From positions 1 to 64,000 of the forward strand of contig NZ_ALBQ01000004.1 in the NCBI RefSeq assembly GCF_000282895.1: a DNA stretch of 64,000 nt, given 5' to 3'. Under the pieces are notes generated by a model that saw nothing but the letters and a program-made list of their open reading frames with translations, was not told the origin of the DNA and did no database searches. This document shows positions 1 to 64,000 of the stretch, piece by piece (positions within the stretch are counted from its first letter, which is position 1; every line of letters begins with the position of its first letter). Source of the stretch: Sphingomonas sp. ATCC 31555 (lineage in GTDB: Bacteria; Pseudomonadota; Alphaproteobacteria; Sphingomonadales; Sphingomonadaceae). The translations under genes and the position numbers were made by a program.

Positions 1-42
1 GTTCCTGCGGATATGATCCAGATTGATCGGAAAACGCTCTAA
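1..42 (+). CDS. possible 3' end of a gene entering from the left
   Basis: Reading from base 1 there are 13 sense codons (ending Lys-Thr-Leu) followed by TAA at 40-42. The next gene ends at 46 on the other strand, so a convergent gene tail would fit well here. The stretch is too short to identify a family or to separate it from a chance open frame. Confidence 0.3.
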   Translation, partial: VPADMIQIDRKTL

Positions 43-45
43 GGG

Positions 46-984
46 CTATCGCGTCTTTGCTGCCGGCGCGGGGCCTAGACTCCACCAAGACAGCGTGTGC
101 ACGTCATGCGCGCTGGTCCAGAGACCATTTCCGGCAAACCGCAGCGCCCCGCTTCCGCTCGCAGTGCCAAGCCGACCGAGGATCGCGAGAGACTGCGGAT
201 CGATCTTCACGAAAGTCTGGTCTGCGGTGGTGCGGAGCCAGACCGCTCCATTTCCGGTGTCGATATCACCGTAGAGCAAGTCGGCGCCTACCTTCACGCG
301 GCCAGAGACCGCGCCGCTGGCCGGATCGATCCGCGCCAGCGTACCGTCGCCCTGTTCTTGCACCCATACCGCGCCTTCCCCGGCGGCGAGAAAGCCCGGC
401 TGCTTTCCCAGCCCCGTGCGGCGGACGACCTGGTTGGTGGCAGGATCGACCTGTTGCACCGTCTGGGCATCGCTGCTGACCGCCCAGACCGAACCGAAGC
501 CAAAAGTGAGGAAGAAGGTGCCCGGATCGACGGCGATGGAGGCGACTACCCGGTTACTCGCGGGGTCGACGCGCGCCAGTTTGCCACCCGCGTCGCTCGC
601 TACCCAGATCGATCCTGCTCCAGCGACCACGTTCAACTCGCCCTTAGGGTTGGCGATTCCAGTGGGAATCGCCGCCAAGAGCTTAGCGGTCTTCAGGTCA
701 ATCCGGTTAAGCGTGGCGTCCTTGCAATCGGCGACCCACAGCGAGCCGGCGGTGATCGTCATGGCGCCGCATGGATGTGCCAACACCACTTCGGCGAGCT
801 TGCCACTGCGCGACCAGCGCTCCACTCGCCCCCTGTTGGTGGCCCAAACGCTATCCCCGTCCACTGCCAGGAAATCGGCGAAACCGGGAACCGACAGCAC
901 CTGTTCCTCGCGCGGCAGCGGATCGGTGGCCTCAGCGGCGGCGCTGCTGGCCAGCAGCGCTGCAAACATCAGCATCCAGGCCAT
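46..984 (-). CDS. secreted YncE/Vgb-like beta-propeller protein
   Basis: 312 residues. The N-terminus is a typical signal peptide (hydrophobic run, then Ala-Ala-Ala-Glu-Ala). The rest is a series of about seven blade-like repeats, each with a Gly-x-Gly-Ser/Ala-(I/V)-Trp-V motif and an (R/Q)(I/V)DP motif, as in YVTN/NHL-type propellers. I chose the ATG at 984 because it begins the signal peptide and lies 5 bases after the stop of the upstream gene; a longer start at 1068 would run back into that gene. Its role is unknown; it probably sits in the periplasm. It is likely co-transcribed with the desaturase-family gene before it. Confidence 0.8.
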   Translation of the reverse strand: MAWMLMFAALLASSAAAEATDPLPREEQVLSVPGFADFLAVDGDSVWATNRGRVERWSRSGKLAEVVLAHPCGAMTITAGSLWVADCKDATLNRIDLKTAKLLAAIPTGIANPKGELNVVAGAGSIWVASDAGGKLARVDPASNRVVASIAVDPGTFFLTFGFGSVWAVSSDAQTVQQVDPATNQVVRRTGLGKQPGFLAAGEGAVWVQEQGDGTLARIDPASGAVSGRVKVGADLLYGDIDTGNGAVWLRTTADQTFVKIDPQSLAILGRLGTASGSGALRFAGNGLWTSAHDVHTLSWWSLGPAPAAKTR

Positions 985-989
985 CGCGC

Positions 990-1874
990 TCAGCCTGCCA
1001 CGACATCGGTGGAGATTGCTGGGCTGCGCTTCAGTCGCGCAAAGATCGGCTGGAACGGGAATAGCCACTGCTCGCGAATCGAGAGCCGACGGCGATCGTC
1101 CTGTCCTACCACCGATGCCTCGCCCTCCTTGTATGTGCCGAAGATGCGATCGAGTAGGATTAGCGCGTTGCCGTAGTTGCAGCGTGTATCTTCATAGGGA
1201 ACCGAATGGTGAAGGCTATGGTGGCGAATCGTCGTGAAAACAAAGCTGTACCAGATCGGCGGATTGGCCCTCACATTGGCGTGTGCGAAGGTGGAAACCA
1301 CGCCAAGCACGTTCAGCGCGCAGAAAACGGCGGTCAGCGGCAGGTCGAAAAGGGCAACGACGCTGAGGCTGATCAGGAACAGCTCGACCGGATTGCCGAC
1401 ATAGCCCTTGGCAGCATTGAGCTGGGTGATGTGGTGATGCGGCGCATGGGTGAGCCAAAAGGGCGTCACGTTGTGCATCAGCCGGTGCATCCAATACTGC
1501 CCGAACTCGATGAGGAAGACCACGAGCGCCACCTGCAGCAGGAACGGCATCTGCATCGCCCAGGGAGTGCGAATCCCCAGCGCCTGCTTGAGCGCCAGCA
1601 ACGGCGCTTCCGCCAGCGCCTGCGATGCCCAGGAGATCGCCGTCGCGCCCAAGACAACGTAAAAAAGATCGGTCCAGAATTCGCGCCAGTTCATCCGCCA
1701 TCCCGGGTGCCGTTCGAACAGGAACTCCAGGCCCTGCACAAACAGCGTTATCGCCGCGGAGGTGATAACGATGGTCCAAGGGTTGGCGAGGATCGCCGCC
1801 GGGGCGAACGCCCAGAAGCATAGCACCGCCGCCACGGATATCGGCGGAATCAGGTTTACGAGACCATTCTTCAT
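990..1874 (-). CDS. fatty acid hydroxylase / sterol desaturase family membrane protein
   Basis: 294 residues with several hydrophobic segments and the family's histidine clusters, which bind a di-iron centre: HRLMHN and HAPHHH near residues 130-150, and HHSLHH near 215. Enzymes of this family use O2 to hydroxylate or desaturate lipids; the substrate here cannot be told from sequence. A close paralogue lies at 18318-19277 on the opposite strand and shares the long block around the first two histidine motifs. The beta-propeller gene follows after 5 bases. Confidence 0.85.
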   Translation of the reverse strand: MKNGLVNLIPPISVAAVLCFWAFAPAAILANPWTIVITSAAITLFVQGLEFLFERHPGWRMNWREFWTDLFYVVLGATAISWASQALAEAPLLALKQALGIRTPWAMQMPFLLQVALVVFLIEFGQYWMHRLMHNVTPFWLTHAPHHHITQLNAAKGYVGNPVELFLISLSVVALFDLPLTAVFCALNVLGVVSTFAHANVRANPPIWYSFVFTTIRHHSLHHSVPYEDTRCNYGNALILLDRIFGTYKEGEASVVGQDDRRRLSIREQWLFPFQPIFARLKRSPAISTDVVAG

Positions 1875-2003
1875 CTGCTGTTCGCCCCGGTCGCGGGGAA
1901 GGCAGTGACGCTACCGACGTGCCTTCCCTTTCCTGCGACGGAGAATAGAGCACGCGCCCGTGTCCGCGCAGGTGTCCGAATGACGTAGCCGCGAGAAACG
2001 GCG

Positions 2004-2037
2004 CGGCCGCACGCGTCCCCTGCGGACGCACGCGGCC
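2004..2037 (-). terminator. hairpin after the UrcA gene, possible terminator
   Basis: GGCCGC-AC-GCGTCC (2005-2018) can pair with GGACGC-AC-GCGGCC (2024-2037) around a 5-base loop, with one 2x2 internal mismatch. On the minus strand the stem is followed by GCGCCGTTTCTC, only a weak T-tract. It lies just past the stop of the UrcA gene, in the 187-base gap before the desaturase-family gene. Confidence 0.4.
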
Positions 2038-2061
2038 GGAACTGCTCTACAAAGGGTCGGA

Positions 2062-2394
2062 TCAGCGCAGCGCGGCGACCTGCACGCCGCGGGCCTTGCC
2101 GGCCTGGGCGACACGCATCTCGATCTGGCTGCGGACCTGCTCGGCCACATCGGCGCGGCAGGCACGAGCGCGGGCTTCGAGTTCGGGGTGGATCGTGGCG
2201 AGGCTTTCGCCGCAGACGATGCGAGCAGCCTGATCGACGCGGATTGCCAGACGCTGCTGGCCTTCCGCCGTCGCGAGATCGAGGCCGGCGAGCGTGAGCA
2301 CAGCCGAAGGCTTGCCAAAGCCGGTGTCGGTTGTGCCGGCGAAAGCGGCGGTGCTGATCGAAAGCGCGGCGGCGGCCGCGATGAGCATCTTCAT
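2062..2394 (-). CDS. UrcA family secreted protein
   Basis: 110 residues: a signal peptide (Met-Lys-Met-Leu-Ile then an Ala-rich run ending Ala-Phe-Ala) and a mature part with two conserved-looking Cys residues and the pattern typical of UrcA proteins, small secreted proteins common in sphingomonads and Caulobacter relatives with no known function. The ATG at 2394 has GCAGGAG 6-7 bases upstream, which decides the start. The 207 bases before it (2395-2601) hold no gene and presumably carry the promoter. Confidence 0.75.
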   Translation of the reverse strand: MKMLIAAAAALSISTAAFAGTTDTGFGKPSAVLTLAGLDLATAEGQQRLAIRVDQAARIVCGESLATIHPELEARARACRADVAEQVRSQIEMRVAQAGKARGVQVAALR

Positions 2395-2601
2395 CGAAAT
2401 CTCCTGCAACCAAAGGCCGCCTCTACCGAGCGGTCGAGGCGCATCTAGCCGCAGGCGCGACAAATCGCAAGATGAAAAGCTACAGAACGCCTTAAGGACT
2501 TCCCCCATGCAAGGATGAGGCAAGTGTTGCAATGCAGCAGTGCTTTATTACGACTCTAGTCCTTCTTCATACTCCGTCTTTCTATTGGACAGTATTACGC
2601 A

Positions 2602-2976
2602 TCAACGCGCACGTACCACCAGCGACGCCAATGCTACATCATGGCCCAGCAAACCTATCGGCAGCCGCACCGTCGCCTGCCACTCGACCCGCCCCGATGC
2701 GTCGACCGCCGCTACCGCGAGCGTACGCGCGAAAGGCGATGCCCAGTTGCGCACCGTTGCCAAGGGCAGCCGTACCTTCCAGCCGCGCCGGCCGCTTGCC
2801 GGTACAAGGTGATCGTTGATCGTGATGCGGGCGGCCGCCGACCTACGCTCACCGCGGATCAGCAGACAATCACCGGCGTCGCAGCGGACGAGCTTGGCGG
2901 TGGGAAGCGCATCGGCCTGCGCGCCGGGCGCGGCGAGCAGCGCGGCGAGCAGTGCAAGGCTGGAAGCATATCCCAT
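2602..2976 (-). CDS. small secreted protein, unknown function
   Basis: 124 residues beginning with a clear signal peptide (about residues 1-21, Ala-rich, ending near AQA-DA). The mature part has two Cys residues (CDAGDC spacing) and looks like a small all-beta domain. I do not recognise the family. It follows the sulfotransferase gene by 60 bases on the same strand and may be transcribed with it. Confidence 0.6.
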   Translation of the reverse strand: MGYASSLALLAALLAAPGAQADALPTAKLVRCDAGDCLLIRGERRSAAARITINDHLVPASGRRGWKVRLPLATVRNWASPFARTLAVAAVDASGRVEWQATVRLPIGLLGHDVALASLVVRAR

Positions 2977-3036
2977 GCCCAGGATGCTGACCGGCGTCGC
3001 CGGTCAGCACCATGAGGCGTTTGACGTACGCGACCG

Positions 3037-4596
3037 TCAGTCGATAGCGATGCCGTGCGCGGTAAAATAGGCGGCGACGGGTGCCAGCGCCGCCGCGTGC
3101 CGCCGCCATCGCGCCACCGAGTCGCCGTAGATCGGGCGGCGCACCTGCGCGGCGCTGGGGGTGGAAACCGCCCCGCCCTGCGTATGGAAATCGAGGCAAG
3201 CATCGCTCCAGTCGAGCCGGCAGTGGTCCAGCAGCCGCCGTGTCTGCCCGGCCTGATCGGCAACGAGATCCTCGTAGCGCAGTTCCAGGATACGGCCGGG
3301 CAGTTCCGCCCGCCAAAGCGCCATCAATCGTTCGAAGCCTGCGACATAGGCGGCGATTTCCAGGAGATCATAACTATAGTCGTAATAGCGCGAGCCGATC
3401 GCGAACAGGTTGCGGAAATTGGCCAGCACCGTGTCCATGGGGTTGCGACGCAGGCAGACGATCGCCGCACTCGGCAGCGCCCGCGCCGCGATGCCGGCAT
3501 AATGGAAGTTGCCGGGAAACTTGTCGACGAAGCGTCGCTCCGGCGCGCGCCGATGATGTTCCGCCCGTGCCAGATAGTCGCGGCCGATCGCGCCGAGATC
3601 GGTGCTGGCGGCCGCGTGCAGCGTTTCAGGATCGAGCACCGTGCGGCTGCGCGTACCTGCGGCAGCCTTTACCGCCAGCGGCAGCGCTTGAAGCTCGCCG
3701 ACGCTTTCCACCGCCGGATGCGCGGCAAGGATGCGATCGACCAGCGTGGTGCCGGTGCGCGGCATGCCGATGATCAGGATGGGCGCCTCTTCGGGACAGC
3801 CCGTCGCGGGAGCGGCGGCAAAGGCGGGCCAACTTGCCGCCACGGCCTCGACGATCGCCGCATCGCGCGCGGGATCATAGCCGAGCGTAGCGCGATGCTC
3901 GGTATTGACGGCGAGCAAGCAGGCCAGCGCTTCGTCCGCCCGGCCGATATCCTCCAGTTCCTTCGCAAGCGCATAGCCGGTCAACAGCCGGTCGCTCCCC
4001 TGCGCGCGGCCGTGGGCGCCCTGCAGTCGCACGACATGGTTACGATCCTCCCGCTGCTTGCGCAGTCCCGCGAGGAGGTGGTGCGCGCGGGCATGATCGG
4101 GACTGCGCGCGAGCAGCATCTCCAGCGCCCCTTCGGCATCGTCGGTGCGGCCGAGGAAGCTCAGCGTCGCGGCCTGGTTGTAGAGAAACTGGTCGTTCTC
4201 CGGCGCTAGCGCTACCGCCACCGCAAAGTGCGGCAGCGCGGCTTCATGGTCGCCCAGCCGGGCATAGACGCAACCGATCGTATCTCGCGACAGCGCATCC
4301 GCGGGCGGGTTCGCCTCCGTCGCCGCCAGCTGCACCGCCGCATCGCCGTCGCGGCGCACCAGCGTATAGAGCCGGGCGAGCTGCGCCCGATATTCGCTGC
4401 GCGGATCCTGCCCCACCGCCGCTTCGATTCGCCGGATGGCCTCGCCGATCCGTCCCTGCTCCGCCGCGATCACGCCGAGCACGAACCCCGCTTCGGCTGC
4501 GCTTTCCGATGCGCTCAGGCACGCGGTGGCGATACGCGCCGCCCGGTCGAAATCCCCTTGCTCGAGCGCCGCCCGCGCCCCTGCCGCACCGCTCAT
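3037..4596 (-). CDS. TPR repeat-containing sulfotransferase
   Basis: 519 residues. About residues 1-240 are tetratricopeptide-like helical repeats. From about 275 comes a sulfotransferase domain with the 5'-phosphosulfate-binding loop GMPRTGTT and a 3'-phosphate motif around LRRNPMDTVLANF, both needed to bind the sulfate donor PAPS. The acceptor is unknown; members of this family in alphaproteobacteria often modify proteins or surface polymers. The ATG at 4596 overlaps the stop of the response-regulator gene as ATGA, so kinase, regulator and sulfotransferase are probably one operon, which is unusual company for a sulfotransferase. Confidence 0.85.
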   Translation of the reverse strand: MSGAAGARAALEQGDFDRAARIATACLSASESAAEAGFVLGVIAAEQGRIGEAIRRIEAAVGQDPRSEYRAQLARLYTLVRRDGDAAVQLAATEANPPADALSRDTIGCVYARLGDHEAALPHFAVAVALAPENDQFLYNQAATLSFLGRTDDAEGALEMLLARSPDHARAHHLLAGLRKQREDRNHVVRLQGAHGRAQGSDRLLTGYALAKELEDIGRADEALACLLAVNTEHRATLGYDPARDAAIVEAVAASWPAFAAAPATGCPEEAPILIIGMPRTGTTLVDRILAAHPAVESVGELQALPLAVKAAAGTRSRTVLDPETLHAAASTDLGAIGRDYLARAEHHRRAPERRFVDKFPGNFHYAGIAARALPSAAIVCLRRNPMDTVLANFRNLFAIGSRYYDYSYDLLEIAAYVAGFERLMALWRAELPGRILELRYEDLVADQAGQTRRLLDHCRLDWSDACLDFHTQGGAVSTPSAAQVRRPIYGDSVARWRRHAAALAPVAAYFTAHGIAID

Positions 4597-5510
4597 CCCG
4601 CCAGCGTCGCCACCGCGATCGCCGTCGCCGAAGCGCGATTTTCGACGCCCATCTTCTGGAAGATCTGCTCGAGATGCTTGTTCACGGTGCGCGGGCTGAT
4701 TTCGAGGATCTCGCTGATCTCGCGGTTCTGCTTGCCGCGACTGATCCATACCAGCACTTCCGCTTCACGCGACGTGAGTCCGTGGCGTTCGGCGAGGATG
4801 CGTTCGGCATCGCCCTCGCGCTTCTCGATCAGGCGGAACAGCCATTCGCTGGCGCTGGTCTGACGCAGAAAGCTGCACTGAAGCGCGCTATCGCCCAGTT
4901 GCAGCGTGGCCTGCGCCCCCGCTGGCACCGCCGGATCCTGCAACCGCCGCACGATCGCCGCCAGTTCGTCCGGCAGATGCAGATCGCGCGGCGACCAGGC
5001 GGGAAACAGCCGCTCGATCGTGTCGGCGGCGAGCGGGGTCAGCCAGCTGGTGCGCCCCACCTCGTCCACGGCAAAGGACGGCCGGCCGGCGGTATCGAGC
5101 GCGAGCTGGCTGCTTTGCGCGATTCGCGCATTGGCGAGATGGACCGAGACGCGCGCTAGCAGCTCATCGACGACGATCGGCTTATGGACATAATCGACCG
5201 CGCCGGCATCAAGCCCGCGCACGACATGCTCGCTTTCGGTGAGCCCGGTCATGAAGATCACCGGCACGTGGCGGAAGCGGCCGTCGCCCTTGATGCGGCG
5301 GGTGGTGCTGAACCCGTCCAGCCCCGGCATCACCGCGTCCATCAGGATCAGGTCCGGCGTGCCATGTTCGAGCAGGTCGAGCGCGGCGAGCCCGTCCACC
5401 GCGATCAGCACCGTCATCCCCGCCTGCTCCAGTGTCGCCGTGAGAAAGCGGAGCGATTCGGGCGTGTCGTCCACCACCAGGATCGTGGCGCCGGGATCGC
5501 TAGCCGACAT
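4593..5510 (-). CDS. response regulator with REC and LuxR-type HTH domains
   Basis: 305 residues. Receiver domain at 8-125 with the acidic pair D14-D15, phosphoacceptor D58 (in LILMDAVMPG) and the conserved Lys near residue 107. A middle region of about 100 residues is not recognised. A LuxR/GerE helix-turn-helix is at about 240-300 (LTSREAEVL...SPRTVNKHL). The ATG at 5510 lies 11 bases inside the end of the kinase gene, so the two are translationally coupled and form a two-component system. The position divergent from the transport/carboxylase operon makes that operon a candidate target, but no direct evidence shows it. Confidence 0.88.
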   Translation of the reverse strand: MSASDPGATILVVDDTPESLRFLTATLEQAGMTVLIAVDGLAALDLLEHGTPDLILMDAVMPGLDGFSTTRRIKGDGRFRHVPVIFMTGLTESEHVVRGLDAGAVDYVHKPIVVDELLARVSVHLANARIAQSSQLALDTAGRPSFAVDEVGRTSWLTPLAADTIERLFPAWSPRDLHLPDELAAIVRRLQDPAVPAGAQATLQLGDSALQCSFLRQTSASEWLFRLIEKREGDAERILAERHGLTSREAEVLVWISRGKQNREISEILEISPRTVNKHLEQIFQKMGVENRASATAIAVATLAG

Positions 5511-7062
5511 CGTCGAGTGTCCTTGCCAGCCCGCGCAGATCGAACGCCTGCAATTGCGGCCGCAGCCGCGCGACAAGATCGGCGCTTTCGGGAACGTTCC
5601 TCTCCAGCGTCACCAGCGTGGTTTCGATTCCGCGGACATGCCCGAGCTTCATAAAGCGGCGCAGCTCTTCGAGATAGGGGGCGGCCGAGGGCGGCAGCGC
5701 CCGCGCCGCCTGGCGCGGCGCCGCCACGGTTTCCGCTTCCTCGACAATCCAGTCGAGGCTCAGCTGGCGGGCGATCATGTCGAGCAGCGCGTCGAGATCC
5801 ACCGGCTTGGTAAGAAAGGCATCGTGCGCGCGACGGCCGTCACGGCCGGCATGGAATTCATGCGCGTTGGCGGAGACCATCACGATCCGCAACGCCGGCC
5901 CGAAGCGCGCGCGGAGCTGTTCGGCCACGTCCCAGCCGCTGGTGCCCGGCATTTGGATGTCGAGCAGCACCAGATCGGGCGAACAGTGATCGGCAAGCGC
6001 GAGGCCTGCCGCGCCTCCGCCCGCTTCGAATACCGAAAAGCCGAGCGGGCGCAGGAGGTGGTTCACCACCGTCGTTTGCGCGGGGCTGTCGTCGATCACC
6101 AAGATCGTCTTGCGAGGCCCCTGATAGCCGGTGACGCGCCGATAGGCGGCTGCACCCGACGGCGCGGCGATCGGCTCAGGGAGCAGCAGCCGCAGCAGGA
6201 AGCTGCTGCCCTTGCCCAGTTCGCTGGTCACCGTCACTTCGCCGCCCAGGATGCGGGCCAGCACCCGGGTGATCGCCAGGCCAAGCCCGATACCGGGCTG
6301 CATCGCCGCATCGGTGTCCCTGCCCCGCTCGAACGGCTCGAAGATGCGTTCCAGATCCTCGGCCGGAATGCCCGTGCCGGTATCGCGCACCTCGATCGCA
6401 GCGCTCTGGCTGCGATAGCGGACGGTGAGCGTGGCGCCGCCCTGATCGGTATATTTGATCGCATTGGACAGCAGGTTGATCAGGATTTGCCGCAGCCTTT
6501 TCTCGTCGGTGCGGACATAGGCGGGAAGCCGACCCTCCACCACATAATCGAGCGACAGCCCCTTGGCGGCAGCCTGGACGCGGAACATCTCGACCACCTG
6601 GTCGAGCAGGGCGGGCAGCCGCACCAGTTCCTGCCGCACCTGCAACACCCCGCTTTCAACGCGGGAAATATCGAGCAGCCCTTCAACGAGGTTGGTGAGA
6701 TGCTCTGCCGAGCGGCGGATCACCCCGCCCGCTTCGACGGCAGGAATCGTATCGCCGCGCTCCAATAGCTGGGCGTATCCATAAATGGCGTTGAGCGGCG
6801 AGCGAATTTCGTGGCTCACCGCGACCAGGTAGCGCGTCTTGGCGGCATTTGCGGCCTCCGCAGCATCCTTGGCCCGCTGCAGCGCGGCTTCAGTCTCGCG
6901 ATGCGCCGCAATCTCGTTGTGAAGCCGCTCGGTCTGGAGCAGGCTTGCCTGCTCGGCGGCGCGGTGCCCGTCGCGCGCCTTCAGGAACAATCGGACGAAG
7001 GTAGCGGCAACGGCAAGCGCCAGCCCGAGGCCAACTGCCCAGAAGATGCGCGCCGTCGCCAT
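5500..7062 (-). CDS. hybrid sensor histidine kinase
   Basis: 520 residues. One membrane segment (about 7-27), a coiled-coil (30-75), HisKA domain with the phosphoacceptor H84 in the SHEIRSPLNAI box, an HATPase domain with N box (NLLSNAIKYT), G1 (DTGTGIP) and G2 (GIGLGLAI), then a receiver domain whose acceptor is the Asp in VLLDIQMPG, and a C-terminal tail of about 80 residues that may be a degenerate phosphotransfer domain. There is no periplasmic sensor domain, so sensing is either through the membrane anchor, the coiled-coil or a partner. It reads divergently from the ABC transporter operon. Confidence 0.88.
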   Translation of the reverse strand: MATARIFWAVGLGLALAVAATFVRLFLKARDGHRAAEQASLLQTERLHNEIAAHRETEAALQRAKDAAEAANAAKTRYLVAVSHEIRSPLNAIYGYAQLLERGDTIPAVEAGGVIRRSAEHLTNLVEGLLDISRVESGVLQVRQELVRLPALLDQVVEMFRVQAAAKGLSLDYVVEGRLPAYVRTDEKRLRQILINLLSNAIKYTDQGGATLTVRYRSQSAAIEVRDTGTGIPAEDLERIFEPFERGRDTDAAMQPGIGLGLAITRVLARILGGEVTVTSELGKGSSFLLRLLLPEPIAAPSGAAAYRRVTGYQGPRKTILVIDDSPAQTTVVNHLLRPLGFSVFEAGGGAAGLALADHCSPDLVLLDIQMPGTSGWDVAEQLRARFGPALRIVMVSANAHEFHAGRDGRRAHDAFLTKPVDLDALLDMIARQLSLDWIVEEAETVAAPRQAARALPPSAAPYLEELRRFMKLGHVRGIETTLVTLERNVPESADLVARLRPQLQAFDLRGLARTLDDVG

Positions 7063-7159
7063 TGGTCGTCAGCCCCTCCCCCCCGCCACACACTTGTCCG
7101 AACGGCCCGAGAGGGGCCATCCCATGCCTGAATGGCGCATTGCAGCATCACGATTTCGG

Positions 7160-7189
7160 GTGACACATGCCATGGAGCATGTCTATAAG
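7160..7189 (+). promoter_or_regulatory. candidate promoter of the transporter/carboxylase operon
   Basis: GTGACA (7160-7165), an 18-base spacer and TATAAG (7184-7189) resemble a sigma-70 promoter. Transcription would start near 7196, leaving a leader of about 85 bases before the ATG at 7283. A perfect inverted repeat ACATGC-N6-GCATGT (7165-7182) fills the spacer and may itself bind a regulator. Confidence 0.5.
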
Positions 7190-7192
7190 TCG

Positions 7193-7218
7193 TATTACTG
7201 GATTGAGCAAACGTAATA
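7193..7218. promoter_or_regulatory. operator copy 1: TATTAC-N14-GTAATA
   Basis: A perfect 6+6 inverted repeat with a 14-base spacer, covering the predicted transcription start. An identical arrangement, with the same half-sites and spacing, lies at 9945-9970 just before the gene for the NikR-fold regulator; both spacers contain GATTGA. Widely spaced half-sites of this kind are how NikR tetramers bind DNA, so this is a likely operator for that regulator. Confidence 0.65.
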
Positions 7219-7282
7219 TCGGGCGCAACCATCCGGCGGCTGAAATTCGCGCTTTTCAGCGCGACGAACATGGGGGTCGAAC

Positions 7283-8362
7283 ATGGCGAGCTGGGTGTCA
7301 AAGGCGCGGGTAGCGGTAGCGGCGATGGCGATGCTGGCAACGGCCTCATGCGGCGGCGGTGGCGATGCACAAAAGCCGCGCACCGACTTCAACATCGGCT
7401 GGTCGATCTATGCGGGCTGGATGCCCTGGCCCTATGCCGAACAGGCCGGAATCGTGAAGAAATGGGCCGACAAGTACGGCGTGAAGATCCACTTCGTGCA
7501 GGTCAATGACTACGTCGAATCGGTGAACCAGTTCAACGCCGGCAAGCTGGACGGCGTCACCGTCACCAACATGGACGCGCTCACCATCCCGGCCGCGGGC
7601 GGCAAGGATACCAGCGCGATCATCCTCGGCGACTATTCGAACGGCAATGACGGCATCGTCCTCAAGAACGCCAAGAGCCTGGCGGACATCAAGGGCCGCA
7701 CCGTCTATCTCGTCGAGTTGTCGGTCTCGCATTATCTGCTCGCGCGCGGCCTCTCCACGGTAGGCTTGCAGCTGTCCGACGTGAAGACGGTCAACACCTC
7801 GGACGCGGATATCGTCGGCGCCTTCGCCAACCCGGCCGCAACCGCCGTGGTCACCTGGAACCCGCAGCTTACCGAAGTCGCCAAGCTGCCGGGTGCTACG
7901 AAGGTATTCGATTCGAGCCAGGTGCCCGCCGAGATCCTCGACCTGCTCGCGGTCGACACTGCGACGCTCAAGGCCAATCCGAACCTCGGCAAGGCACTGG
8001 CCGGCATCTGGTACGAGACGATCCAGCTGATGCAGAAGAAGGACGCCGCTGGCGCCGCCGCCCGCGCGGCGATGGCCAAGCTCGCCGGCGCGACGCCGGA
8101 GGCGTTCGACGCACAGCTTGCCACCACGCATCTTTACGGTACGCCGCAGGATGCCCTTGCCGCCGTGAAGTCTCCGGCGATCGGCGCCACCATGGTGAAG
8201 GTGCGCGACTTCAGCTTCTCCAAGGGGCTTTTCGGCCAGGGCGCCAAGTCCGCCGACGCGATCGGCATTTCGGTGCCGGGCAAGACGATCGGCGACGCCA
8301 ACAACGTCAAGCTGCGCTTCGACCCGACCTATATGGAGCTGGCTGCGGCCGGCAAGCTCTGA
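7283..8362 (+). CDS. ABC transporter substrate-binding lipoprotein (urea carboxylase-cluster type)
   Basis: 359 residues. The signal sequence ends in a lipobox-like Thr-Ala-Ser-Cys (Cys23), so this is probably a lipoprotein. The mature part is a periplasmic binding protein of the NitT/TauT/SsuA class (opening with the NIGWSIYAGWMPWPYAEQAG region), of the subfamily found next to urea carboxylase genes and annotated in databases as a putative urea transporter binding protein. Given the DUF1989 genes in the operon, guanidine or a related compound is the more likely ligand. The ATG at 7283 has a GGGGGTC stretch upstream. Confidence 0.85.
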   Translation: MASWVSKARVAVAAMAMLATASCGGGGDAQKPRTDFNIGWSIYAGWMPWPYAEQAGIVKKWADKYGVKIHFVQVNDYVESVNQFNAGKLDGVTVTNMDALTIPAAGGKDTSAIILGDYSNGNDGIVLKNAKSLADIKGRTVYLVELSVSHYLLARGLSTVGLQLSDVKTVNTSDADIVGAFANPAATAVVTWNPQLTEVAKLPGATKVFDSSQVPAEILDLLAVDTATLKANPNLGKALAGIWYETIQLMQKKDAAGAAARAAMAKLAGATPEAFDAQLATTHLYGTPQDALAAVKSPAIGATMVKVRDFSFSKGLFGQGAKSADAIGISVPGKTIGDANNVKLRFDPTYMELAAAGKL

Positions 8363-8375
8363 GGCCGGTCCGAAT

Positions 8376-9191
8376 ATGCGCTGGGTGAACATCCGACCTC
8401 GCCGCCGCACCGGCTGGCTGCTGGGGAGCCTGCCGCTACTGCTGGTGGCGATCGTCTACCTCTTCGCCTCGGCAGCGCGGCACGCCGAGAATCCCTCGGA
8501 CAAGCTGCTGCCGACACCCGGCGCGATGGTCGAGGCGATGCACGGCCTGCTCGCCCAGGCCGACCCCTTGAGCGGCCGGCTGATCTTCTGGGCGGACACG
8601 GTGGCGAGCCTGGAGCGGCTGGGCCTCGCGCTCGGCATCTGTGCGCTCTCGGCGCTACTGGTCGGCATGGTGCTGGGCGTGCTCCCCGCCGCCCGCGCCA
8701 CCTTCGGCGCGTTCGTCACCACGATCGCGGTGATCCCGCCGATCGCGCTGCTGCCGGTGCTGTTCATCGTCTTCGGGCTGGGCGACACCGCCAAGGTCGC
8801 GCTGATCGTCATCGGCGTCACCCCCTTCCTGATCCGCGACCTCGCCGATCACATCACCGCGATTCCCCAGGAACAGCTGATCAAGGCGCAGACGCTCGGC
8901 GCGAGCAGCTGGCAGCTCGCGCTCCGCGTCGCGCTGCCGCAGGCGCTGCCCCGGCTGATCGCGGGCATCCGCCTCTCGCTCGGGCCGGCCTGGGTATACC
9001 TGATCTCGGCCGAGGCGATCGCGTCGGACGTCGGGCTCGGCTACCGGATCTTCCTCGTGCGGCGCTATCTGGCGATGGATATCATCATCCCGTATGTCGC
9101 CTGGATCTCGATCCTCGCCATCCTGATGGACGTGGCGCTGGCCCAGCTGAGCAAGCGCGCCTTCGCCTGGGCACACGGAGCCGCCCGATGA
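8376..9191 (+). CDS. ABC transporter permease (NitT/TauT type)
   Basis: 271 residues with about six membrane helices and the cytoplasmic EAA-loop sequence AQTLGASSWQLALRVALPQA at about 170-190 that contacts the ATPase. It follows the binding-protein gene by 13 bases and overlaps the ATPase gene by ATGA, so the three form one importer. Binding-protein-dependent permeases of this class import small nitrogen or sulfur compounds such as nitrate, taurine and cyanate. Confidence 0.88.
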   Translation: MRWVNIRPRRRTGWLLGSLPLLLVAIVYLFASAARHAENPSDKLLPTPGAMVEAMHGLLAQADPLSGRLIFWADTVASLERLGLALGICALSALLVGMVLGVLPAARATFGAFVTTIAVIPPIALLPVLFIVFGLGDTAKVALIVIGVTPFLIRDLADHITAIPQEQLIKAQTLGASSWQLALRVALPQALPRLIAGIRLSLGPAWVYLISAEAIASDVGLGYRIFLVRRYLAMDIIIPYVAWISILAILMDVALAQLSKRAFAWAHGAAR

Positions 9192-9994
9192 GCGCGCTCC
9201 TCTCCTTCCAGAATGTCTGGCTCGAATATGGCGACAAGATCGTGCTGGAGCGGGTCGATCTCGACATCGCCGAGCGCAGCTTCGTCTCGATCGTCGGGCC
9301 TTCGGGGGCAGGCAAGAGCAGCTTTCTCCGCCTTGCGCTCGGCCAGGAACGCCCCACGCGGGGCAAGATCCTGCTCGACGGTACGCCGCTCCCCGGCGAA
9401 TGCGGCCCCGATCGCGGCGTGGTGTTCCAGCGCTATTCGGTGTTCCCGCATCTGACCGCACTCAGGAACGTGATGTTCGAGCGCGAATGCGTCGGCGCGC
9501 CCTTTACCGCCCGGCTGTTCGGCGCCGCCCGCCGCCGGGCCCGCGACGAGGCCGCCGCGATGCTCGCCGAAGTGGGCCTGGGCGATGCGCTCGACCTCTA
9601 TCCCGCCCAGCTTTCCGGGGGCATGCAGCAGCGGCTCGCCATCGCCCAGGCGCTGATCGCCCGGCCACGCGTGCTGCTGCTCGACGAGCCGTTCGGCGCG
9701 CTCGATCCCGGCATCCGCCAGGACATGCACCGGCTGATCCTCAAGCTCTGGGAAGAGCATGCACTCACCGTGCTGATGGTCACCCACGACATTTCCGAGG
9801 CGTTCAACCTCGGCACCCGCGTGCTCACCTTCGACAAGCGCCGCGTCGATCCGCACGCGCCGCACCGCTACGGCGCGACCGCCGTCTACGACCTCCACCT
9901 CACCCGCAAGCGGCGCGAGGCGATCGTCGAGGCGCAGCAGGAAGTATTACGATTGACAGAATCAGTAATAACCGGGAAAGAGGAATCACTGTGA
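9188..9994 (+). CDS. ABC transporter ATP-binding protein
   Basis: 268 residues with Walker A GPSGAGKSS (about 37-45), Q-loop (VVFQRYSVFPH), signature LSGGMQQR, Walker B VLLLDEPFG and the H-loop THD. It energises the importer encoded just upstream. Its last 50 bases contain the second TATTAC-N14-GTAATA site, and its stop overlaps the GTG start of the regulator gene, so the regulator can be read both from the operon and possibly from a site of its own. Confidence 0.9.
   Translation: MSALLSFQNVWLEYGDKIVLERVDLDIAERSFVSIVGPSGAGKSSFLRLALGQERPTRGKILLDGTPLPGECGPDRGVVFQRYSVFPHLTALRNVMFERECVGAPFTARLFGAARRRARDEAAAMLAEVGLGDALDLYPAQLSGGMQQRLAIAQALIARPRVLLLDEPFGALDPGIRQDMHRLILKLWEEHALTVLMVTHDISEAFNLGTRVLTFDKRRVDPHAPHRYGATAVYDLHLTRKRREAIVEAQQEVLRLTESVITGKEESL
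9945..9970. promoter_or_regulatory. operator copy 2: TATTAC-N14-GTAATA
   Basis: Same half-sites and same 14-base spacer as at 7193-7218. It lies in the 3' end of the ATPase gene, 20 bases before the GTG start of the NikR-fold regulator (9991). A TTGACA at 9953-9958, inside the spacer, could be a -35 element, but I see no good -10. It suggests autoregulation of the regulator and the genes after it. Confidence 0.6.
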
Positions 9995-10476
9995 AGGAAC
10001 CCACCTCTTCCTCGACCCTCGCGCGGCTCAGCATGAGCCTGCCCGCCGATCTTTTCCGCCAGCTCGATGAAATGGTGGAGGATCGCGGCCTCCCCTCGCG
10101 CTCGCAGCTGATCGCCGAGCTGATCCGCGACGAGCTGGCCGAGCAGAGCGCCGCCTCGCGCCCCGAGGAGATGCTCGCCGGCACGATCACGCTGGTCTAC
10201 CGCGCCGATCTCGGCCGGGTGCGCCACCAGCTGGCGCAGACCCAGGCCGAGTATCTGAAGGAGGTCATCTCCTCGCAGCACGTATTCCTGGAGGACGACC
10301 AGTCGCTCGAGGTGCTGCTGGTCCAGGGGCCGGCCCGCCGGCTGCGCGACCTGTGCGACGCGCTGCGCAAGGTGCGCGGCGTGCAGCAACTGCGCCTCTT
10401 CACCACCACCGCGCTGCTGCCCCCGCTCCACGAGCAGGACGAGGCGGCAGCCCCTAAAGGGAGCAAGGCGGCATGA
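9991..10476 (+). CDS. NikR-fold ribbon-helix-helix regulator lacking most nickel ligands
   Basis: 161 residues. The N-terminus (about 10-50) is a CopG/NikR ribbon-helix-helix DNA-binding domain (ARLSMSLP strand followed by two helices). From about 64 to 142 it is an ACT-like regulatory domain aligned with NikR. By eye alignment to E. coli NikR the nickel ligand positions H87, H89 and C95 become H97, F99 and S105, and the H76 position is not His, so only one of four ligands remains. The start is GTG at 9991 (GTGA overlap with the ATPase stop; AGAGGA upstream). It probably controls this operon in response to something other than nickel. Confidence 0.8.
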   Translation: MKEPTSSSTLARLSMSLPADLFRQLDEMVEDRGLPSRSQLIAELIRDELAEQSAASRPEEMLAGTITLVYRADLGRVRHQLAQTQAEYLKEVISSQHVFLEDDQSLEVLLVQGPARRLRDLCDALRKVRGVQQLRLFTTTALLPPLHEQDEAAAPKGSKAA

Positions 10477-11291
10477 GCATTCTCGCCGACCCCAATGCCG
10501 CGCGCGACCATGCGCGGGCGATGGCCGGCACCGTCGTCGAGGCGATGCCGATCCTGCCGCCCAAGGCGGACGACCTGCCCGCGGGCGTGCGCGCCGAGGA
10601 TCTGGTCTGGGAAGAGACGATCGCCGCGGGCGGCTATGCCAGCCGCGTGCTGGCGCGCGGCACCCGACTACGGCTGATCGACCTGCACGGCGACGCCTGC
10701 GCCTCGCTCCAGCTGTTCAACGCCGCGATGCCCACCGAGCGCTTGAACGTCGCCGATACGGTGAAGGTGCAGTGGAACGCCTATCTCGGCACCGGCAGCC
10801 TGTTCCTCTCCGACATGGGCCGCGTGCTCGCCAGCATCGAGCAGGACGACGCCGGCACCCACGACGCGTTCTGCGGCGCGTCCAACGCCGCGTCGAACAC
10901 CCGCCGCTACGGCGACGGCAGCAATTCGGGGCCGTATCCGAACGCCCGCGACAGGCTGCTGCTCGGTGCCGCCAAGCACGGCCTCACCCGCCGCGACGTC
11001 CACCCCTGCGTGAACCTGTTCAAGGGCGTCCGCATCGCCGCCGACGGCACCACCGAGCCGCAGCTCGGGCCGTTCGTCCCCGGCCGCGCGCTGGTGCTCC
11101 GCGCCGAGATGGACCTGATCGTCGCGCTGGCCAATTGCCCGCACGTCCTCGATCCACGGCCCTGGACCGTCACGCCCCTGCGCGCCACCGCCTGGCGCGG
11201 GCCGGTGACGGCGCAGGAAGATCCGATCCGCAACGCGACGCCCGAACGGCAGCGCGCCTTCCTCAACACCGAAGACTGGGTCCGCCGCTGA
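10473..11291 (+). CDS. DUF1989 urea-carboxylase-associated protein, first copy (likely carboxyguanidine deiminase subunit)
   Basis: 272 residues, DUF1989. Conserved features seen: EETIAAGGYASRVLARGT near 48-65, two cysteines in the central region (HDAFCGASN, VHPCVNLFKG) and a C-terminal LRAEMDLIVALANCPH block. Published biochemistry showed that such paired proteins, formerly called urea-amidolyase-associated proteins 1 and 2, form carboxyguanidine deiminase (CgdAB), turning carboxyguanidine into allophanate. The start overlaps the regulator stop (ATGA). About 30 extra residues precede the core compared with the second copy. I do not assign A or B. Confidence 0.82.
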   Translation: MSILADPNAARDHARAMAGTVVEAMPILPPKADDLPAGVRAEDLVWEETIAAGGYASRVLARGTRLRLIDLHGDACASLQLFNAAMPTERLNVADTVKVQWNAYLGTGSLFLSDMGRVLASIEQDDAGTHDAFCGASNAASNTRRYGDGSNSGPYPNARDRLLLGAAKHGLTRRDVHPCVNLFKGVRIAADGTTEPQLGPFVPGRALVLRAEMDLIVALANCPHVLDPRPWTVTPLRATAWRGPVTAQEDPIRNATPERQRAFLNTEDWVRR

Positions 11292-11926
11292 TGGAACAGG
11301 ATATGGCACTTGCCGGCCTCACCGGCCGGGTGGTCCATGACGAGATCGTCCCCGCCCGCGCGCCCTGGCTGCACCGCGTGAAAGCGGGCGAAACGCTCCG
11401 CGTCGTCGATCTCGAAGGCAATCAGGCGGTCGATTTCCTCCTCTACGCCACGCACGACGATGCCGAGCGCTACAGCGCGCAGGACACGATCGCGGCGCAG
11501 GCCAATATCTTCCTGCGCACCGGCAGCGTGCTGCGCTCGAACGAGGGCCGGCCGATGATGACGATCACCGCGACGGCGGTCGAATACCACGACACGATCG
11601 GCGGCGCCTGCTCCTGCGAGTCCAACACGCTGCGCTACGGTCATTTCACCAAGGCGCAGCACGCCTGTGTCGACAATTTCCTCGAAGCCAATCTCCGCGA
11701 CGGCCGGGGCAAGCGCGACATCGTGTCGAACGTCAATTTCTTCATGAACGTGCCGGTCGAGGCCGATGGCGCGCTGGGCATCGTCGACGGCATCTCGGCG
11801 CCCGGCCTTACCGTGGACCTTCGCGCAGAAATGGATGTGACCGTGGTCGTTTCGAATTGCCCGCAGATCAACAATCCCTGCAACGGCTTCAATCCCACCC
11901 CCGTCCGCATGATCGTCACCGCATGA
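11291..11926 (+). CDS. DUF1989 urea-carboxylase-associated protein, second copy (likely carboxyguanidine deiminase subunit)
   Basis: 211 residues, homologous to the preceding gene over its whole length (VVDLEGNQAVDFLLYATHDD; GGACSCESNTLRYG; LRAEMDVTVVVSNCPQ). The cysteines at GGACSCESN, the VSNVNFFMNVPV stretch and the NCPQINNPCNGFNPTP tail are typical of the family. It starts at ATG 11291, sharing one base with the previous stop (TGATG), and its own stop overlaps the carboxylase start (ATGA). Tight coupling of the two DUF1989 genes fits a heteromeric enzyme. Together with the carboxylase it would make allophanate. Confidence 0.82.
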   Translation: MEQDMALAGLTGRVVHDEIVPARAPWLHRVKAGETLRVVDLEGNQAVDFLLYATHDDAERYSAQDTIAAQANIFLRTGSVLRSNEGRPMMTITATAVEYHDTIGGACSCESNTLRYGHFTKAQHACVDNFLEANLRDGRGKRDIVSNVNFFMNVPVEADGALGIVDGISAPGLTVDLRAEMDVTVVVSNCPQINNPCNGFNPTPVRMIVTA

Positions 11927-14900
11927 GCGGCGTGCGCACGGTCCTGATCGCCAATCGCGGGGCGATCGCCTGCCGGATCATCCGCACGCTGAAAACAATG
12001 GGCATCCGCTCGGTCGCGGTGTTCTCCGACGCCGACGAGGCCTCGCGCCACGTCGCGCTTGCGGACATCGCGGTGCGGATCGGCCCGGGCCCGGCGGCGG
12101 AAAGCTATCTCGACGTCGCCCGCATCCTCGCAGCCGCCAAGGAAACCGGCGCCGACGCGATCCACCCCGGCTATGGCTTCCTCTCCGAGAACGCCGCTTT
12201 CGCCGAGGCCTGCGAAGCCGCCGGCATCGCCTTCATCGGCCCGACCCCAGACAGCATCCGCGCCTTCGGCCTCAAGCACAGCGCCCGCGCGCTCGCGGAG
12301 GCGGAGAACGTCCCCCTCGCTCCCGGCACCGGGCTGCTCGACAGCGTCGAGGCCGCGCTCGAAGCGGCGGAGCGCATCGGCTATCCGGTGATGCTCAAGG
12401 CGACCGCCGGCGGCGGCGGCATCGGCATGCGCGTCTGCGCGGACGAACAGGCGGTGCGCGACGGCTATGCCGCGGTGGCCCGCCTGGGTGCCGGCAATTT
12501 CGGCGATGCCGGGCTGTTCCTCGAACGCTTCGTGCCGCGCGCGCGGCATGTCGAAGTGCAGATCTTCGGCGACGGGCAGGGCCGCGTCGTGGCGCTCGGC
12601 GAGCGCGACTGCTCGCTTCAGCGCCGCAACCAGAAGGTGGTGGAAGAGGCCCCCGCCCCGCACCTCCCCGAACGCGTCCGCGCGGCGCTGATCGAGGCGG
12701 CGGTGCGCCTTGGCCGGGCGGCCAATTATCGCTCCGCCGGCACGGTCGAGTTCCTCTACGATCCGGCGCGCGAGGACTGGTTCTTCCTCGAAGTGAACAC
12801 GCGCCTCCAGGTCGAGCACGGCGTCACCGAGGAAGTGACCGGCGTCGACCTGGTCGAATGGATGGTCCGCGGCGCAGGCGGCGACTACAGCTTCCTCGAC
12901 ACCCCCGTCCCCGCCCCCAGGGGCTGGTCGATCCAGGCGCGGCTCTATGCCGAGGATCCGGCGGTCGACTTCCGCCCCGCCTCGGGCACGCTCACCGACG
13001 TGGCGTTCCCCGAAGGCGCCCGCGTCGAAAGCTGGGTGGAATCGGGCAGCGCCGTCTCCTCCTTCTACGACCCGATGCTCGCCAAGCTGATCGTCCACGG
13101 CGAGGACCGCGAGTCCGCCGTCGCGGCGATGCAGGCGGCGCTCGACCACACCCGCTTCGCCGGCATCGAGACCAATGTCCGCTGGCTGCGCGACGTGGCC
13201 CGCAGCGAAGACTTCGTCACCGGCGACGTCTCGACGCGCTCGCTGGAAACGGTGGTCCATCGCCCGCAGAGCATCGTCGTCCGCTCGGCCGGCACCGCGA
13301 CCAGCGTGCAGGATTATCCCGGCCGCGTCGGCCTGTGGGACATCGGCGTGCCGCCCTCGGGCCCGATGGACGCCCGTGCCTTCCGGCTCGGCAACATGCT
13401 GCTCGGCAACGACAGCACCGCGCCCGGGCTGGAGATGACCGCCACCGGCCCGACGCTCCAGTTCAACACCGCGACTCGCATCGTCCTCACCGGCGCCGAC
13501 TTCGCCGCGACGCTCGATGGTGCCCCGGTACCGCGCAACAAGCCTGTCGCGATCGCCGAGGGCCAGACGCTCGCGCTCGGCCGCGTCACCGGCGGCGGCA
13601 TGCGCGGCTATATCCTGTTCGCCGGCGGGCTCGACGTGCCGAGCTATCTCGGCAGCGCCAGCACCTTCGATCTCGGCGAGTTCGGCGGCCATGGCGGGCG
13701 CGTGCTCCGCGTCGGCGACACGCTGCACCTGACCGATCATGCCCCGGCCGTCATCCCCGGCCCGCGCGTGGTGGAGCAGGAGCAGCTCGGCCCTGACTGG
13801 ACGATCCGCGTCCTCTACGGCCCCCACGGCGCCCCCGATTTCTTTGCGCCGGAGGATGTCGACACGATCCTCTCGGCCGAATGGCGCGTCCACTACAACA
13901 GCAACCGCACCGGCGTGCGGCTGGTCGGCCCCAAGCCGCACTGGGCCCGCAAGGATGGCGGCGAGGCAGGGCTCCACCCGTCGAACATCCACGATAACCC
14001 CTATGCGATCGGCGCGCTGGATTTCACCGGCGACATGCCAATCATCCTCGGCCCCGACGGACCCTCGCTCGGCGGCTTCGTCTGCCCGTTCGTGGTGATC
14101 GCGGCGGATCTGTGGAAGGTCGGCCAGCTCGCACCCGGCGACCGCATCCAGTTCGAGCAGGTCAGCCTCGACGAGGCCGATGCCGCCGCAGCAGTCGAAG
14201 AGGCGTGGATCGAAGGCCGCGCCGCCACCGCGACGCACCCCGCCAAGGGCGGCGGACGCGATGCGATCCTGGTCGACCTGCCGGCCAAGGGCCGCCGCCC
14301 GCGCGTGCTGTTCCGCCGCCAGGGCGATCGCAACCTGCTGATCGAATATGGCCCGATCACGCTCGACCTCGAGCTGCGCCTGCGCGTCCATGCCGCGACC
14401 ACCGCGCTTGCCGAACTCGCGCTGCCGGGCATCCTCGACATCGTGCCGGGCATCCGCTCCTTCCAGGTGCATATCGACGGCATCCGCTTGAAGGAAGCGG
14501 CGCTGATCGAGCGGCTGACGCAAATCGAGGACGCGCTCGGCGATCTCGAGGATTTCGTCATCCCCTCGCGCATCGTCCATCTGCCGCTCAGCTGGAACGA
14601 CCCCGCGATCCACGAGACGATCCAGCGCTATATGCGCGTGGTCCGCGACGATGCGCCCTGGTGCCCGGACAATATCGAGTTCATCCGGCGCGCCAACGGG
14701 CTGGAAAGCGCCGAGGAGGTCCACCGGATCATCTTCGACGCCAGCTACCTCGTCTATGGCCTGGGCGACGTGTATCTGGGCGCGCCGGTCGCCACGCCGA
14801 TCGATCCGCGCCACCGGCTCGTCACCACCAAGTACAACCCGGCCCGCACCTGGACACCGCCCAACGTGGTGGGCATCGGCGGCGCGTATATGTGCATCTA

Positions 14901-15525
14901 TGGCATGGAGGGTCCGGGCGGCTACCAGCTGTTCGGGCGCACCATCCAGGTGTGGAACACCTATCGCCAGACCGGCGCCTTCGCCGAGGGCAAGCCGTGG
15001 CTGCTGCGCTTCTTCGACCAGATCCGCTTCTTTCCCGTCAGCCATGAAGAGCTGACCGAGTGGCGGCGCGACTTCCCGCTCGGGCGCCGCGAGATCAAGA
15101 TCGAGGAAACCGAGTTCCGGCTTTCCGACTATCGCGCGTTCCTGGCCGAGAATGCCCGCTCGATCGCCGCATTCGAGAAGCAGCGCAACGCCGCCTTCGC
15201 CGCCGAGCGCGCCGACTGGGAACGCAAGGGCGAGTTCGATCGCGTCGCCAGCTTGACCGAAAGTGCCGACGACAGCGCCGACGCGGCGGTGACGGTGCCG
15301 GAAGGCGCCGAACTGGTCGAAGCGCCGTTCGGCGGCAGCGTGTGGAAACTGCTCAAGGAGGTCGGCGACCCGATCGACGCAGGCGAGACCATCGCCGTGC
15401 TCGAAGCGATGAAGATGGAGTTTCCGGTCACCAGCCCGGCAGCGGGTACGGTGGCAGCACTCTATGTCGCCGAGCGGCAGACCGTCACCCCGGGCTCGCC
15501 GGTGCTGGCGCTGGTGCGGGCATGA
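11923..15525 (+). CDS. biotin-dependent urea/guanidine carboxylase
   Basis: 1200 residues. Biotin carboxylase domain at 1-450 with the ATP-grasp glycine loop (KATAGGGGIGMRV) and the ExNxRxQVEH motif (EVNTRLQVEHG). Then the carboxyltransferase made of KipA-like (AHS2, about 455-760) and KipI-like (AHS1, about 790-1000) parts, and a biotinyl domain whose acceptor is K1164 in EAMKME. The layout is that of urea carboxylase, which makes allophanate from urea, ATP and bicarbonate. With two DUF1989 genes directly upstream, guanidine is the more probable substrate, as shown for similar bacterial enzymes. Sequence alone does not settle this. Confidence 0.88.
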   Translation: MSGVRTVLIANRGAIACRIIRTLKTMGIRSVAVFSDADEASRHVALADIAVRIGPGPAAESYLDVARILAAAKETGADAIHPGYGFLSENAAFAEACEAAGIAFIGPTPDSIRAFGLKHSARALAEAENVPLAPGTGLLDSVEAALEAAERIGYPVMLKATAGGGGIGMRVCADEQAVRDGYAAVARLGAGNFGDAGLFLERFVPRARHVEVQIFGDGQGRVVALGERDCSLQRRNQKVVEEAPAPHLPERVRAALIEAAVRLGRAANYRSAGTVEFLYDPAREDWFFLEVNTRLQVEHGVTEEVTGVDLVEWMVRGAGGDYSFLDTPVPAPRGWSIQARLYAEDPAVDFRPASGTLTDVAFPEGARVESWVESGSAVSSFYDPMLAKLIVHGEDRESAVAAMQAALDHTRFAGIETNVRWLRDVARSEDFVTGDVSTRSLETVVHRPQSIVVRSAGTATSVQDYPGRVGLWDIGVPPSGPMDARAFRLGNMLLGNDSTAPGLEMTATGPTLQFNTATRIVLTGADFAATLDGAPVPRNKPVAIAEGQTLALGRVTGGGMRGYILFAGGLDVPSYLGSASTFDLGEFGGHGGRVLRVGDTLHLTDHAPAVIPGPRVVEQEQLGPDWTIRVLYGPHGAPDFFAPEDVDTILSAEWRVHYNSNRTGVRLVGPKPHWARKDGGEAGLHPSNIHDNPYAIGALDFTGDMPIILGPDGPSLGGFVCPFVVIAADLWKVGQLAPGDRIQFEQVSLDEADAAAAVEEAWIEGRAATATHPAKGGGRDAILVDLPAKGRRPRVLFRRQGDRNLLIEYGPITLDLELRLRVHAATTALAELALPGILDIVPGIRSFQVHIDGIRLKEAALIERLTQIEDALGDLEDFVIPSRIVHLPLSWNDPAIHETIQRYMRVVRDDAPWCPDNIEFIRRANGLESAEEVHRIIFDASYLVYGLGDVYLGAPVATPIDPRHRLVTTKYNPARTWTPPNVVGIGGAYMCIYGMEGPGGYQLFGRTIQVWNTYRQTGAFAEGKPWLLRFFDQIRFFPVSHEELTEWRRDFPLGRREIKIEETEFRLSDYRAFLAENARSIAAFEKQRNAAFAAERADWERKGEFDRVASLTESADDSADAAVTVPEGAELVEAPFGGSVWKLLKEVGDPIDAGETIAVLEAMKMEFPVTSPAAGTVAALYVAERQTVTPGSPVLALVRA

Positions 15526-17279
15526 CGGCGCTCGACCGGCTCTCGGTCGCGGCCATCGCCGCCGAGGTGCAGGCGGGCGAGCGCAGTGCGCTCGCGGTGA
15601 TCGAGGACGTGCTGGCGCGGCTCGACGCCTATGACGCCATCCAGCCTGCCGTGTGGATTGCGCGGTTCGAGCCCGAGGCGCTGCGTGCCGTCGCCACTGC
15701 GGTGGATGCCCGGATAGCCGCGGGAGAAACGCTGCCGCTGGCGGGCGTACCCTTCGCGGTGAAGGACAATATCGATCTCGCGGGCCTCGCCACCACCGCT
15801 GCCTGCCCGGCCTTCGCCTACCAGCCCGAACACTCGGCCACCGTGGTTGCGAAGCTGGTAGCCGCCGGGGCGATCCCGGTGGGCAAGGCCAATCTCGACC
15901 AGTTCGCCACCGGGCTCAACGGCACGCGCAGCCCCTATGGCATTCCGCGCAACGCCTATAACCGCGCCTGGGTAAGCGGCGGCTCCAGCTCGGGCTCGGC
16001 GGTGGCGGTCGCCGCGGGGCTGGTCGCCTTCGCGCTCGGCACCGACACCGCGGGCTCGGGCCGCGTACCCGCCGCGTTCAACCATCTCGTCGGCCTCAAG
16101 CCCAGCAAGGGCCGCTGGAGCAGCACCGGCCTCGTCCCCGCCTGCCGCACGCTCGATTGCATCACCGTGTTCGCGGGCAGCACCGAAGACGCCGCGCTGG
16201 TGGACACCATTGCCGCCGGCTTCGACGCGACGGACGCGCTCTCCCGCGCGCTGCCCGATCTGCCCCGCGCGCATCGCCGCATCGGCGTGCCGCGCGCCGA
16301 GCAATGCCGCTGGTTCGGCGACATCGAGTCCGAATATCTCTATCGCACGGCGCTGGCCGGCCTCGATGCCGAACTGGTCGAGATCGACCTCGCCCCGCTC
16401 GATGAAGCCGCCCGCCTGCTCTACGATGGCCCCTGGGTCGCCGAGCGCACCGCCGCGCTGCAGGGCCTGCTGCTGGACAACCCCGACGCGATCCACCCGG
16501 TGGTGCGCGAGATTGTCGAGGGCGGCTTCGGCTACAGCGCGATCGATGCGTTCAACGGCGCCTATCGCCTCGCCGAACTCGCCCGCATCGCCGAGGCGAT
16601 GTGGGAGAAGGTCGACCTGATCGCCCTCCCCACCGCGCCGACCAGCTACCGCGTGGCGGAGATGCTCGAAGCACCCATCGCGCTCAATGCGAGCCTCGGC
16701 GCCTATACCAATTTCGTGAACCTGCTCGACATGGCGGCGATCGCGGTTCCCGCCGGCAGCTATGCCAGCGGTGTCGGCTTCGGCGTGACGCTGATGGGCC
16801 CGGCAGGCACCGATCGCGCGCTGATCGACGCGGCCAACGCATTTTTCCCCGCGCCGGCATCCCCGCCGCCGCTGGACCTGGAGGGACGGATGGAAACGGT
16901 GAAGCTCGCGGTCGTAGGCGCCCATCTCGAAGGCATGCCGCTCCACTGGCAGCTGACCTCGCGCGACGCGAAGTTCGTCGAGGCGACTACCACCGCGCCG
17001 ACCTACAAGCTCTATGCCATGGCGGAAAGCGTGCCGCCCAAGCCGGCGCTGGTTTACAGCGAAGACGGCGGTGCGGCGATCGCGCTGGAAGTCTACGAGC
17101 TCGACATGGCCGCGTTCGGCAGCTTCGTCGCCGAAGTGCCGCCGCCGCTCGCGATCGGCACGGTGACGCTGGCCGATGGCAGCATGGTCAAGGGCTTCGT
17201 CGCCGAACCGCGCGCGATGACCGGCGCCGAGGACATCACCGCGCTGGGCGGCTGGCGGGCGTATATCGCGCGGGGCTGA
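15522..17279 (+). CDS. atzF: allophanate hydrolase
   Basis: 585 residues. The N-terminal two-thirds is an amidase-signature domain with the Ser-cisSer-Lys triad: K81 (PFAVKDN), S155/S156 in the GGSSSGSA loop and nucleophile S179 in TAGSGRVP. The C-terminal part (about 455-585) is the domain peculiar to allophanate hydrolases, which acts on the N-carboxy intermediate. The enzyme splits allophanate into two ammonia and two CO2, the last step of the operon's pathway. Start by ATGA overlap with the carboxylase stop. The operon ends here, 6 bases from a convergent gene. Confidence 0.92.
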   Translation: MTALDRLSVAAIAAEVQAGERSALAVIEDVLARLDAYDAIQPAVWIARFEPEALRAVATAVDARIAAGETLPLAGVPFAVKDNIDLAGLATTAACPAFAYQPEHSATVVAKLVAAGAIPVGKANLDQFATGLNGTRSPYGIPRNAYNRAWVSGGSSSGSAVAVAAGLVAFALGTDTAGSGRVPAAFNHLVGLKPSKGRWSSTGLVPACRTLDCITVFAGSTEDAALVDTIAAGFDATDALSRALPDLPRAHRRIGVPRAEQCRWFGDIESEYLYRTALAGLDAELVEIDLAPLDEAARLLYDGPWVAERTAALQGLLLDNPDAIHPVVREIVEGGFGYSAIDAFNGAYRLAELARIAEAMWEKVDLIALPTAPTSYRVAEMLEAPIALNASLGAYTNFVNLLDMAAIAVPAGSYASGVGFGVTLMGPAGTDRALIDAANAFFPAPASPPPLDLEGRMETVKLAVVGAHLEGMPLHWQLTSRDAKFVEATTTAPTYKLYAMAESVPPKPALVYSEDGGAAIALEVYELDMAAFGSFVAEVPPPLAIGTVTLADGSMVKGFVAEPRAMTGAEDITALGGWRAYIARG

Positions 17280-17285
17280 GCCCGC

Positions 17286-18191
17286 TCAGTCGTTCGGGCG
17301 GGCCGGCACCGGATAGACGATGAAGTCCGCGTGCCGGTCCACCACCGGCACAGGCCCGGCCTTGGCTACGGCGGCGCGCAGTTCCTCGATCGCGGAAGGC
17401 GCCAACGGGAGCGGATGTTCGTCGGCATGCACCGGAGCCTCCATCGCATAATCCTTGGCCGGGGTGGTCGTCATTTCGATATGCGCGCCGAGCAGCGCAC
17501 GGATCCGGTGCGTCCTAGCAAACGCCGCCAGCCGCTCGGCACTCCCCCGGAAATCGTCGAAATGGTTGAGCGGCACGTAGAGCCGTCCCGGATAAAGCAT
17601 GTCCCCCGAGAACAGCAGCCGAGTCCGCGCATCATAGACCATGATGTGCGCCGGCTGGTGGCCAGGCGTCGCCAGCACGTCTAACGTCCGGCCCCCGAGG
17701 TCAAACCGCGCCACGCTCTGTGGCCAATCGGTGAAGCCGAAGAACGCAGCGACTTCAGTGGGTTTCAATCCCACCACATCGGTATCCGGCCGCGCGCGGA
17801 ACTCGTCGTCGCCGGCATGATGGTCGCCATGGCTGTGCGAGTGCGCCACAATCAGCCGGATCGGTCGCTCGCCGTGCCTGGCGCGCCAGTCCGCGATCAG
17901 CCGGTCGATCGTCGGCCGGATCTGCAGCCCGCCAGCGCCGCTATCGAGGAGCAGCACCCGCTCGCGGCCGAAGAGCAGGTATAGGAAAGGCGCTTCAAAA
18001 TTGGTCTGCACCGATTGGCGGATCACGAAGGTGTCGCCGTCGATCGCCTGCACCTGCGTTTCGGGTTCGCGCGCCTGCGTGCCGTTGATCCAGGGCTTGA
18101 AGGCAAGCGGCTTCGGGTCCTCCGCCCCGAGCAGAGCAAAGGTGGCCAGCGTGAGCAAAAGCGATCGGCGAAATCGGTGCATACGCGGCAT
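17286..18191 (-). CDS. secreted metallo-beta-lactamase-fold hydrolase
   Basis: About 301 residues. A signal peptide (HRFRRSLLLTLATFALLG) is followed by an MBL-fold domain with the metal-binding motif HSHSHGDHHAGD, a later His in TPGHQPAH, and Asp in LLFSGDML. These are general features of zinc hydrolases; the substrate is unknown. Start codons at 18218, 18191 and 18182 are all in frame and none has a good ribosome-binding site; I took 18191, and 18182 is equally possible. It runs convergent with the allophanate hydrolase gene and is not part of that operon. Confidence 0.8.
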   Translation of the reverse strand: MPRMHRFRRSLLLTLATFALLGAEDPKPLAFKPWINGTQAREPETQVQAIDGDTFVIRQSVQTNFEAPFLYLLFGRERVLLLDSGAGGLQIRPTIDRLIADWRARHGERPIRLIVAHSHSHGDHHAGDDEFRARPDTDVVGLKPTEVAAFFGFTDWPQSVARFDLGGRTLDVLATPGHQPAHIMVYDARTRLLFSGDMLYPGRLYVPLNHFDDFRGSAERLAAFARTHRIRALLGAHIEMTTTPAKDYAMEAPVHADEHPLPLAPSAIEELRAAVAKAGPVPVVDRHADFIVYPVPARPND

Positions 18192-18317
18192 GCTGGGCCA
18201 GGCAAGCAGGCCGGACAAGCCGTTGAATCGCCTGCTACGTCAAACGACTTACGGCATGTCGCGCTGCTTTCGGTCATCTTGGTTTCATCGGAGTCACTAA
18301 GAGGACCGGGCGCAGTC

Positions 18318-19277
18318 ATGGATGCAGCTGTTTCGAACCTGAACGTTTCGAACCTGAACGAGGCGACCGGCGTGCAAGGCGGGCCGATCAAGCGCTTCGT
18401 CTTCACCCATTTCCAGCCGGCCATGCTGGTGGCAATGATCCTGTTCTGGACCTTCGCGCCGGATTCGATTGCCAAGCCGGCCACCGCAGTAGGCATCGGC
18501 ATCGTCTTCAAGCTGTGCCTGCTGGGCATGGAGCGCATCAGCGAGCGGCACGCCAGCTGGCGGCTCACCTGGAAGGAGCTGGCCAGCGACGTCTTCTATG
18601 TCGCGATCAGCTATACGCTGGTGAAATATGTCGGAAAGAACTTTGGCGATGACGCGATTATCGACGCCATCAAAGGCTATTTCCACATTAAGACCGCCTG
18701 GGCCGCCCAGATCCCGATCCTGTTCCAGGCGCTCGCTATCCTGCTAATCTTCGATTTCGGCCAGTATTGGATGCATCGCGGCATGCACAACTGGTATCCG
18801 CTGTGGCTGACCCATGCGCCGCACCACCATATTACGCAGCTCAACGCGCTGAAGGGCTCCGTTGGCAACCCGATCGAACTGTTCCTGATCGGGCTTAGCT
18901 TTGGGGGGTTCTTCGATTTCCTGCCGCGCGCCGCGCTGCTCGCCGGCGGCATCGGCATGGCGGTGGGCGCCTATACCCACGCGAACATCCGTTTCAACAC
19001 GCCGCGTTGGTGGTCCTATCTGTTCAACACGGTCGAGCATCACAGCCTGCACCATTCGCCGGATTACGACAGCAGCCGCACCAACTACGCCAACACCTTC
19101 ATCTTTATCGACCGCATCTTCGGCACCTGCGTCGACTCGCAGTCGGAACGGGTCGGGCTCGATGATTGCCGTCGCCTGCCCATCAAGGACCAGATGCTCT
19201 ACCCCTTCTACCCGATGGTCGATCAGGTGAAGAAATGGCGGCTTTCGCGGACGGCAGCCGCCGTACCCGCCGAATAG
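18318..19277 (+). CDS. fatty acid hydroxylase / sterol desaturase family membrane protein (second paralogue)
   Basis: 319 residues, hydrophobic, with histidine clusters HRGMHN, HAPHHH and HHSLHH for a di-iron site. It is a paralogue of the protein at 990-1874: the block QYWMHR.MHN...LTHAPHHHITQLNA is nearly the same in both. The N-terminus carries an extra stretch containing Ser-Asn-Leu-Asn-Val/Glu twice, from an exact 15-base tandem duplication. ATG at 18318 is the only start that avoids a long tail through non-coding sequence. Confidence 0.85.
   Translation: MDAAVSNLNVSNLNEATGVQGGPIKRFVFTHFQPAMLVAMILFWTFAPDSIAKPATAVGIGIVFKLCLLGMERISERHASWRLTWKELASDVFYVAISYTLVKYVGKNFGDDAIIDAIKGYFHIKTAWAAQIPILFQALAILLIFDFGQYWMHRGMHNWYPLWLTHAPHHHITQLNALKGSVGNPIELFLIGLSFGGFFDFLPRAALLAGGIGMAVGAYTHANIRFNTPRWWSYLFNTVEHHSLHHSPDYDSSRTNYANTFIFIDRIFGTCVDSQSERVGLDDCRRLPIKDQMLYPFYPMVDQVKKWRLSRTAAAVPAE
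18331..18360 (+). repeat. exact tandem duplication of 15 bases inside a coding region
   Basis: The unit TTTCGAACCTGAACG occurs twice in a row (18331-18345, 18346-18360) near the start of the second desaturase-family gene. It keeps the frame and doubles the peptide SNLNV/E. Such a perfect copy suggests a recent slippage event. Confidence 0.9.
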
Positions 19278-19313
19278 GACCGCCTCCGTCGCTCTTCTGA
19301 AAAAGGCTTGGCT

Positions 19314-19799
19314 ATGCGCATCATCGACTGGATCTGGCGTGTCCGCGGAAGCATCCCGCTTGCGTCTCCGCGATCAAGCGCCGAGCTTTTCGGTCGGCTG
19401 GAAGGCCTGTTCCAGGAACGGGGCACGACGACCGAGATCGTCGACGGCGCACTTATCTTTCACAAGGAAAATCCCGATTCGCAGGACAAGCTGGCTTCGT
19501 TCGAGACCGGCAGGCTGACCCTTTCCGGCGGAAGCGCACCCGCACTCCACTATGCGATGAGCAGCAAGCCGCTCCTTTGGTGCTTCATCGCGCCTCTGCC
19601 CTTCCTAGCGGTAGCCCTGGGTGTGCCGAGCCTGAAGATCTCAGGATACAGTTTTGCCGGCATCTTCGTGCTGCTATATATCGCCGGTCGCTTCATTGAA
19701 CAGCGCCAGGCGCACAGGCTGTTCACCCGTGCGCTGGGGGATGCTGCAGCAATCGCGGCGCCCGCTGCCGCTTCGGCCGAAGCCGGCGTACCGATCTGA
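19314..19799 (+). CDS. membrane protein of unknown function
   Basis: 161 residues. A soluble N-terminal part of about 80 residues is followed by two hydrophobic segments (about 86-105 and 112-130) and a C-terminal Ala-rich tail. The ATG at 19314 has AAAAGG about 8 bases upstream; a TTG two codons earlier is the alternative. It follows the desaturase-family gene by 36 bases on the same strand. I do not recognise the family. Confidence 0.6.
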   Translation: MRIIDWIWRVRGSIPLASPRSSAELFGRLEGLFQERGTTTEIVDGALIFHKENPDSQDKLASFETGRLTLSGGSAPALHYAMSSKPLLWCFIAPLPFLAVALGVPSLKISGYSFAGIFVLLYIAGRFIEQRQAHRLFTRALGDAAAIAAPAAASAEAGVPI

Positions 19800-19950
19800 C
19801 GCACCTTCCGTGGCGCGCGGTTTCCACTGATGCCGCGAACCCAGGCGCGCCGCGGCGAACACCTTTCTTTTGCGGCCGTTAACCGCTGAAATGCGTAAAC
19901 GATCCTTTTCCCTGTTACAGACCGGAGACAAACCGGGAGGAAGGCCCTAT

Positions 19951-21450
19951 ATGGCGGCCAACCGTTGCCGTTCCCCCCGAGGGCCAATGCTTACCACACA
20001 CCCGTTTGATGACGACAAGCTGCACGAAGAGTGTGGCATTTTCGGCGTTTCCAACAGCGAAGGCGCCGCCGCGATGGTCGCGTTGGGGCTGCACGCGCTC
20101 CAGCACCGCGGCCAGGAAGCTGCGGGCATCACCAGCTGGGATGGGCAGCAATTCCATTCCCACCGGGCGATGGGCCATGTCGCCGGCAATTTCGATCGCG
20201 ACGATGTGATTCGCTCGCTGCCCGGCCTCGTGGCCTGTGGCCATGTCCGCTATGCCACCACCGGCGGCTCGGCGATCCGCAACGTCCAGCCGCTCTATGC
20301 CGAGCTGGCCAGCGGCGGCTTCGCCGTTGCGCATAACGGCAATATCTCGAATGCGATGCGGCTGCGGCGCGATCTCGTCCGCCGCGGCGCGATCTTCCAG
20401 TCGACTTCGGATACCGAGGTGATTCTCCATCTCGTCGCCACCTCTCAATATCGTACGCTGATCGATCGGTTCATCGACGCGCTCAAGCAAGTGGAAGGCG
20501 CCTATTCGCTGATCGTGATGACGCCGGAAGGCATGGTCGCCTGCCGCGATCCGCTGGGCATTCGTCCGCTGGTGATGGGCCGGTTGGGCGATGCAGTGAT
20601 CTTCGCTTCCGAAACGGTTGCCCTCGACGTGGTCGGCGCCGATTATGTCCGCGACGTCGAACCTGGCGAGCTGGTGATCGTGAAGGGCAATGGCAATATC
20701 TCCAGCCACAAGCCGTTCGCGCCGCAGGCGGCCCGCCCGTGCATCTTCGAATATGTCTACTTCTCACGCCCCGATTCGATCAGCGACAACCGCTCGGTCT
20801 ATTCGGTGCGCAAGGCGATCGGCGCGCAGTTGGCGATCGAATCGCCGGTCGAGGCCGACCTCGTCGTGCCGGTGCCCGATTCGGGCGTTCCGGCGGCGAT
20901 CGGCTATGCCCAGCAATCGGGCATCCCGTTCGAGCTGGGCATCATCCGTTCGCACTATGTCGGCCGCACCTTCATCCAGCCGGGCGACAAGGTCCGCCAT
21001 CTCGGCGTGAAGCTGAAGCACAACGCCAATCGCGATCTGATTGCCGGCAAGCGCATCGTGCTGATCGACGATTCGATCGTGCGCGGCACCACGAGCCTGA
21101 AGATCGTGCAGATGATGCACGAAGCCGGCGCGGCGGAAGTCCATATGCGCATCGCCTCGCCGCCCACCCGGCACAGCTGCTTCTACGGTGTCGACACGCC
21201 GGAACGCGCCAAGCTGCTCGCGGCGAAGATGGATGTCGGCGGCATGACCGATTTCATTCATGCAGACAGCCTTGCCTTCGTCTCAATCGACGGCCTGTAC
21301 AAGGCGCTGGGCGAAGCGAAGCGCGCGGACATCCATCCGAAATATTGCGACGCCTGTTTCACCGGCGATTATCCGACGATGCTGACCGATCAGGACGAGC
21401 TTGCGCCGCCGCCCGATCAACTGGCGCTGCTTGCCGAAAAGGTCGGCTGA
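19951..21450 (+). CDS. purF: amidophosphoribosyltransferase
   Basis: First committed enzyme of purine synthesis: transfers the amide nitrogen of glutamine to PRPP. The glutaminase nucleophile is the Cys in EECGIFGV, preceded by a propeptide, and the C-terminal half has the PRPP loop (VLIDDSIVRGTTS). CIFEYVYFSRPDS and the CDAC pair near the end match the [4Fe-4S]-binding, Bacillus-type enzyme. I placed the start at ATG 19951 because it has GGGAGGAAGG 7 bases upstream; ATG 19987 gives the more usual 487-residue protein with a 15-residue propeptide and only a poorly spaced GAGGG. End is certain. Confidence 0.95.
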   Translation: MAANRCRSPRGPMLTTHPFDDDKLHEECGIFGVSNSEGAAAMVALGLHALQHRGQEAAGITSWDGQQFHSHRAMGHVAGNFDRDDVIRSLPGLVACGHVRYATTGGSAIRNVQPLYAELASGGFAVAHNGNISNAMRLRRDLVRRGAIFQSTSDTEVILHLVATSQYRTLIDRFIDALKQVEGAYSLIVMTPEGMVACRDPLGIRPLVMGRLGDAVIFASETVALDVVGADYVRDVEPGELVIVKGNGNISSHKPFAPQAARPCIFEYVYFSRPDSISDNRSVYSVRKAIGAQLAIESPVEADLVVPVPDSGVPAAIGYAQQSGIPFELGIIRSHYVGRTFIQPGDKVRHLGVKLKHNANRDLIAGKRIVLIDDSIVRGTTSLKIVQMMHEAGAAEVHMRIASPPTRHSCFYGVDTPERAKLLAAKMDVGGMTDFIHADSLAFVSIDGLYKALGEAKRADIHPKYCDACFTGDYPTMLTDQDELAPPPDQLALLAEKVG

Positions 21451-21483
21451 ACCGTCCTCCCTCTTCGCATTCCAGGAGACCGC

Positions 21484-22194
21484 ATGCGCGACCGTCCGCT
21501 ATCGGGAAAGACTGCGCTCGTCACCGGCGCCAGCCGCGGCATCGGCGCCGCCACGGCGCTGGCGCTCGCCGAAGCGGGAGCGCATGTGGTGCTTACCGCG
21601 CGCACGGCCGGCGGGCTGGAGGAAGTTGAGGACGCGATTTTCGCGGCCGGCGGCAGCGCCACCATCGCGCCGCTCGACCTGACCGTACATCAGGCGATCG
21701 CCCGGCTTGCCGAAGCGGTTGCGGAACGCTGGTCGGCGCTCGACATGCTGGTGCTGAACGCCGGCATGCTGGGGACGCTTGGCGCGATCAACGCCATCGA
21801 CTTCCCGGAATTCGCGAAGGTGTTGACGCTGAACGTCACCGCGCAGGCCGCGCTGCTCGCCGCTTTCGATCCGTTGCTGCGCCGGGCGCCTTCGGCGCGG
21901 GTGATCGGGATCACCTCCAGCGTGGCGCAGGCGCCGCGCGCCTATTGGGGCGTCTATGGCGCATCAAAGGCTGCGTTCGAGAATCTGCTGCTCAGCTATG
22001 GCGAGGAAGTGGGACCGATCAGCGCAATCCGCACGGCGATCCTCGATCCCGGCGCCACCCGCACCAAGATGCGGGCGCGCGCCTTTCCCGGTGAAGATCC
22101 TGCCAGCGTCAAGCCGCCGGAAGCGGTGGCTGCGCGGATCGCAGCACTGATGCAGGCCGGCTTTGATGCCGGGCACCGCGAACGGGTCGACTGA
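21484..22194 (+). CDS. SDR-family oxidoreductase
   Basis: 236 residues with the short-chain dehydrogenase signatures: cofactor loop TGASRGIG (about 14-21), NAG near residue 92, and the catalytic Ser (ITSSV), Tyr and Lys of YGASK. It uses NAD(P)H; the substrate is unknown. It follows purF by 33 bases and is convergent with ppx, with 6 bases between the two stops. Confidence 0.88.
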   Translation: MRDRPLSGKTALVTGASRGIGAATALALAEAGAHVVLTARTAGGLEEVEDAIFAAGGSATIAPLDLTVHQAIARLAEAVAERWSALDMLVLNAGMLGTLGAINAIDFPEFAKVLTLNVTAQAALLAAFDPLLRRAPSARVIGITSSVAQAPRAYWGVYGASKAAFENLLLSYGEEVGPISAIRTAILDPGATRTKMRARAFPGEDPASVKPPEAVAARIAALMQAGFDAGHRERVD

Positions 22195-22200
22195 GCCGCG

Positions 22201-23706
22201 TCAAGCTTCCACCACCGGCTGCAGTCCCATAGCCCCCGCCAGCGCGCGGTGGCGCTTCTCCACCGCTTCGCCCCACAGCGCTTCGTCGCCATCGGCAAGG
22301 CTGAGGATCACGCTCCCATGCTCTACCCGCAGCCGCGAACGCTTGAGCGGAGCAGCGACGCCGCCGCTCAGCCGCTGGCCCAGTCGCATCGCAAGGCCCC
22401 ATTTTGTCGCTTCCAGCAACGCATCGGGCGATGCAAGACGTTCGAGGGGCTGCGGCCTATCGGTGGCACCGCCCAGCGACGTGTAGAGCGCCTGTGCCAC
22501 CATCGCTCGGCCGGCCGCATCGATTCCAACCCAATTGCCGTGCAGCGCGATTTCCATGCCGCGTTCCGCCCGAAATTCCGGGTTTGCCCGCCAGCCAACA
22601 TCGGCGAGCAGGCAGGCGGCATGGCGCAGCCGCGCCCAATCGCGGCTGTCCTGGAACAGCGGCGCGATCCAGGCATCGAGCAGGTCACCATGCTCGGGGA
22701 AGCGGCCCAGCCGCTCGCCTTCCTCGCGCGCCGCGACGATCAGCGGATCCATCCGGCGCTCCTCGGGCGACAGGCGCTGGAACAGCAGGCCTTCGCGCAA
22801 ACCATAAGCGGAGACGATCGTGCCCGAACTGCCCAGTTGTCTCACTATGGCGAGCAGCACCGCGGCCGCATCGGCAAGCGTGGGGATGCGGGCGCTAGAC
22901 AGGTCCGGCACGGTCTTCAGGTCCGCCTTGGTGGCGCCTTCTACCCGGCGGCCTAGTTCGGCGATCCGATCGATCGCCAGGGGGTAATTGTGGACGATCG
23001 GCAGCGGATAGGCGGTCAGATGCATGTCCAGCTTCGCCAGCGAACGCCAAGAACCGCCGACGAGATAGAAGGGCAGCCCCTTGCAGCGTCCCTTCCAGCC
23101 CGCCGCGTCGATCATTCGCGCCACCTCACGATCGAAGGCGGCGCGCCCCTGCGCCCGGATCGCCCCCAGCCGCAGCACCCCCAGCGGGAAGGAAACGCGA
23201 TCGGTTACGGTGCCGGCCACCACCCGCACCAGCTCCAGGCTGCCGCCGCCGAGATCGCCGACGATACCGTCCGCGTCGGGAATGGCAGACAGAACCCCCA
23301 GCCCGGATGCAGTCGCTTCTTCCTGCCCGGAGAGCAGCTCTACCTCGAGCCCCATCGCCTCGGCTGCCGCCATCAGCTCGCCGCCATTGCGGGCATCGCG
23401 CACCGCAGCGGTCGCCACCGTGCGAAGCTCGCCCACCTGCATCTCGCCAGCGAGCAGCGCGAACCGGGCGAGTGCGGCGCGGGCGCTGGCCAGCGCGGCA
23501 GGCGCGATCGCACCCGTTTCGGCCAGGCCGCGGCCTAGCCCGGCCATGACCTTCTCGTTGAACAGGATCGCCGGCAGCCGCGCTGCGCCTTCATAGACCA
23601 CCAGGCGCACCGAGTTGGAACCGATATCGATGATCGCGGTGCGCGGGCGTGTGCCCTCTGCCGCCGCCCGCGGCTTGCCGAACAACAAGGTCGCCACCCG
23701 GCTCAA
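22201..23706 (-). CDS. ppx: Ppx/GppA-family exopolyphosphatase
   Basis: 501 residues of the actin-like ASKHA fold, with phosphate-binding loops [11 protein letters not shown] near 27-37 and [11 protein letters not shown], and an HD-like C-terminal helical region. These enzymes release phosphate from the ends of polyphosphate or act on pppGpp. The start is a TTG at 23706 whose last two bases are shared with the ppk stop (TTGA); no ATG is available before residue 50, so the unusual start is likely real. It is last in a leftward operon with ppk. Confidence 0.9.
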
Positions 23707-25889
23707 CCGCCTTTCGCGGCGAGACGACGCTTGCGCGGCGAGAGCTTCGGCACCGGCTTGCGCGCCTCGACGGCAGCGCCGCGGCCGGACAGCGACGGAT
23801 TGGTCATGAAATAGCGATGCAAGTTGAATTCGCCATCCTCGCCCGGTGCAACCCGCGCATAATGGCCGTCCGCGTCCAACAGCCAGCTTTGTTCGGTATC
23901 GAGCAGGTTCGCCACCATCACCTGATCCAGCACCTGATCGTGCACGGTCTTATTGAGGATCGGCAACATGAACTCGACTCGGCGGTCGAAGTTGCGCGGC
24001 ATCCAGTCGGCGGAGGAGATATACACCTTGGCGCCGTCGTTCGGCAGCGCCTGGCCATTGCCGAACGCCCAGATGCGGCTGTGCTCCAGGAACCGACCGA
24101 CGATTGACTTTACGCGGATGTTCTCGCTCATGCCCGCCACGCCCGGCCGCAGGCAGCAGATGCCGCGCACAACCAGTTCCACCTTCACGCCGGCGCAGCT
24201 TGCTTCGTACAGCTTCTCGATGATCGCAGGGTCGACCAGCGAATTCATCTTCGCCCACACCGTGCCCGGCCGCCCCGCGCGGGCATGGGCGGTTTCCTCT
24301 TCGATCAGCTGGCCCAGCCGGTTGCGCAAATCGCGCGGCGAAATGCCGATCAGCTCTAGATGCTGCGGCTCGACATAGCCGGTGACGTAGTTGAAGATCT
24401 GCGCAGCATCGCGCCCTACCCGCGGATCGGCGGTGAAGAAGCTGAGATCGGTATAGATGCGCGCGGTAATCGGGTGGTAATTGCCCGTGCCGAAATGGCA
24501 GTAGGTGCGATAGCCATTGCCTTCGCGCCGCACCACCATCGAAACCTTGGCATGCGTTTTCCAGTCGATGAAGCCATATACCACTTGCACGCCGGCCCGC
24601 TCCAGCGCGGTTGCCCAATAGAGGTTCTGCTCTTCGTCGAACCGCGCTTTCAGCTCCACCACCGCGGTGACTGATTTGCCCGCCTCGGCAGCGGCGATCA
24701 GCGCGTTGATAACAGCGGGCTGCTTGCCGGCGCGGTACAGCGTCTGCTTGATCGCAACGACATCCGGATCCGCCGCTGCCTGCTGCAAGAAAGAAATGAC
24801 AACGTCGAAGCTCTCATAGGGATGGTGGACGATGATGTCCTTTGCTCGGATCGCAGCAAAGCAATCGCCGCCATATTCTCGGATTCGTTCGGGAATTCGC
24901 GCAGAGAAGGGCGTGAACTTCAGGTCCGGGCGGTCCTCGTCGACCAGCAGTGAAAGGTCGCCCACTCCCAAAAAGCCGCCGGTCTCCGTCAGCAGCGCAT
25001 CACTGCCGCCCAGCTCTTCCTTCAGAATGGCTTCCAGCTCCGGGGCGATCCCCTCCTCCATCTCCAGGCGGATCACGCGGCCGCGGCGGCGGCGTTTGAT
25101 CGCGGACCGGAAGGTCATCACCAAGTCCTCGGCTTCTTCCTCGATCTCGATGTCGCTGTCGCGCAGCACGCGGAACGTGGCGGCACTCACCACGGTATAG
25201 CCGGGGAAGAGCAGCCAGGAGAAATGCTTGATCAGCGTCTCGATCGCCACATACCGCGCAGGCGTGCCTGGAAGGCGCACGAACCGGCGGATGGCAGACG
25301 GCAAAAGCACAAGCTCACGAACAGGTTGTCTATCGCTCTTGCGAACAAGATTGAAGATCACGCTCGATCCCTGGTTGGGGATGAACGGAAAGGGATGCGC
25401 CGGATCCAGCGCTTGCGGCGTCAGGATGGGGAAGATCTGTTCGCGGAAATGCGCCTCAAGCCATTGCTCGACCTCGCCCTCGATCGCATCGGCTTCCAGC
25501 ACGAAAATATTGGCGATGGCGAGCTCGGCGCGGATATCTACCCACACCGCTTGCTGCTCGTCAGCCAGCCGCGCCGCTTCGGCGGAGATTGCTTCCAGCT
25601 GCTGCGCAGGCGTCAGCCCGTCGACCGAACGGGTATCGATGAGCTGAAGCTGCTGACCCATCAGGCCGGCAACGCGGACCATGAAGAACTCGTCGAAGTT
25701 ATTCCCGGAGATGGACAGGAAGCGCAGCCGCTCCAGCAGCGGATGGGCGGGATTGCACGCCTCTTCCATCACCCGCCGGTTGAACGCGAGCCAGGAAAGC
25801 TCCCGGTTGAAATAGCGGGCGGCCTGTTCGGCCGGACTGCGCGGCGGTGCCTCCGGGGCGGCGATCGAAGCGGTTGCTGGGCTGTTCAT
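23703..25889 (-). CDS. ppk1: polyphosphate kinase 1
   Basis: 728 residues, the usual length. The N-terminal helical domain ([18 protein letters not shown]), the [11 protein letters not shown] head domain and the two phospholipase-D-like C domains are all present. The autophosphorylated His is in CHFGTGNY. It makes polyphosphate from ATP reversibly. The start overlaps the hda-like stop (ATGA) and the stop overlaps the ppx start, so synthesis and breakdown enzymes are co-transcribed. Confidence 0.95.
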
Positions 25890-26500
25890 TCGCTCTCGCT
25901 ATCGTCGAAATGCGTCAAAAGGCTTGCAGCCCCCAATGTAGCCTTCACCACTGGGATCGACAAACGACCATCGGTTTCGGTCTCCAGCACATCGGCCACG
26001 CGCAGAATGGCGACATGGCTGCGTTCGATCCGCTTTGCGATCCAGGCGATCACCACGGGCGCCGCGTGCAGCAGGTGCCGGGTGAAGGCGCGCTCCACCA
26101 GCTGCGGCATCAGCGCATCGTCGGGCGGGCCGATCTCCAGCAGCGGCGACGCGGCAAGGCGCGAGCGCAGGTCGGGCAGTGCCACCTCCCACCGTGGCGG
26201 TGGCGCATCGGCGACGATCAACAGCGGGCGATGCTCGACCTGTGCTCGATTCCAGGCATGAAAGATCTCCGCCTCCACCGCCCGCTCCGCATCGTCGATG
26301 ATCGCAGCACCCGTCTTCGCCGCGAAGATCCGCGCCAGCAGGCTACGGCCCGACTTGCGCGGGCCTGTGAGCAGCGCCGCCATGACCGGCCATGTGCCCC
26401 AATGTTCAAGCTGGTGGACCGCGCGGGCGTTCGATTCGCTGACCAGGAAATCAGTTTCGCTCGCCTCGGGCAAGCCAAGCGGCAGGCGCAGCTGGCTCAT
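25886..26500 (-). CDS. hda: HdaA-like DnaA-inactivating protein
   Basis: 204 residues, a short AAA+ protein related to DnaA domain III. The first residues include QLRLPL, a close match to the beta-clamp-binding motif that Hda uses to reach the replication clamp. The P-loop is GPRKSGRS, with Arg in place of the usual Lys as in E. coli Hda. The role, by family, is to stimulate ATP hydrolysis on DnaA after initiation. It is coupled by ATGA overlaps both to the gene before it and to ppk. Confidence 0.82.
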
Positions 26501-27768
26501 GGTTCCCGCGGCGTCGCCGAAGCGCGCGGCGACGGTGTCGCGGCCGGTGCGGAGCTTCCGCCTCCGGCCCGCCGGATCCGCAGCACCCCTGGCCCCTCCT
26601 GCACGCTCCAGCCGCGCGCCTCCAACGCGGCGCGAAGGCTTGCCTGCGATCCGTCGAAGGCGATGCGCATCACCGAGATGCCGCCGAGCGCTAGGCTCGC
26701 GGTCGTTGCGCTGCGCACGCCCGGCACGCTCCGAATGGCCGATTCAGATGCCGTCACTGCGGCAGCGTTGGGCGTGTCGACCTGAATCGACAGCGTGGCG
26801 CCTCCGGCGGCGTCGGCCGTGGGCGTCGCCGTCGGGGTGGGTTCGGGCGCCGCCTCGGTGAGTTCGGGCGGCGCGATCTGCGCCACCGGCGGACGTGCAG
26901 CGAGCACGGCATCGGTGTGCAACCGGCCCTCGGCCAGCGCCGTCTGATACGCCTTGTCGATGCGCCTCACCGCAGTATCGAGCAGCGCATCGATCGCGTC
27001 ACCATTGTCGATGCGCAGCGCAAAGCTTGTCACCGGCACCCGGTCCGGCCCGTGGCTGGCCGCGAATACGCCGATAATCGGCCCGCCGGGATATTCGCGC
27101 CGCAGCTGCACCTCGGCGACCAGGACATCGTTCGCGCCATATTGGTCGAGGATCGTGCGCCACCAGTTGCGCCCGCGCCGCAGCGTCTGGCCGCTGTTCA
27201 CCAGCAACCGGTCCGCGCCCGTGCCGCGCAGGCGCACATAGTCGATGGTGCTGCTAGCAGCACGCAATCGGTTCCATGCGCGCGCCCATGCGGTCTCGCG
27301 CTCGAAAACCTGTCCCGAACCGCCCGAAAACTGCAGCGGCACCAGCAACATGGGCGCCGAATGGGTAACGGCGATCGAAACCCCTAAAATCGAGCCTGCT
27401 TTGGACCTGTCGAACAGGATACCCAGGCTGGCGATATAGCGGTTCGGCCCGATCTGCTCGCGCTCCACCACGATGCCGGTCACGATCGAATCGAGGGCCG
27501 AATCGGACAGCGGGCTGGTCTTGCCGGTCAACTGCTTCGCCAGCCGTTCCCAGCCTTTGCGCTGGGCGATCCGCCAGCCCCCCTGCCGCGCGAGATCCGC
27601 CGTCTTACCTGATACGTCGACGGTGACGCCGCTCACCTCGAAGCTGCCGGAAGCCGCAGCAGCAGCCGTCGGCGCTTCGCCCTGCCCCCGCGCGACCATG
27701 GCCCCGGTAGCGGCCATGCCGAGCGCCGCAAGGGCGACGAAAGCGGTTTTGGGACGTCGGAACTGCAT
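26497..27768 (-). CDS. exported DUF2066-like protein with C-terminal ferredoxin-like domain
   Basis: 423 residues. A signal peptide or single anchor (about 5-25) is followed by a domain resembling DUF2066 (about 40-300), a Pro/Thr-rich linker ([10 protein letters not shown]) and a C-terminal domain of about 70 residues with the pattern of a ferredoxin-like HMA fold but no CxxC metal motif. The function is unknown. ATG 27768 was chosen because it begins the export signal; the frame stays open further upstream but into the divergent purM promoter. Confidence 0.7.
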
Positions 27769-27832
27769 CTGCGCGCTCTTTTGGCGAAGCGGGCGTGGAA
27801 ATCCAAGCGCGTTGTGGCTAGTGCCGACGCCC

Positions 27833-28939
27833 ATGAGCGAGACCAAGGCGGGCGATGGCCCTTATACCTATGCCCAGGCGGGCGTTTCGATTGCGGCAGG
27901 CAACGCGCTGGTGCGCGCGATCGGGCCGCTGGCGCGTTCCACTCGGCGCTCCGGCGCCGATGCCGATCTCGGCGGGGTCGGCGGCATCTTCGATCTAAAG
28001 GCGGCCGGCTTTACCGATCCGCTACTAGTCGCCGCGAACGATGGCGTCGGCACCAAGCTCAAGCTGGCGATCGAGCATGACCGGCACGACGGCGTCGGCA
28101 TCGATCTTGTGGCGATGTGCGCCAACGATCTGATCGTGCAGGGCGCCGAGCCTCTGTTTTTCCTCGATTATTATGCGAGCGGCAAGCTCGACAACGCGGT
28201 GGCAGAGCGAGTGATCGCAGGAATCGCCGAAGGATGCCGCCAGGCCGGTTGCGCGCTGATCGGCGGCGAAACGGCGGAGATGCCGGGCATGTACGCCGAT
28301 GGAGATTATGATCTCGCCGGCTTCTGCGTCGGCGCGGTCGAGCGCGATCAGTTGCTCGACGGCAAGAAGATTGCGCCCGGCGACGTGCTGCTCGGTCTCG
28401 CCTCAAATGGCGTGCACTCGAACGGCTTCTCGCTGGTGCGGCGACTCGCGGCAGACAAGGGGTGGAAGCTCGATCGACCTGCTTTGTTCGATCAGGAGCG
28501 CCTGCTGATCGACGCGCTGATGGCACCGACTCGTATTTATGTCGCCAGCCTGCTGCCGGAGTTACGCAAGGGCAGCATCCATGGACTTGCCCACATCACC
28601 GGCGGCGGCCTACTGGAAAACGTTCCTCGCGTGCTCCCCGCAGGCACCCACGCGCGCATCGATGCCGATGCATGGCCACAGCCGCGCCTCATGGCGTTCC
28701 TACAGGCACAGGGCGCAATCGAGCCGGAAGAGATGGCGCGCACCTTCAACTGCGGCATTGGCATGGTCGCCGTAGTCCCGGCGGATCAGGCCGAGGCGGT
28801 AACGGCAGCACTTACCACTGCGGGCGAGACGGTGTTCACGATCGGCACGATCGAAGCCGGCGAGTGCGGGTGCACCGTGGTTGGCGGCGACGAAACCTGG
28901 AGCGCGCGCGAACCGTGGAGCGCCACGCACCATGGCTGA
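27833..28939 (+). CDS. purM: phosphoribosylformylglycinamidine cyclo-ligase
   Basis: 368 residues. AIR synthetase, fifth step of purine synthesis, converting FGAM to AIR with ATP. Family motifs seen: [11 protein letters not shown] at the start, [24 protein letters not shown], and the glycine-rich [10 protein letters not shown]. The start ATG at 27833 is divergent from the DUF2066-like gene, with 64 bases between them. The purN start lies 8 bases inside its end. Confidence 0.95.
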
Positions 28940-29528
28940 GGCGTCTACCGGCGCCTCAAGCCCTAAGAAGCGAGTCGGCATCCTGATCTCGGGTCGCGGA
29001 TCGAACATGGCTTCGCTGGTGGAGGCCGCCGCGGCGCCGGATTGCCCCTATACGGTAGCACTTGTCGCCAGCGACAAGCCGGAAGCCGCCGGGCTTGCCT
29101 GGGCCGCCGAGCGCGGCGTCCGGACCTTCGCCCAGTCGCCCAAGGGCATGCCGAAGGCCGAGTATGAAGCCAGCATCGACGCGGCGCTGCGCGATGCGGA
29201 CGTGGAGGCGATTGCGCTTGCCGGCTATATGCGGCTGCTATCAGATGCGTTCGTGGCCCGCTGGCGCGGGCGAATCGTGAACATTCACCCGTCGCTGCTG
29301 CCGAAATACAAGGGACTGGATACCCATGCCCGCGCGATCGCTGCCGGCGATACCGAAGCCGGCGCCTCCGTGCATCTGGTGACCGAAGAATTGGATGGCG
29401 GTGAGGTTCTGGGCCAGGCGCGCGTGGCGATCCTTGCCGGTGACACCGCCGACACCCTCTCGCAGCGCGTGCTGCAGGAAGAACACCGTCTATACCCCCG
29501 CATCCTTTCGCAATGGCTACAAGGCTGA
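28932..29528 (+). CDS. purN: phosphoribosylglycinamide formyltransferase
   Basis: 198 residues. Transfers a formyl group from 10-formyl-tetrahydrofolate to GAR in purine synthesis. GRGSNM near residue 24 binds the substrate phosphate; the catalytic Asn-His are in NIHPSLLP, and the conserved Asp is in [14 protein letters not shown] 28932 overlaps the end of purM by 8 bases, consistent with coupled translation. Confidence 0.95.
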
Positions 29529-29597
29529 TCGACAACGGATATTTCGCCCGCCCCGCGCGTTAAGGTCGCCGATAAGAACAGGCAGAAAGAAACGGAC

Positions 29598-29795
29598 ATG
29601 CCCAGCGAATCGCCGCTTGCGCCCGAAACGAGCGGCGGGGTGGCGTCCGCGGAATTCGGCCTGGTGATGCTCGACGGGCCTGCGGGCGTGGCCGTGGCAA
29701 TGACCCCCGAAGCCGCCGAGGAAACCGGTCTCAGCTTGCTGGCGGCCGCAGAAGCCGCCGCCGGGCAACGCGCGCGCGGAGAAACGGGTTATTAG
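29598..29795 (+). CDS. small acidic protein, unknown function
   Basis: 65 residues, Ala/Glu-rich, with the segment FGLVMLDGPAGVAVAMTPEAA. A purine-rich stretch (CAGAAAGAAACGGAC) precedes the ATG. Codon use is like that of the neighbours. It sits alone between purN and the phosphatase gene, all on one strand. I do not recognise it, and it could be spurious. Confidence 0.5.
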   Translation: MPSESPLAPETSGGVASAEFGLVMLDGPAGVAVAMTPEAAEETGLSLLAAAEAAAGQRARGETGY

Positions 29796-29835
29796 GCTTG
29801 TGCAACGATGCTGCTCGCGCCGATAAGGGGCGCGG

Positions 29836-30531
29836 ATGATCAAGGTCGCCAGCTACAACATGCGGAAGTCGATCGGCACCGACCGACGACGCCGACCGGA
29901 GAGGACGCTCGAGGTACTGCTCGAGGTCGATGCCGATGTGATCGCCTTGCAGGAGGCGGATCGCCGATTCGGCACACGCGAGGCTGTGCTCACCGCGAAC
30001 CTGCTCGCCGAACACAGCCCGTGGAAGGCGGTGCACTTCGGGATGCGGGCGCGTTCGATGGGCTGGCATGGCAATGCCTTGCTGGTACGCAAGGACGCGG
30101 AGATCCTCGCCTGCGAAGCCATTCACCTCCCTACGCTTGAGCCGCGCGGCGCGGTGATGGCCGATCTGCGGGTGAACGGCTCGCCCTTGCGGGGGGTCGG
30201 GATGCATCTCGATCTTTCCGGCCTCTGGCGGCGCCGCCAGGCCCATGCCATTCTTTCCCATCTCGCCGCCTGCACCCCACGGATGCCGACAGTGATGATG
30301 GGCGACCTTAACGAATGGAGCGCTGAACGCGGCTGCCTGCACGATTTCGCTCAGCATTTCGCGTTCGCTCCCACCGGCAAGAGCTTCCACGCCCGCCGCC
30401 CGATGGCGCGGCTGGACAGGATAATGGCATCGCCCGAACTTGAGATCGGCGACGTCGGCGTGCACCGGAGTCTCGCCGCGCGCACCGCCTCCGATCACCT
30501 GCCGGTCTGGGCGGAGCTACGGCACCGCTGA
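29836..30531 (+). CDS. endonuclease/exonuclease/phosphatase family protein
   Basis: 231 residues of the DNase I-like fold: SYNMRKSIG (Asn), ALQEADRRFG (metal-binding Glu), MMGDLNEW (Asp-Asn pair) and SDHLPVWAEL (catalytic His). The family includes DNA repair nucleases and sugar or lipid phosphodiesterases; the substrate cannot be assigned. Its stop shares one base with the patatin start (TGATG), suggesting that the two work together, possibly on phospholipids. Confidence 0.85.
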   Translation: MIKVASYNMRKSIGTDRRRRPERTLEVLLEVDADVIALQEADRRFGTREAVLTANLLAEHSPWKAVHFGMRARSMGWHGNALLVRKDAEILACEAIHLPTLEPRGAVMADLRVNGSPLRGVGMHLDLSGLWRRRQAHAILSHLAACTPRMPTVMMGDLNEWSAERGCLHDFAQHFAFAPTGKSFHARRPMARLDRIMASPELEIGDVGVHRSLAARTASDHLPVWAELRHR

Positions 30532-32816
30532 TGCACGAGACGCAGGAAAAGGAACTGCGGCTCGCACTGGTCTGCTATGGCGGGATCAGCCTCGCCGTCT
30601 ACATGCACGGCATCACCAAGGAAGTCTGGCACCTCGCCCGCGCCAGCTGTGCGGAACGCGAGGGCACGCCGCTCGACAGCGTCTATCGCGGGCTGATCGA
30701 GGAAATCCGCGAGCGCAGCGGCCTTAACCTTCGCGTGCTCGTCGACATTCTATCCGGCGCCAGCGCCGGCGGGATCAACGCGGTTTTCCTGGCACAGGCG
30801 ATCGCCACCGGCCAGTCGCTGGATCCGCTGACCGCAATGTGGCTCGACCATGCCGATGTCGAGGCGCTGCTCGCCCCCGCTCAGGCCCCGTCGCACCGCT
30901 TCGCCAAGATCTGGGCGACGCCGATCGCCTGGATGATGGCCAATCGCTCGCAGACGATCGACGAGACCGTGGAGGCCAGTGCCCGCGCCGAAGTCCGGGA
31001 AAAGCTGGAGCGTTTCGTCCGGTCCCGCTGGTTCGAACCGCCTTTCGGCGGAGAGCAGCTGCTGAACAAGCTGCTCGATGCCTTCGACGCAATGGCCCGG
31101 GGCCCGGCCGACCGTCGCCTCCTGCCGCACGGGCAGCCGCTCGATCTGTTCGTCACCGCCACCGATTTTCGCGGACATTCCGAAATGCTGCGACTGAATT
31201 CCCCGCGGGAAGTGGTGGAAACCGAACACCGGCTGGTCTTCGCCTTCAGCGATCACGGGCGAGGCACCGGCGTCGCCCATCCCGCGGCCCTCGCCTTCGC
31301 AGCGCGTGCCACCTCCAGCTTCCCGGGCGCCTTCCCGCCGCTGATGGTGGCGGAACTCGACAAGGTTCTTGCCGAGCGCGGCGAGCAATGGGCGGGCCGC
31401 AACGCCTTCCTGCAGCGCGCGCTGCCCGAGCAATGGGCGGACAATCGAGCGGAAAAGGCCGTGCTAATCGATGGCTCGGTGCTCGCAAACGCGCCCTTCC
31501 GCCCGGCGATGGAGGCATTGCGTGAGCGTCCCGCCCACCGCCAGGTGGACCGCCGCTTCGTCTTCCTCGATCCGACGCCGGACATGCGCTTCGATTTTTA
31601 CGGCCCCCGGCAGGAACGCCCTGGGTTCTTTTCGACGCTGATCGGCGCGCTTTCGGAGCTGCCGCGCAAGCAGCCGATCCGCGACAATCTAGAAACTATC
31701 GCCGAGCGGTCCGATCGGATCGAGCGGATGCTTGCCATCGTGACGGAGATCCGCGCAGAGGTTGAAGCGCAGGTCGACTTGCTGTTCGGCTATACGCTGT
31801 GGCTGGATTACCCGACGCCCAAGCGACTGGCCGCGTGGCGCAAACGCGCGCAGCTCCAGGCCGCCGCAAAGGCGGGCTATGGCCACACCGCCTATGCGTT
31901 GCTGAAAGTGGACGGCGCGATCGATCGCACTGCGCGACTGGTGCAGGCGGTGCTGGGCCAGCAGGACGGCCAGCGGCTTCGCATGCTTTGCCGGCAGCTG
32001 CGCGAAACGGTGCGCGCGCGAGGCGCCGATCGGTTCGGCGCATCGCTGCCGGGCGGCGCTTCCCCCGAGGCGCTGGATTTCCTTCGTGGTCACGACCTAG
32101 GTTTCCGCATCCGCCGGCTGCGCCTTCTCGCCCGGCGCCTCGCCGAACTGGAGCAGTCGGCGCCGCGCGGGGTGATGCGGCCGATGCGCGATGCGATCTA
32201 TGGTGCGCTCGCCGCCTATCTTGAGCTGAAGCGCGCCGATACCTTTGTCGATCTGCGCGAAACGCTGGTGGATGCGGAGAATCATGCCGGGCCGACGCTC
32301 GATGCCCTGGCGGCGCACATGCAGCTCCGCACGCTCGACGCGCAGACCGATGCGATCCTTTCCACCGGGTTCAGCGCACTGTCGAAGGATCTGCGGCGGC
32401 CGATGCTGCTCGCCTATCTCGGCTTCCCCTTCTTCGACATCGCCACGCTGCCCCTACTGCAAGGCGAAGGCGTGGACGAATTCGATCCGATCCGCGTCGA
32501 CCGGATCTCGCCCGAGGATGCCAAGGCAATCCGGACCGGCGGCGTGGCGGCGATGCTAAAAGGCAATCAGTTCAACAATTTCGGCGCCTTTTTCAGCCGC
32601 GCCTACCGCGAGAACGATTATCTCTGGGGCCGGCTCAACGGTGCCGATCGGCTGATCGACATCGTCTTGTCGACTCTCGACGAAGATGCTCAACTACCCG
32701 CCGATCGCATCGCCGAAGTGAAGCGCCGGGCCTTTCACGCGATCCTGGACGAAGAGGCGCCGCGTCTCACGGCCATTCCTGCCCTGATCGCGGAGCTGCG
32801 CAGCGAAATCGGCTGA
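30531..32816 (+). CDS. patatin-like phospholipase with DUF3376 domain
   Basis: 761 residues. The patatin domain (about 8-330) has the oxyanion sequence CYGGISLAVYMHG, the nucleophile Ser in GASAGG and the catalytic Asp in DGSVLANAPF. The remaining 430 residues correspond to the DUF3376 region of patatin-related proteins and are rich in helices. No signal peptide, so the enzyme is probably cytoplasmic or on the inner face of the membrane. It presumably hydrolyses acyl chains from lipids. It is coupled to the preceding phosphatase-fold gene. Confidence 0.87.
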   Translation: MHETQEKELRLALVCYGGISLAVYMHGITKEVWHLARASCAEREGTPLDSVYRGLIEEIRERSGLNLRVLVDILSGASAGGINAVFLAQAIATGQSLDPLTAMWLDHADVEALLAPAQAPSHRFAKIWATPIAWMMANRSQTIDETVEASARAEVREKLERFVRSRWFEPPFGGEQLLNKLLDAFDAMARGPADRRLLPHGQPLDLFVTATDFRGHSEMLRLNSPREVVETEHRLVFAFSDHGRGTGVAHPAALAFAARATSSFPGAFPPLMVAELDKVLAERGEQWAGRNAFLQRALPEQWADNRAEKAVLIDGSVLANAPFRPAMEALRERPAHRQVDRRFVFLDPTPDMRFDFYGPRQERPGFFSTLIGALSELPRKQPIRDNLETIAERSDRIERMLAIVTEIRAEVEAQVDLLFGYTLWLDYPTPKRLAAWRKRAQLQAAAKAGYGHTAYALLKVDGAIDRTARLVQAVLGQQDGQRLRMLCRQLRETVRARGADRFGASLPGGASPEALDFLRGHDLGFRIRRLRLLARRLAELEQSAPRGVMRPMRDAIYGALAAYLELKRADTFVDLRETLVDAENHAGPTLDALAAHMQLRTLDAQTDAILSTGFSALSKDLRRPMLLAYLGFPFFDIATLPLLQGEGVDEFDPIRVDRISPEDAKAIRTGGVAAMLKGNQFNNFGAFFSRAYRENDYLWGRLNGADRLIDIVLSTLDEDAQLPADRIAEVKRRAFHAILDEEAPRLTAIPALIAELRSEIG

Positions 32817-32879
32817 GCCTTGGCAAGCAGCCTTCCTCGGGCCTAGAAGGATGGCAAGGTTTGCTTGGAAGGGAGCGGA

Positions 32880-33203
32880 ATGCGGTTTCTGAAGGTGCTA
32901 TTGTGGCTCCTGCTCGGCGGCGTGATCGCCGGGTTCGTGATCTACAATGGCGAGCAGCGCGTGAGCATCCAGCTCTGGGGCGGACTGGTCGCCGATATCA
33001 GTCTGCCGCTGCTGCTGATCGTCGTGTTCCTAGCCGGCTTCCTGCCGATGCTGGTGGCCTATCAGGCGCTCCGGTGGCGGATGCGCCAGCGCTTCGCCGG
33101 GCTGGAACGCGCTATTGCTGATCTCCGCGCTGTCCCCGCCGCGCCCGCACCCCGTTTCGAGCCGGTCGCCCCCACCGCGGCGCTTGAGGAGCCGCGTGCA
33201 TGA
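32880..33203 (+). CDS. lapA: LapA domain membrane protein
   Basis: 107 residues with two membrane helices (about 4-24 and 38-60) and a short cytoplasmic coiled-coil tail ending in a Pro/Ala-rich stretch. This is the layout of LapA/YciS, a partner of LapB in controlling lipopolysaccharide synthesis; LapB is not in this window. ATG 32880 has GGGAGCGG just upstream. The stop overlaps the pyrF start (ATGA). Confidence 0.75.
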   Translation: MRFLKVLLWLLLGGVIAGFVIYNGEQRVSIQLWGGLVADISLPLLLIVVFLAGFLPMLVAYQALRWRMRQRFAGLERAIADLRAVPAAPAPRFEPVAPTAALEEPRA

Positions 33204-33874
33204 GCGGCCGTATCTATGTCGCGCTCGACACGCCGGAGCTGGATAAGGCGAAGTCGCTCGCCCAGAAGGTTCGCCACCATGTCGGCGGTATCAAGCTGGG
33301 CCTTGAATTCTTCATGGCGAACGGCGGCCACGGCGTGCACGAAATGGCCGAGATCGGCGTGCCGATCTTCCTCGACCTCAAATTCCACGACATCCCCAAC
33401 ACCGTTGCCAAGGCCATCCAGGCGCTGCGGCCGCTGAACCCCGCGATCCTCACCGTTCACGCCGCCGGCGGCCGGGCGATGCTGGAGGATGCCAAGGCCG
33501 CCGCGCCCGAGGGCACCAAGGTCGTCGCGGTGACGATGCTCACCAGCCTCGACGGCAACGACATGACGTCGATCGGCCTCAGGCCCGATCCGCACGAGCA
33601 GGTGATGCGGCTGGCCGAGCTCGCCCGCTCGGCGGGGGTCGACGGCATCGTCTGCTCGGGCGAAGAGGTGAAGGCGGCGCATGCGGCGTGGAAGGACGGC
33701 TTCTTCGTCGTCCCCGGCGTGCGCCCTGCCGATGCGCATGTCGGCGATCAGAAGCGGGTGGTGACGCCGCGCAGCGCGGTGGATGCCGGTGCCTCGATTC
33801 TGGTGATCGGCCGTCCGATCACCCAGGCCGAGGATCCGGACGCGGCCGCGCGAGCGATCGCGGCGACCTTGTAA
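33200..33874 (+). CDS. pyrF: orotidine 5'-phosphate decarboxylase
   Basis: 224 residues, the usual length. Final step of UMP synthesis. The catalytic Asp-Lys-Asp array is in LDLKFHDIPNTV (about 54-65); VALDTPE at the start and PGVRP near residue 175 bind the substrate. The start overlaps lapA (ATGA). Confidence 0.95.
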   Translation: MSGRIYVALDTPELDKAKSLAQKVRHHVGGIKLGLEFFMANGGHGVHEMAEIGVPIFLDLKFHDIPNTVAKAIQALRPLNPAILTVHAAGGRAMLEDAKAAAPEGTKVVAVTMLTSLDGNDMTSIGLRPDPHEQVMRLAELARSAGVDGIVCSGEEVKAAHAAWKDGFFVVPGVRPADAHVGDQKRVVTPRSAVDAGASILVIGRPITQAEDPDAAARAIAATL

Positions 33875-33885
33875 CTCGCCGCAAG

Positions 33886-33945
33886 GCCCCCCTCGCCCTC
33901 CCCACTGCCTCCGGCGCGGGAGGCGCCGAGCGCCGGAAGGGTGAG
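33886..33945. repeat. GC-rich intergenic palindromic repeat
   Basis: GCCTCC (33907-33912) pairs with GGAGGC (33919-33924), and a second small hairpin GGCGC-CGA-GCGCC follows, ending in GGAAGGGTGAGAG. The 3' half resembles the right end of the repeat copy at 62676-62740 (GGGAG, small CG hairpin, GGAAGGG, GTG). It fills the gap between pyrF and the acetyltransferase gene. Confidence 0.55.
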
Positions 33946-33966
33946 AGTAACCGTCCAAGCATAACC

Positions 33967-34473
33967 ATGGCTCCTATCATCCGCCCCGCCACCACTGCCG
34001 ACCTGCCGGCGATCCACCCAATGATCGAACGCGCCTATCGCGGCGAAACCGCGCGCCAAGGCTGGACGCACGAGGCCGATCTGATCGAGGGTCCGCGCAC
34101 CAATCTCCAAACGCTCACCGCCATCGTCAACGATCCGGCGCAGGTGCTGCTCAGCGCCTGGGACGGCAACACCGCGATCGGCTGCGTCAACGTCGCGAAC
34201 CGGGGGGGCGGCACCGCCTATCTGGGCCTGCTCTGCATCGATCCGCTGCGCCAGGCCGCGGGGCTCGGCCGCCAGCTGATCGCCGCCGCCGAGGCGCATG
34301 CCCGCACCGTCTTTGGCTGCACGCGGATGGAGATGACGGTGATCGAGCAACGCCGCAAGCTGATCGATTACTATGTGCGCCGCGGCTATACCGAAACCGG
34401 CGCGCGCTGCGACTTCCCGATCCCGCTCGATCCGCCGCTGTTCATGACGGTGCTGGCCAAGAAGCTGGTCTAG
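33967..34473 (+). CDS. GNAT-family N-acetyltransferase
   Basis: 168 residues with the GNAT core: IRPATTADL opening strand, central beta strand YLGLLCIDP, and an acetyl-CoA loop variant QAAGLGRQLI (R/QxxGxG/A). The acyl acceptor is unknown. ATG 33967 was taken because the frame before it runs through the intergenic repeat. Confidence 0.8.
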   Translation: MAPIIRPATTADLPAIHPMIERAYRGETARQGWTHEADLIEGPRTNLQTLTAIVNDPAQVLLSAWDGNTAIGCVNVANRGGGTAYLGLLCIDPLRQAAGLGRQLIAAAEAHARTVFGCTRMEMTVIEQRRKLIDYYVRRGYTETGARCDFPIPLDPPLFMTVLAKKLV

Positions 34474-34489
34474 CGCCTACAGGGCAGCG

Positions 34490-35124
34490 ATGCCCGCAAC
34501 CGCGAAAATCTGTGGCCTGTCCACGCCCGAGACGCTCGACGCCGCCGTGGCCGGCGGGGCGAGCCATATCGGCCTCGTTTTCTTCCCGCCCAGCCCGCGC
34601 CACCTGAGCTTCGACAAGGCGCAGGGACTCGCCGCGCGGGTGCCTGGGCATGTCGCGCGCGTAGGCGTGTTCGTCGATCCCGACGACGCGCTGCTCGACA
34701 CCGCGATTGCCGCCGGATGGCTGGACGTGATCCAGCTCCACAAGGTGACGCCCGAGCGCACCGCCGCCGTGAAGGCCCGCACCCGCCTCGAAACCTGGGC
34801 CGCGCTCGCGGTGAAGACCCGCGCCGATCTCGTCCCCGCCGCCGGCTTTCGGGGCGCCGCCGACCGGCTGCTCTACGACGCCAAGGCGCCGGAAGGGGCG
34901 AAGGTCCCCGGCGGCACCGGCCTGCGCTTCGACTGGACCCTGCTCGACGGCTTCGCCCATCCCCTGCCCTGGATCCTTTCCGGCGGGCTCGACGCGGGCA
35001 ATGTCAGCGAGGCGATCCGCGTCACCGGTGCCCGCCTGGTGGATGTCTCTTCGGGCATCGAGGCCGCGCCGGGCATCAAGGATGTGGACAAGATCGCCGC
35101 ATTCCTTAAAGCCGTGGCCCGATC

Positions 35125-35128
<4 letters not shown>
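34490..35128 (+). CDS. trpF: phosphoribosylanthranilate isomerase
   Basis: 212 residues, a (beta/alpha)8 barrel. Rearranges phosphoribosylanthranilate to CdRP in tryptophan synthesis. The general base Cys is in KICGLSTPE (residue 8), the general acid Asp is in the [10 protein letters not shown] region, and VDVSSGIE binds phosphate near the C-terminus. It heads the trpF-trpB-trpA-accD run of overlapping genes. Confidence 0.93.
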
Positions 35129-36350
<1,222 letters not shown>

Positions 36351-36354
<4 letters not shown>

Positions 36355-37163
36355 CCCGGCTCGCCAACGCCTTTGCCCGCGCCGCCGATCAGGGCCGCGC
36401 CGCGCTGGTGACCTTCGTCACCGCCGGCGATCCGACGCCGGGTGCCACCGCCGCGATCCTCGACGCGCTGGTCGCGGGCGGGGCCGACGTGATCGAGCTC
36501 GGCATGCCGTTCACCGATCCGATGGCCGACGGCCCGGCGATCCAGGCAGCGAACCTGCGCAGCCTCGCCGCCGGCACTACCACGGCGGACGTGCTCGCGA
36601 TCGCCACCGCATTCCGCGCACGCCATCCGGACGTGCCGCTGGTCCTGATGGGCTATGCCAACCCGATGACGCGTCGCGGACCGCAATGGTTTGCCAGCGC
36701 CGCGCGCGATGCCGGTGCCGACGGCGTGATCTGCGTCGACATTCCCGCCGAGGAAGATGACAGCCTCGGCGAAGCGCTGCGCGCCGCCGGCCTCGGCAAT
36801 GTCCGCCTCGCTACCCCGACCACCGATGCCGCCCGCCTGCCGGCGGTGCTGGAGGGGGCCTCGGGGTTCCTCTACTATGTCTCGGTCGCCGGGATCACGG
36901 GGCTGCAGCAGGCCGCCACGGCCTCGATCGAAGCGGCGGTCGCCCGCCTCAATGCCGCCACCGACCTGCCGATCGCGGTGGGCTTCGGCGTCCGCACCCC
37001 CGAGCAGGCGGCCGCCATCGGCCGCGTTGCCGACGGCGTCGTCGTGGGCAGCGCGATCGTCGAGCTGGTCGGCCGTCACGGCGCGGATGCGGCGGAGCCC
37101 GTCCGTGCCTATATCGATACGTTGAAGACGGCGCTGGTCGCCGCACGCAAGGAAGTCGCATGA
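36351..37163 (+). CDS. trpA: tryptophan synthase alpha subunit
   Basis: 270 residues. Splits indole-3-glycerol phosphate into indole and glyceraldehyde phosphate. The catalytic Glu and Asp are in [17 protein letters not shown]. The start is GTG at 36351, overlapping the trpB stop as GTGA; there is no ATG near. The stop overlaps accD (ATGA). Confidence 0.95.
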
Positions 37164-38020
37164 GCTGGATTTCGCGCGTCCGTAACGCGCTCGCCTATGT
37201 CACCACCCGTGGCGAGGAGAGCCCCGACAATCTCTGGCACAAGTGCAAGGGATGCGGACAGATGGTCTTCATGAAGGAATTCGAGGACAATCTGAACGTT
37301 TGTCCGCACTGCGATCATCATGACCGGATCGGTGCCGCCAAGCGCTTTGAGCATCTGTTCGACAAGGGCAGCTTCAAGCTGCTGCCCAATCCGAAGGTGG
37401 CCGAAGATCCCCTGAAGTTCCGCGACTCGAAGCCCTATACGGCCCGCATCAAGGCGGCGCGGGCGACTACGGGTGAGCAGGACGCGTTCCAGAATGCCAG
37501 CGGCACGATCAATGGCCACAAGGCGGTGATCGGCGTGCAGGACTTCGCCTTCATGGGCGGATCGATGGGCCAGGCGGTCGGCGAGGCGTTCATCGCCGGC
37601 GTCGAGACCGCGATCGCCGCGCGTGCGCCCTATATCGTGTTTACTGCCTCGGGCGGCGCGCGCATGCAGGAAGGCATTCTCAGCCTGATGCAGATGCCGC
37701 GCACCACCGTGGCGATCGAGATGCTGCACGATGCAGGCCTGCCCTATGTCGTCGTGCTGACCGATCCGACCTCGGGCGGCGTGATGGCGGCCTATGCGAT
37801 GCTGGGCGACGTCCAGATCGCCGAGCCGGGCGCGACGCTTGCCTTCACCGGCCGCCGCGTGATCGAGAACACGATCCGCGAGAAGCTGCCTGACGATTTC
37901 CAGACCAGCGAATATTATCGCGACCATGGCCTGGTCGATATGGTGACACACCGCCGCGACCTGCGCGACACGCTGGGCCAGCTGATCGGCCTCCTGTGCG
38001 AGGCGCGCGCGGCGGCGTAA
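37160..38020 (+). CDS. accD: acetyl-CoA carboxylase carboxyltransferase beta subunit
   Basis: 286 residues. Zinc ribbon with C29, C32, C48 and C51 at the N-terminus, then the carboxyltransferase (crotonase-like) fold with GGSMGQAVGEAF and the ASGGARMQEG oxyanion region. It works with AccA to make malonyl-CoA for fatty acid synthesis. Linkage to trpFBA and folC is common in alphaproteobacteria. Confidence 0.95.
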   Translation: MSWISRVRNALAYVTTRGEESPDNLWHKCKGCGQMVFMKEFEDNLNVCPHCDHHDRIGAAKRFEHLFDKGSFKLLPNPKVAEDPLKFRDSKPYTARIKAARATTGEQDAFQNASGTINGHKAVIGVQDFAFMGGSMGQAVGEAFIAGVETAIAARAPYIVFTASGGARMQEGILSLMQMPRTTVAIEMLHDAGLPYVVVLTDPTSGGVMAAYAMLGDVQIAEPGATLAFTGRRVIENTIREKLPDDFQTSEYYRDHGLVDMVTHRRDLRDTLGQLIGLLCEARAAA

Positions 38021-38050
38021 TGCGTCAGGGGATGTGCAGCCAGTTTGCGC

Positions 38051-38074
38051 TCCCCTCCCGCTTACGGGAGGGGA
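38051..38074. repeat. palindrome carrying the folC ribosome-binding site
   Basis: TCCCCTCCCG (38051-38060), loop CTTA, CGGGAGGGGA (38065-38074): a perfect 10-base stem. The right arm contains GGGAGGGG, the only plausible Shine-Dalgarno sequence for folC, whose GTG starts 3 bases after the stem. It belongs to the GC-rich palindromic repeat type seen elsewhere in the window. Confidence 0.7.
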
Positions 38075-38077
38075 ACG

Positions 38078-39394
38078 GTGCCTGATTTCGCTCGCTCCAC
38101 CGATCCCGCAGTGCAAGCCCAGATCGACCGGCTGACCCTGCTCTCCCCCGGCGCCGACATCCTCGGTTTGGATCGGATCACCCGCCTCCTAGAGCGCGTC
38201 GGCAACCCGCACCTCCGCTTGCCGCCGGTGCTTCACGTCGCTGGCACCAACGGCAAGGGCTCCACCTGCGCCTTCCTCCGTGCAGCGCTCGAAGCCGCGG
38301 GCCTGCGCGTCCATGTCTATTCTAGCCCGCACCTCGTCCGCTTCAACGAGCGGATCCGCCTCGCTGGCACGCTGATCGACGACGCCACGCTCGCGCCACT
38401 GCTCGCCGACGTGCTGGACGCCGGTGGAGACATCGGCGCGAGCTTCTTCGAAGTCACCACGGCCGCCGCCTTCCTCGCCTTCGCCCGTACCCCCGCCGAT
38501 GCCTGCGTGATCGAAGTCGGCCTGGGCGGGCGGCTGGACGCCACCAACGTCATCCCCGCGCCAATCGCCACCGGGATAGCCCAGCTCGGTATCGATCATC
38601 AGGCGTTCCTCGGCGACACGCTGCCGCAGATCGCCCGCGAAAAGGCCGGCATCGCCAAGCCCGGCGTGCCGCTGGTGACGATGCGCTACGATCCGAAAAT
38701 TGCCGTGGTGGTGGCGGCAGCCGGGGTGCCGGTGCTCGCCCAGGGCGGGGCATGGGACTACGCCGTGAAAGGCGATCGCCTCACCTATCGCGACGCGAAA
38801 GGCACGCTGGAAACCCCGCTGCCGACACTGTCCGGACCGCACCAGCCCGGCAACCTCGCGCTCGCGATTGCGATGCTGCGGCATCAGGACACCCTCGTCG
38901 TATCCGATACCGCCTTCGCCGCCGCAGCGACGGGTGCGCGCTGGCCGGCAAGGATGCAGCGGCTCGGCCACGGCCCGCTGACGGCGCTGCTTCCAGCCGG
39001 AACGGCGGTGTGGCTCGACGGCGGCCACAATGCCGCCGCCGGAGAAGCCATCGCCGAAACCGTGGCCAATGTTGCCGCAGGTGCGCGCTCTCACCTCATC
39101 CTGGGCATGCTTGCAAACAAAGATCCCGAAGGGCTGATCGCGCCGCTCGTTGCCCACCTCGCCAGCGTTACCGCGGTGCCGATCCCGGGCCACGCCCATC
39201 ATGCCCCGGAAGATCTCGTCGCGTTGCTGGGCAAAATGGGCGTGCAAAGGGCGCAGACGGCGACGGATGTGCCATCAGCGTTGCACGCGCTGGCCAGCCA
39301 CCTCGACTCCGCGCACCCAGGCACGATCCTGATTCTTGGCTCACTGTATCTCGCCGGCACTGTGCTGCAGGCGAACGCAGAATTGCCCGACTGA
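38078..39394 (+). CDS. folC: folylpolyglutamate synthase / dihydrofolate synthase
   Basis: 438 residues of the Mur-ligase type. P-loop GTNGKGS near residue 51, the omega-loop region SSPHLVRFNERIR, and the carbamylated-Lys region VEVGLGGRLDATN. It adds glutamate to dihydropteroate and folates. GTG 38078 is chosen as the start: it follows GGGAGGGG at proper spacing and no ATG occurs before residue 190. This ribosome-binding site lies in a stable stem. Confidence 0.92.
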   Translation: MPDFARSTDPAVQAQIDRLTLLSPGADILGLDRITRLLERVGNPHLRLPPVLHVAGTNGKGSTCAFLRAALEAAGLRVHVYSSPHLVRFNERIRLAGTLIDDATLAPLLADVLDAGGDIGASFFEVTTAAAFLAFARTPADACVIEVGLGGRLDATNVIPAPIATGIAQLGIDHQAFLGDTLPQIAREKAGIAKPGVPLVTMRYDPKIAVVVAAAGVPVLAQGGAWDYAVKGDRLTYRDAKGTLETPLPTLSGPHQPGNLALAIAMLRHQDTLVVSDTAFAAAATGARWPARMQRLGHGPLTALLPAGTAVWLDGGHNAAAGEAIAETVANVAAGARSHLILGMLANKDPEGLIAPLVAHLASVTAVPIPGHAHHAPEDLVALLGKMGVQRAQTATDVPSALHALASHLDSAHPGTILILGSLYLAGTVLQANAELPD

Positions 39395-39446
39395 TCGCAT
39401 TCGCAGCTTATTGCGATTGACTATTAATAACAGAACGGCATGATCC

Positions 39447-39465
39447 CTCCCGTGCTCAGCGGGAG
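39447..39465. repeat. short palindrome overlapping a ribosome-binding site
   Basis: CTCCCG (39447-39452), a 7-base loop, CGGGAG (39460-39465). The right arm is the Shine-Dalgarno sequence of the gene starting at 39472. It is a shorter version of the palindrome before folC. Confidence 0.55.
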
Positions 39466-39471
39466 AATCGC

Positions 39472-39903
39472 ATGTCGCCGAACGTCCAGACCCTCGTAAC
39501 TGCCCTTCCGACGCTCCAGCCCGACGATCCCGGCGTGCGGCTGCTGCTGTTCGGCATCCGGCAGACGGGCGCCAACGGCCTGAACGATGCCAGCACTGCC
39601 CACGCATTTGTGGTCGCCTTCGGCAAAGCGTTTCGCCGTCCCTTGCTGCTGCTGCGGACTCTGATGCAGGAAATGTCGGCCATGGCTGCCGGACCGGTGC
39701 AGATCGGCCCCTGGTGCTGCCCGCGCATGACGACGTCCGAGGCCTGCCTGATCGCCGCGCTGGCGAAGGTCCGCACCAACCCGGCCGCCGCGGCGCTGTT
39801 GCTGGCAGACGTGATCGGAGTGCGCGACGCTCGAGGCCTGCTCCCCACTGCGCATGCGCTTGCTGAGAGCTTTGCGGACCTCGCTCTGCCGCTCGAAGCT
39901 TAG
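39472..39903 (+). CDS. conserved hypothetical protein, DUF6628-like
   Basis: 143 residues, Ala/Leu-rich and mostly helical, with a CCPRMT motif at about residue 82. It resembles a family of short sphingomonad proteins that I recall as DUF6628; the assignment is from memory. ATG 39472 has GGGAG 6 bases upstream. Its stop codon overlaps the stop of convergent bioA by 2 bases (TAG at 39901, TTA at 39900). Confidence 0.7.
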   Translation: MSPNVQTLVTALPTLQPDDPGVRLLLFGIRQTGANGLNDASTAHAFVVAFGKAFRRPLLLLRTLMQEMSAMAAGPVQIGPWCCPRMTTSEACLIAALAKVRTNPAAAALLLADVIGVRDARGLLPTAHALAESFADLALPLEA

Positions 39904-41147
39904 CCGGCGGCGGCGAGAAATGCGGGGACCAGGCCCCACACCTGGTCCAGCTGCGCGCGTGTGATGCTGTAGGGCGGCATCACATAGACGGTGTTGCCGA
40001 GCGGGCGCAGCAACACGCCGCGATCGCGGGCGAACGCCATCAGGCGGGGCGCGATGGCGGAAAGGTAGCCGTTTTCCGGCTGCTCGATCTCCACTGCGGC
40101 AATCGTGCCCATCCGCCGGTGGCCGATTAGGCCGGGCATATCGCCAAGCCGCTCCAGCGCGGACTGCTGCCATTCGCCCAACTGCATCACCCGCTCAAGC
40201 ACCGGCTCGTCGCGCCAGATCGCCAGATTGGCGACAGCGGCCGCGCACGCGATCGGATTCGCGGTATAGCTGGAGGAATGGAAGAACATCCGCGCGCGAT
40301 CCTCGGCCCAGTGCGCCTCGAAGATCGGCGCAGTCGCGAGTGTCACCGCCAGCGGGATCGCGCCGCCGGTAATTCCCTTCGAAAGGCAAAGAATATCCGG
40401 CACCACGGCTGCCTGCTCGCAGGCGGTGAGCGTGCCGGTGCGCCCCCATCCGGTCATCACCTCGTCGGCGATGAAGAGAACGTCGTGGCGTGCGCAGATC
40501 GCGCGCACTTCGGCGAGCAGCGCCGGGGTGTAAAAGAGCATCCCCCCTGCCCCCAGCACCAGCGGCTCAACGATGAACGCCGCCGCACCCGCGCGGCACT
40601 CCGCTTCCAGCGCGTCGAGCGTCGCCTGTTCGGCGCCAGCGCTTGGGAACGGGATGGTACCGACATCGAACAGCAGCGGCTGATACGGGCGGTTGAACAC
40701 GCCACGGGCGCCGACCGACATGCCGCCGATCGTATCGCCGTGATAGCTGTGCTCGAGCACGAGGATACGGCTGCGATCCTCCCCGCGATTATGCCAATAG
40801 CCGAGCGCCATCTTGAGCGCGACTTCCACCGCGGTCGAGCCGCTGTCGCTGAAGAAGACATGTTCGAGCGCGTCCGGCAGGATCTCGCGCAGCCCGGCGG
40901 CGAGCGTCTCGGCGGGCTCGTGCGTCCAGCCGGCGAAGATGATCTGGTCGAGCTTGCCGGCCTGCTCGGCGATCGCCGCCATGATGCGCGGATTGCAATG
41001 GCCGTGGGTCGTCACCCACCAGGACGAGATCGCATCGATGAAGCTGCGGCCGTCAGCGGTGTGGATCACGGCATCCCGGGCATGGCTGACCATCGGGATC
41101 GGCTCGCCCAAGCCATGCTGGGTGAAGGGGTGCCAAACCGACGACAT
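39900..41147 (-). CDS. bioA: adenosylmethionine-8-amino-7-oxononanoate aminotransferase
   Basis: 415 residues, class III PLP aminotransferase. The PLP Lys is in LSKGITGGAIPLA, and DEVMTGWGRTG binds the cofactor ring; WHPFTQ at the start and the SSWWVTTHGH stretch are typical of BioA. It converts KAPA to DAPA in biotin synthesis. The start at 41147 overlaps the bioD stop (ATGA). It is last in the leftward bioF-bioD-bioA operon. Confidence 0.95.
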   Translation of the reverse strand: MSSVWHPFTQHGLGEPIPMVSHARDAVIHTADGRSFIDAISSWWVTTHGHCNPRIMAAIAEQAGKLDQIIFAGWTHEPAETLAAGLREILPDALEHVFFSDSGSTAVEVALKMALGYWHNRGEDRSRILVLEHSYHGDTIGGMSVGARGVFNRPYQPLLFDVGTIPFPSAGAEQATLDALEAECRAGAAAFIVEPLVLGAGGMLFYTPALLAEVRAICARHDVLFIADEVMTGWGRTGTLTACEQAAVVPDILCLSKGITGGAIPLAVTLATAPIFEAHWAEDRARMFFHSSSYTANPIACAAAVANLAIWRDEPVLERVMQLGEWQQSALERLGDMPGLIGHRRMGTIAAVEIEQPENGYLSAIAPRLMAFARDRGVLLRPLGNTVYVMPPYSITRAQLDQVWGLVPAFLAAAG

Positions 41148-41773
41148 CAGGCGAAATCCGCAAGGTCGAAGGCGCCGGCGAAGGCTTGGGCGAGCGCCGC
41201 GGGGGTGAGCTCGGACAGCATCGGCAGGCGGCCGAGACGCTTGACCTTGCCAATCGCGGCGATGGTCGCCTCGCTGTCCTCGACCGGATCGCCGACGAAC
41301 GCGATGCCGTGGATCGGCACGCCGCGCGACCTCAGCGCCTCGATCGAGAGCAGGCTGTGGTTGATCGTGCCGAGCGCGGTGCGCGCGACCAGCACCACCG
41401 GCTTGGCCCAGCGCGCAAAGACGTCGGCGTAGAGGATCTCGCGCGTCACCGGCACCAGCGCACCGCCTGCGCCTTCCACCACCAGCGGCCCGTCGACCGC
41501 GGGCAGCGCGAGGCGATCGAGGTCGATGGTGACACCGTCGATTTCGGCCGCGAAGTGCGGCGAGCAGGGCGTGACCAGACGATAGGCTTCCGGGAGGATG
41601 TGCCCGATCGGCAGGCCCGAGAGCGCTGCGGTACGTTCGCTGTCGCTGCCGTCGTCGAGCCCGGCCTGAACGGGTTTCCAGTAGCGCGCGCGCAGCGCAC
41701 CGGCGAGAGCTGCGGCGAACACGGTCTTGCCGATGCCGGTATCCGTACCGGTGACGATGAAGGTCTGGGTCAT
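41147..41773 (-). CDS. bioD: dethiobiotin synthase
   Basis: 208 residues. P-loop GTDTGIGKT at residues 8-16, and [11 protein letters not shown] for substrate and metal binding. It closes the ureido ring of biotin's precursor using CO2 and ATP. ATGA overlaps join it to both bioF and bioA. Confidence 0.95.
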
Positions 41774-42912
41774 GCTGCGACGGGCTCGGTTGCGGGGAGA
41801 AGCGTCGCCAGCCGCTCCGCGAGCGCGGCGATCTGGCCATGCGACACATTGTTGGTGATCGAGATGCGCAGGCGCGAGGTGCCTGCGGAAACGGTCGGGG
41901 GGCGGATGCCGCGGACGTCGAAGCCGCTGTCCTGCAGCGCGCCAGCGATCGCCATGGTCCGCACATCATCGCCGAGGATCAGCGGCAGGATCTGGGTATC
42001 ACCCGCCGGTACGCCGAGCGGCGCAAGCGCGGCGCGGGCGGCGGCGACCCGCTCGGCCAGCGCGGACCGGAGGTTGTCCCCCTTTGCCACGATGCGCAGC
42101 GCCGCGCGCACGGCGGCGGCCATCAACGGCGACGGCGCGGTGGAGAAGATGAACGGCCGGCCGCGGTTGACGAGGAAGTCGCGGACGATCGTCGGGCCGG
42201 TGACCAGCGCGCCTTCGCAGCCCAGCGCCTTGCCGCAGGTGTGCAGCGTGATCAGGTTGGCGGTCGGCAGGCCATAAGCCAGCCCCTGCCCCTGCGGGCC
42301 GTAGACCCCGGTCGCGTGCGCCTCGTCGACGAGCAGAATGGCACCTTCTGCCTCGGCCAGCGCCGACAGCGCGGCGAGCGGCGCGACATCGCCGTCCATG
42401 CTGTAGAGGCTCTCGACCGCGATCCACACGCGTCCCGCCCCGCCCTCGCGACGCCAGCCGGCGATCGCCTCCGCGAACGCGGCAACGTCGTTATGCGGAG
42501 CCTGTCGGGTTTCCGCGCGCCCAAGACGCATGCCCTCATGGGCGCTCGCGTGGACGAGTTCGTCGAACAGCACGAGGTCGCCGCGCTGGGGCAAGGTCGC
42601 GAGCAGCGCTGCGTTGGCCGCATAGCCGCTGGAGAAATACAGAGCCGACTCGCGGCCGAAGAACGCTGCTGCTTCGGCCTCCAGCGCTTCGTGCTCGGGA
42701 TGGTTGCCGCGCAGAAGCCGCGAGCCGCCCGAGCCGATCGGTACGCCGCGCGCCAGCGCCGCCGCCACCGCTTCGCGCAGGGCCGGCGAGTCGGATAGGC
42801 CGAGATAATCGTTGGACGCGAAGTCCGCGCCCTCGCGGGCGATCAGCCGGCGGCCGCGTCCGCGCGCAGCGAGATCGGCAAGGTCGCGCGCCTGTGCTTC
42901 GAATGCGTGCAT
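41770..42912 (-). CDS. bioF: 8-amino-7-oxononanoate synthase
   Basis: 380 residues, alpha-oxoamine synthase family. Condenses pimeloyl thioester with alanine. The PLP Lys is in [22 protein letters not shown] and [16 protein letters not shown] are the other signatures. ATG 42912 was preferred to an in-frame start 12 codons earlier because the family starts here and the longer form begins with an atypical tail. Upstream lie two 17-base palindromes shared with the divergent DAHP synthase gene. Confidence 0.94.
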
Positions 42913-42963
42913 CGCCGCGCGGCTACACCCGGCCGCGCCCGCGTGCAATCGATCCGCTCGCCT

Positions 42964-42980
42964 TTACCCCGTCGGGGTAA
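42964..42980. promoter_or_regulatory. palindromic operator candidate 1
   Basis: TTACCCCG-T-CGGGGTAA, a perfect 17-base palindrome, 52 bases before bioF and 45 bases before the divergent gene. It matches the site at 42999-43015 in the pattern TTACCC-N5-GGGTAA. Confidence 0.6.
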
Positions 42981-42998
42981 GAAAAAGCTTGCACATGT

Positions 42999-43015
42999 TT
43001 ACCCCAGCCGGGTAA
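42999..43015. promoter_or_regulatory. palindromic operator candidate 2
   Basis: TTACCC-CAGCC-GGGTAA, 35 bases (start to start) from candidate 1, about three to three and a half helical turns. It ends 9 bases before the ATG at 43025, so a protein bound here would block expression of the helix-turn-helix/DAHP synthase gene, and the pair could also control bioF. Confidence 0.58.
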
Positions 43016-43024
43016 GCGGCCGGT

Positions 43025-44614
43025 ATGACGACGTTAGCCGGTTCCAAGATCCGCCAGTTTCGCGAGGAACGCACCCTCACCCGCGCCGCCTTCGGTGCCT
43101 GGTTCGATACGCCAGGCTCGACCGTGCAAGGCTGGGAGACCGACGGCAAACGCGCCAACACCAAGGTGATGAATCAGATAGCGGCGATGGGAATCGCCGA
43201 GCATGCGGACTGGCACGTCGCCGTCCGCGACGTGGAGAGTGCAATGGCAAGCTGGACCCCCGATAGCTGGACGCGCGCCGAAGCGCGCCAGATGCCGCAA
43301 TATCCGGACAAGGGCGCGCTCGACGCCGCCACCCGGCAGCTGAGCAGCTACCCGCCGCTGGTCTTCGCCGGCGAGGCGCGCGAGCTTACGGGCGCACTCG
43401 CCAAGGTCGCGCGCGGTGAGGCGTTTCTGCTACAAGGCGGTGACTGCGCCGAGAGCTTCGCCGAGTTCCACCCCAACAATATCCGCGACACCTTCCGCGT
43501 GATCCTGCAGATGGCGGTGGTGCTCACCTTCGCCTCGAAGCTGCCTACGGTGAAGCTCGGCCGCATGGCCGGCCAGTTCGCCAAGCCGCGCTCGGCCGAT
43601 ACCGAGGTGATCGACGGCGTCGAGCTGCCCAGCTACCGCGGCGACAATGTCAACGACATCGCCTTCACGCCGGAAGCGCGGATCCCCGATCCGCAGCGGA
43701 TGGTGCAGGGCTACAGCCAGTCGGCCGCGACGCTCAACCTGCTCCGCGCCTTTGCGAATGGCGGCTATGCCAATTTGCATCAGGTCCACAAGTGGACGCT
43801 CGACTTCATGGGCAAGAGCCCCTGGTCGGCCAAGTTCGCCGATGTCGCGGACCGGATCGGTGAAGCGCTCGACTTCATGGAAGCGTGCGGGATCAACCCG
43901 GATACCGTGCCGCAGCTCAAGGGCACCGATTTCTACACCAGCCACGAGGCGCTGCTCTTACCCTATGAACAGGCGCTGACCCGGCAGGACAGCCTGACCG
44001 GCGACTGGTACGATACCTCGGCGCACTTCCTGTGGATCGGCGACCGCACCCGCTTCGAGGGCTCGGCGCATGTCGAGTTCCTGCGCGGCATTGGCAACCC
44101 GATCGGCATGAAGTGCGGGCCGAGCCTCGAGCCTGACGCACTTCTGCGGCTGCTCGACACGCTCAACCCCGGCCGGGTGCCGGGGCGGATGACGCTGATC
44201 ACCCGCTATGGGCATGACAAGATCGAGGCGGGCCTGCCTAAGCTGGTCCGCGCGGTGAAGCGCGAGGGCCATCCGGTGGTGTGGAGCTGCGATCCGATGC
44301 ACGGCAACGTCGTCAAGGCGGCGAACGGCTACAAGACGCGGCCGTTCGACCGGATCCTCGCCGAGGTGCGCGGCTTCTTCGCCGTCCACCGCGCCGAAGG
44401 CACCTTCGCCGGCGGCATCCATGCCGAGATGACCGGGCAGAACGTCACCGAGTGCACCGGCGGCGCGATCGCGATTACCGAGCAGGGTCTGGCCGATCGC
44501 TACCACACGCATTGCGACCCGCGCTTGAACGCCGGTCAAAGCCTGGAACTAGCCTTCCTGCTTGCCGAAATGCTTAACGAAGAAATGGCCGAACGCCGCA
44601 AAGCTGCAGCATAA
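43025..44614 (+). CDS. aroG: class II DAHP synthase with N-terminal helix-turn-helix domain
   Basis: 529 residues in one open frame. From about residue 74 (MASWTPDSW) it is a complete class II 3-deoxy-D-arabino-heptulosonate 7-phosphate synthase of about 456 residues ([45 protein letters not shown]), first step of the shikimate pathway. Residues 1-70 look like an XRE-type helix-turn-helix ([20 protein letters not shown], then [11 protein letters not shown]). An internal ATG at 43244 with GGAGAG 5 bases upstream could start the plain enzyme, so the gene may yield a fusion, the enzyme alone, or both. The two palindromes just upstream are candidate binding sites for the extra domain. Confidence 0.85.
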
Positions 44615-44625
44615 AATCAACCAGT

Positions 44626-44651
44626 GGGCGCTGCTTATCCGAGCAGCGCCC
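44626..44651 (-). terminator. hairpin between convergent genes
   Basis: GGGCGCTGC (44626-44634), 8-base loop, GCAGCGCCC (44643-44651): perfect 9-base stem. On the minus strand it is followed by ACTGGTTGATTTTA, a modest T-rich stretch. The loop holds the stop codon of the PilZ gene. It may end both convergent transcripts. Confidence 0.45.
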
Positions 44652-45147
44652 GCACGAGCGCGACGACACCCCAGCCGATAGCGAACACGAATACCCATGC
44701 CAGAAATGCGCTGACGATGATGGCAGCCACGCGCGTGCGAATCGGCAGCCGGTCGTCCTTCAGTGCGCTCTCCGCACTCTCCTCCGACATAGTCGAACGG
44801 GGCGTGGGCAGCGGCGTCTTGGGGAAGGCAATCGGGCTGGCGGCCGGCGCGGAAACCGCCGTGCGCAGATCTTCGCTGCTCAGCGGGATCAGGAATTCGC
44901 AGCCATAGATGCCTTGGTCGCCCCACACAACTCGCGCCTCGCGAGTGCCGAGGCCGGCCACGCCCAATGCGATCTTGTCGCCGATCGCTAGGTCGGCACC
45001 CGCCACGACTCGAAAGCCCCCCGGCGACACATCCTCGATCACCACGTCCAGCGGCGACCATGCGGAGTCGCGCAGGGTCGCTTCGATTTCCACCGGGTGG
45101 CGGTCGGTCCAACGGCCGTCCTGATAGAGTCGCGCTGCAATGCCCAT
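44635..45147 (-). CDS. PilZ domain protein with C-terminal membrane anchor
   Basis: 170 residues. PilZ domain at about 8-95 with the c-di-GMP-binding RxxxR (R12-R16) and DxSxxG (in EDVSPGGF) motifs, so it can be expected to bind c-di-GMP. A linker and one membrane helix (about 143-165) follow. ATG 45147 has TTGGAGC upstream; a GTG 13 codons earlier is less likely. Its target is unknown. Confidence 0.78.
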   Translation of the reverse strand: MGIAARLYQDGRWTDRHPVEIEATLRDSAWSPLDVVIEDVSPGGFRVVAGADLAIGDKIALGVAGLGTREARVVWGDQGIYGCEFLIPLSSEDLRTAVSAPAASPIAFPKTPLPTPRSTMSEESAESALKDDRLPIRTRVAAIIVSAFLAWVFVFAIGWGVVALVRALLG

Positions 45148-45186
45148 CTTGCGCTCCAATGAAGTGCGTGATGCGATGCTCTGCAC

Positions 45187-45382
45187 TCAAGTGGGTTGCC
45201 GTTGCGTAAACACCGTCCTGCACGGGGCGACAATTTTCGAGAATTCTTCTCGGGATGTAACGTCCGGCGGGCCTCTTTCCGGTTGAATTGCATCAGACGG
45301 ACACTCTTCTGCAACATCCGCGATGCAAAGCCAGGCCGTCGGCGCGACCAGTTCCCCCTTCGCGTCGACTCTCCCCGAACTA
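45187..45382 (+). ncRNA. possible small RNA ending at the terminator 45383-45418
   Basis: No gene lies on the plus strand between 44614 and 46037, yet a strong plus-strand terminator occurs at 45383-45418. The 200 bases before it hold a small hairpin (CGAGAA-TTC-TTCTCG, 45238-45252) and C-rich single-strand candidates, but no clear promoter. I match it to no known RNA family. Start is arbitrary. Confidence 0.3.
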
Positions 45383-45418
45383 CGGGGCAGCCGATGCGTC
45401 GGCTGCCCCGGCCTTTTT
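45383..45418 (+). terminator. intrinsic terminator on the plus strand
   Basis: CGGGGCAGCCGA (45383-45394), loop TGCG, TCGGCTGCCCCG (45399-45410): a perfect 12-base stem followed by GCCTTTTT (T-run 45414-45418). On the minus strand there is no T-run after the stem, so it points rightward. Confidence 0.75.
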
Positions 45419-45423
45419 CGGTC

Positions 45424-45855
45424 TCAGGCGTAAAGGTCGATCACCTCCGCCCCGTTTCCCTCTGCCTCCAGAAGCAATGTGCGGTGGCAATGACATGGAT
45501 CGCGCTCGTAGCAGAGTAGCGCGCTCGGCTTGTCGGCGGCGAGCGTCCGCATCTGCGCGGCCTGGGCCTGCGCTTCGGGTAAGCCGAGCTGGAGGTCATA
45601 GACGTAGCGCAGTGTCTCCACATCCCCCTTCTTCGCCGCATCGCGCCCGCGCTTGGGCGTGCCGAGCTGCTTGAGATGCACATAGTCGATCCCCGCCTCG
45701 GCGAGGCTGGCCGCCAGGCTCGACTTGGAGAAACCGGGGCGGCGCGACAGCGGCAACGCGCGTACGTCGATCACCCGCTGCACCCCGGCCGCCTGCAACG
45801 CGGCGAGGAACTCGGCCATGGTGGTGGCCTCATAGCCGATGGTGAAAATCTTCAT
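45424..45855 (-). CDS. DUF488 family protein
   Basis: 143 residues, typical DUF488: opening TIGYEATTMAEFLAAL, then DVRALPLSRRPGFSKSSL, and the C-terminal CYERDPCHCHR cluster of three Cys and one His. The family has no settled function. It stands alone, with gaps on both sides. Confidence 0.85.
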   Translation of the reverse strand: MKIFTIGYEATTMAEFLAALQAAGVQRVIDVRALPLSRRPGFSKSSLAASLAEAGIDYVHLKQLGTPKRGRDAAKKGDVETLRYVYDLQLGLPEAQAQAAQMRTLAADKPSALLCYERDPCHCHRTLLLEAEGNGAEVIDLYA

Positions 45856-46036
45856 CGCCTCTTCTCTAGCGCAACATGCGAGAACACACCCTGCTTTTCG
45901 CGATTGAAAGATTCGGCTGCACCATTCGCTTCAAAGCTGAATGGCAACAAGGGTGAACACGCGGCGTCTCGGGGGTTGCACGATCATTCAGCCCAGCTAT
46001 GGCCGCGGCTTCCCATAGAAGAGTAGAAGCACGTCC

Positions 46037-47353
46037 ATGCCCGGCCACGACATTCATATCATCGGCGGCGGTCTCGCCGGATCGGAAGCCGCTTGGCAGC
46101 TGGCCCAGGCCGGTCACAAGGTCCGCCTGTCGGAAATGCGGGGCTCGGGCGAGATGACGCCGGCGCACCAGAGCGATCGACTGGCCGAGCTGGTCTGCTC
46201 GAACAGCTTCCGCTCGGACGATGCCGACAGCAACGCGGTCGGGCTGCTCCACCAGGAGATGCGCGCGCTCGGCTCGCTGATCCTGACACAGGGCGACATT
46301 CACAAGGTGCCTGCCGGCTCGGCGTTGGCGGTGGACCGCGACGGCTTTGCCGATGGCGTGACCGCCGCGCTGGAGCAGCACCCCAACGTCACCATCGTCC
46401 GCGAGCGCGTCGACACGCTGCCCGCCGAGGGCCGCACGATCGTCGCCACCGGGCCGCTCACCGCTCCGTTGCTGGCCGAGAGCATCGGCCGCGCGACCGG
46501 CAAGGACAGCCTCGCCTTCTTCGATGCCATCGCGCCGATCGTCCACCGCGAATCGATCGACATGGAGACCGCCTGGTTCCAGAGCCGGTGGAACAAGGGA
46601 TCGGGCAAGGATTACATCAACTGCCCGATGTCCAAGGAACAGTATCTCGAATTCCACGCCGGGCTGATGGCGGGCGAGAAGACCGAGTTTCGCGAGTGGG
46701 AGAACGTCCCCTATTTCGAAGGCTGCATGCCGATCGAGGTGATGGCGGAGCGCGGGGTGGACACGTTGCGATACGGGCCGATGAAGGGCGTCGGCCTCGA
46801 CGATCCGCGCACCGGCCGCTGGCCCTATGCGGTGGTTCAGCTCCGGCAGGACAATGCCAGCGGCACGCTGTGGAACATGGTCGGCTTCCAAACAAAGCTG
46901 AAATATGCCGAGCAGGTGCGGCTGTTCCGCACCATCCCGGGGCTGGAGAAAGCCGAGTTCGCGCGGCTCGGCGGGCTGCACCGCAATACCTTCCTGCGCT
47001 CGCCCGAGTTGCTCGACAGCACGCTGCGGCTGAAGAGCGCGCCCCACATCCGTTTCGCCGGGCAGATCACCGGCTGCGAAGGCTATGTGGAAAGTTCCGC
47101 GATCGGGATGCTTGCCGGGCGCTTTGCCGCGGCGGAGATCGCCGGCCAAATGCTGGCCCCTCCTCCGCGCGAAACGGCGCTGGGCGCCCTGCTCGCGCAC
47201 ATCACGGGCGAGGCGGAGGTAGATACCTATCAGCCGATGAACGTCAATTTCGGGCTATTCCCGCCGATCGAGGGGCGGACCAAGAAGGCTGATCGCAAGC
47301 GCATGTACACAGATCGTGCGCGGGCGGCGCTGAAGGACTGGCTGGCGGCCTGA
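46037..47353 (+). CDS. trmFO: methylenetetrahydrofolate-tRNA-(uracil-5-)-methyltransferase
   Basis: 438 residues. FAD-binding [10 protein letters not shown] at residues 10-19; CSNSFRS and YINCPM hold the conserved cysteines. TrmFO makes 5-methyluridine at tRNA position 54 using methylenetetrahydrofolate and FADH2. It ends 9 bases before the stop of the convergent EF-hand gene. Confidence 0.94.
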
Positions 47354-47362
47354 CGCAAGGTG

Positions 47363-47884
47363 CTATTTGTCCTCGTCTTCGCTGGCCTTGGCGGCCGCAT
47401 CGGCGGAAGGGGTGGCCTTCTCACAAGCGCAGCGTGCAACTGGCCGGCGCTTCGGTGCGGTGGTAGAAAATTCCGCGCGGGAGAGCACCCCGGACCTGTC
47501 TGCATCAGCCCCGGTGAAACGGTCGATTGCCTTGACCGCCCATTCTTCGAAGCTCAGCCGTCCGTCGCCATTAGCGTCTAACTTTGCAAAAGCCTTGCGA
47601 CGCGCAGCAAAATACTCGTCGCGATTGATCGCATCGTCCCGATCCTTGTCATAGCGATCAAAACGCTTCTGTTCGCGGGTCTTGGCGTCAGCTTCCGGCG
47701 CGGCATCGGGCAAGTCGGACTCCGCCGCGCTTGCATTGCCGAGCGGAAACGGCGCGGAAGCAAGCTTGGAGCCGCCCTGCGGCGCGCCTTGAAAGATCAG
47801 AAAGCCACCGAGCGCCAGCAGCAACGCCGCCACCGCGCCCACACCGTATCGCCACATCTGCAGCCTCCCCCGAGACATAGACAA
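47363..47884 (-). CDS. EF-hand protein with N-terminal membrane segment
   Basis: 173 residues. A hydrophobic segment at about 13-32 anchors or exports it. Three EF-hand-like loops follow: DKDRDDAINRDEY, DANGDGRLSFEEW and DADRSGVLSRAEF; the second is the most canonical calcium loop. The tail is Lys/Ala-rich with an Arg-Cys-Ala-Cys pair. It probably binds calcium in the periplasm; the role is unknown. Confidence 0.82.
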   Translation of the reverse strand: MSMSRGRLQMWRYGVGAVAALLLALGGFLIFQGAPQGGSKLASAPFPLGNASAAESDLPDAAPEADAKTREQKRFDRYDKDRDDAINRDEYFAARRKAFAKLDANGDGRLSFEEWAVKAIDRFTGADADRSGVLSRAEFSTTAPKRRPVARCACEKATPSADAAAKASEDEDK

Positions 47885-47915
47885 GACTAAGCGCCACGAC
47901 GCGCGGCGCCAAGCG

Positions 47916-48590
47916 TTATCGTCCGCTCAGCCGGTGCCAGAGCAGCCGCGCCACGCGCCCAGGCGCGCCAATGGGCACCGGCTGGTCCAGCGGCACGGCT
48001 AGGTCTAGCCGCGCACGATGAGCCAGCGCCCCCAGCGCGCGTGCCTTGCGGCCCCAGCGCGTACCGAGTGCCGCATCCAGCAGCGGTCGTGCCTCGCGCC
48101 GCGCCGCCTCCGCCTCCGCGCCGTCGCCCAGATGGCGGGCAAGGTCTGCCAGCGCCCAGCCCTGCCCCGCCTGGGCGAGCGGGTCCGCAGCCCCTGCCCC
48201 AAATGCGGCGCCGGCAGCGACGAACAGCGTGCCTCGCCCCACGGCGAAGCGCGTCAGCGCCAGCGTGTCCAGCGCCTCTTCTTCCACCAGCACTTCCCAC
48301 CCATGCACAATCGGCACCAGCGATGCCCCGGTCCCTCCCCGAGGGAGCACGTCCGCCGCGAGCGCGGTCAGCACTGGTTCGGCAGGGGGCGGCGCGGTAT
48401 CGAGCTTGGCCAGCGCTTCCCGCCACCACGCGAGTCGGAGCTGCCCGACAGCGGGCTGTGACGTCGTCCGCAGTAGTTGCGCTAGCGCGTCGTCCAGCGC
48501 CAGCAGCGCCGCCAATGCCGGCCGCGCTTCAATGGGCGCATAGGCGAGGATCAGTCCCCGCTCGGGATCTTGGATTATAGGATCGGTCAC
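47916..48590 (-). CDS. squalene/phytoene synthase-like protein
   Basis: 224 residues. It resembles the trans-isoprenoid synthase fold (RLAWWREAL and LALTRFAVGRG regions), but the aspartate-rich motifs that bind diphosphates are degenerate, so it may be an assembly-factor-like, non-catalytic member (NDUFAF6-like) rather than a true synthase. GTG 48590 is taken as start because of AGGAACGAC before it; the longer GTG form overlaps the terminator after pdhB. Confidence 0.65.
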   Translation of the reverse strand: MTDPIIQDPERGLILAYAPIEARPALAALLALDDALAQLLRTTSQPAVGQLRLAWWREALAKLDTAPPPAEPVLTALAADVLPRGGTGASLVPIVHGWEVLVEEEALDTLALTRFAVGRGTLFVAAGAAFGAGAADPLAQAGQGWALADLARHLGDGAEAEAARREARPLLDAALGTRWGRKARALGALAHRARLDLAVPLDQPVPIGAPGRVARLLWHRLSGR

Positions 48591-48640
48591 GTCGTTCCTG
48601 TATGACCAGTCGGCGGTCCGCGAAAGAGTCCGCACAAAAG

Positions 48641-48671
48641 AGAAGACCCGCCGGACACTGGGTCCGGCGGG
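48641..48671 (-). terminator. terminator after pdhB
   Basis: On the minus strand, CCCGCCGGA pairs with TCCGGCGGG around a 7-base loop (48647-48671), and TCTTCTCTTTT follows. It lies 30 bases past the pdhB stop and would end the pdhA-pdhB transcript. Confidence 0.7.
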
Positions 48672-48700
48672 CCTTTCCTGTTCCGCTTCAGCGGCGAAGA

Positions 48701-50092
48701 TCAGCGATAGGTTACCTTTTTCACCATCGCGACCACCTTGTCGGCAGTCACAAGCGCAAGCTTTTCAAGGTTCGCGGCATAAGGAAGCGGCACGTCCTCG
48801 TTGGTAACGCGCAGCACCGGTGCGTCGAGGTCGTCGAAGCCCTCTTCCATCACGAAAGCGGCGACTTCCGACGCGATCGAGCAGACCGGCCAGCCTTCCT
48901 CGACCACCACGATGCGGTTGGTCTTCTTCAGACTCTCCAGCACAGTCTGCTTGTCCAGCGGACGCAGCGTGCGCAGGTCGATCACCTCGGCATCGATGCC
49001 CTCGGCCGCCAGCTTCTCGGCGGCTTCGAGCGAGACGCCCACGCCGATCGAGTAGCTGACCAGGGTCACGTCCTTGCCCTCGCGCATGATGCGGGCCTTG
49101 CCGATCGGCAGGACATAGTCGTCGAGCTTGGGCACGTCGAAGCTGCGACCGTACATCAGCTCGTTCTCGAGGAACACGACCGGGTCCTCCGAACGGATCG
49201 CCGCCTTGAGCAGGCCCTTGGCGTCGGCCGAATCATAGGGCGCGATCACGATCAGGCCGGGGACGCTGGCGTACCACGGGCCATAGTTCTGGCTGTGCTG
49301 CGCGCCGACGCGGCTGGCCGCGCCGTTCGGACCACGGAACACGATTGGGCAGCGCATCTGGCCGCCGGACATGTAGTTGGTCTTGGCCGCCGAGTTGATG
49401 ATGTGGTCGATCGCCTGCATGGCGAAGTTGAACGTCATGAACTCGATGATCGGCTTCAGGCCGCCCATCGCCGCACCGGTGCCGACGCCGGCAAAGCCGT
49501 ATTCGGTGATCGGCGTGTCGATGACGCGCTTGGGGCCGAATTCGTCGAGCAGGCCCTGGGTCACCTTGTAGGCGCCCTGATATTCGGCGACTTCCTCGCC
49601 CATCACGAAGATGCGCGGATCGGTCCGCATTTCCTCGGCCATCGCGTCGCGCAGCGCTTCGCGGACCGTGGTCTTCACCATCTCGGTGCCGGCGGGCACG
49701 GCCGGATCGGCCGGACGCGTCTTCTCGACCGCGGCGGTCAGCTGGGCGGTGCCGGTTTCCGGAGCCTTCTCAGGCGCCGGCGTCGGCTCGGCCTGCTGGC
49801 TCGCGGGTTCCGGCGCGGCCGGTGCAGCAGCGGCGAAGGATGCATCCTCGCCCTCGCCCGCGATCATCGCGATCACGGTGCCGACCTTCACGTTATCCGT
49901 GCCCTCGGCGACCAGGATCTTGGCGATCGTGCCTTCGTCGACGGCTTCGAATTCCATCGTCGCCTTGTCGGTCTCGATCTCGGCGAGGATATCGCCGGAC
50001 TTCACGACATCGCCTTCCTTGACGAGCCACTTGGCGAGCGTGCCCTCTTCCATGGTCGGCGAGAGCGCCGGCATCTTGAGTTCGATCGCCAT
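48701..50092 (-). CDS. pdhB: pyruvate dehydrogenase E1 beta subunit with lipoyl domain
   Basis: 463 residues. The first 80 are a lipoyl domain ([11 protein letters not shown], lipoylated Lys about 43), then an Ala/Pro/Glu-rich linker, then the E1-beta transketolase-like domains ([32 protein letters not shown]). The added lipoyl domain on E1 beta is a known alphaproteobacterial trait. With PdhA it decarboxylates pyruvate for acetyl-CoA. It follows pdhA by 1 base. Confidence 0.95.
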
Positions 50093-50093
50093 C

Positions 50094-51143
50094 TCAGTAG
50101 GTCTCCACCAGCACGTCGGTATAGAGTTCGGCCGGATCGGGCTCCGGCGTCTGTTCGGCGAAGTCCGCCGATTCGTTCACGATCTTGCGGATCTCGGCCT
50201 CGAGCGGCTTCAGCTGCTCTTCGGTCACGCCCATCGTCTCGAGCTCGCGCTTCACCGCCTCGATCGGGTCCGACTTGTCGCGGACCGACTGGACTTCCTC
50301 GCGGCTGCGATACTTGGCCGGATCGGACATCGAGTGGCCGCGATAGCGATAGGTCTTCATCTCGAGGATGATCGGGCCCTTGCCGGCGCGCACCCAGGCG
50401 AGCGCCTCTTCCGCCGCACCGCGGCAGGCGAGCACGTCCATGCCGTCCACCTGGATGCCGGGGATGCGGAAGCTCTCGCCGCGCTTGTACAGCTGGTCCT
50501 CGGCCGAGGAGCGATTGACGCTGGTGCCCATGGCGTACTGGTTGTTCTCGATCACGTAGATGATCGGGAGCTTCCACAGCTCGGCCATGTTGAACGATTC
50601 GTACACCTGGCCCTGGTTCGCGGCGCCGTCGCCGAAATAGGCCATGGCGACGCCGCCATCCTCGTTATACTTGTGCGCGAAGGCGAGGCCGGTGCCGAGC
50701 GAGACCTGCGCGCCGACGATGCCGTGGCCGCCGTAGAACTTCTTCTCGGTCGAGAACATGTGCATCGAGCCGCCCTTGCCGCGCGAGATACCCGCGCCGC
50801 GGCCGGTCAGCTCGGCCATGATCACCTTGGGGTCGATGCCGTAGGCGAGCATGTGGCCATGGTCGCGATAGCCGGTGATCACCGAGTCCTTCTCGCCGTC
50901 CAGCGCCGACTGCAGGCCCACCGCAACGGCCTCCTGGCCGATATAGAGGTGGCAGAAGCCGCCGATGAAGCCGAGGCCGTAGAGCTGGCCCGCCTTCTCT
51001 TCGAAGCGGCGGATCAGCAGCATCTGCCGGTAGAATTCGAGCAGCTGTTCCTTCGACGCCTTGAACCGTTCCGGTTCGCTGGGCCGCTCGCGATTCGGTA
51101 CGGCGGGTGGGGTCGGTGCGTTGCGTGCCGGTGCTTTGGCCAC
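50094..51143 (-). CDS. pdhA: pyruvate dehydrogenase E1 alpha subunit
   Basis: 349 residues. The thiamine-diphosphate motif is [15 protein letters not shown] ... ENNQYAMGT, and the phosphorylation-loop region [13 protein letters not shown] is conserved. GTG 51143 is the likely start: GAGGA lies upstream, the family usually begins with a short Ala/Pro-rich tail like this one, and the longer form would need a TTG. The operon with pdhB is usual. Confidence 0.94.
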
Positions 51144-51289
51144 GATCAGATATTCCTCATCCGGGGAGGGGAAAGGCGGGTGCCTATACGCGCGTTTTCG
51201 CAAGGCTTGCAACCAACGCGCGGGTTCGGACCACGTACATCCGCCCTAAGGTGCTCGGCCGTGGCTGGCAACAGGTGCCGCTACGGCGA

Positions 51290-51610
51290 TCACTTCTTGT
51301 CGAGCGGGATGATCACTTCGTCGGGGCGGACGACGTTGAGCTGCTTGCGAGCAAGCTCGTCGACCATGTCGGGATCGGCGCCGTGCTTCGGATCGAGCAG
51401 ATCGACTCGATTCTTGAGCTCGGCACGCTTCTTGTCGAGCACCGCATACTCGCGCTGCTTGGCTTCCAATTCGTGCCGCACTTCCTTCGCGGCGACGATC
51501 CCGTTCGGCCCCAGAACCGCGTTATACCCGAAAAAGCCGATGGCGATCAGCGCCGCGGCGGGAAGCCCCGCGCGGCGCAGCAGCGTGGACATGGGCGAAG
51601 CGCGCTTCAT
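51290..51610 (-). CDS. ftsB: FtsB/DivIC-type septum formation initiator
   Basis: 106 residues: short cytoplasmic head, one membrane helix (about 14-32), then a coiled-coil (KEVRHELEAKQREYAVLDKK) and a small C-terminal domain (NVVRPDEVII). This is the FtsB layout; by family it links FtsL and FtsQ in the divisome. Location after eno and before pdhA is common in alphaproteobacteria. ATG 51610 is preferred; ATG 51592 is possible. Confidence 0.85.
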   Translation of the reverse strand: MKRASPMSTLLRRAGLPAAALIAIGFFGYNAVLGPNGIVAAKEVRHELEAKQREYAVLDKKRAELKNRVDLLDPKHGADPDMVDELARKQLNVVRPDEVIIPLDKK

Positions 51611-51667
51611 GCCCGTGTTTTTCGCTGATCGATCGGCTCTTAGCAAGATTGCGGTTCCTACTGAGGG

Positions 51668-54024
<2,357 letters not shown>

Positions 54025-54028
<4 letters not shown>

Positions 54029-54357
54029 CAGTACCCCGCGACCCCGACGCGGCTAGGGTGCGTGCTCGCGCCGCGCGGGACAAGCTGATGGGCACCGTCG
54101 GCACGCTGCAACAGCGGCTCAAGCCGGCGAATCTCGCCCAGGAGGCGGTGGAAAACGCCAAGCAGAGCGTCACTAGCATTGCCCGCGAGGGCACGGAGGC
54201 GGTTCGCACCCGCCCCTGGCTGGCAGCGGCGGTGACCAGCGGCATCGGGCTCGTCTTCGCCCGTGGGTGGATCGTCGACATCTTCCGCAAGGGCAAACAC
54301 GAAACCGCCGGCCTCCCCAAGGGTTCGGCTACGCAAAACAGCAACGCAGAAGGATGA
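54025..54357 (+). CDS. DUF3618-like protein
   Basis: 110 residues with a long helix (RDPDAARVRARAARDKLMGT opening), then a hydrophobic stretch at about 68-82 and a short basic tail. It fits DUF3618 in layout and neighbourhood. It is translationally coupled to the holin-like gene and followed after 4 bases by another small gene. Confidence 0.72.
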
Positions 54358-54361
54358 CGCC

Positions 54362-54679
54362 ATGAGCATCAACACCGAAACCGACACCGACACCGGATTG
54401 CGCCTTACCGAAAATCCCGCGCTGCTGCTTGCCGGCGGCGTTGCGGTGGGCGTGCTGATCGGCATGCTGCTGCCGCGGTTCGAGCGCGAAAAGGCGGCAC
54501 TGGAGCCGCTCGGCCGCAAGCTTGCCGACGGCGCCGCCGCCGCCGTTCAGGCCGCAAAGGAAAGCGGCCGCGAACAGATAGAATCGCTGATCCCGAACAG
54601 CGATGCCACCAAGGAGCGCGTCTCGGCACTGTTCGGCACCGTAATCGACGCGGCCAAGGACGCTACGAGTAGCCGTTGA
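54362..54679 (+). CDS. small membrane-anchored protein of the same cluster
   Basis: 105 residues: a polar start with Thr/Asp repeats (ETDTDTG), one membrane helix (about 20-37) and a helical Ala-rich tail (KLADGAAAAVQAAKESGREQ). It looks like a further member of the YqjD/YqjE/DUF3618 set. No recognised domain. Confidence 0.65.
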   Translation: MSINTETDTDTGLRLTENPALLLAGGVAVGVLIGMLLPRFEREKAALEPLGRKLADGAAAAVQAAKESGREQIESLIPNSDATKERVSALFGTVIDAAKDATSSR

Positions 54680-54753
54680 TCCGCCTATAAGGGGGTTGAG
54701 CGAAGGGCCGCAGTCCCGGTAAGGGCTGCGGCAACCCCACCCCAGGAGGCGCA

Positions 54754-54981
54754 ATGAGCAAGCTTCATCTGGTTTTCGGCGGCCGCGTGGCCGATCCGAC
54801 GACCCTTGATTTCGTCGATCCCTCAAAACTTGATGTTGTCGGCATCTTCCCCGACTATGCAAGCGCCGAAAAGGCGTGGCGCGCTGCCGCGCAGCGGACC
54901 GTCGACGATGCTGAGATGCGTTATGTGGTGGTCCATCTCCACCGCATGCTGGATCCGGACGCGGAAGCGACCAAAGGCTAA
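54754..54981 (+). CDS. DUF4170 protein
   Basis: 75 residues, matching the small alphaproteobacterial DUF4170 family (LVFGGRVADPTTLDFVDPSKLDVVGIFPDY is split here across the core; conserved Gly-Gly and Asp-Tyr). CCAGGAGG precedes the ATG. Function unknown. Confidence 0.82.
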   Translation: MSKLHLVFGGRVADPTTLDFVDPSKLDVVGIFPDYASAEKAWRAAAQRTVDDAEMRYVVVHLHRMLDPDAEATKG

Positions 54982-55000
54982 TCCAGCCCCGAACGGTTCA

Positions 55001-55024
55001 CCCCCTCCTGCGTGCGGGAGGGGG
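55001..55024. repeat. palindromic repeat between convergent genes
   Basis: CCCCCTCC (55001-55008) pairs with GGAGGGGG (55017-55024). It belongs to the C-rich/G-rich palindrome type also found at 38051, 56332 and 62207. It may act as a two-way terminator between the DUF4170 and rhomboid genes. Confidence 0.6.
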
Positions 55025-55041
55025 TATAGCGAAACTTGCGC

Positions 55042-55671
55042 TCAGGCGTGCCGCCAGCGCCACAGCAGCAGCGGCCGCGCCAGCGCAAGTCCAACCAGGA
55101 AGCCGCCGATATGCGCCCAGATGGCGACATCTACGCCACCCTGGACGAAAGCAAAGCCCATCAGCAAGTTAAGGCCGATCCATGCCGCGGCCAGCCAAGC
55201 AATGTGAACCACCGGCGCCGGGATAGGCCCGATCGCCTTTGCACGCTGCCGCCCGAACAGCAGCGAATAGGCGCCCACCACCGCTGAGGTCGCTCCGCTG
55301 GCACCAATCATAGGAGCGGTCGACATTGGATCGGCCAGCCACTGCGTAGCGGCCGCGGCATAGGCGCCGATCAGGTACAGGGTAATCAGTCCCTTGCCGC
55401 CAAGCGCCCGCTCCGCTTCCCGGCCGGTATAACCCAACATCAGCATGTTCATGCCCAGGTGGAAGAACCCGGCATGGATTAATGTGGAGGAAAGCGGCGT
55501 CAGTAGCGCCGGTACGGTCCAGGCCGCGGGCATTGCCACGCCGCCAGTCAGGCGCGCCGGCAGGAAGCCAGCCAGATACTGGATTTCGAGCGTATTGGGG
55601 GCGACGCTGACTAGCAGGCTCACCACGACGGTGATGGCGACGATCGCCGTCGTAGCACTCAGCGACCGCAT
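55042..55671 (-). CDS. rhomboid-family intramembrane serine protease
   Basis: 209 residues with about six membrane helices. HAGFFHLGMNML is the conserved His/Asn segment, the catalytic Ser is in GASGATSAV, and the partner His is in IWAHIGGF. It cleaves membrane proteins inside the bilayer; substrates unknown. It lies 8 bases downstream of greA on the same strand. Confidence 0.9.
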   Translation of the reverse strand: MRSLSATTAIVAITVVVSLLVSVAPNTLEIQYLAGFLPARLTGGVAMPAAWTVPALLTPLSSTLIHAGFFHLGMNMLMLGYTGREAERALGGKGLITLYLIGAYAAAATQWLADPMSTAPMIGASGATSAVVGAYSLLFGRQRAKAIGPIPAPVVHIAWLAAAWIGLNLLMGFAFVQGGVDVAIWAHIGGFLVGLALARPLLLWRWRHA

Positions 55672-55679
55672 CGAATTCC

Positions 55680-56156
55680 TCAGATGAACTCGATCTTGGA
55701 GACCAGATAGTAACGGTCGCCCGCAGGCACCGAAACTTCGACTTCCTCGTCGACCTTCCGACCAATCAGCGCTCGGCCGATCGGCGAATTGTACGAGATG
55801 CGACCCTTACTCGCATCGGCTTCAGTCTGACCGACAATCTGGTACTTCACCGGTTTGTCGTCTTCGTCGAGCAGCGTCACGGTCGCGCCGAACACGACCT
55901 TGTCGCCCGACAGCTCCTTCGGATCAATGATCTGGGCGCGGCTCAGCTTGTCCTCGATATCGTTGATCGAAGCTTCGACCTGGCCCTGCCGTTCCTTGGC
56001 GGCATGGTACTCGGCGTTTTCGGAAAGGTCGCCATGGGCGCGCGCTTCCTCGATCGCGTCGACGATCAACGGCCGCTCGGCCTTCAACCGCTTCAGCTCC
56101 TCGCTGAGCTTCTGATAGCCTTCGGCCAGCATCGGCATCTTTTCGACGGTCGCCAT
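55680..56156 (-). CDS. greA: transcription elongation factor GreA
   Basis: 158 residues, the normal length. N-terminal coiled-coil with the acidic tip region ([20 protein letters not shown]), C-terminal FKBP-like domain ([20 protein letters not shown]). It rescues backtracked RNA polymerase. ATG 56156 begins the family's usual [11 protein letters not shown] good promoter lies about 100 bases upstream. Confidence 0.95.
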
Positions 56157-56255
56157 ACGCCCTAGTCCTTCAATACGCCCCCGGGGACCGACCATCGCCC
56201 GAAAACGACGTCCGCACATTCACATCGGTTGGGGAAATCCATTGTGCGAACGCGA

Positions 56256-56284
56256 ATTGTAAGGTGCGGCACCCGAAACATCAA
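56256..56284 (-). promoter_or_regulatory. greA promoter candidate
   Basis: On the minus strand TTGATG (56279-56284), a 17-base spacer, and TACAAT (56256-56261). Transcription would start near 56248, leaving a leader of about 90 bases before the greA ATG. Confidence 0.6.
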
Positions 56285-56331
56285 GGCGGGGAGCGTAAAA
56301 GCAATCTTTAGTTCACTGCCAATGGGCTTGC

Positions 56332-56436
56332 GCTCCCCTCCCGCAAGCGGGAGGAGTCAGGGGGGAGATCGACGCGGAAGAAGCGCTGAACAGCTTCCGC
56401 CCCTCCCCCAGGATTCTCCCGCAAGTGGGAGGCGAA
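56332..56436. repeat. pair of inverted palindromic repeats
   Basis: The left copy has CCTCCCGC-AA-GCGGGAGG (56337-56354); the right copy, CTCCC-N6-GGGAG (56416-56431), reads as its reverse complement including the flanks (GGGAG, then A/TC and GGGGGAG). Two palindromes in opposite orientation about 60 bases apart resemble a BIME-type unit. The 306 bases between carB and greA (56157-56462) hold only this and the greA promoter region. Confidence 0.65.
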
Positions 56437-56462
56437 CGATAGAACCGCACGCCTCCCGAATT

Positions 56463-59791
<3,329 letters not shown>

Positions 59792-59792
<1 letters not shown>

Positions 59793-60442
59793 TAGTTACT
59801 CTGCATCATCTGGCTGACAACCGCACCCAGCAGGGCGTTGGCCAAAGCCTTGATTGTTGGATTTTTGTAGCGATCAATCAGTTCTGAAAGAGCGCGCACG
59901 AGCACTTCGTAAAGCAAGTACACGCGAAATTCGCCTGCACGTATCAACTCACGCCCAGCCTTGATTTGGCCAAGCAATCTTTCACGAAGCCCTGGCTGCT
60001 CAGGATCGCCATTGTCCTGCTCAAGAGCGTCAATAAGCTCGTTTACCGGACGAACAGCCTCTTCGACCTGATTATGGCTGAGGCTTACAATGCGATCAGA
60101 GGCCGGAATCTCAACCTCACTTTGACTCCGCTCGTTGTAATCTTTGAGTCGCGCAATCAAATTTCTCAGTGAAGGCAAACGCTCCGCCGCTTGCAAACCC
60201 TCGTCCGTGAGAGAGTAAGAAACAGGGCCATCATTCTCGAATTGACCAGTCCCAACAAGGCCAATGAGCCCTGAGTCAGTCAGACTAGTTAGTACTCTGC
60301 GCGTAAAGCCCAGCGCGAATACGTTATCCAAGCGCGCCTGGATGTCGTCTGCTCCTAGGCTGTCCCAATCTGCAAAGCCGTATAGCGTCTCGTACGCAGC
60401 GACGAGAACGATATCTTTAGCCTCGTCGAAGGTCGCTCTCAC
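59792..60442 (-). CDS. unrecognised protein inserted between carA and carB, N-terminal winged-helix-like
   Basis: 216 residues. The first 95 look like a winged helix-turn-helix ([20 protein letters not shown], then a [14 protein letters not shown] wing and helix); the rest is helical with no known motif and no membrane segment. It overlaps carA by ATGA and carB by TAATG, so it is co-translated with both. Its base composition is plainly more AT-rich than the neighbours and it uses codons rare around it (CTA, GTA, ACT, AGA), pointing to acquisition from elsewhere. I cannot assign a function; a regulator is only one possibility. Confidence 0.75.
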
Positions 60443-61602
60443 GCCATCATCCCCACGAACCGCTCGAACAGATAGAGGCTGTCCTGCGGGCCCGGGCTGG
60501 CCTCGGGGTGGTATTGCACGCTGAACGCCGGGCGGTCGGTGAGCGCGATGCCGGCGTTGGAGCCGTCGAACAGCGACACATGCGTCTCGCGCACACCCTC
60601 CGGCAGGCTCTCGCGCTCGACGGCGAAGCCGTGGTTCATGGAGGTGATCTCCACCGCGCCGTCTTCCAGCCGCTTGACCGGATGATTGGCGCCGCGATGG
60701 CCCTGGAACATCTTGGTGGTCTGCGCGCCCACTGCGAGGCCGAGCAGCTGGTGGCCGAGGCAGATGCCGAACAGCGGCTTGCCGGTCTCGAGCAGCTGGC
60801 GGATCACCGGCACGGCATATTCGCCGGTCGCGGCGGGATCGCCCGGGCCGTTGGAGAGGAAGAAGCCGTCCGGGTTGAACGCCATCACCTGCTCGAAGGT
60901 GGCGGTGGCGGGCAGCACGGTCACGTCCGCACCGGCCTTCACCAGGTTGCGGAAGATGTTGCGCTTCGAGCCATAGTCGATCGCGACGACCTGCGGGCGC
61001 TTGGCTGCGGGGCGGCTGGTGTCATAGCCGGCGCCGAGCTTCCACACGCCGCCTTCCCAGCCGAAATGCGTCTCGCACGACACGGTGACGGCGAGGTCCA
61101 TCCCCTCCAGCCCCGGCCAGGCGCGCGCCTTTTCGAGCAGCGCGTCGAGGTCGAACTTGCCCTCCTTGGAGTGCGCGATCACGCCGTTCGGCGCGCCGCC
61201 CAGGCGGATACGGCGGGTGAGCGCGCGGGTGTCGATGCCCGACAGGCCGATGCGCTGGTGCTTCGCCATCCAGGCATCGAGATGCTCGGTGCTGCGGAAG
61301 TTCGACGGCTCGGTCACGTCCTCGCGGACGATCATGCCCAGCGCATGGGGATCGTCGGCCTCGATGTCGTCGGGGTTGGCGCCGACATTGCCGATATGCG
61401 GGAAGGTGAAATTGATGATCTGACCGGCGAAGCTCGGGTCGGTCATGATCTCCTGATAGCCGGTCATCGCGGTGTGGAAGCACACCTCGCCGACGGCATC
61501 GCCTTCGGCACCGAATCCTCGACCCCACAATATCTCGCCGCTCGCCAGAACCAGAACGCCCGTGGCTCCAACGGGCATGGACAAGGGTTTGGCGTCGGCC
61601 AT
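60439..61602 (-). CDS. carA: carbamoyl-phosphate synthase small subunit
   Basis: 387 residues. The C-terminal glutaminase has the nucleophile Cys in GICLGHQLLG and the His-Glu of VQYHPEASPGPQDS. It supplies ammonia from glutamine to CarB. ATG 61602 begins the usual family N-terminus after AGGAG. An in-frame extension to 61680 would run into the divergent promoter region. Its last bases overlap the start of the inserted gene (ATGA). Confidence 0.96.
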   Translation of the reverse strand: MADAKPLSMPVGATGVLVLASGEILWGRGFGAEGDAVGEVCFHTAMTGYQEIMTDPSFAGQIINFTFPHIGNVGANPDDIEADDPHALGMIVREDVTEPSNFRSTEHLDAWMAKHQRIGLSGIDTRALTRRIRLGGAPNGVIAHSKEGKFDLDALLEKARAWPGLEGMDLAVTVSCETHFGWEGGVWKLGAGYDTSRPAAKRPQVVAIDYGSKRNIFRNLVKAGADVTVLPATATFEQVMAFNPDGFFLSNGPGDPAATGEYAVPVIRQLLETGKPLFGICLGHQLLGLAVGAQTTKMFQGHRGANHPVKRLEDGAVEITSMNHGFAVERESLPEGVRETHVSLFDGSNAGIALTDRPAFSVQYHPEASPGPQDSLYLFERFVGMMA

Positions 61603-61746
61603 TTGGGGCGGGCACTCCTGCTTTGGGTTTTGCGATGTTGCTAAGGGCCGCCCGCTAGACCCCATGGGCGGGTGCGTCAATCTGTTAAGTTTTGTGGCAT
61701 TCGGCTATGTCTCCGCGCTTTCCCGGACAAGATCGAGAGACCACGA

Positions 61747-62199
61747 ATGATTCGCGACGACATCAAGGCTGCGCTGGTGACCGCCATGAAGGGCGGGGAC
61801 AAGGCGTCGACCGCCACGATCCGCCTGATCCAGAGCGCGATCAAGAACCGCGACATCGAGGCCCGCACCGGCAAGGCACCCGAGGACGACGACGTGCTGG
61901 TCGTCGAGGTGCTGCAGAAGATGGTCAAGCAGCGGCGCGAATCGATCGACATGTATGTGAAGGGCGGGCGGCAGGAACTCGCCGACGCCGAGGCAGCCGA
62001 AGTGGTGGTGATCGAGCGCTTCCTGCCGCAGCAGATGAGCGAGGCGGAGACGACCGCGGCGATCGAGGCGATCAAGGCCGAGCTGGGCGCAAGCGGCATG
62101 AAGGACATGGGCCGGGTGATGGCCGAGTTGAAGGCCCGCCACGCGGCGCAGCTCGACATGAGCAAGGCCAGCGCGCTGGTGAAGGCGGCGCTGAGCTGA
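61747..62199 (+). CDS. GatB/YqeY domain protein
   Basis: 150 residues, YqeY family: MIRDDIKAALVTAMKGGDK opening, IKNRDIEARTGK, and ERFLPQQMSEAE. It is related to the C-terminal part of the GatB amidotransferase subunit; the free-standing protein may act on tRNA, but its role is not established. It is divergent from carA and lies in the usual alphaproteobacterial carA-yqeY-dnaG order. Confidence 0.9.
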   Translation: MIRDDIKAALVTAMKGGDKASTATIRLIQSAIKNRDIEARTGKAPEDDDVLVVEVLQKMVKQRRESIDMYVKGGRQELADAEAAEVVVIERFLPQQMSEAETTAAIEAIKAELGASGMKDMGRVMAELKARHAAQLDMSKASALVKAALS

Positions 62200-62206
62200 G
62201 ACAAAA

Positions 62207-62249
62207 GCTCCCCCTCCCTTCCAAGGGAGGGGGTCGGGGGGGCGGGTGC
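62207..62249 (+). repeat. palindromic repeat, left copy flanking the DUF559 gene
   Basis: CCCCCTCCCTT-CC-AAGGGAGGGGG (62210-62233), a perfect 11-base stem, followed by a G-rich tail to 62249. Its first 27 bases equal the reverse complement of the copy at 62619-62663, and the G-rich tails also match with a few changes. The tail provides the only ribosome-binding sequence before the ATG at 62250. Confidence 0.85.
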
Positions 62250-62666
62250 ATGTTCACACATAGCAAGCTCTGGATGCAGACGCGCGCGAAAGAGCTTCGC
62301 CACAATCCCACGCCGATGGAGCAGAAGCTCTGGCAGCGCCTTCGCGCCTCCCAGCTTGAAGATCTGAAGTTCCGCTTCCAGCACGTCATCGAACCGGCAA
62401 TCCTCGATTTCTGCTGCCCGAGCATCGGCTTGGTGATCGAGATCGACGGCGACACCCATGACGCGGACGCGGATCGCGACCGCGACATCGGGCTGGCGCA
62501 GCTGGGTTATACGGTGCTCCGCTTCACCAACCACGAGGTCGCCACCAACCTGGACGGCGTCCTCCAGACGATCGCGGATCGCGCACGCGGTCTACCCATT
62601 CGGCAGTGGAACCGAGGCGTCACCCACCCCCCGGCCCCCTCCCTTGGAAGGGAGGGGGAGCGCTAG
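62250..62666 (+). CDS. DUF559 (Vsr-like) endonuclease-domain protein
   Basis: 138 residues. PD-(D/E)XK-type fold related to very short patch repair nucleases: MEQKLWQRLR, FRFQHVIEPAILDFCC with D53, then VIEIDGDTH with E64, D66 and H70, so the catalytic residues look intact. The gene is bracketed by inverted copies of a palindromic repeat: one ends at its start codon, and the other encodes its last 14 residues (PPAPSLGREGER) and stop. It interrupts the common yqeY-dnaG order. Function not known for the family. Confidence 0.82.
   Translation: MFTHSKLWMQTRAKELRHNPTPMEQKLWQRLRASQLEDLKFRFQHVIEPAILDFCCPSIGLVIEIDGDTHDADADRDRDIGLAQLGYTVLRFTNHEVATNLDGVLQTIADRARGLPIRQWNRGVTHPPAPSLGREGER
62619..62663 (-). 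repeat. palindromic repeat, right copy (inverted) flanking the DUF559 gene
   Basis: CCCCCTCCCTT-GG-AAGGGAGGGGG (62635-62658) with the G-rich tail on its left when read on the minus strand. It is the inverse of the copy at 62207-62249 and lies inside the 3' end of the DUF559 coding region. Confidence 0.85.
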
Positions 62667-62675
62667 GCCCCATCG

Positions 62676-62740
62676 TTCCCCCTCCCTTCCAAGGGAGGGG
62701 AGGGAGCCGCGCAGCGGCGGAAGGGGGTGGGTGATCGGTC
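62676..62740 (+). repeat. palindromic repeat, third copy
   Basis: CCCCCTCCCTT-CC-AAGGGAGGGG (62678-62700) in the same orientation as the copy at 62207, followed by an added small hairpin (CCGCGCAGCGG) and then GGAAGGGGGTGGGTGA, which matches the tail of the other copies. It lies between the DUF559 gene and dnaG, about 55 bases before the dnaG start. Confidence 0.78.
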
Positions 62741-62795
62741 GCCTGCCTACCGCCCTCACCTTCCCGACTCACTCACAAAGGCGCATCACGCACCA

Positions 62796-64000
62796 GTGTC
62801 CCTCACCCCCGCCTTTCTCGACGAGCTCCGCGCCCGCACCACGCTCTCCACTCTCATCGCCAAGTCGGTGAAGCTGCAGCGGGCGGGCAAGGAGTTCCGC
62901 GCCTGCTGCCCGTTCCACAACGAGAAGACCCCCAGCTTCTACGTCAACGACGACAAGGGCTTCTATCATTGCTTCGGCTGCGGCGCGCATGGCGATGCGA
63001 TCCGCTGGATGACCGACCAGCGCGGCCTGCCCTTCATCGATGCGGTGAAGGAACTGGCCCAGGCCGCCGGGCTCGACATGCCCGAGCAGGACCGCCGCGC
63101 CGCCGAGAAGGCCGAGCGCGCCAAGGGCCTGCACGAGCTGATGGGCGACGCCGCCACCTGGTTCACCGAGCGGCTGAACGGCATCGAAGGCGCCGAGGCC
63201 CGCGCCGTGCTCCAGCGCCGCGGCATCACCCCCGAGACCGCGCGGACCTTCGGCCTGGGCTTCGCCCCCGATTCGCGCGGCAAGCTCAAGGAAGCGCTGA
63301 AATCCTATGGCGATCCGATGCTGATCGAATCCGGCATGCTGATCGCCGTCGAGGGCAAGGAGCCGTACGACCGCTTCCGCGGCCGGCTGATGATCCCGAT
63401 CCGCGACGTGCGCGGCCGGACGATCGCGTTCGGCGGCCGCATCATCGGCGAGGGCGAGCCCAAATACCTCAACTCGCCCGAGACCCCGCTCTTCGACAAG
63501 GGCCGCACGCTCTACAATCTCGATCGCGCCCAGGCCGCCGCGCGCAAGGCCGACCGGGTGATCGCGGTCGAGGGCTATATGGACGTGATCGCGCTCGCCC
63601 AGGCGGGGTTCGGCGAGGTGGTGGCCCCGCTCGGCACCGCGCTCACCGAACACCAGCTCGAGCGGCTGTGGCGGCTGTCCGAAGTCCCCCTGCTCTGCTT
63701 CGACGGTGACAGCGCCGGGCAGAAGGCCGCGCTCCGCGCCGCCCACCGCGCGCTGCCGATGCTCGCGCCCGGCCGCAGCCTCGCCTTCGTGACGCTGCCG
63801 CAAGGCCTCGACCCGGACGACCTCGTCCGCGCGCAGGGCCCGGCCGCGTTCGAGGCGCTGCTCGCGAAACCCGAGCCGCTGGTCGATCGCCTCTGGGCGA
63901 GCGAAGTCGCCGCCGGCCCGCTGGACACGCCCGAGCAGCGCGCCGGCCTCAAGCGCCGCCTCACCGAACTTGCCGAGCAGATCCAGGATCCGAACGTAAA
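62796..64000 (+). CDS. dnaG: DNA primase, 5' part (runs off the window)
   Basis: First 401 residues. N-terminal zinc-binding domain with C38, H41, C59 and C62; the RNA polymerase domain with the Toprim motifs AVEGYMDVIALAQ and CFDGDSAGQKA. It makes RNA primers for replication. The start is GTG 62796 (VSLTPAFLDELRART is the family's usual opening); no ATG is near. The helicase-binding C-terminal domain lies outside the window. Confidence 0.93.
   Translation, partial: MSLTPAFLDELRARTTLSTLIAKSVKLQRAGKEFRACCPFHNEKTPSFYVNDDKGFYHCFGCGAHGDAIRWMTDQRGLPFIDAVKELAQAAGLDMPEQDRRAAEKAERAKGLHELMGDAATWFTERLNGIEGAEARAVLQRRGITPETARTFGLGFAPDSRGKLKEALKSYGDPMLIESGMLIAVEGKEPYDRFRGRLMIPIRDVRGRTIAFGGRIIGEGEPKYLNSPETPLFDKGRTLYNLDRAQAAARKADRVIAVEGYMDVIALAQAGFGEVVAPLGTALTEHQLERLWRLSEVPLLCFDGDSAGQKAALRAAHRALPMLAPGRSLAFVTLPQGLDPDDLVRAQGPAAFEALLAKPEPLVDRLWASEVAAGPLDTPEQRAGLKRRLTELAEQIQDPNV

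Follow-up and report, generated by a model that had tools for sequence, protein, structure and literature searches.

Does Sphingomonas sp. ATCC 31555 make the entry enzyme of its shikimate pathway as a protein that also binds DNA and, if so, to which DNA would such a protein bind? The question is raised by positions 43025-44614 (forward strand) of the window, by which is meant the whole 64,000-nucleotide stretch that was analysed. A single frame of 529 amino acids lies here, running uninterrupted from an ATG to a TAA; because an in-frame TAA stands directly upstream (43013-43015), 43025 is the first ATG. The Pfam family for class II DAHP synthases, PF01474, matches residues 77-514 over the full length of its profile (1-438 of 438, 687.4 bits), and the frame passes TIGR01358 with a score of 690.8 against a cut-off of 614.7. 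Residues C141, H426, E468 and D498, which we take to be the metal-binding ligands of class II DAHP synthase, align with identical residues in 2b7o and 5uxm. The closest solved enzyme is 5uxm, presumably PA2843 of Pseudomonas aeruginosa. Its residue 6 aligns with frame residue 73, which leaves 72 additional residues in front; residue 34 of 2b7o, the AroG of M. tuberculosis, aligns with residue 85. The DAHP synthase core can be aligned nearly end to end with both enzymes, but neither has a counterpart of the head.

The first-pass annotation had described an HTH-type domain in uninterrupted frame with a class II DAHP synthase, and both the analysis of 43025-44614 and its relatives bear this out: the homologues carry the extension, with no stop between the two parts. 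Read from its profile and fold matches, the frame joins a Cro/CI-type HTH head (residues 1-70) to a complete class II DAHP synthase (residues 77-514). The fused gene is the sole class II DAHP synthase gene found in its genome. A second DAHP synthase was considered and rejected, the lone PF00793 match being KdsA (TIGR01362, 402 bits); a very divergent one could escape such a search. The long form would be a bifunctional protein, with catalysis and gene control performed by one polypeptide.

The head (residues 1-73 of the long form; 43025-43243, forward strand) stays under the curated cut-offs of the Pfam HTH families, with 18 against 27 bits for PF13560 (E=0.0035) and 12.8 against 23 bits for PF01381. 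An AlphaFold model of the whole protein, built with 25 similar rows, gave a mean pLDDT of only 37.6 and was set aside; the head modelled as a separate domain gave 93.8. The solved folds nearest to this model are mostly XRE/Cro/CI proteins, for example P22 c2 (Z 7.8, rmsd 2.7 over 63 residues), HigA and the 434 repressor, though the Z scores, at 8.2 or less, lie in a range prone to unspecific matches and the best Foldseek E value is only 0.023. C-protein folds and the enzyme HppE are also among the structural matches, and a search of the solved structures by sequence with an HTH profile gave no match. As modelled, the head of the fused protein has a Cro/CI fold. Its sequence appears to have been held mostly under purifying selection. 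Over 1,485 pairs among 55 distinct fused loci (9 of 64 loci were removed as duplicates; L090 is included) the median pN of the head is 0.13 and the median pS 0.52, a ratio of about 0.25. The mean pN/pS is 0.275 over the 1,106 of these pairs with pS between 0.2 and 0.6, one of which reaches 1.69.

A candidate for the DNA that the head would bind lies directly in front of it. Between the ATG of the head and the divergent bioF are two palindromes, at 42964-42980 and 42999-43015. The first, putative operator site 1, is the perfect palindrome TTACCCCGTCGGGGTAA and the only site in the genome without a mismatch. The second, putative site 2, is TTACCCCAGCCGGGTAA; it ends 9 bp before the ATG and overlaps a putative -10 sequence. 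The pattern TTACCC-N5-GGGTAA accompanies the fusion with great regularity: in each of the 55 distinct fused loci site 2 stops 8-12 bp short of the ATG, and its best score is 12 of 12 in 47 of them, 11 in seven and 10 in one. Upstream of 42 unfused loci the same palindrome scores at most 9 of 12. A score of 10 is reached by 3 of 1,100 shuffled fused upstream regions, none of which goes higher, and by one of 55 control windows inside the gene; this is the level of the single fused locus (L007) that scores only 10. The co-occurrence of operator and head strongly suggests DNA binding by the 70-residue extension, to which the first-pass annotation had given an XRE-type identity. That annotation makes no mention of the operator, although the gel-shift target that it named (42950-43025) does contain it.

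It could be argued that the head is vestigial and does not bind DNA, and that the palindromes serve another regulator, for example one of bioF. The sub-threshold Pfam scores of the head would fit, as would the existence of HTH-like domains on enzymes such as HppE, which need not regulate, and the position of bioF opposite the fused gene. However, the operator is present in all 55 fused and none of the 42 unfused loci, bioF is adjacent only in a close clade, the head is mostly under purifying selection, and similar palindromes are found at the phage-borne relatives discussed below. We consider a vestigial head very improbable. A role for the head as regulator of biotin genes was likewise rejected, since bioF adjoins few loci, whereas the operator goes with the head: with short flanks, bioF is present in 16 of 150 loci, of which four are the window itself and the remainder belong to its close clade. 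In this clade only, bioF (41770-42948, reverse strand) is divergent to the fused gene, and the operators could there also touch bioF.

The position of site 2 bears on the sign of the regulation. TTGC at 42989-42992 (forward strand) has a conserved spacing to site 2, beginning 8-10 bp before it in 52 of 55 fused loci, and is the putative -35 core of a promoter. A scan upstream of the fused gene with the sigma-70 consensus found no promoter. If TTGC is the -35 sequence, then the -10 would coincide with the right half of site 2, putatively at 43012-43017, and transcription would begin about at the ATG; such a promoter and a leaderless start of the long form are read from conservation only. Since site 2 lies over the putative -10, its occupation should block RNA polymerase. 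The target is probably a single one. Sites with zero to two mismatches occur in the genome only at the promoter of the fused gene, where there are two, so this gene alone is the likely target. A wider regulon was considered and found no support: with up to three mismatches there are 13 forward and 15 reverse matches, fewer than the 33 and 32 obtained with a reversed-pattern control.

Site 1 is more variable, scoring 11-12 of 12 in 40 of 55 fused loci, with a start-to-start spacing to site 2 of 32-36 bp, and under 11 in the other 15. C proteins act as activator-repressors, and their folds are among the structural matches of the head. This resemblance, together with the two-site layout and the place of site 1 directly upstream of the conserved TTGC, raises the alternative that the head acts on the operator as an activator or an activator-repressor, with site 1 activating and site 2 repressing. 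However, the universal site is the one over the putative -10, site 1 is weak in more than a quarter of the loci (15 of 55), and the NadE fusions described below have the promoter-proximal site only. Activation by the head seems rather improbable to us.

The likely source of this arrangement is indicated by standalone relatives of the head. These are present in 4 of 250 Sphingomonas genomes and on two IMG/VR virus contigs (L151-L154, L158 and L159). In all six loci the head is faced by an opposing gene whose XRE domain passes the Pfam cut-off, and is followed by a Toprim gene; three loci have a CHC2 primase domain besides Toprim, and in L152, which has CHC2, the Toprim match is just below cut-off. 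The standalone heads occupy what reads as the cro position of a lambda-like switch. The two phage heads are 50 and 55% identical to the head in the window. By eye, TTGC, a palindrome-like TACCC/TCCC repeat and, about ten bases on, an ATG can be recognised upstream of all six; the palindromes are imperfect in five, and L151 has a perfect CTACCC-N5-GGGTAG. These Cro-like genes of sphingomonad phages and phage-like elements resemble the fusions in their related HTH, in an MTTLAG-KIR start in three of them and in their promoter-palindrome-ATG layout, but they stand alone, with 77-124 residues from an MT..AG-type start and no enzyme attached. In a tree of the HTH, which has few columns and modest support, the DAHP synthase heads group in a single clade (48 rows, SH-aLRT 93), and the standalone heads are placed as its neighbours.

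More distant searches gave little. PHROGs returned weak HTH matches, with best E values of 9e-5 for a standalone head and 7.6e-4 for the window head, and none for a NadE head. Among annotated phages the window head has six weak matches, all of Listeria, Enterococcus or Streptococcus (best E 2e-4), and the standalone head from G047 has none; a search of plasmids for the head found none. The simplest account of the origin of the head would be the capture of a whole promoter-operator-repressor cassette. A phage or phage-like Cro-like gene may have given the head, the TTGC promoter, the operator and, probably, the leaderless ATG together, by an in-frame capture upstream of the DAHP synthase in an ancestor of the Sphingomonas/Stakelama lineage.

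A head of related sequence also occurs on a second enzyme. Frames of 762-1050 residues that carry it are found in 51 of 397 genomes of the family, which belong to other Sphingomonadaceae genera. The start motif of glutamine-dependent NAD synthetase (NadE) is present in 19 of 21 such long-frame loci (the exceptions are L094 and L105). All three NadE-type loci that were run against Pfam have CN_hydrolase and NAD_synthase domains, and the one of these run against NCBIfam passes the NAD(+) synthase cut-off. A palindrome, GTATCC-N5-GGATAC, is found upstream of 21 of 21 NadE-type loci, with 12 of 12 positions matched in 19 and 11 in two. The distance from its end to the next ATG is 9-10 bp in 16 loci and 2-3 bp in five. 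The palindrome is preceded by TTGC at 9-10 bp in 17 of 21. The second-best palindrome in 150 bp scores 8 of 12 or less in every one of the 21 loci. In the region of the recognition helix, NadE heads read SRT(V/I)YGWE and DAHP synthase heads GSTVQGWE; the combination of a different recognition helix with a different operator would fit heads that each recognise a site of their own. Thus, the NadE fusions share with the DAHP synthase fusions a related head, one palindrome near the ATG and TTGC upstream, but differ in the enzyme, recognition helix and operator sequence, in having one site only and in a weaker internal ribosome site, many loci having a GAAAG-like stretch before an internal Met, a weaker signal than the GGAG of the DAHP synthase fusions. 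The phage Cro-like relatives and this second fusion go beyond what the first-pass annotation had noticed.

A further standalone head was seen in G131 (L155, 2480-2701). It starts with MKHKAGSKLRQWRE, matches the DAHP synthase-type profile with an E value of 5.6e-7, and has as neighbours an opposing gene of CI-like appearance and, following it, a Toprim gene. The phage ancestor from which the NadE heads came may have been related to this head.

From the conserved arrangement of head, operator and promoter, we think it likely that a phage-type cassette was captured in frame and that the fused DAHP synthase binds its own promoter and lowers its own transcription. The heads, paired by the enzyme oligomer, would occupy site 2, and site 1 where present, once there is sufficient long form, and the promoter would be shut; site 1 would add cooperative binding. 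Plain autoregulation by the amount of protein would suffice to explain the sequence evidence. A special case of this autorepression would be a ligand-gated one, in which binding depends on the substrates or on aromatic amino acids, much as the first-pass annotation had suggested with its sensing of flux or of an aromatic amino acid. On the identity assumed above for 5uxm, the core may have an allosteric site, given that PA2843 is described as tetrameric and subject to inhibition by Trp (PMC6435475). The sequence has no feature that calls for such gating, however, and NadE, with unrelated ligands, is similarly arranged; ligand gating is possible but somewhat doubtful. Competition of head pairing with enzyme assembly would be another possible signal to an autorepressing fusion.

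The fused gene may have a second product. An internal ATG (43244-43246, residue 74) lies where unfused enzymes start, six nucleotides after a Shine-Dalgarno-like GGAG (43234-43237, forward strand), and could give a short form of 456 residues (43244-44614, forward strand). Of the 48 fused loci with the internal Met, 45 show GGAG-N6-ATG, corresponding to 28 of 31 distinct sequence contexts; among the exceptions GGAG is at a distance of 8 in L024 and 3 in L089 and missing in L088. By comparison, GGAG at a spacing of 4-9 precedes none of the 644 further in-frame ATGs that the core has at 23 distinct positions (the unfused row L143 gave no valid start in this comparison). Ahead of the Glu the residue may be L, V, T, A, S or M, yet its codon always ends in G (54 loci, 47 with the internal Met; L005 is not included). 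These loci are related and hence do not represent independent events. The conserved GGAG-N6-ATG suggests selection for a short form. Of the short form that the first-pass annotation had proposed, the internal start with its GGAG stands, conserved at the DNA level, but not as a general feature of the fusions, the internal Met being absent in 7 of 55 fused loci. In most lineages, then, the internal start would probably yield a second, head-less enzyme, and repressor-bearing and plain subunits could share one oligomer.

The same signal can be read as that of a two-product gene, in which the short form is the sole working enzyme, the long form is a mere regulator and the fusion serves to couple translation. 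The frequency of GGAG-N6-ATG, the G conserved despite varied preceding amino acids and the lack of GGAG at other core ATGs are all in its favour. However, PF01474 is complete in the long frame, and four of the genomes whose fused gene has no internal Met (G039, G057, G331 and G359) have no other DAHP synthase that could be found, so that in these the long form should be the working enzyme. A purely regulatory long form therefore seems unlikely, and an autorepressing enzyme, in most lineages with a head-less partner, is the reading that we prefer. Loci without the internal Met are mostly also without a strong site 1 (6 of 7, against 9 of 48 of the others; Fisher p 0.001, uncorrected for kinship), the upstream regions concerned being L015, L022, L057, L060, L085 and L086. 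Site 1 may be of importance only to loci that make a short form.

An enzyme with a DNA-binding domain that acts on its own gene is a kind already known. PutA and BirA are autoregulatory trigger enzymes, in which a metabolic enzyme regulates genes of its pathway through a DNA-binding domain; they have other DNA-binding domains, other pathways and known ligands. The likeness to the DAHP synthase fusion lies in a metabolic enzyme carrying a DNA-binding domain, whereas the head of the fusion is phage Cro-like and probably has just one target promoter in its genome. Other bacteria regulate entry into the shikimate pathway with separate repressors. A closer parallel in architecture is offered by the fusions of C proteins with restriction endonucleases, in which a small controller head sits on an enzyme and acts on its own promoter, an action that is predicted in the DAHP synthase case. 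For CR.NsoJS138I, experiments demonstrated both activities, western blots showed no sign of any product other than the full-length protein, and competition between head pairing and enzyme assembly in such fusions is discussed (PMC3850674). There the partner is a restriction enzyme, the system is mobile and the tested action is activation; the DAHP synthase and NadE partners, in contrast, are chromosomal and biosynthetic, and the internal start is conserved in the DAHP synthase fusions. Searches of a library of open-licence papers turned up no description of an HTH-DAHP synthase or HTH-NadE fusion.

If autorepression is true, then the enzyme at the entry to the shikimate pathway would have its DNA-binding regulator on the same polypeptide, and this would be a clear case of a phage switch working on core metabolism, twice in one family. 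If two unrelated enzymes have each captured such a head, feedback control may be gained by a route that is both general and cheap, and a possible use would be as a ready-made self-limiting expression module. A broader proposal, to which we give somewhat less than an even chance, is that complete phage autoregulatory cassettes, with promoter, operator and Cro-like repressor, have been captured in frame by essential biosynthetic enzymes at least twice in one family, with nested products and mixed oligomers reporting the amount of enzyme, and perhaps its ligand state, to the promoter.

How widely the fusion has spread can be judged from several sets of genomes. The head is held by 107 of 250 Sphingomonas genomes, by 105 in a frame of 529-664 residues and by one in a frame of 371 residues. 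Long head-bearing frames (371-664 residues), the sizes expected for a fusion, are thus present in 106 of 250, and in G940 the head is standalone only. Among the carriers with a species or genus name are Sphingomonas trueperi, S. azotifigens, S. pituitosa, S. pokkalii and Stakelama species. When the genome itself and 60 congeners were compared, 26 had full-length matches from residue 1 or 2 (its own included), 29 had matches starting at residue 51-75 and four had none; G012 has a fragment beginning at residue 2, and G040 just fragments from residue 50 on. In the class, a profile of the DAHP synthase-type head matched 3 of 387 genomes, all of the same family (E up to 1e-8), in a search of limited sensitivity that missed NadE-type heads in the same genomes (for example G111). 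At the level of the order, 61 of 297 genomes hold the head. Other fusion partners were looked for in these 297 genomes and rejected, head-bearing frames being only DAHP synthase-sized (531-588 residues), NadE-sized (766-863) or short (85 and 108), with the identity of the partner taken from checks on part of the frames.

A tree of the enzyme core (50 fused and 42 unfused rows, without identical and short cores) needs at least three changes of the fused state, so a single origin would require losses or gene transfers. An unfused locus, L129, is nested in a fused group with moderate support; the operator is missing there along with the head. By eye, upstream stretches that are TTCGTTGCG-like and GCGCATGG-like are shared by many of the unfused DAHP synthase genes of Sphingomonas (L027-L030 and L111-L134), and are perhaps another control element of this gene. 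Two fused loci are irregular. In L048 (Sphingomonas sp. 7/4-4, 3001-4401) the fused frame stops early, at 467 residues, with an altered C-terminus, owing to a frameshift either of the gene itself or of its assembly. In G026 a second copy of the fused gene (L157, C1:3913923-3915503), matched in three pieces, lies on the same contig as the intact copy, and is a duplicate or an assembly overlap.
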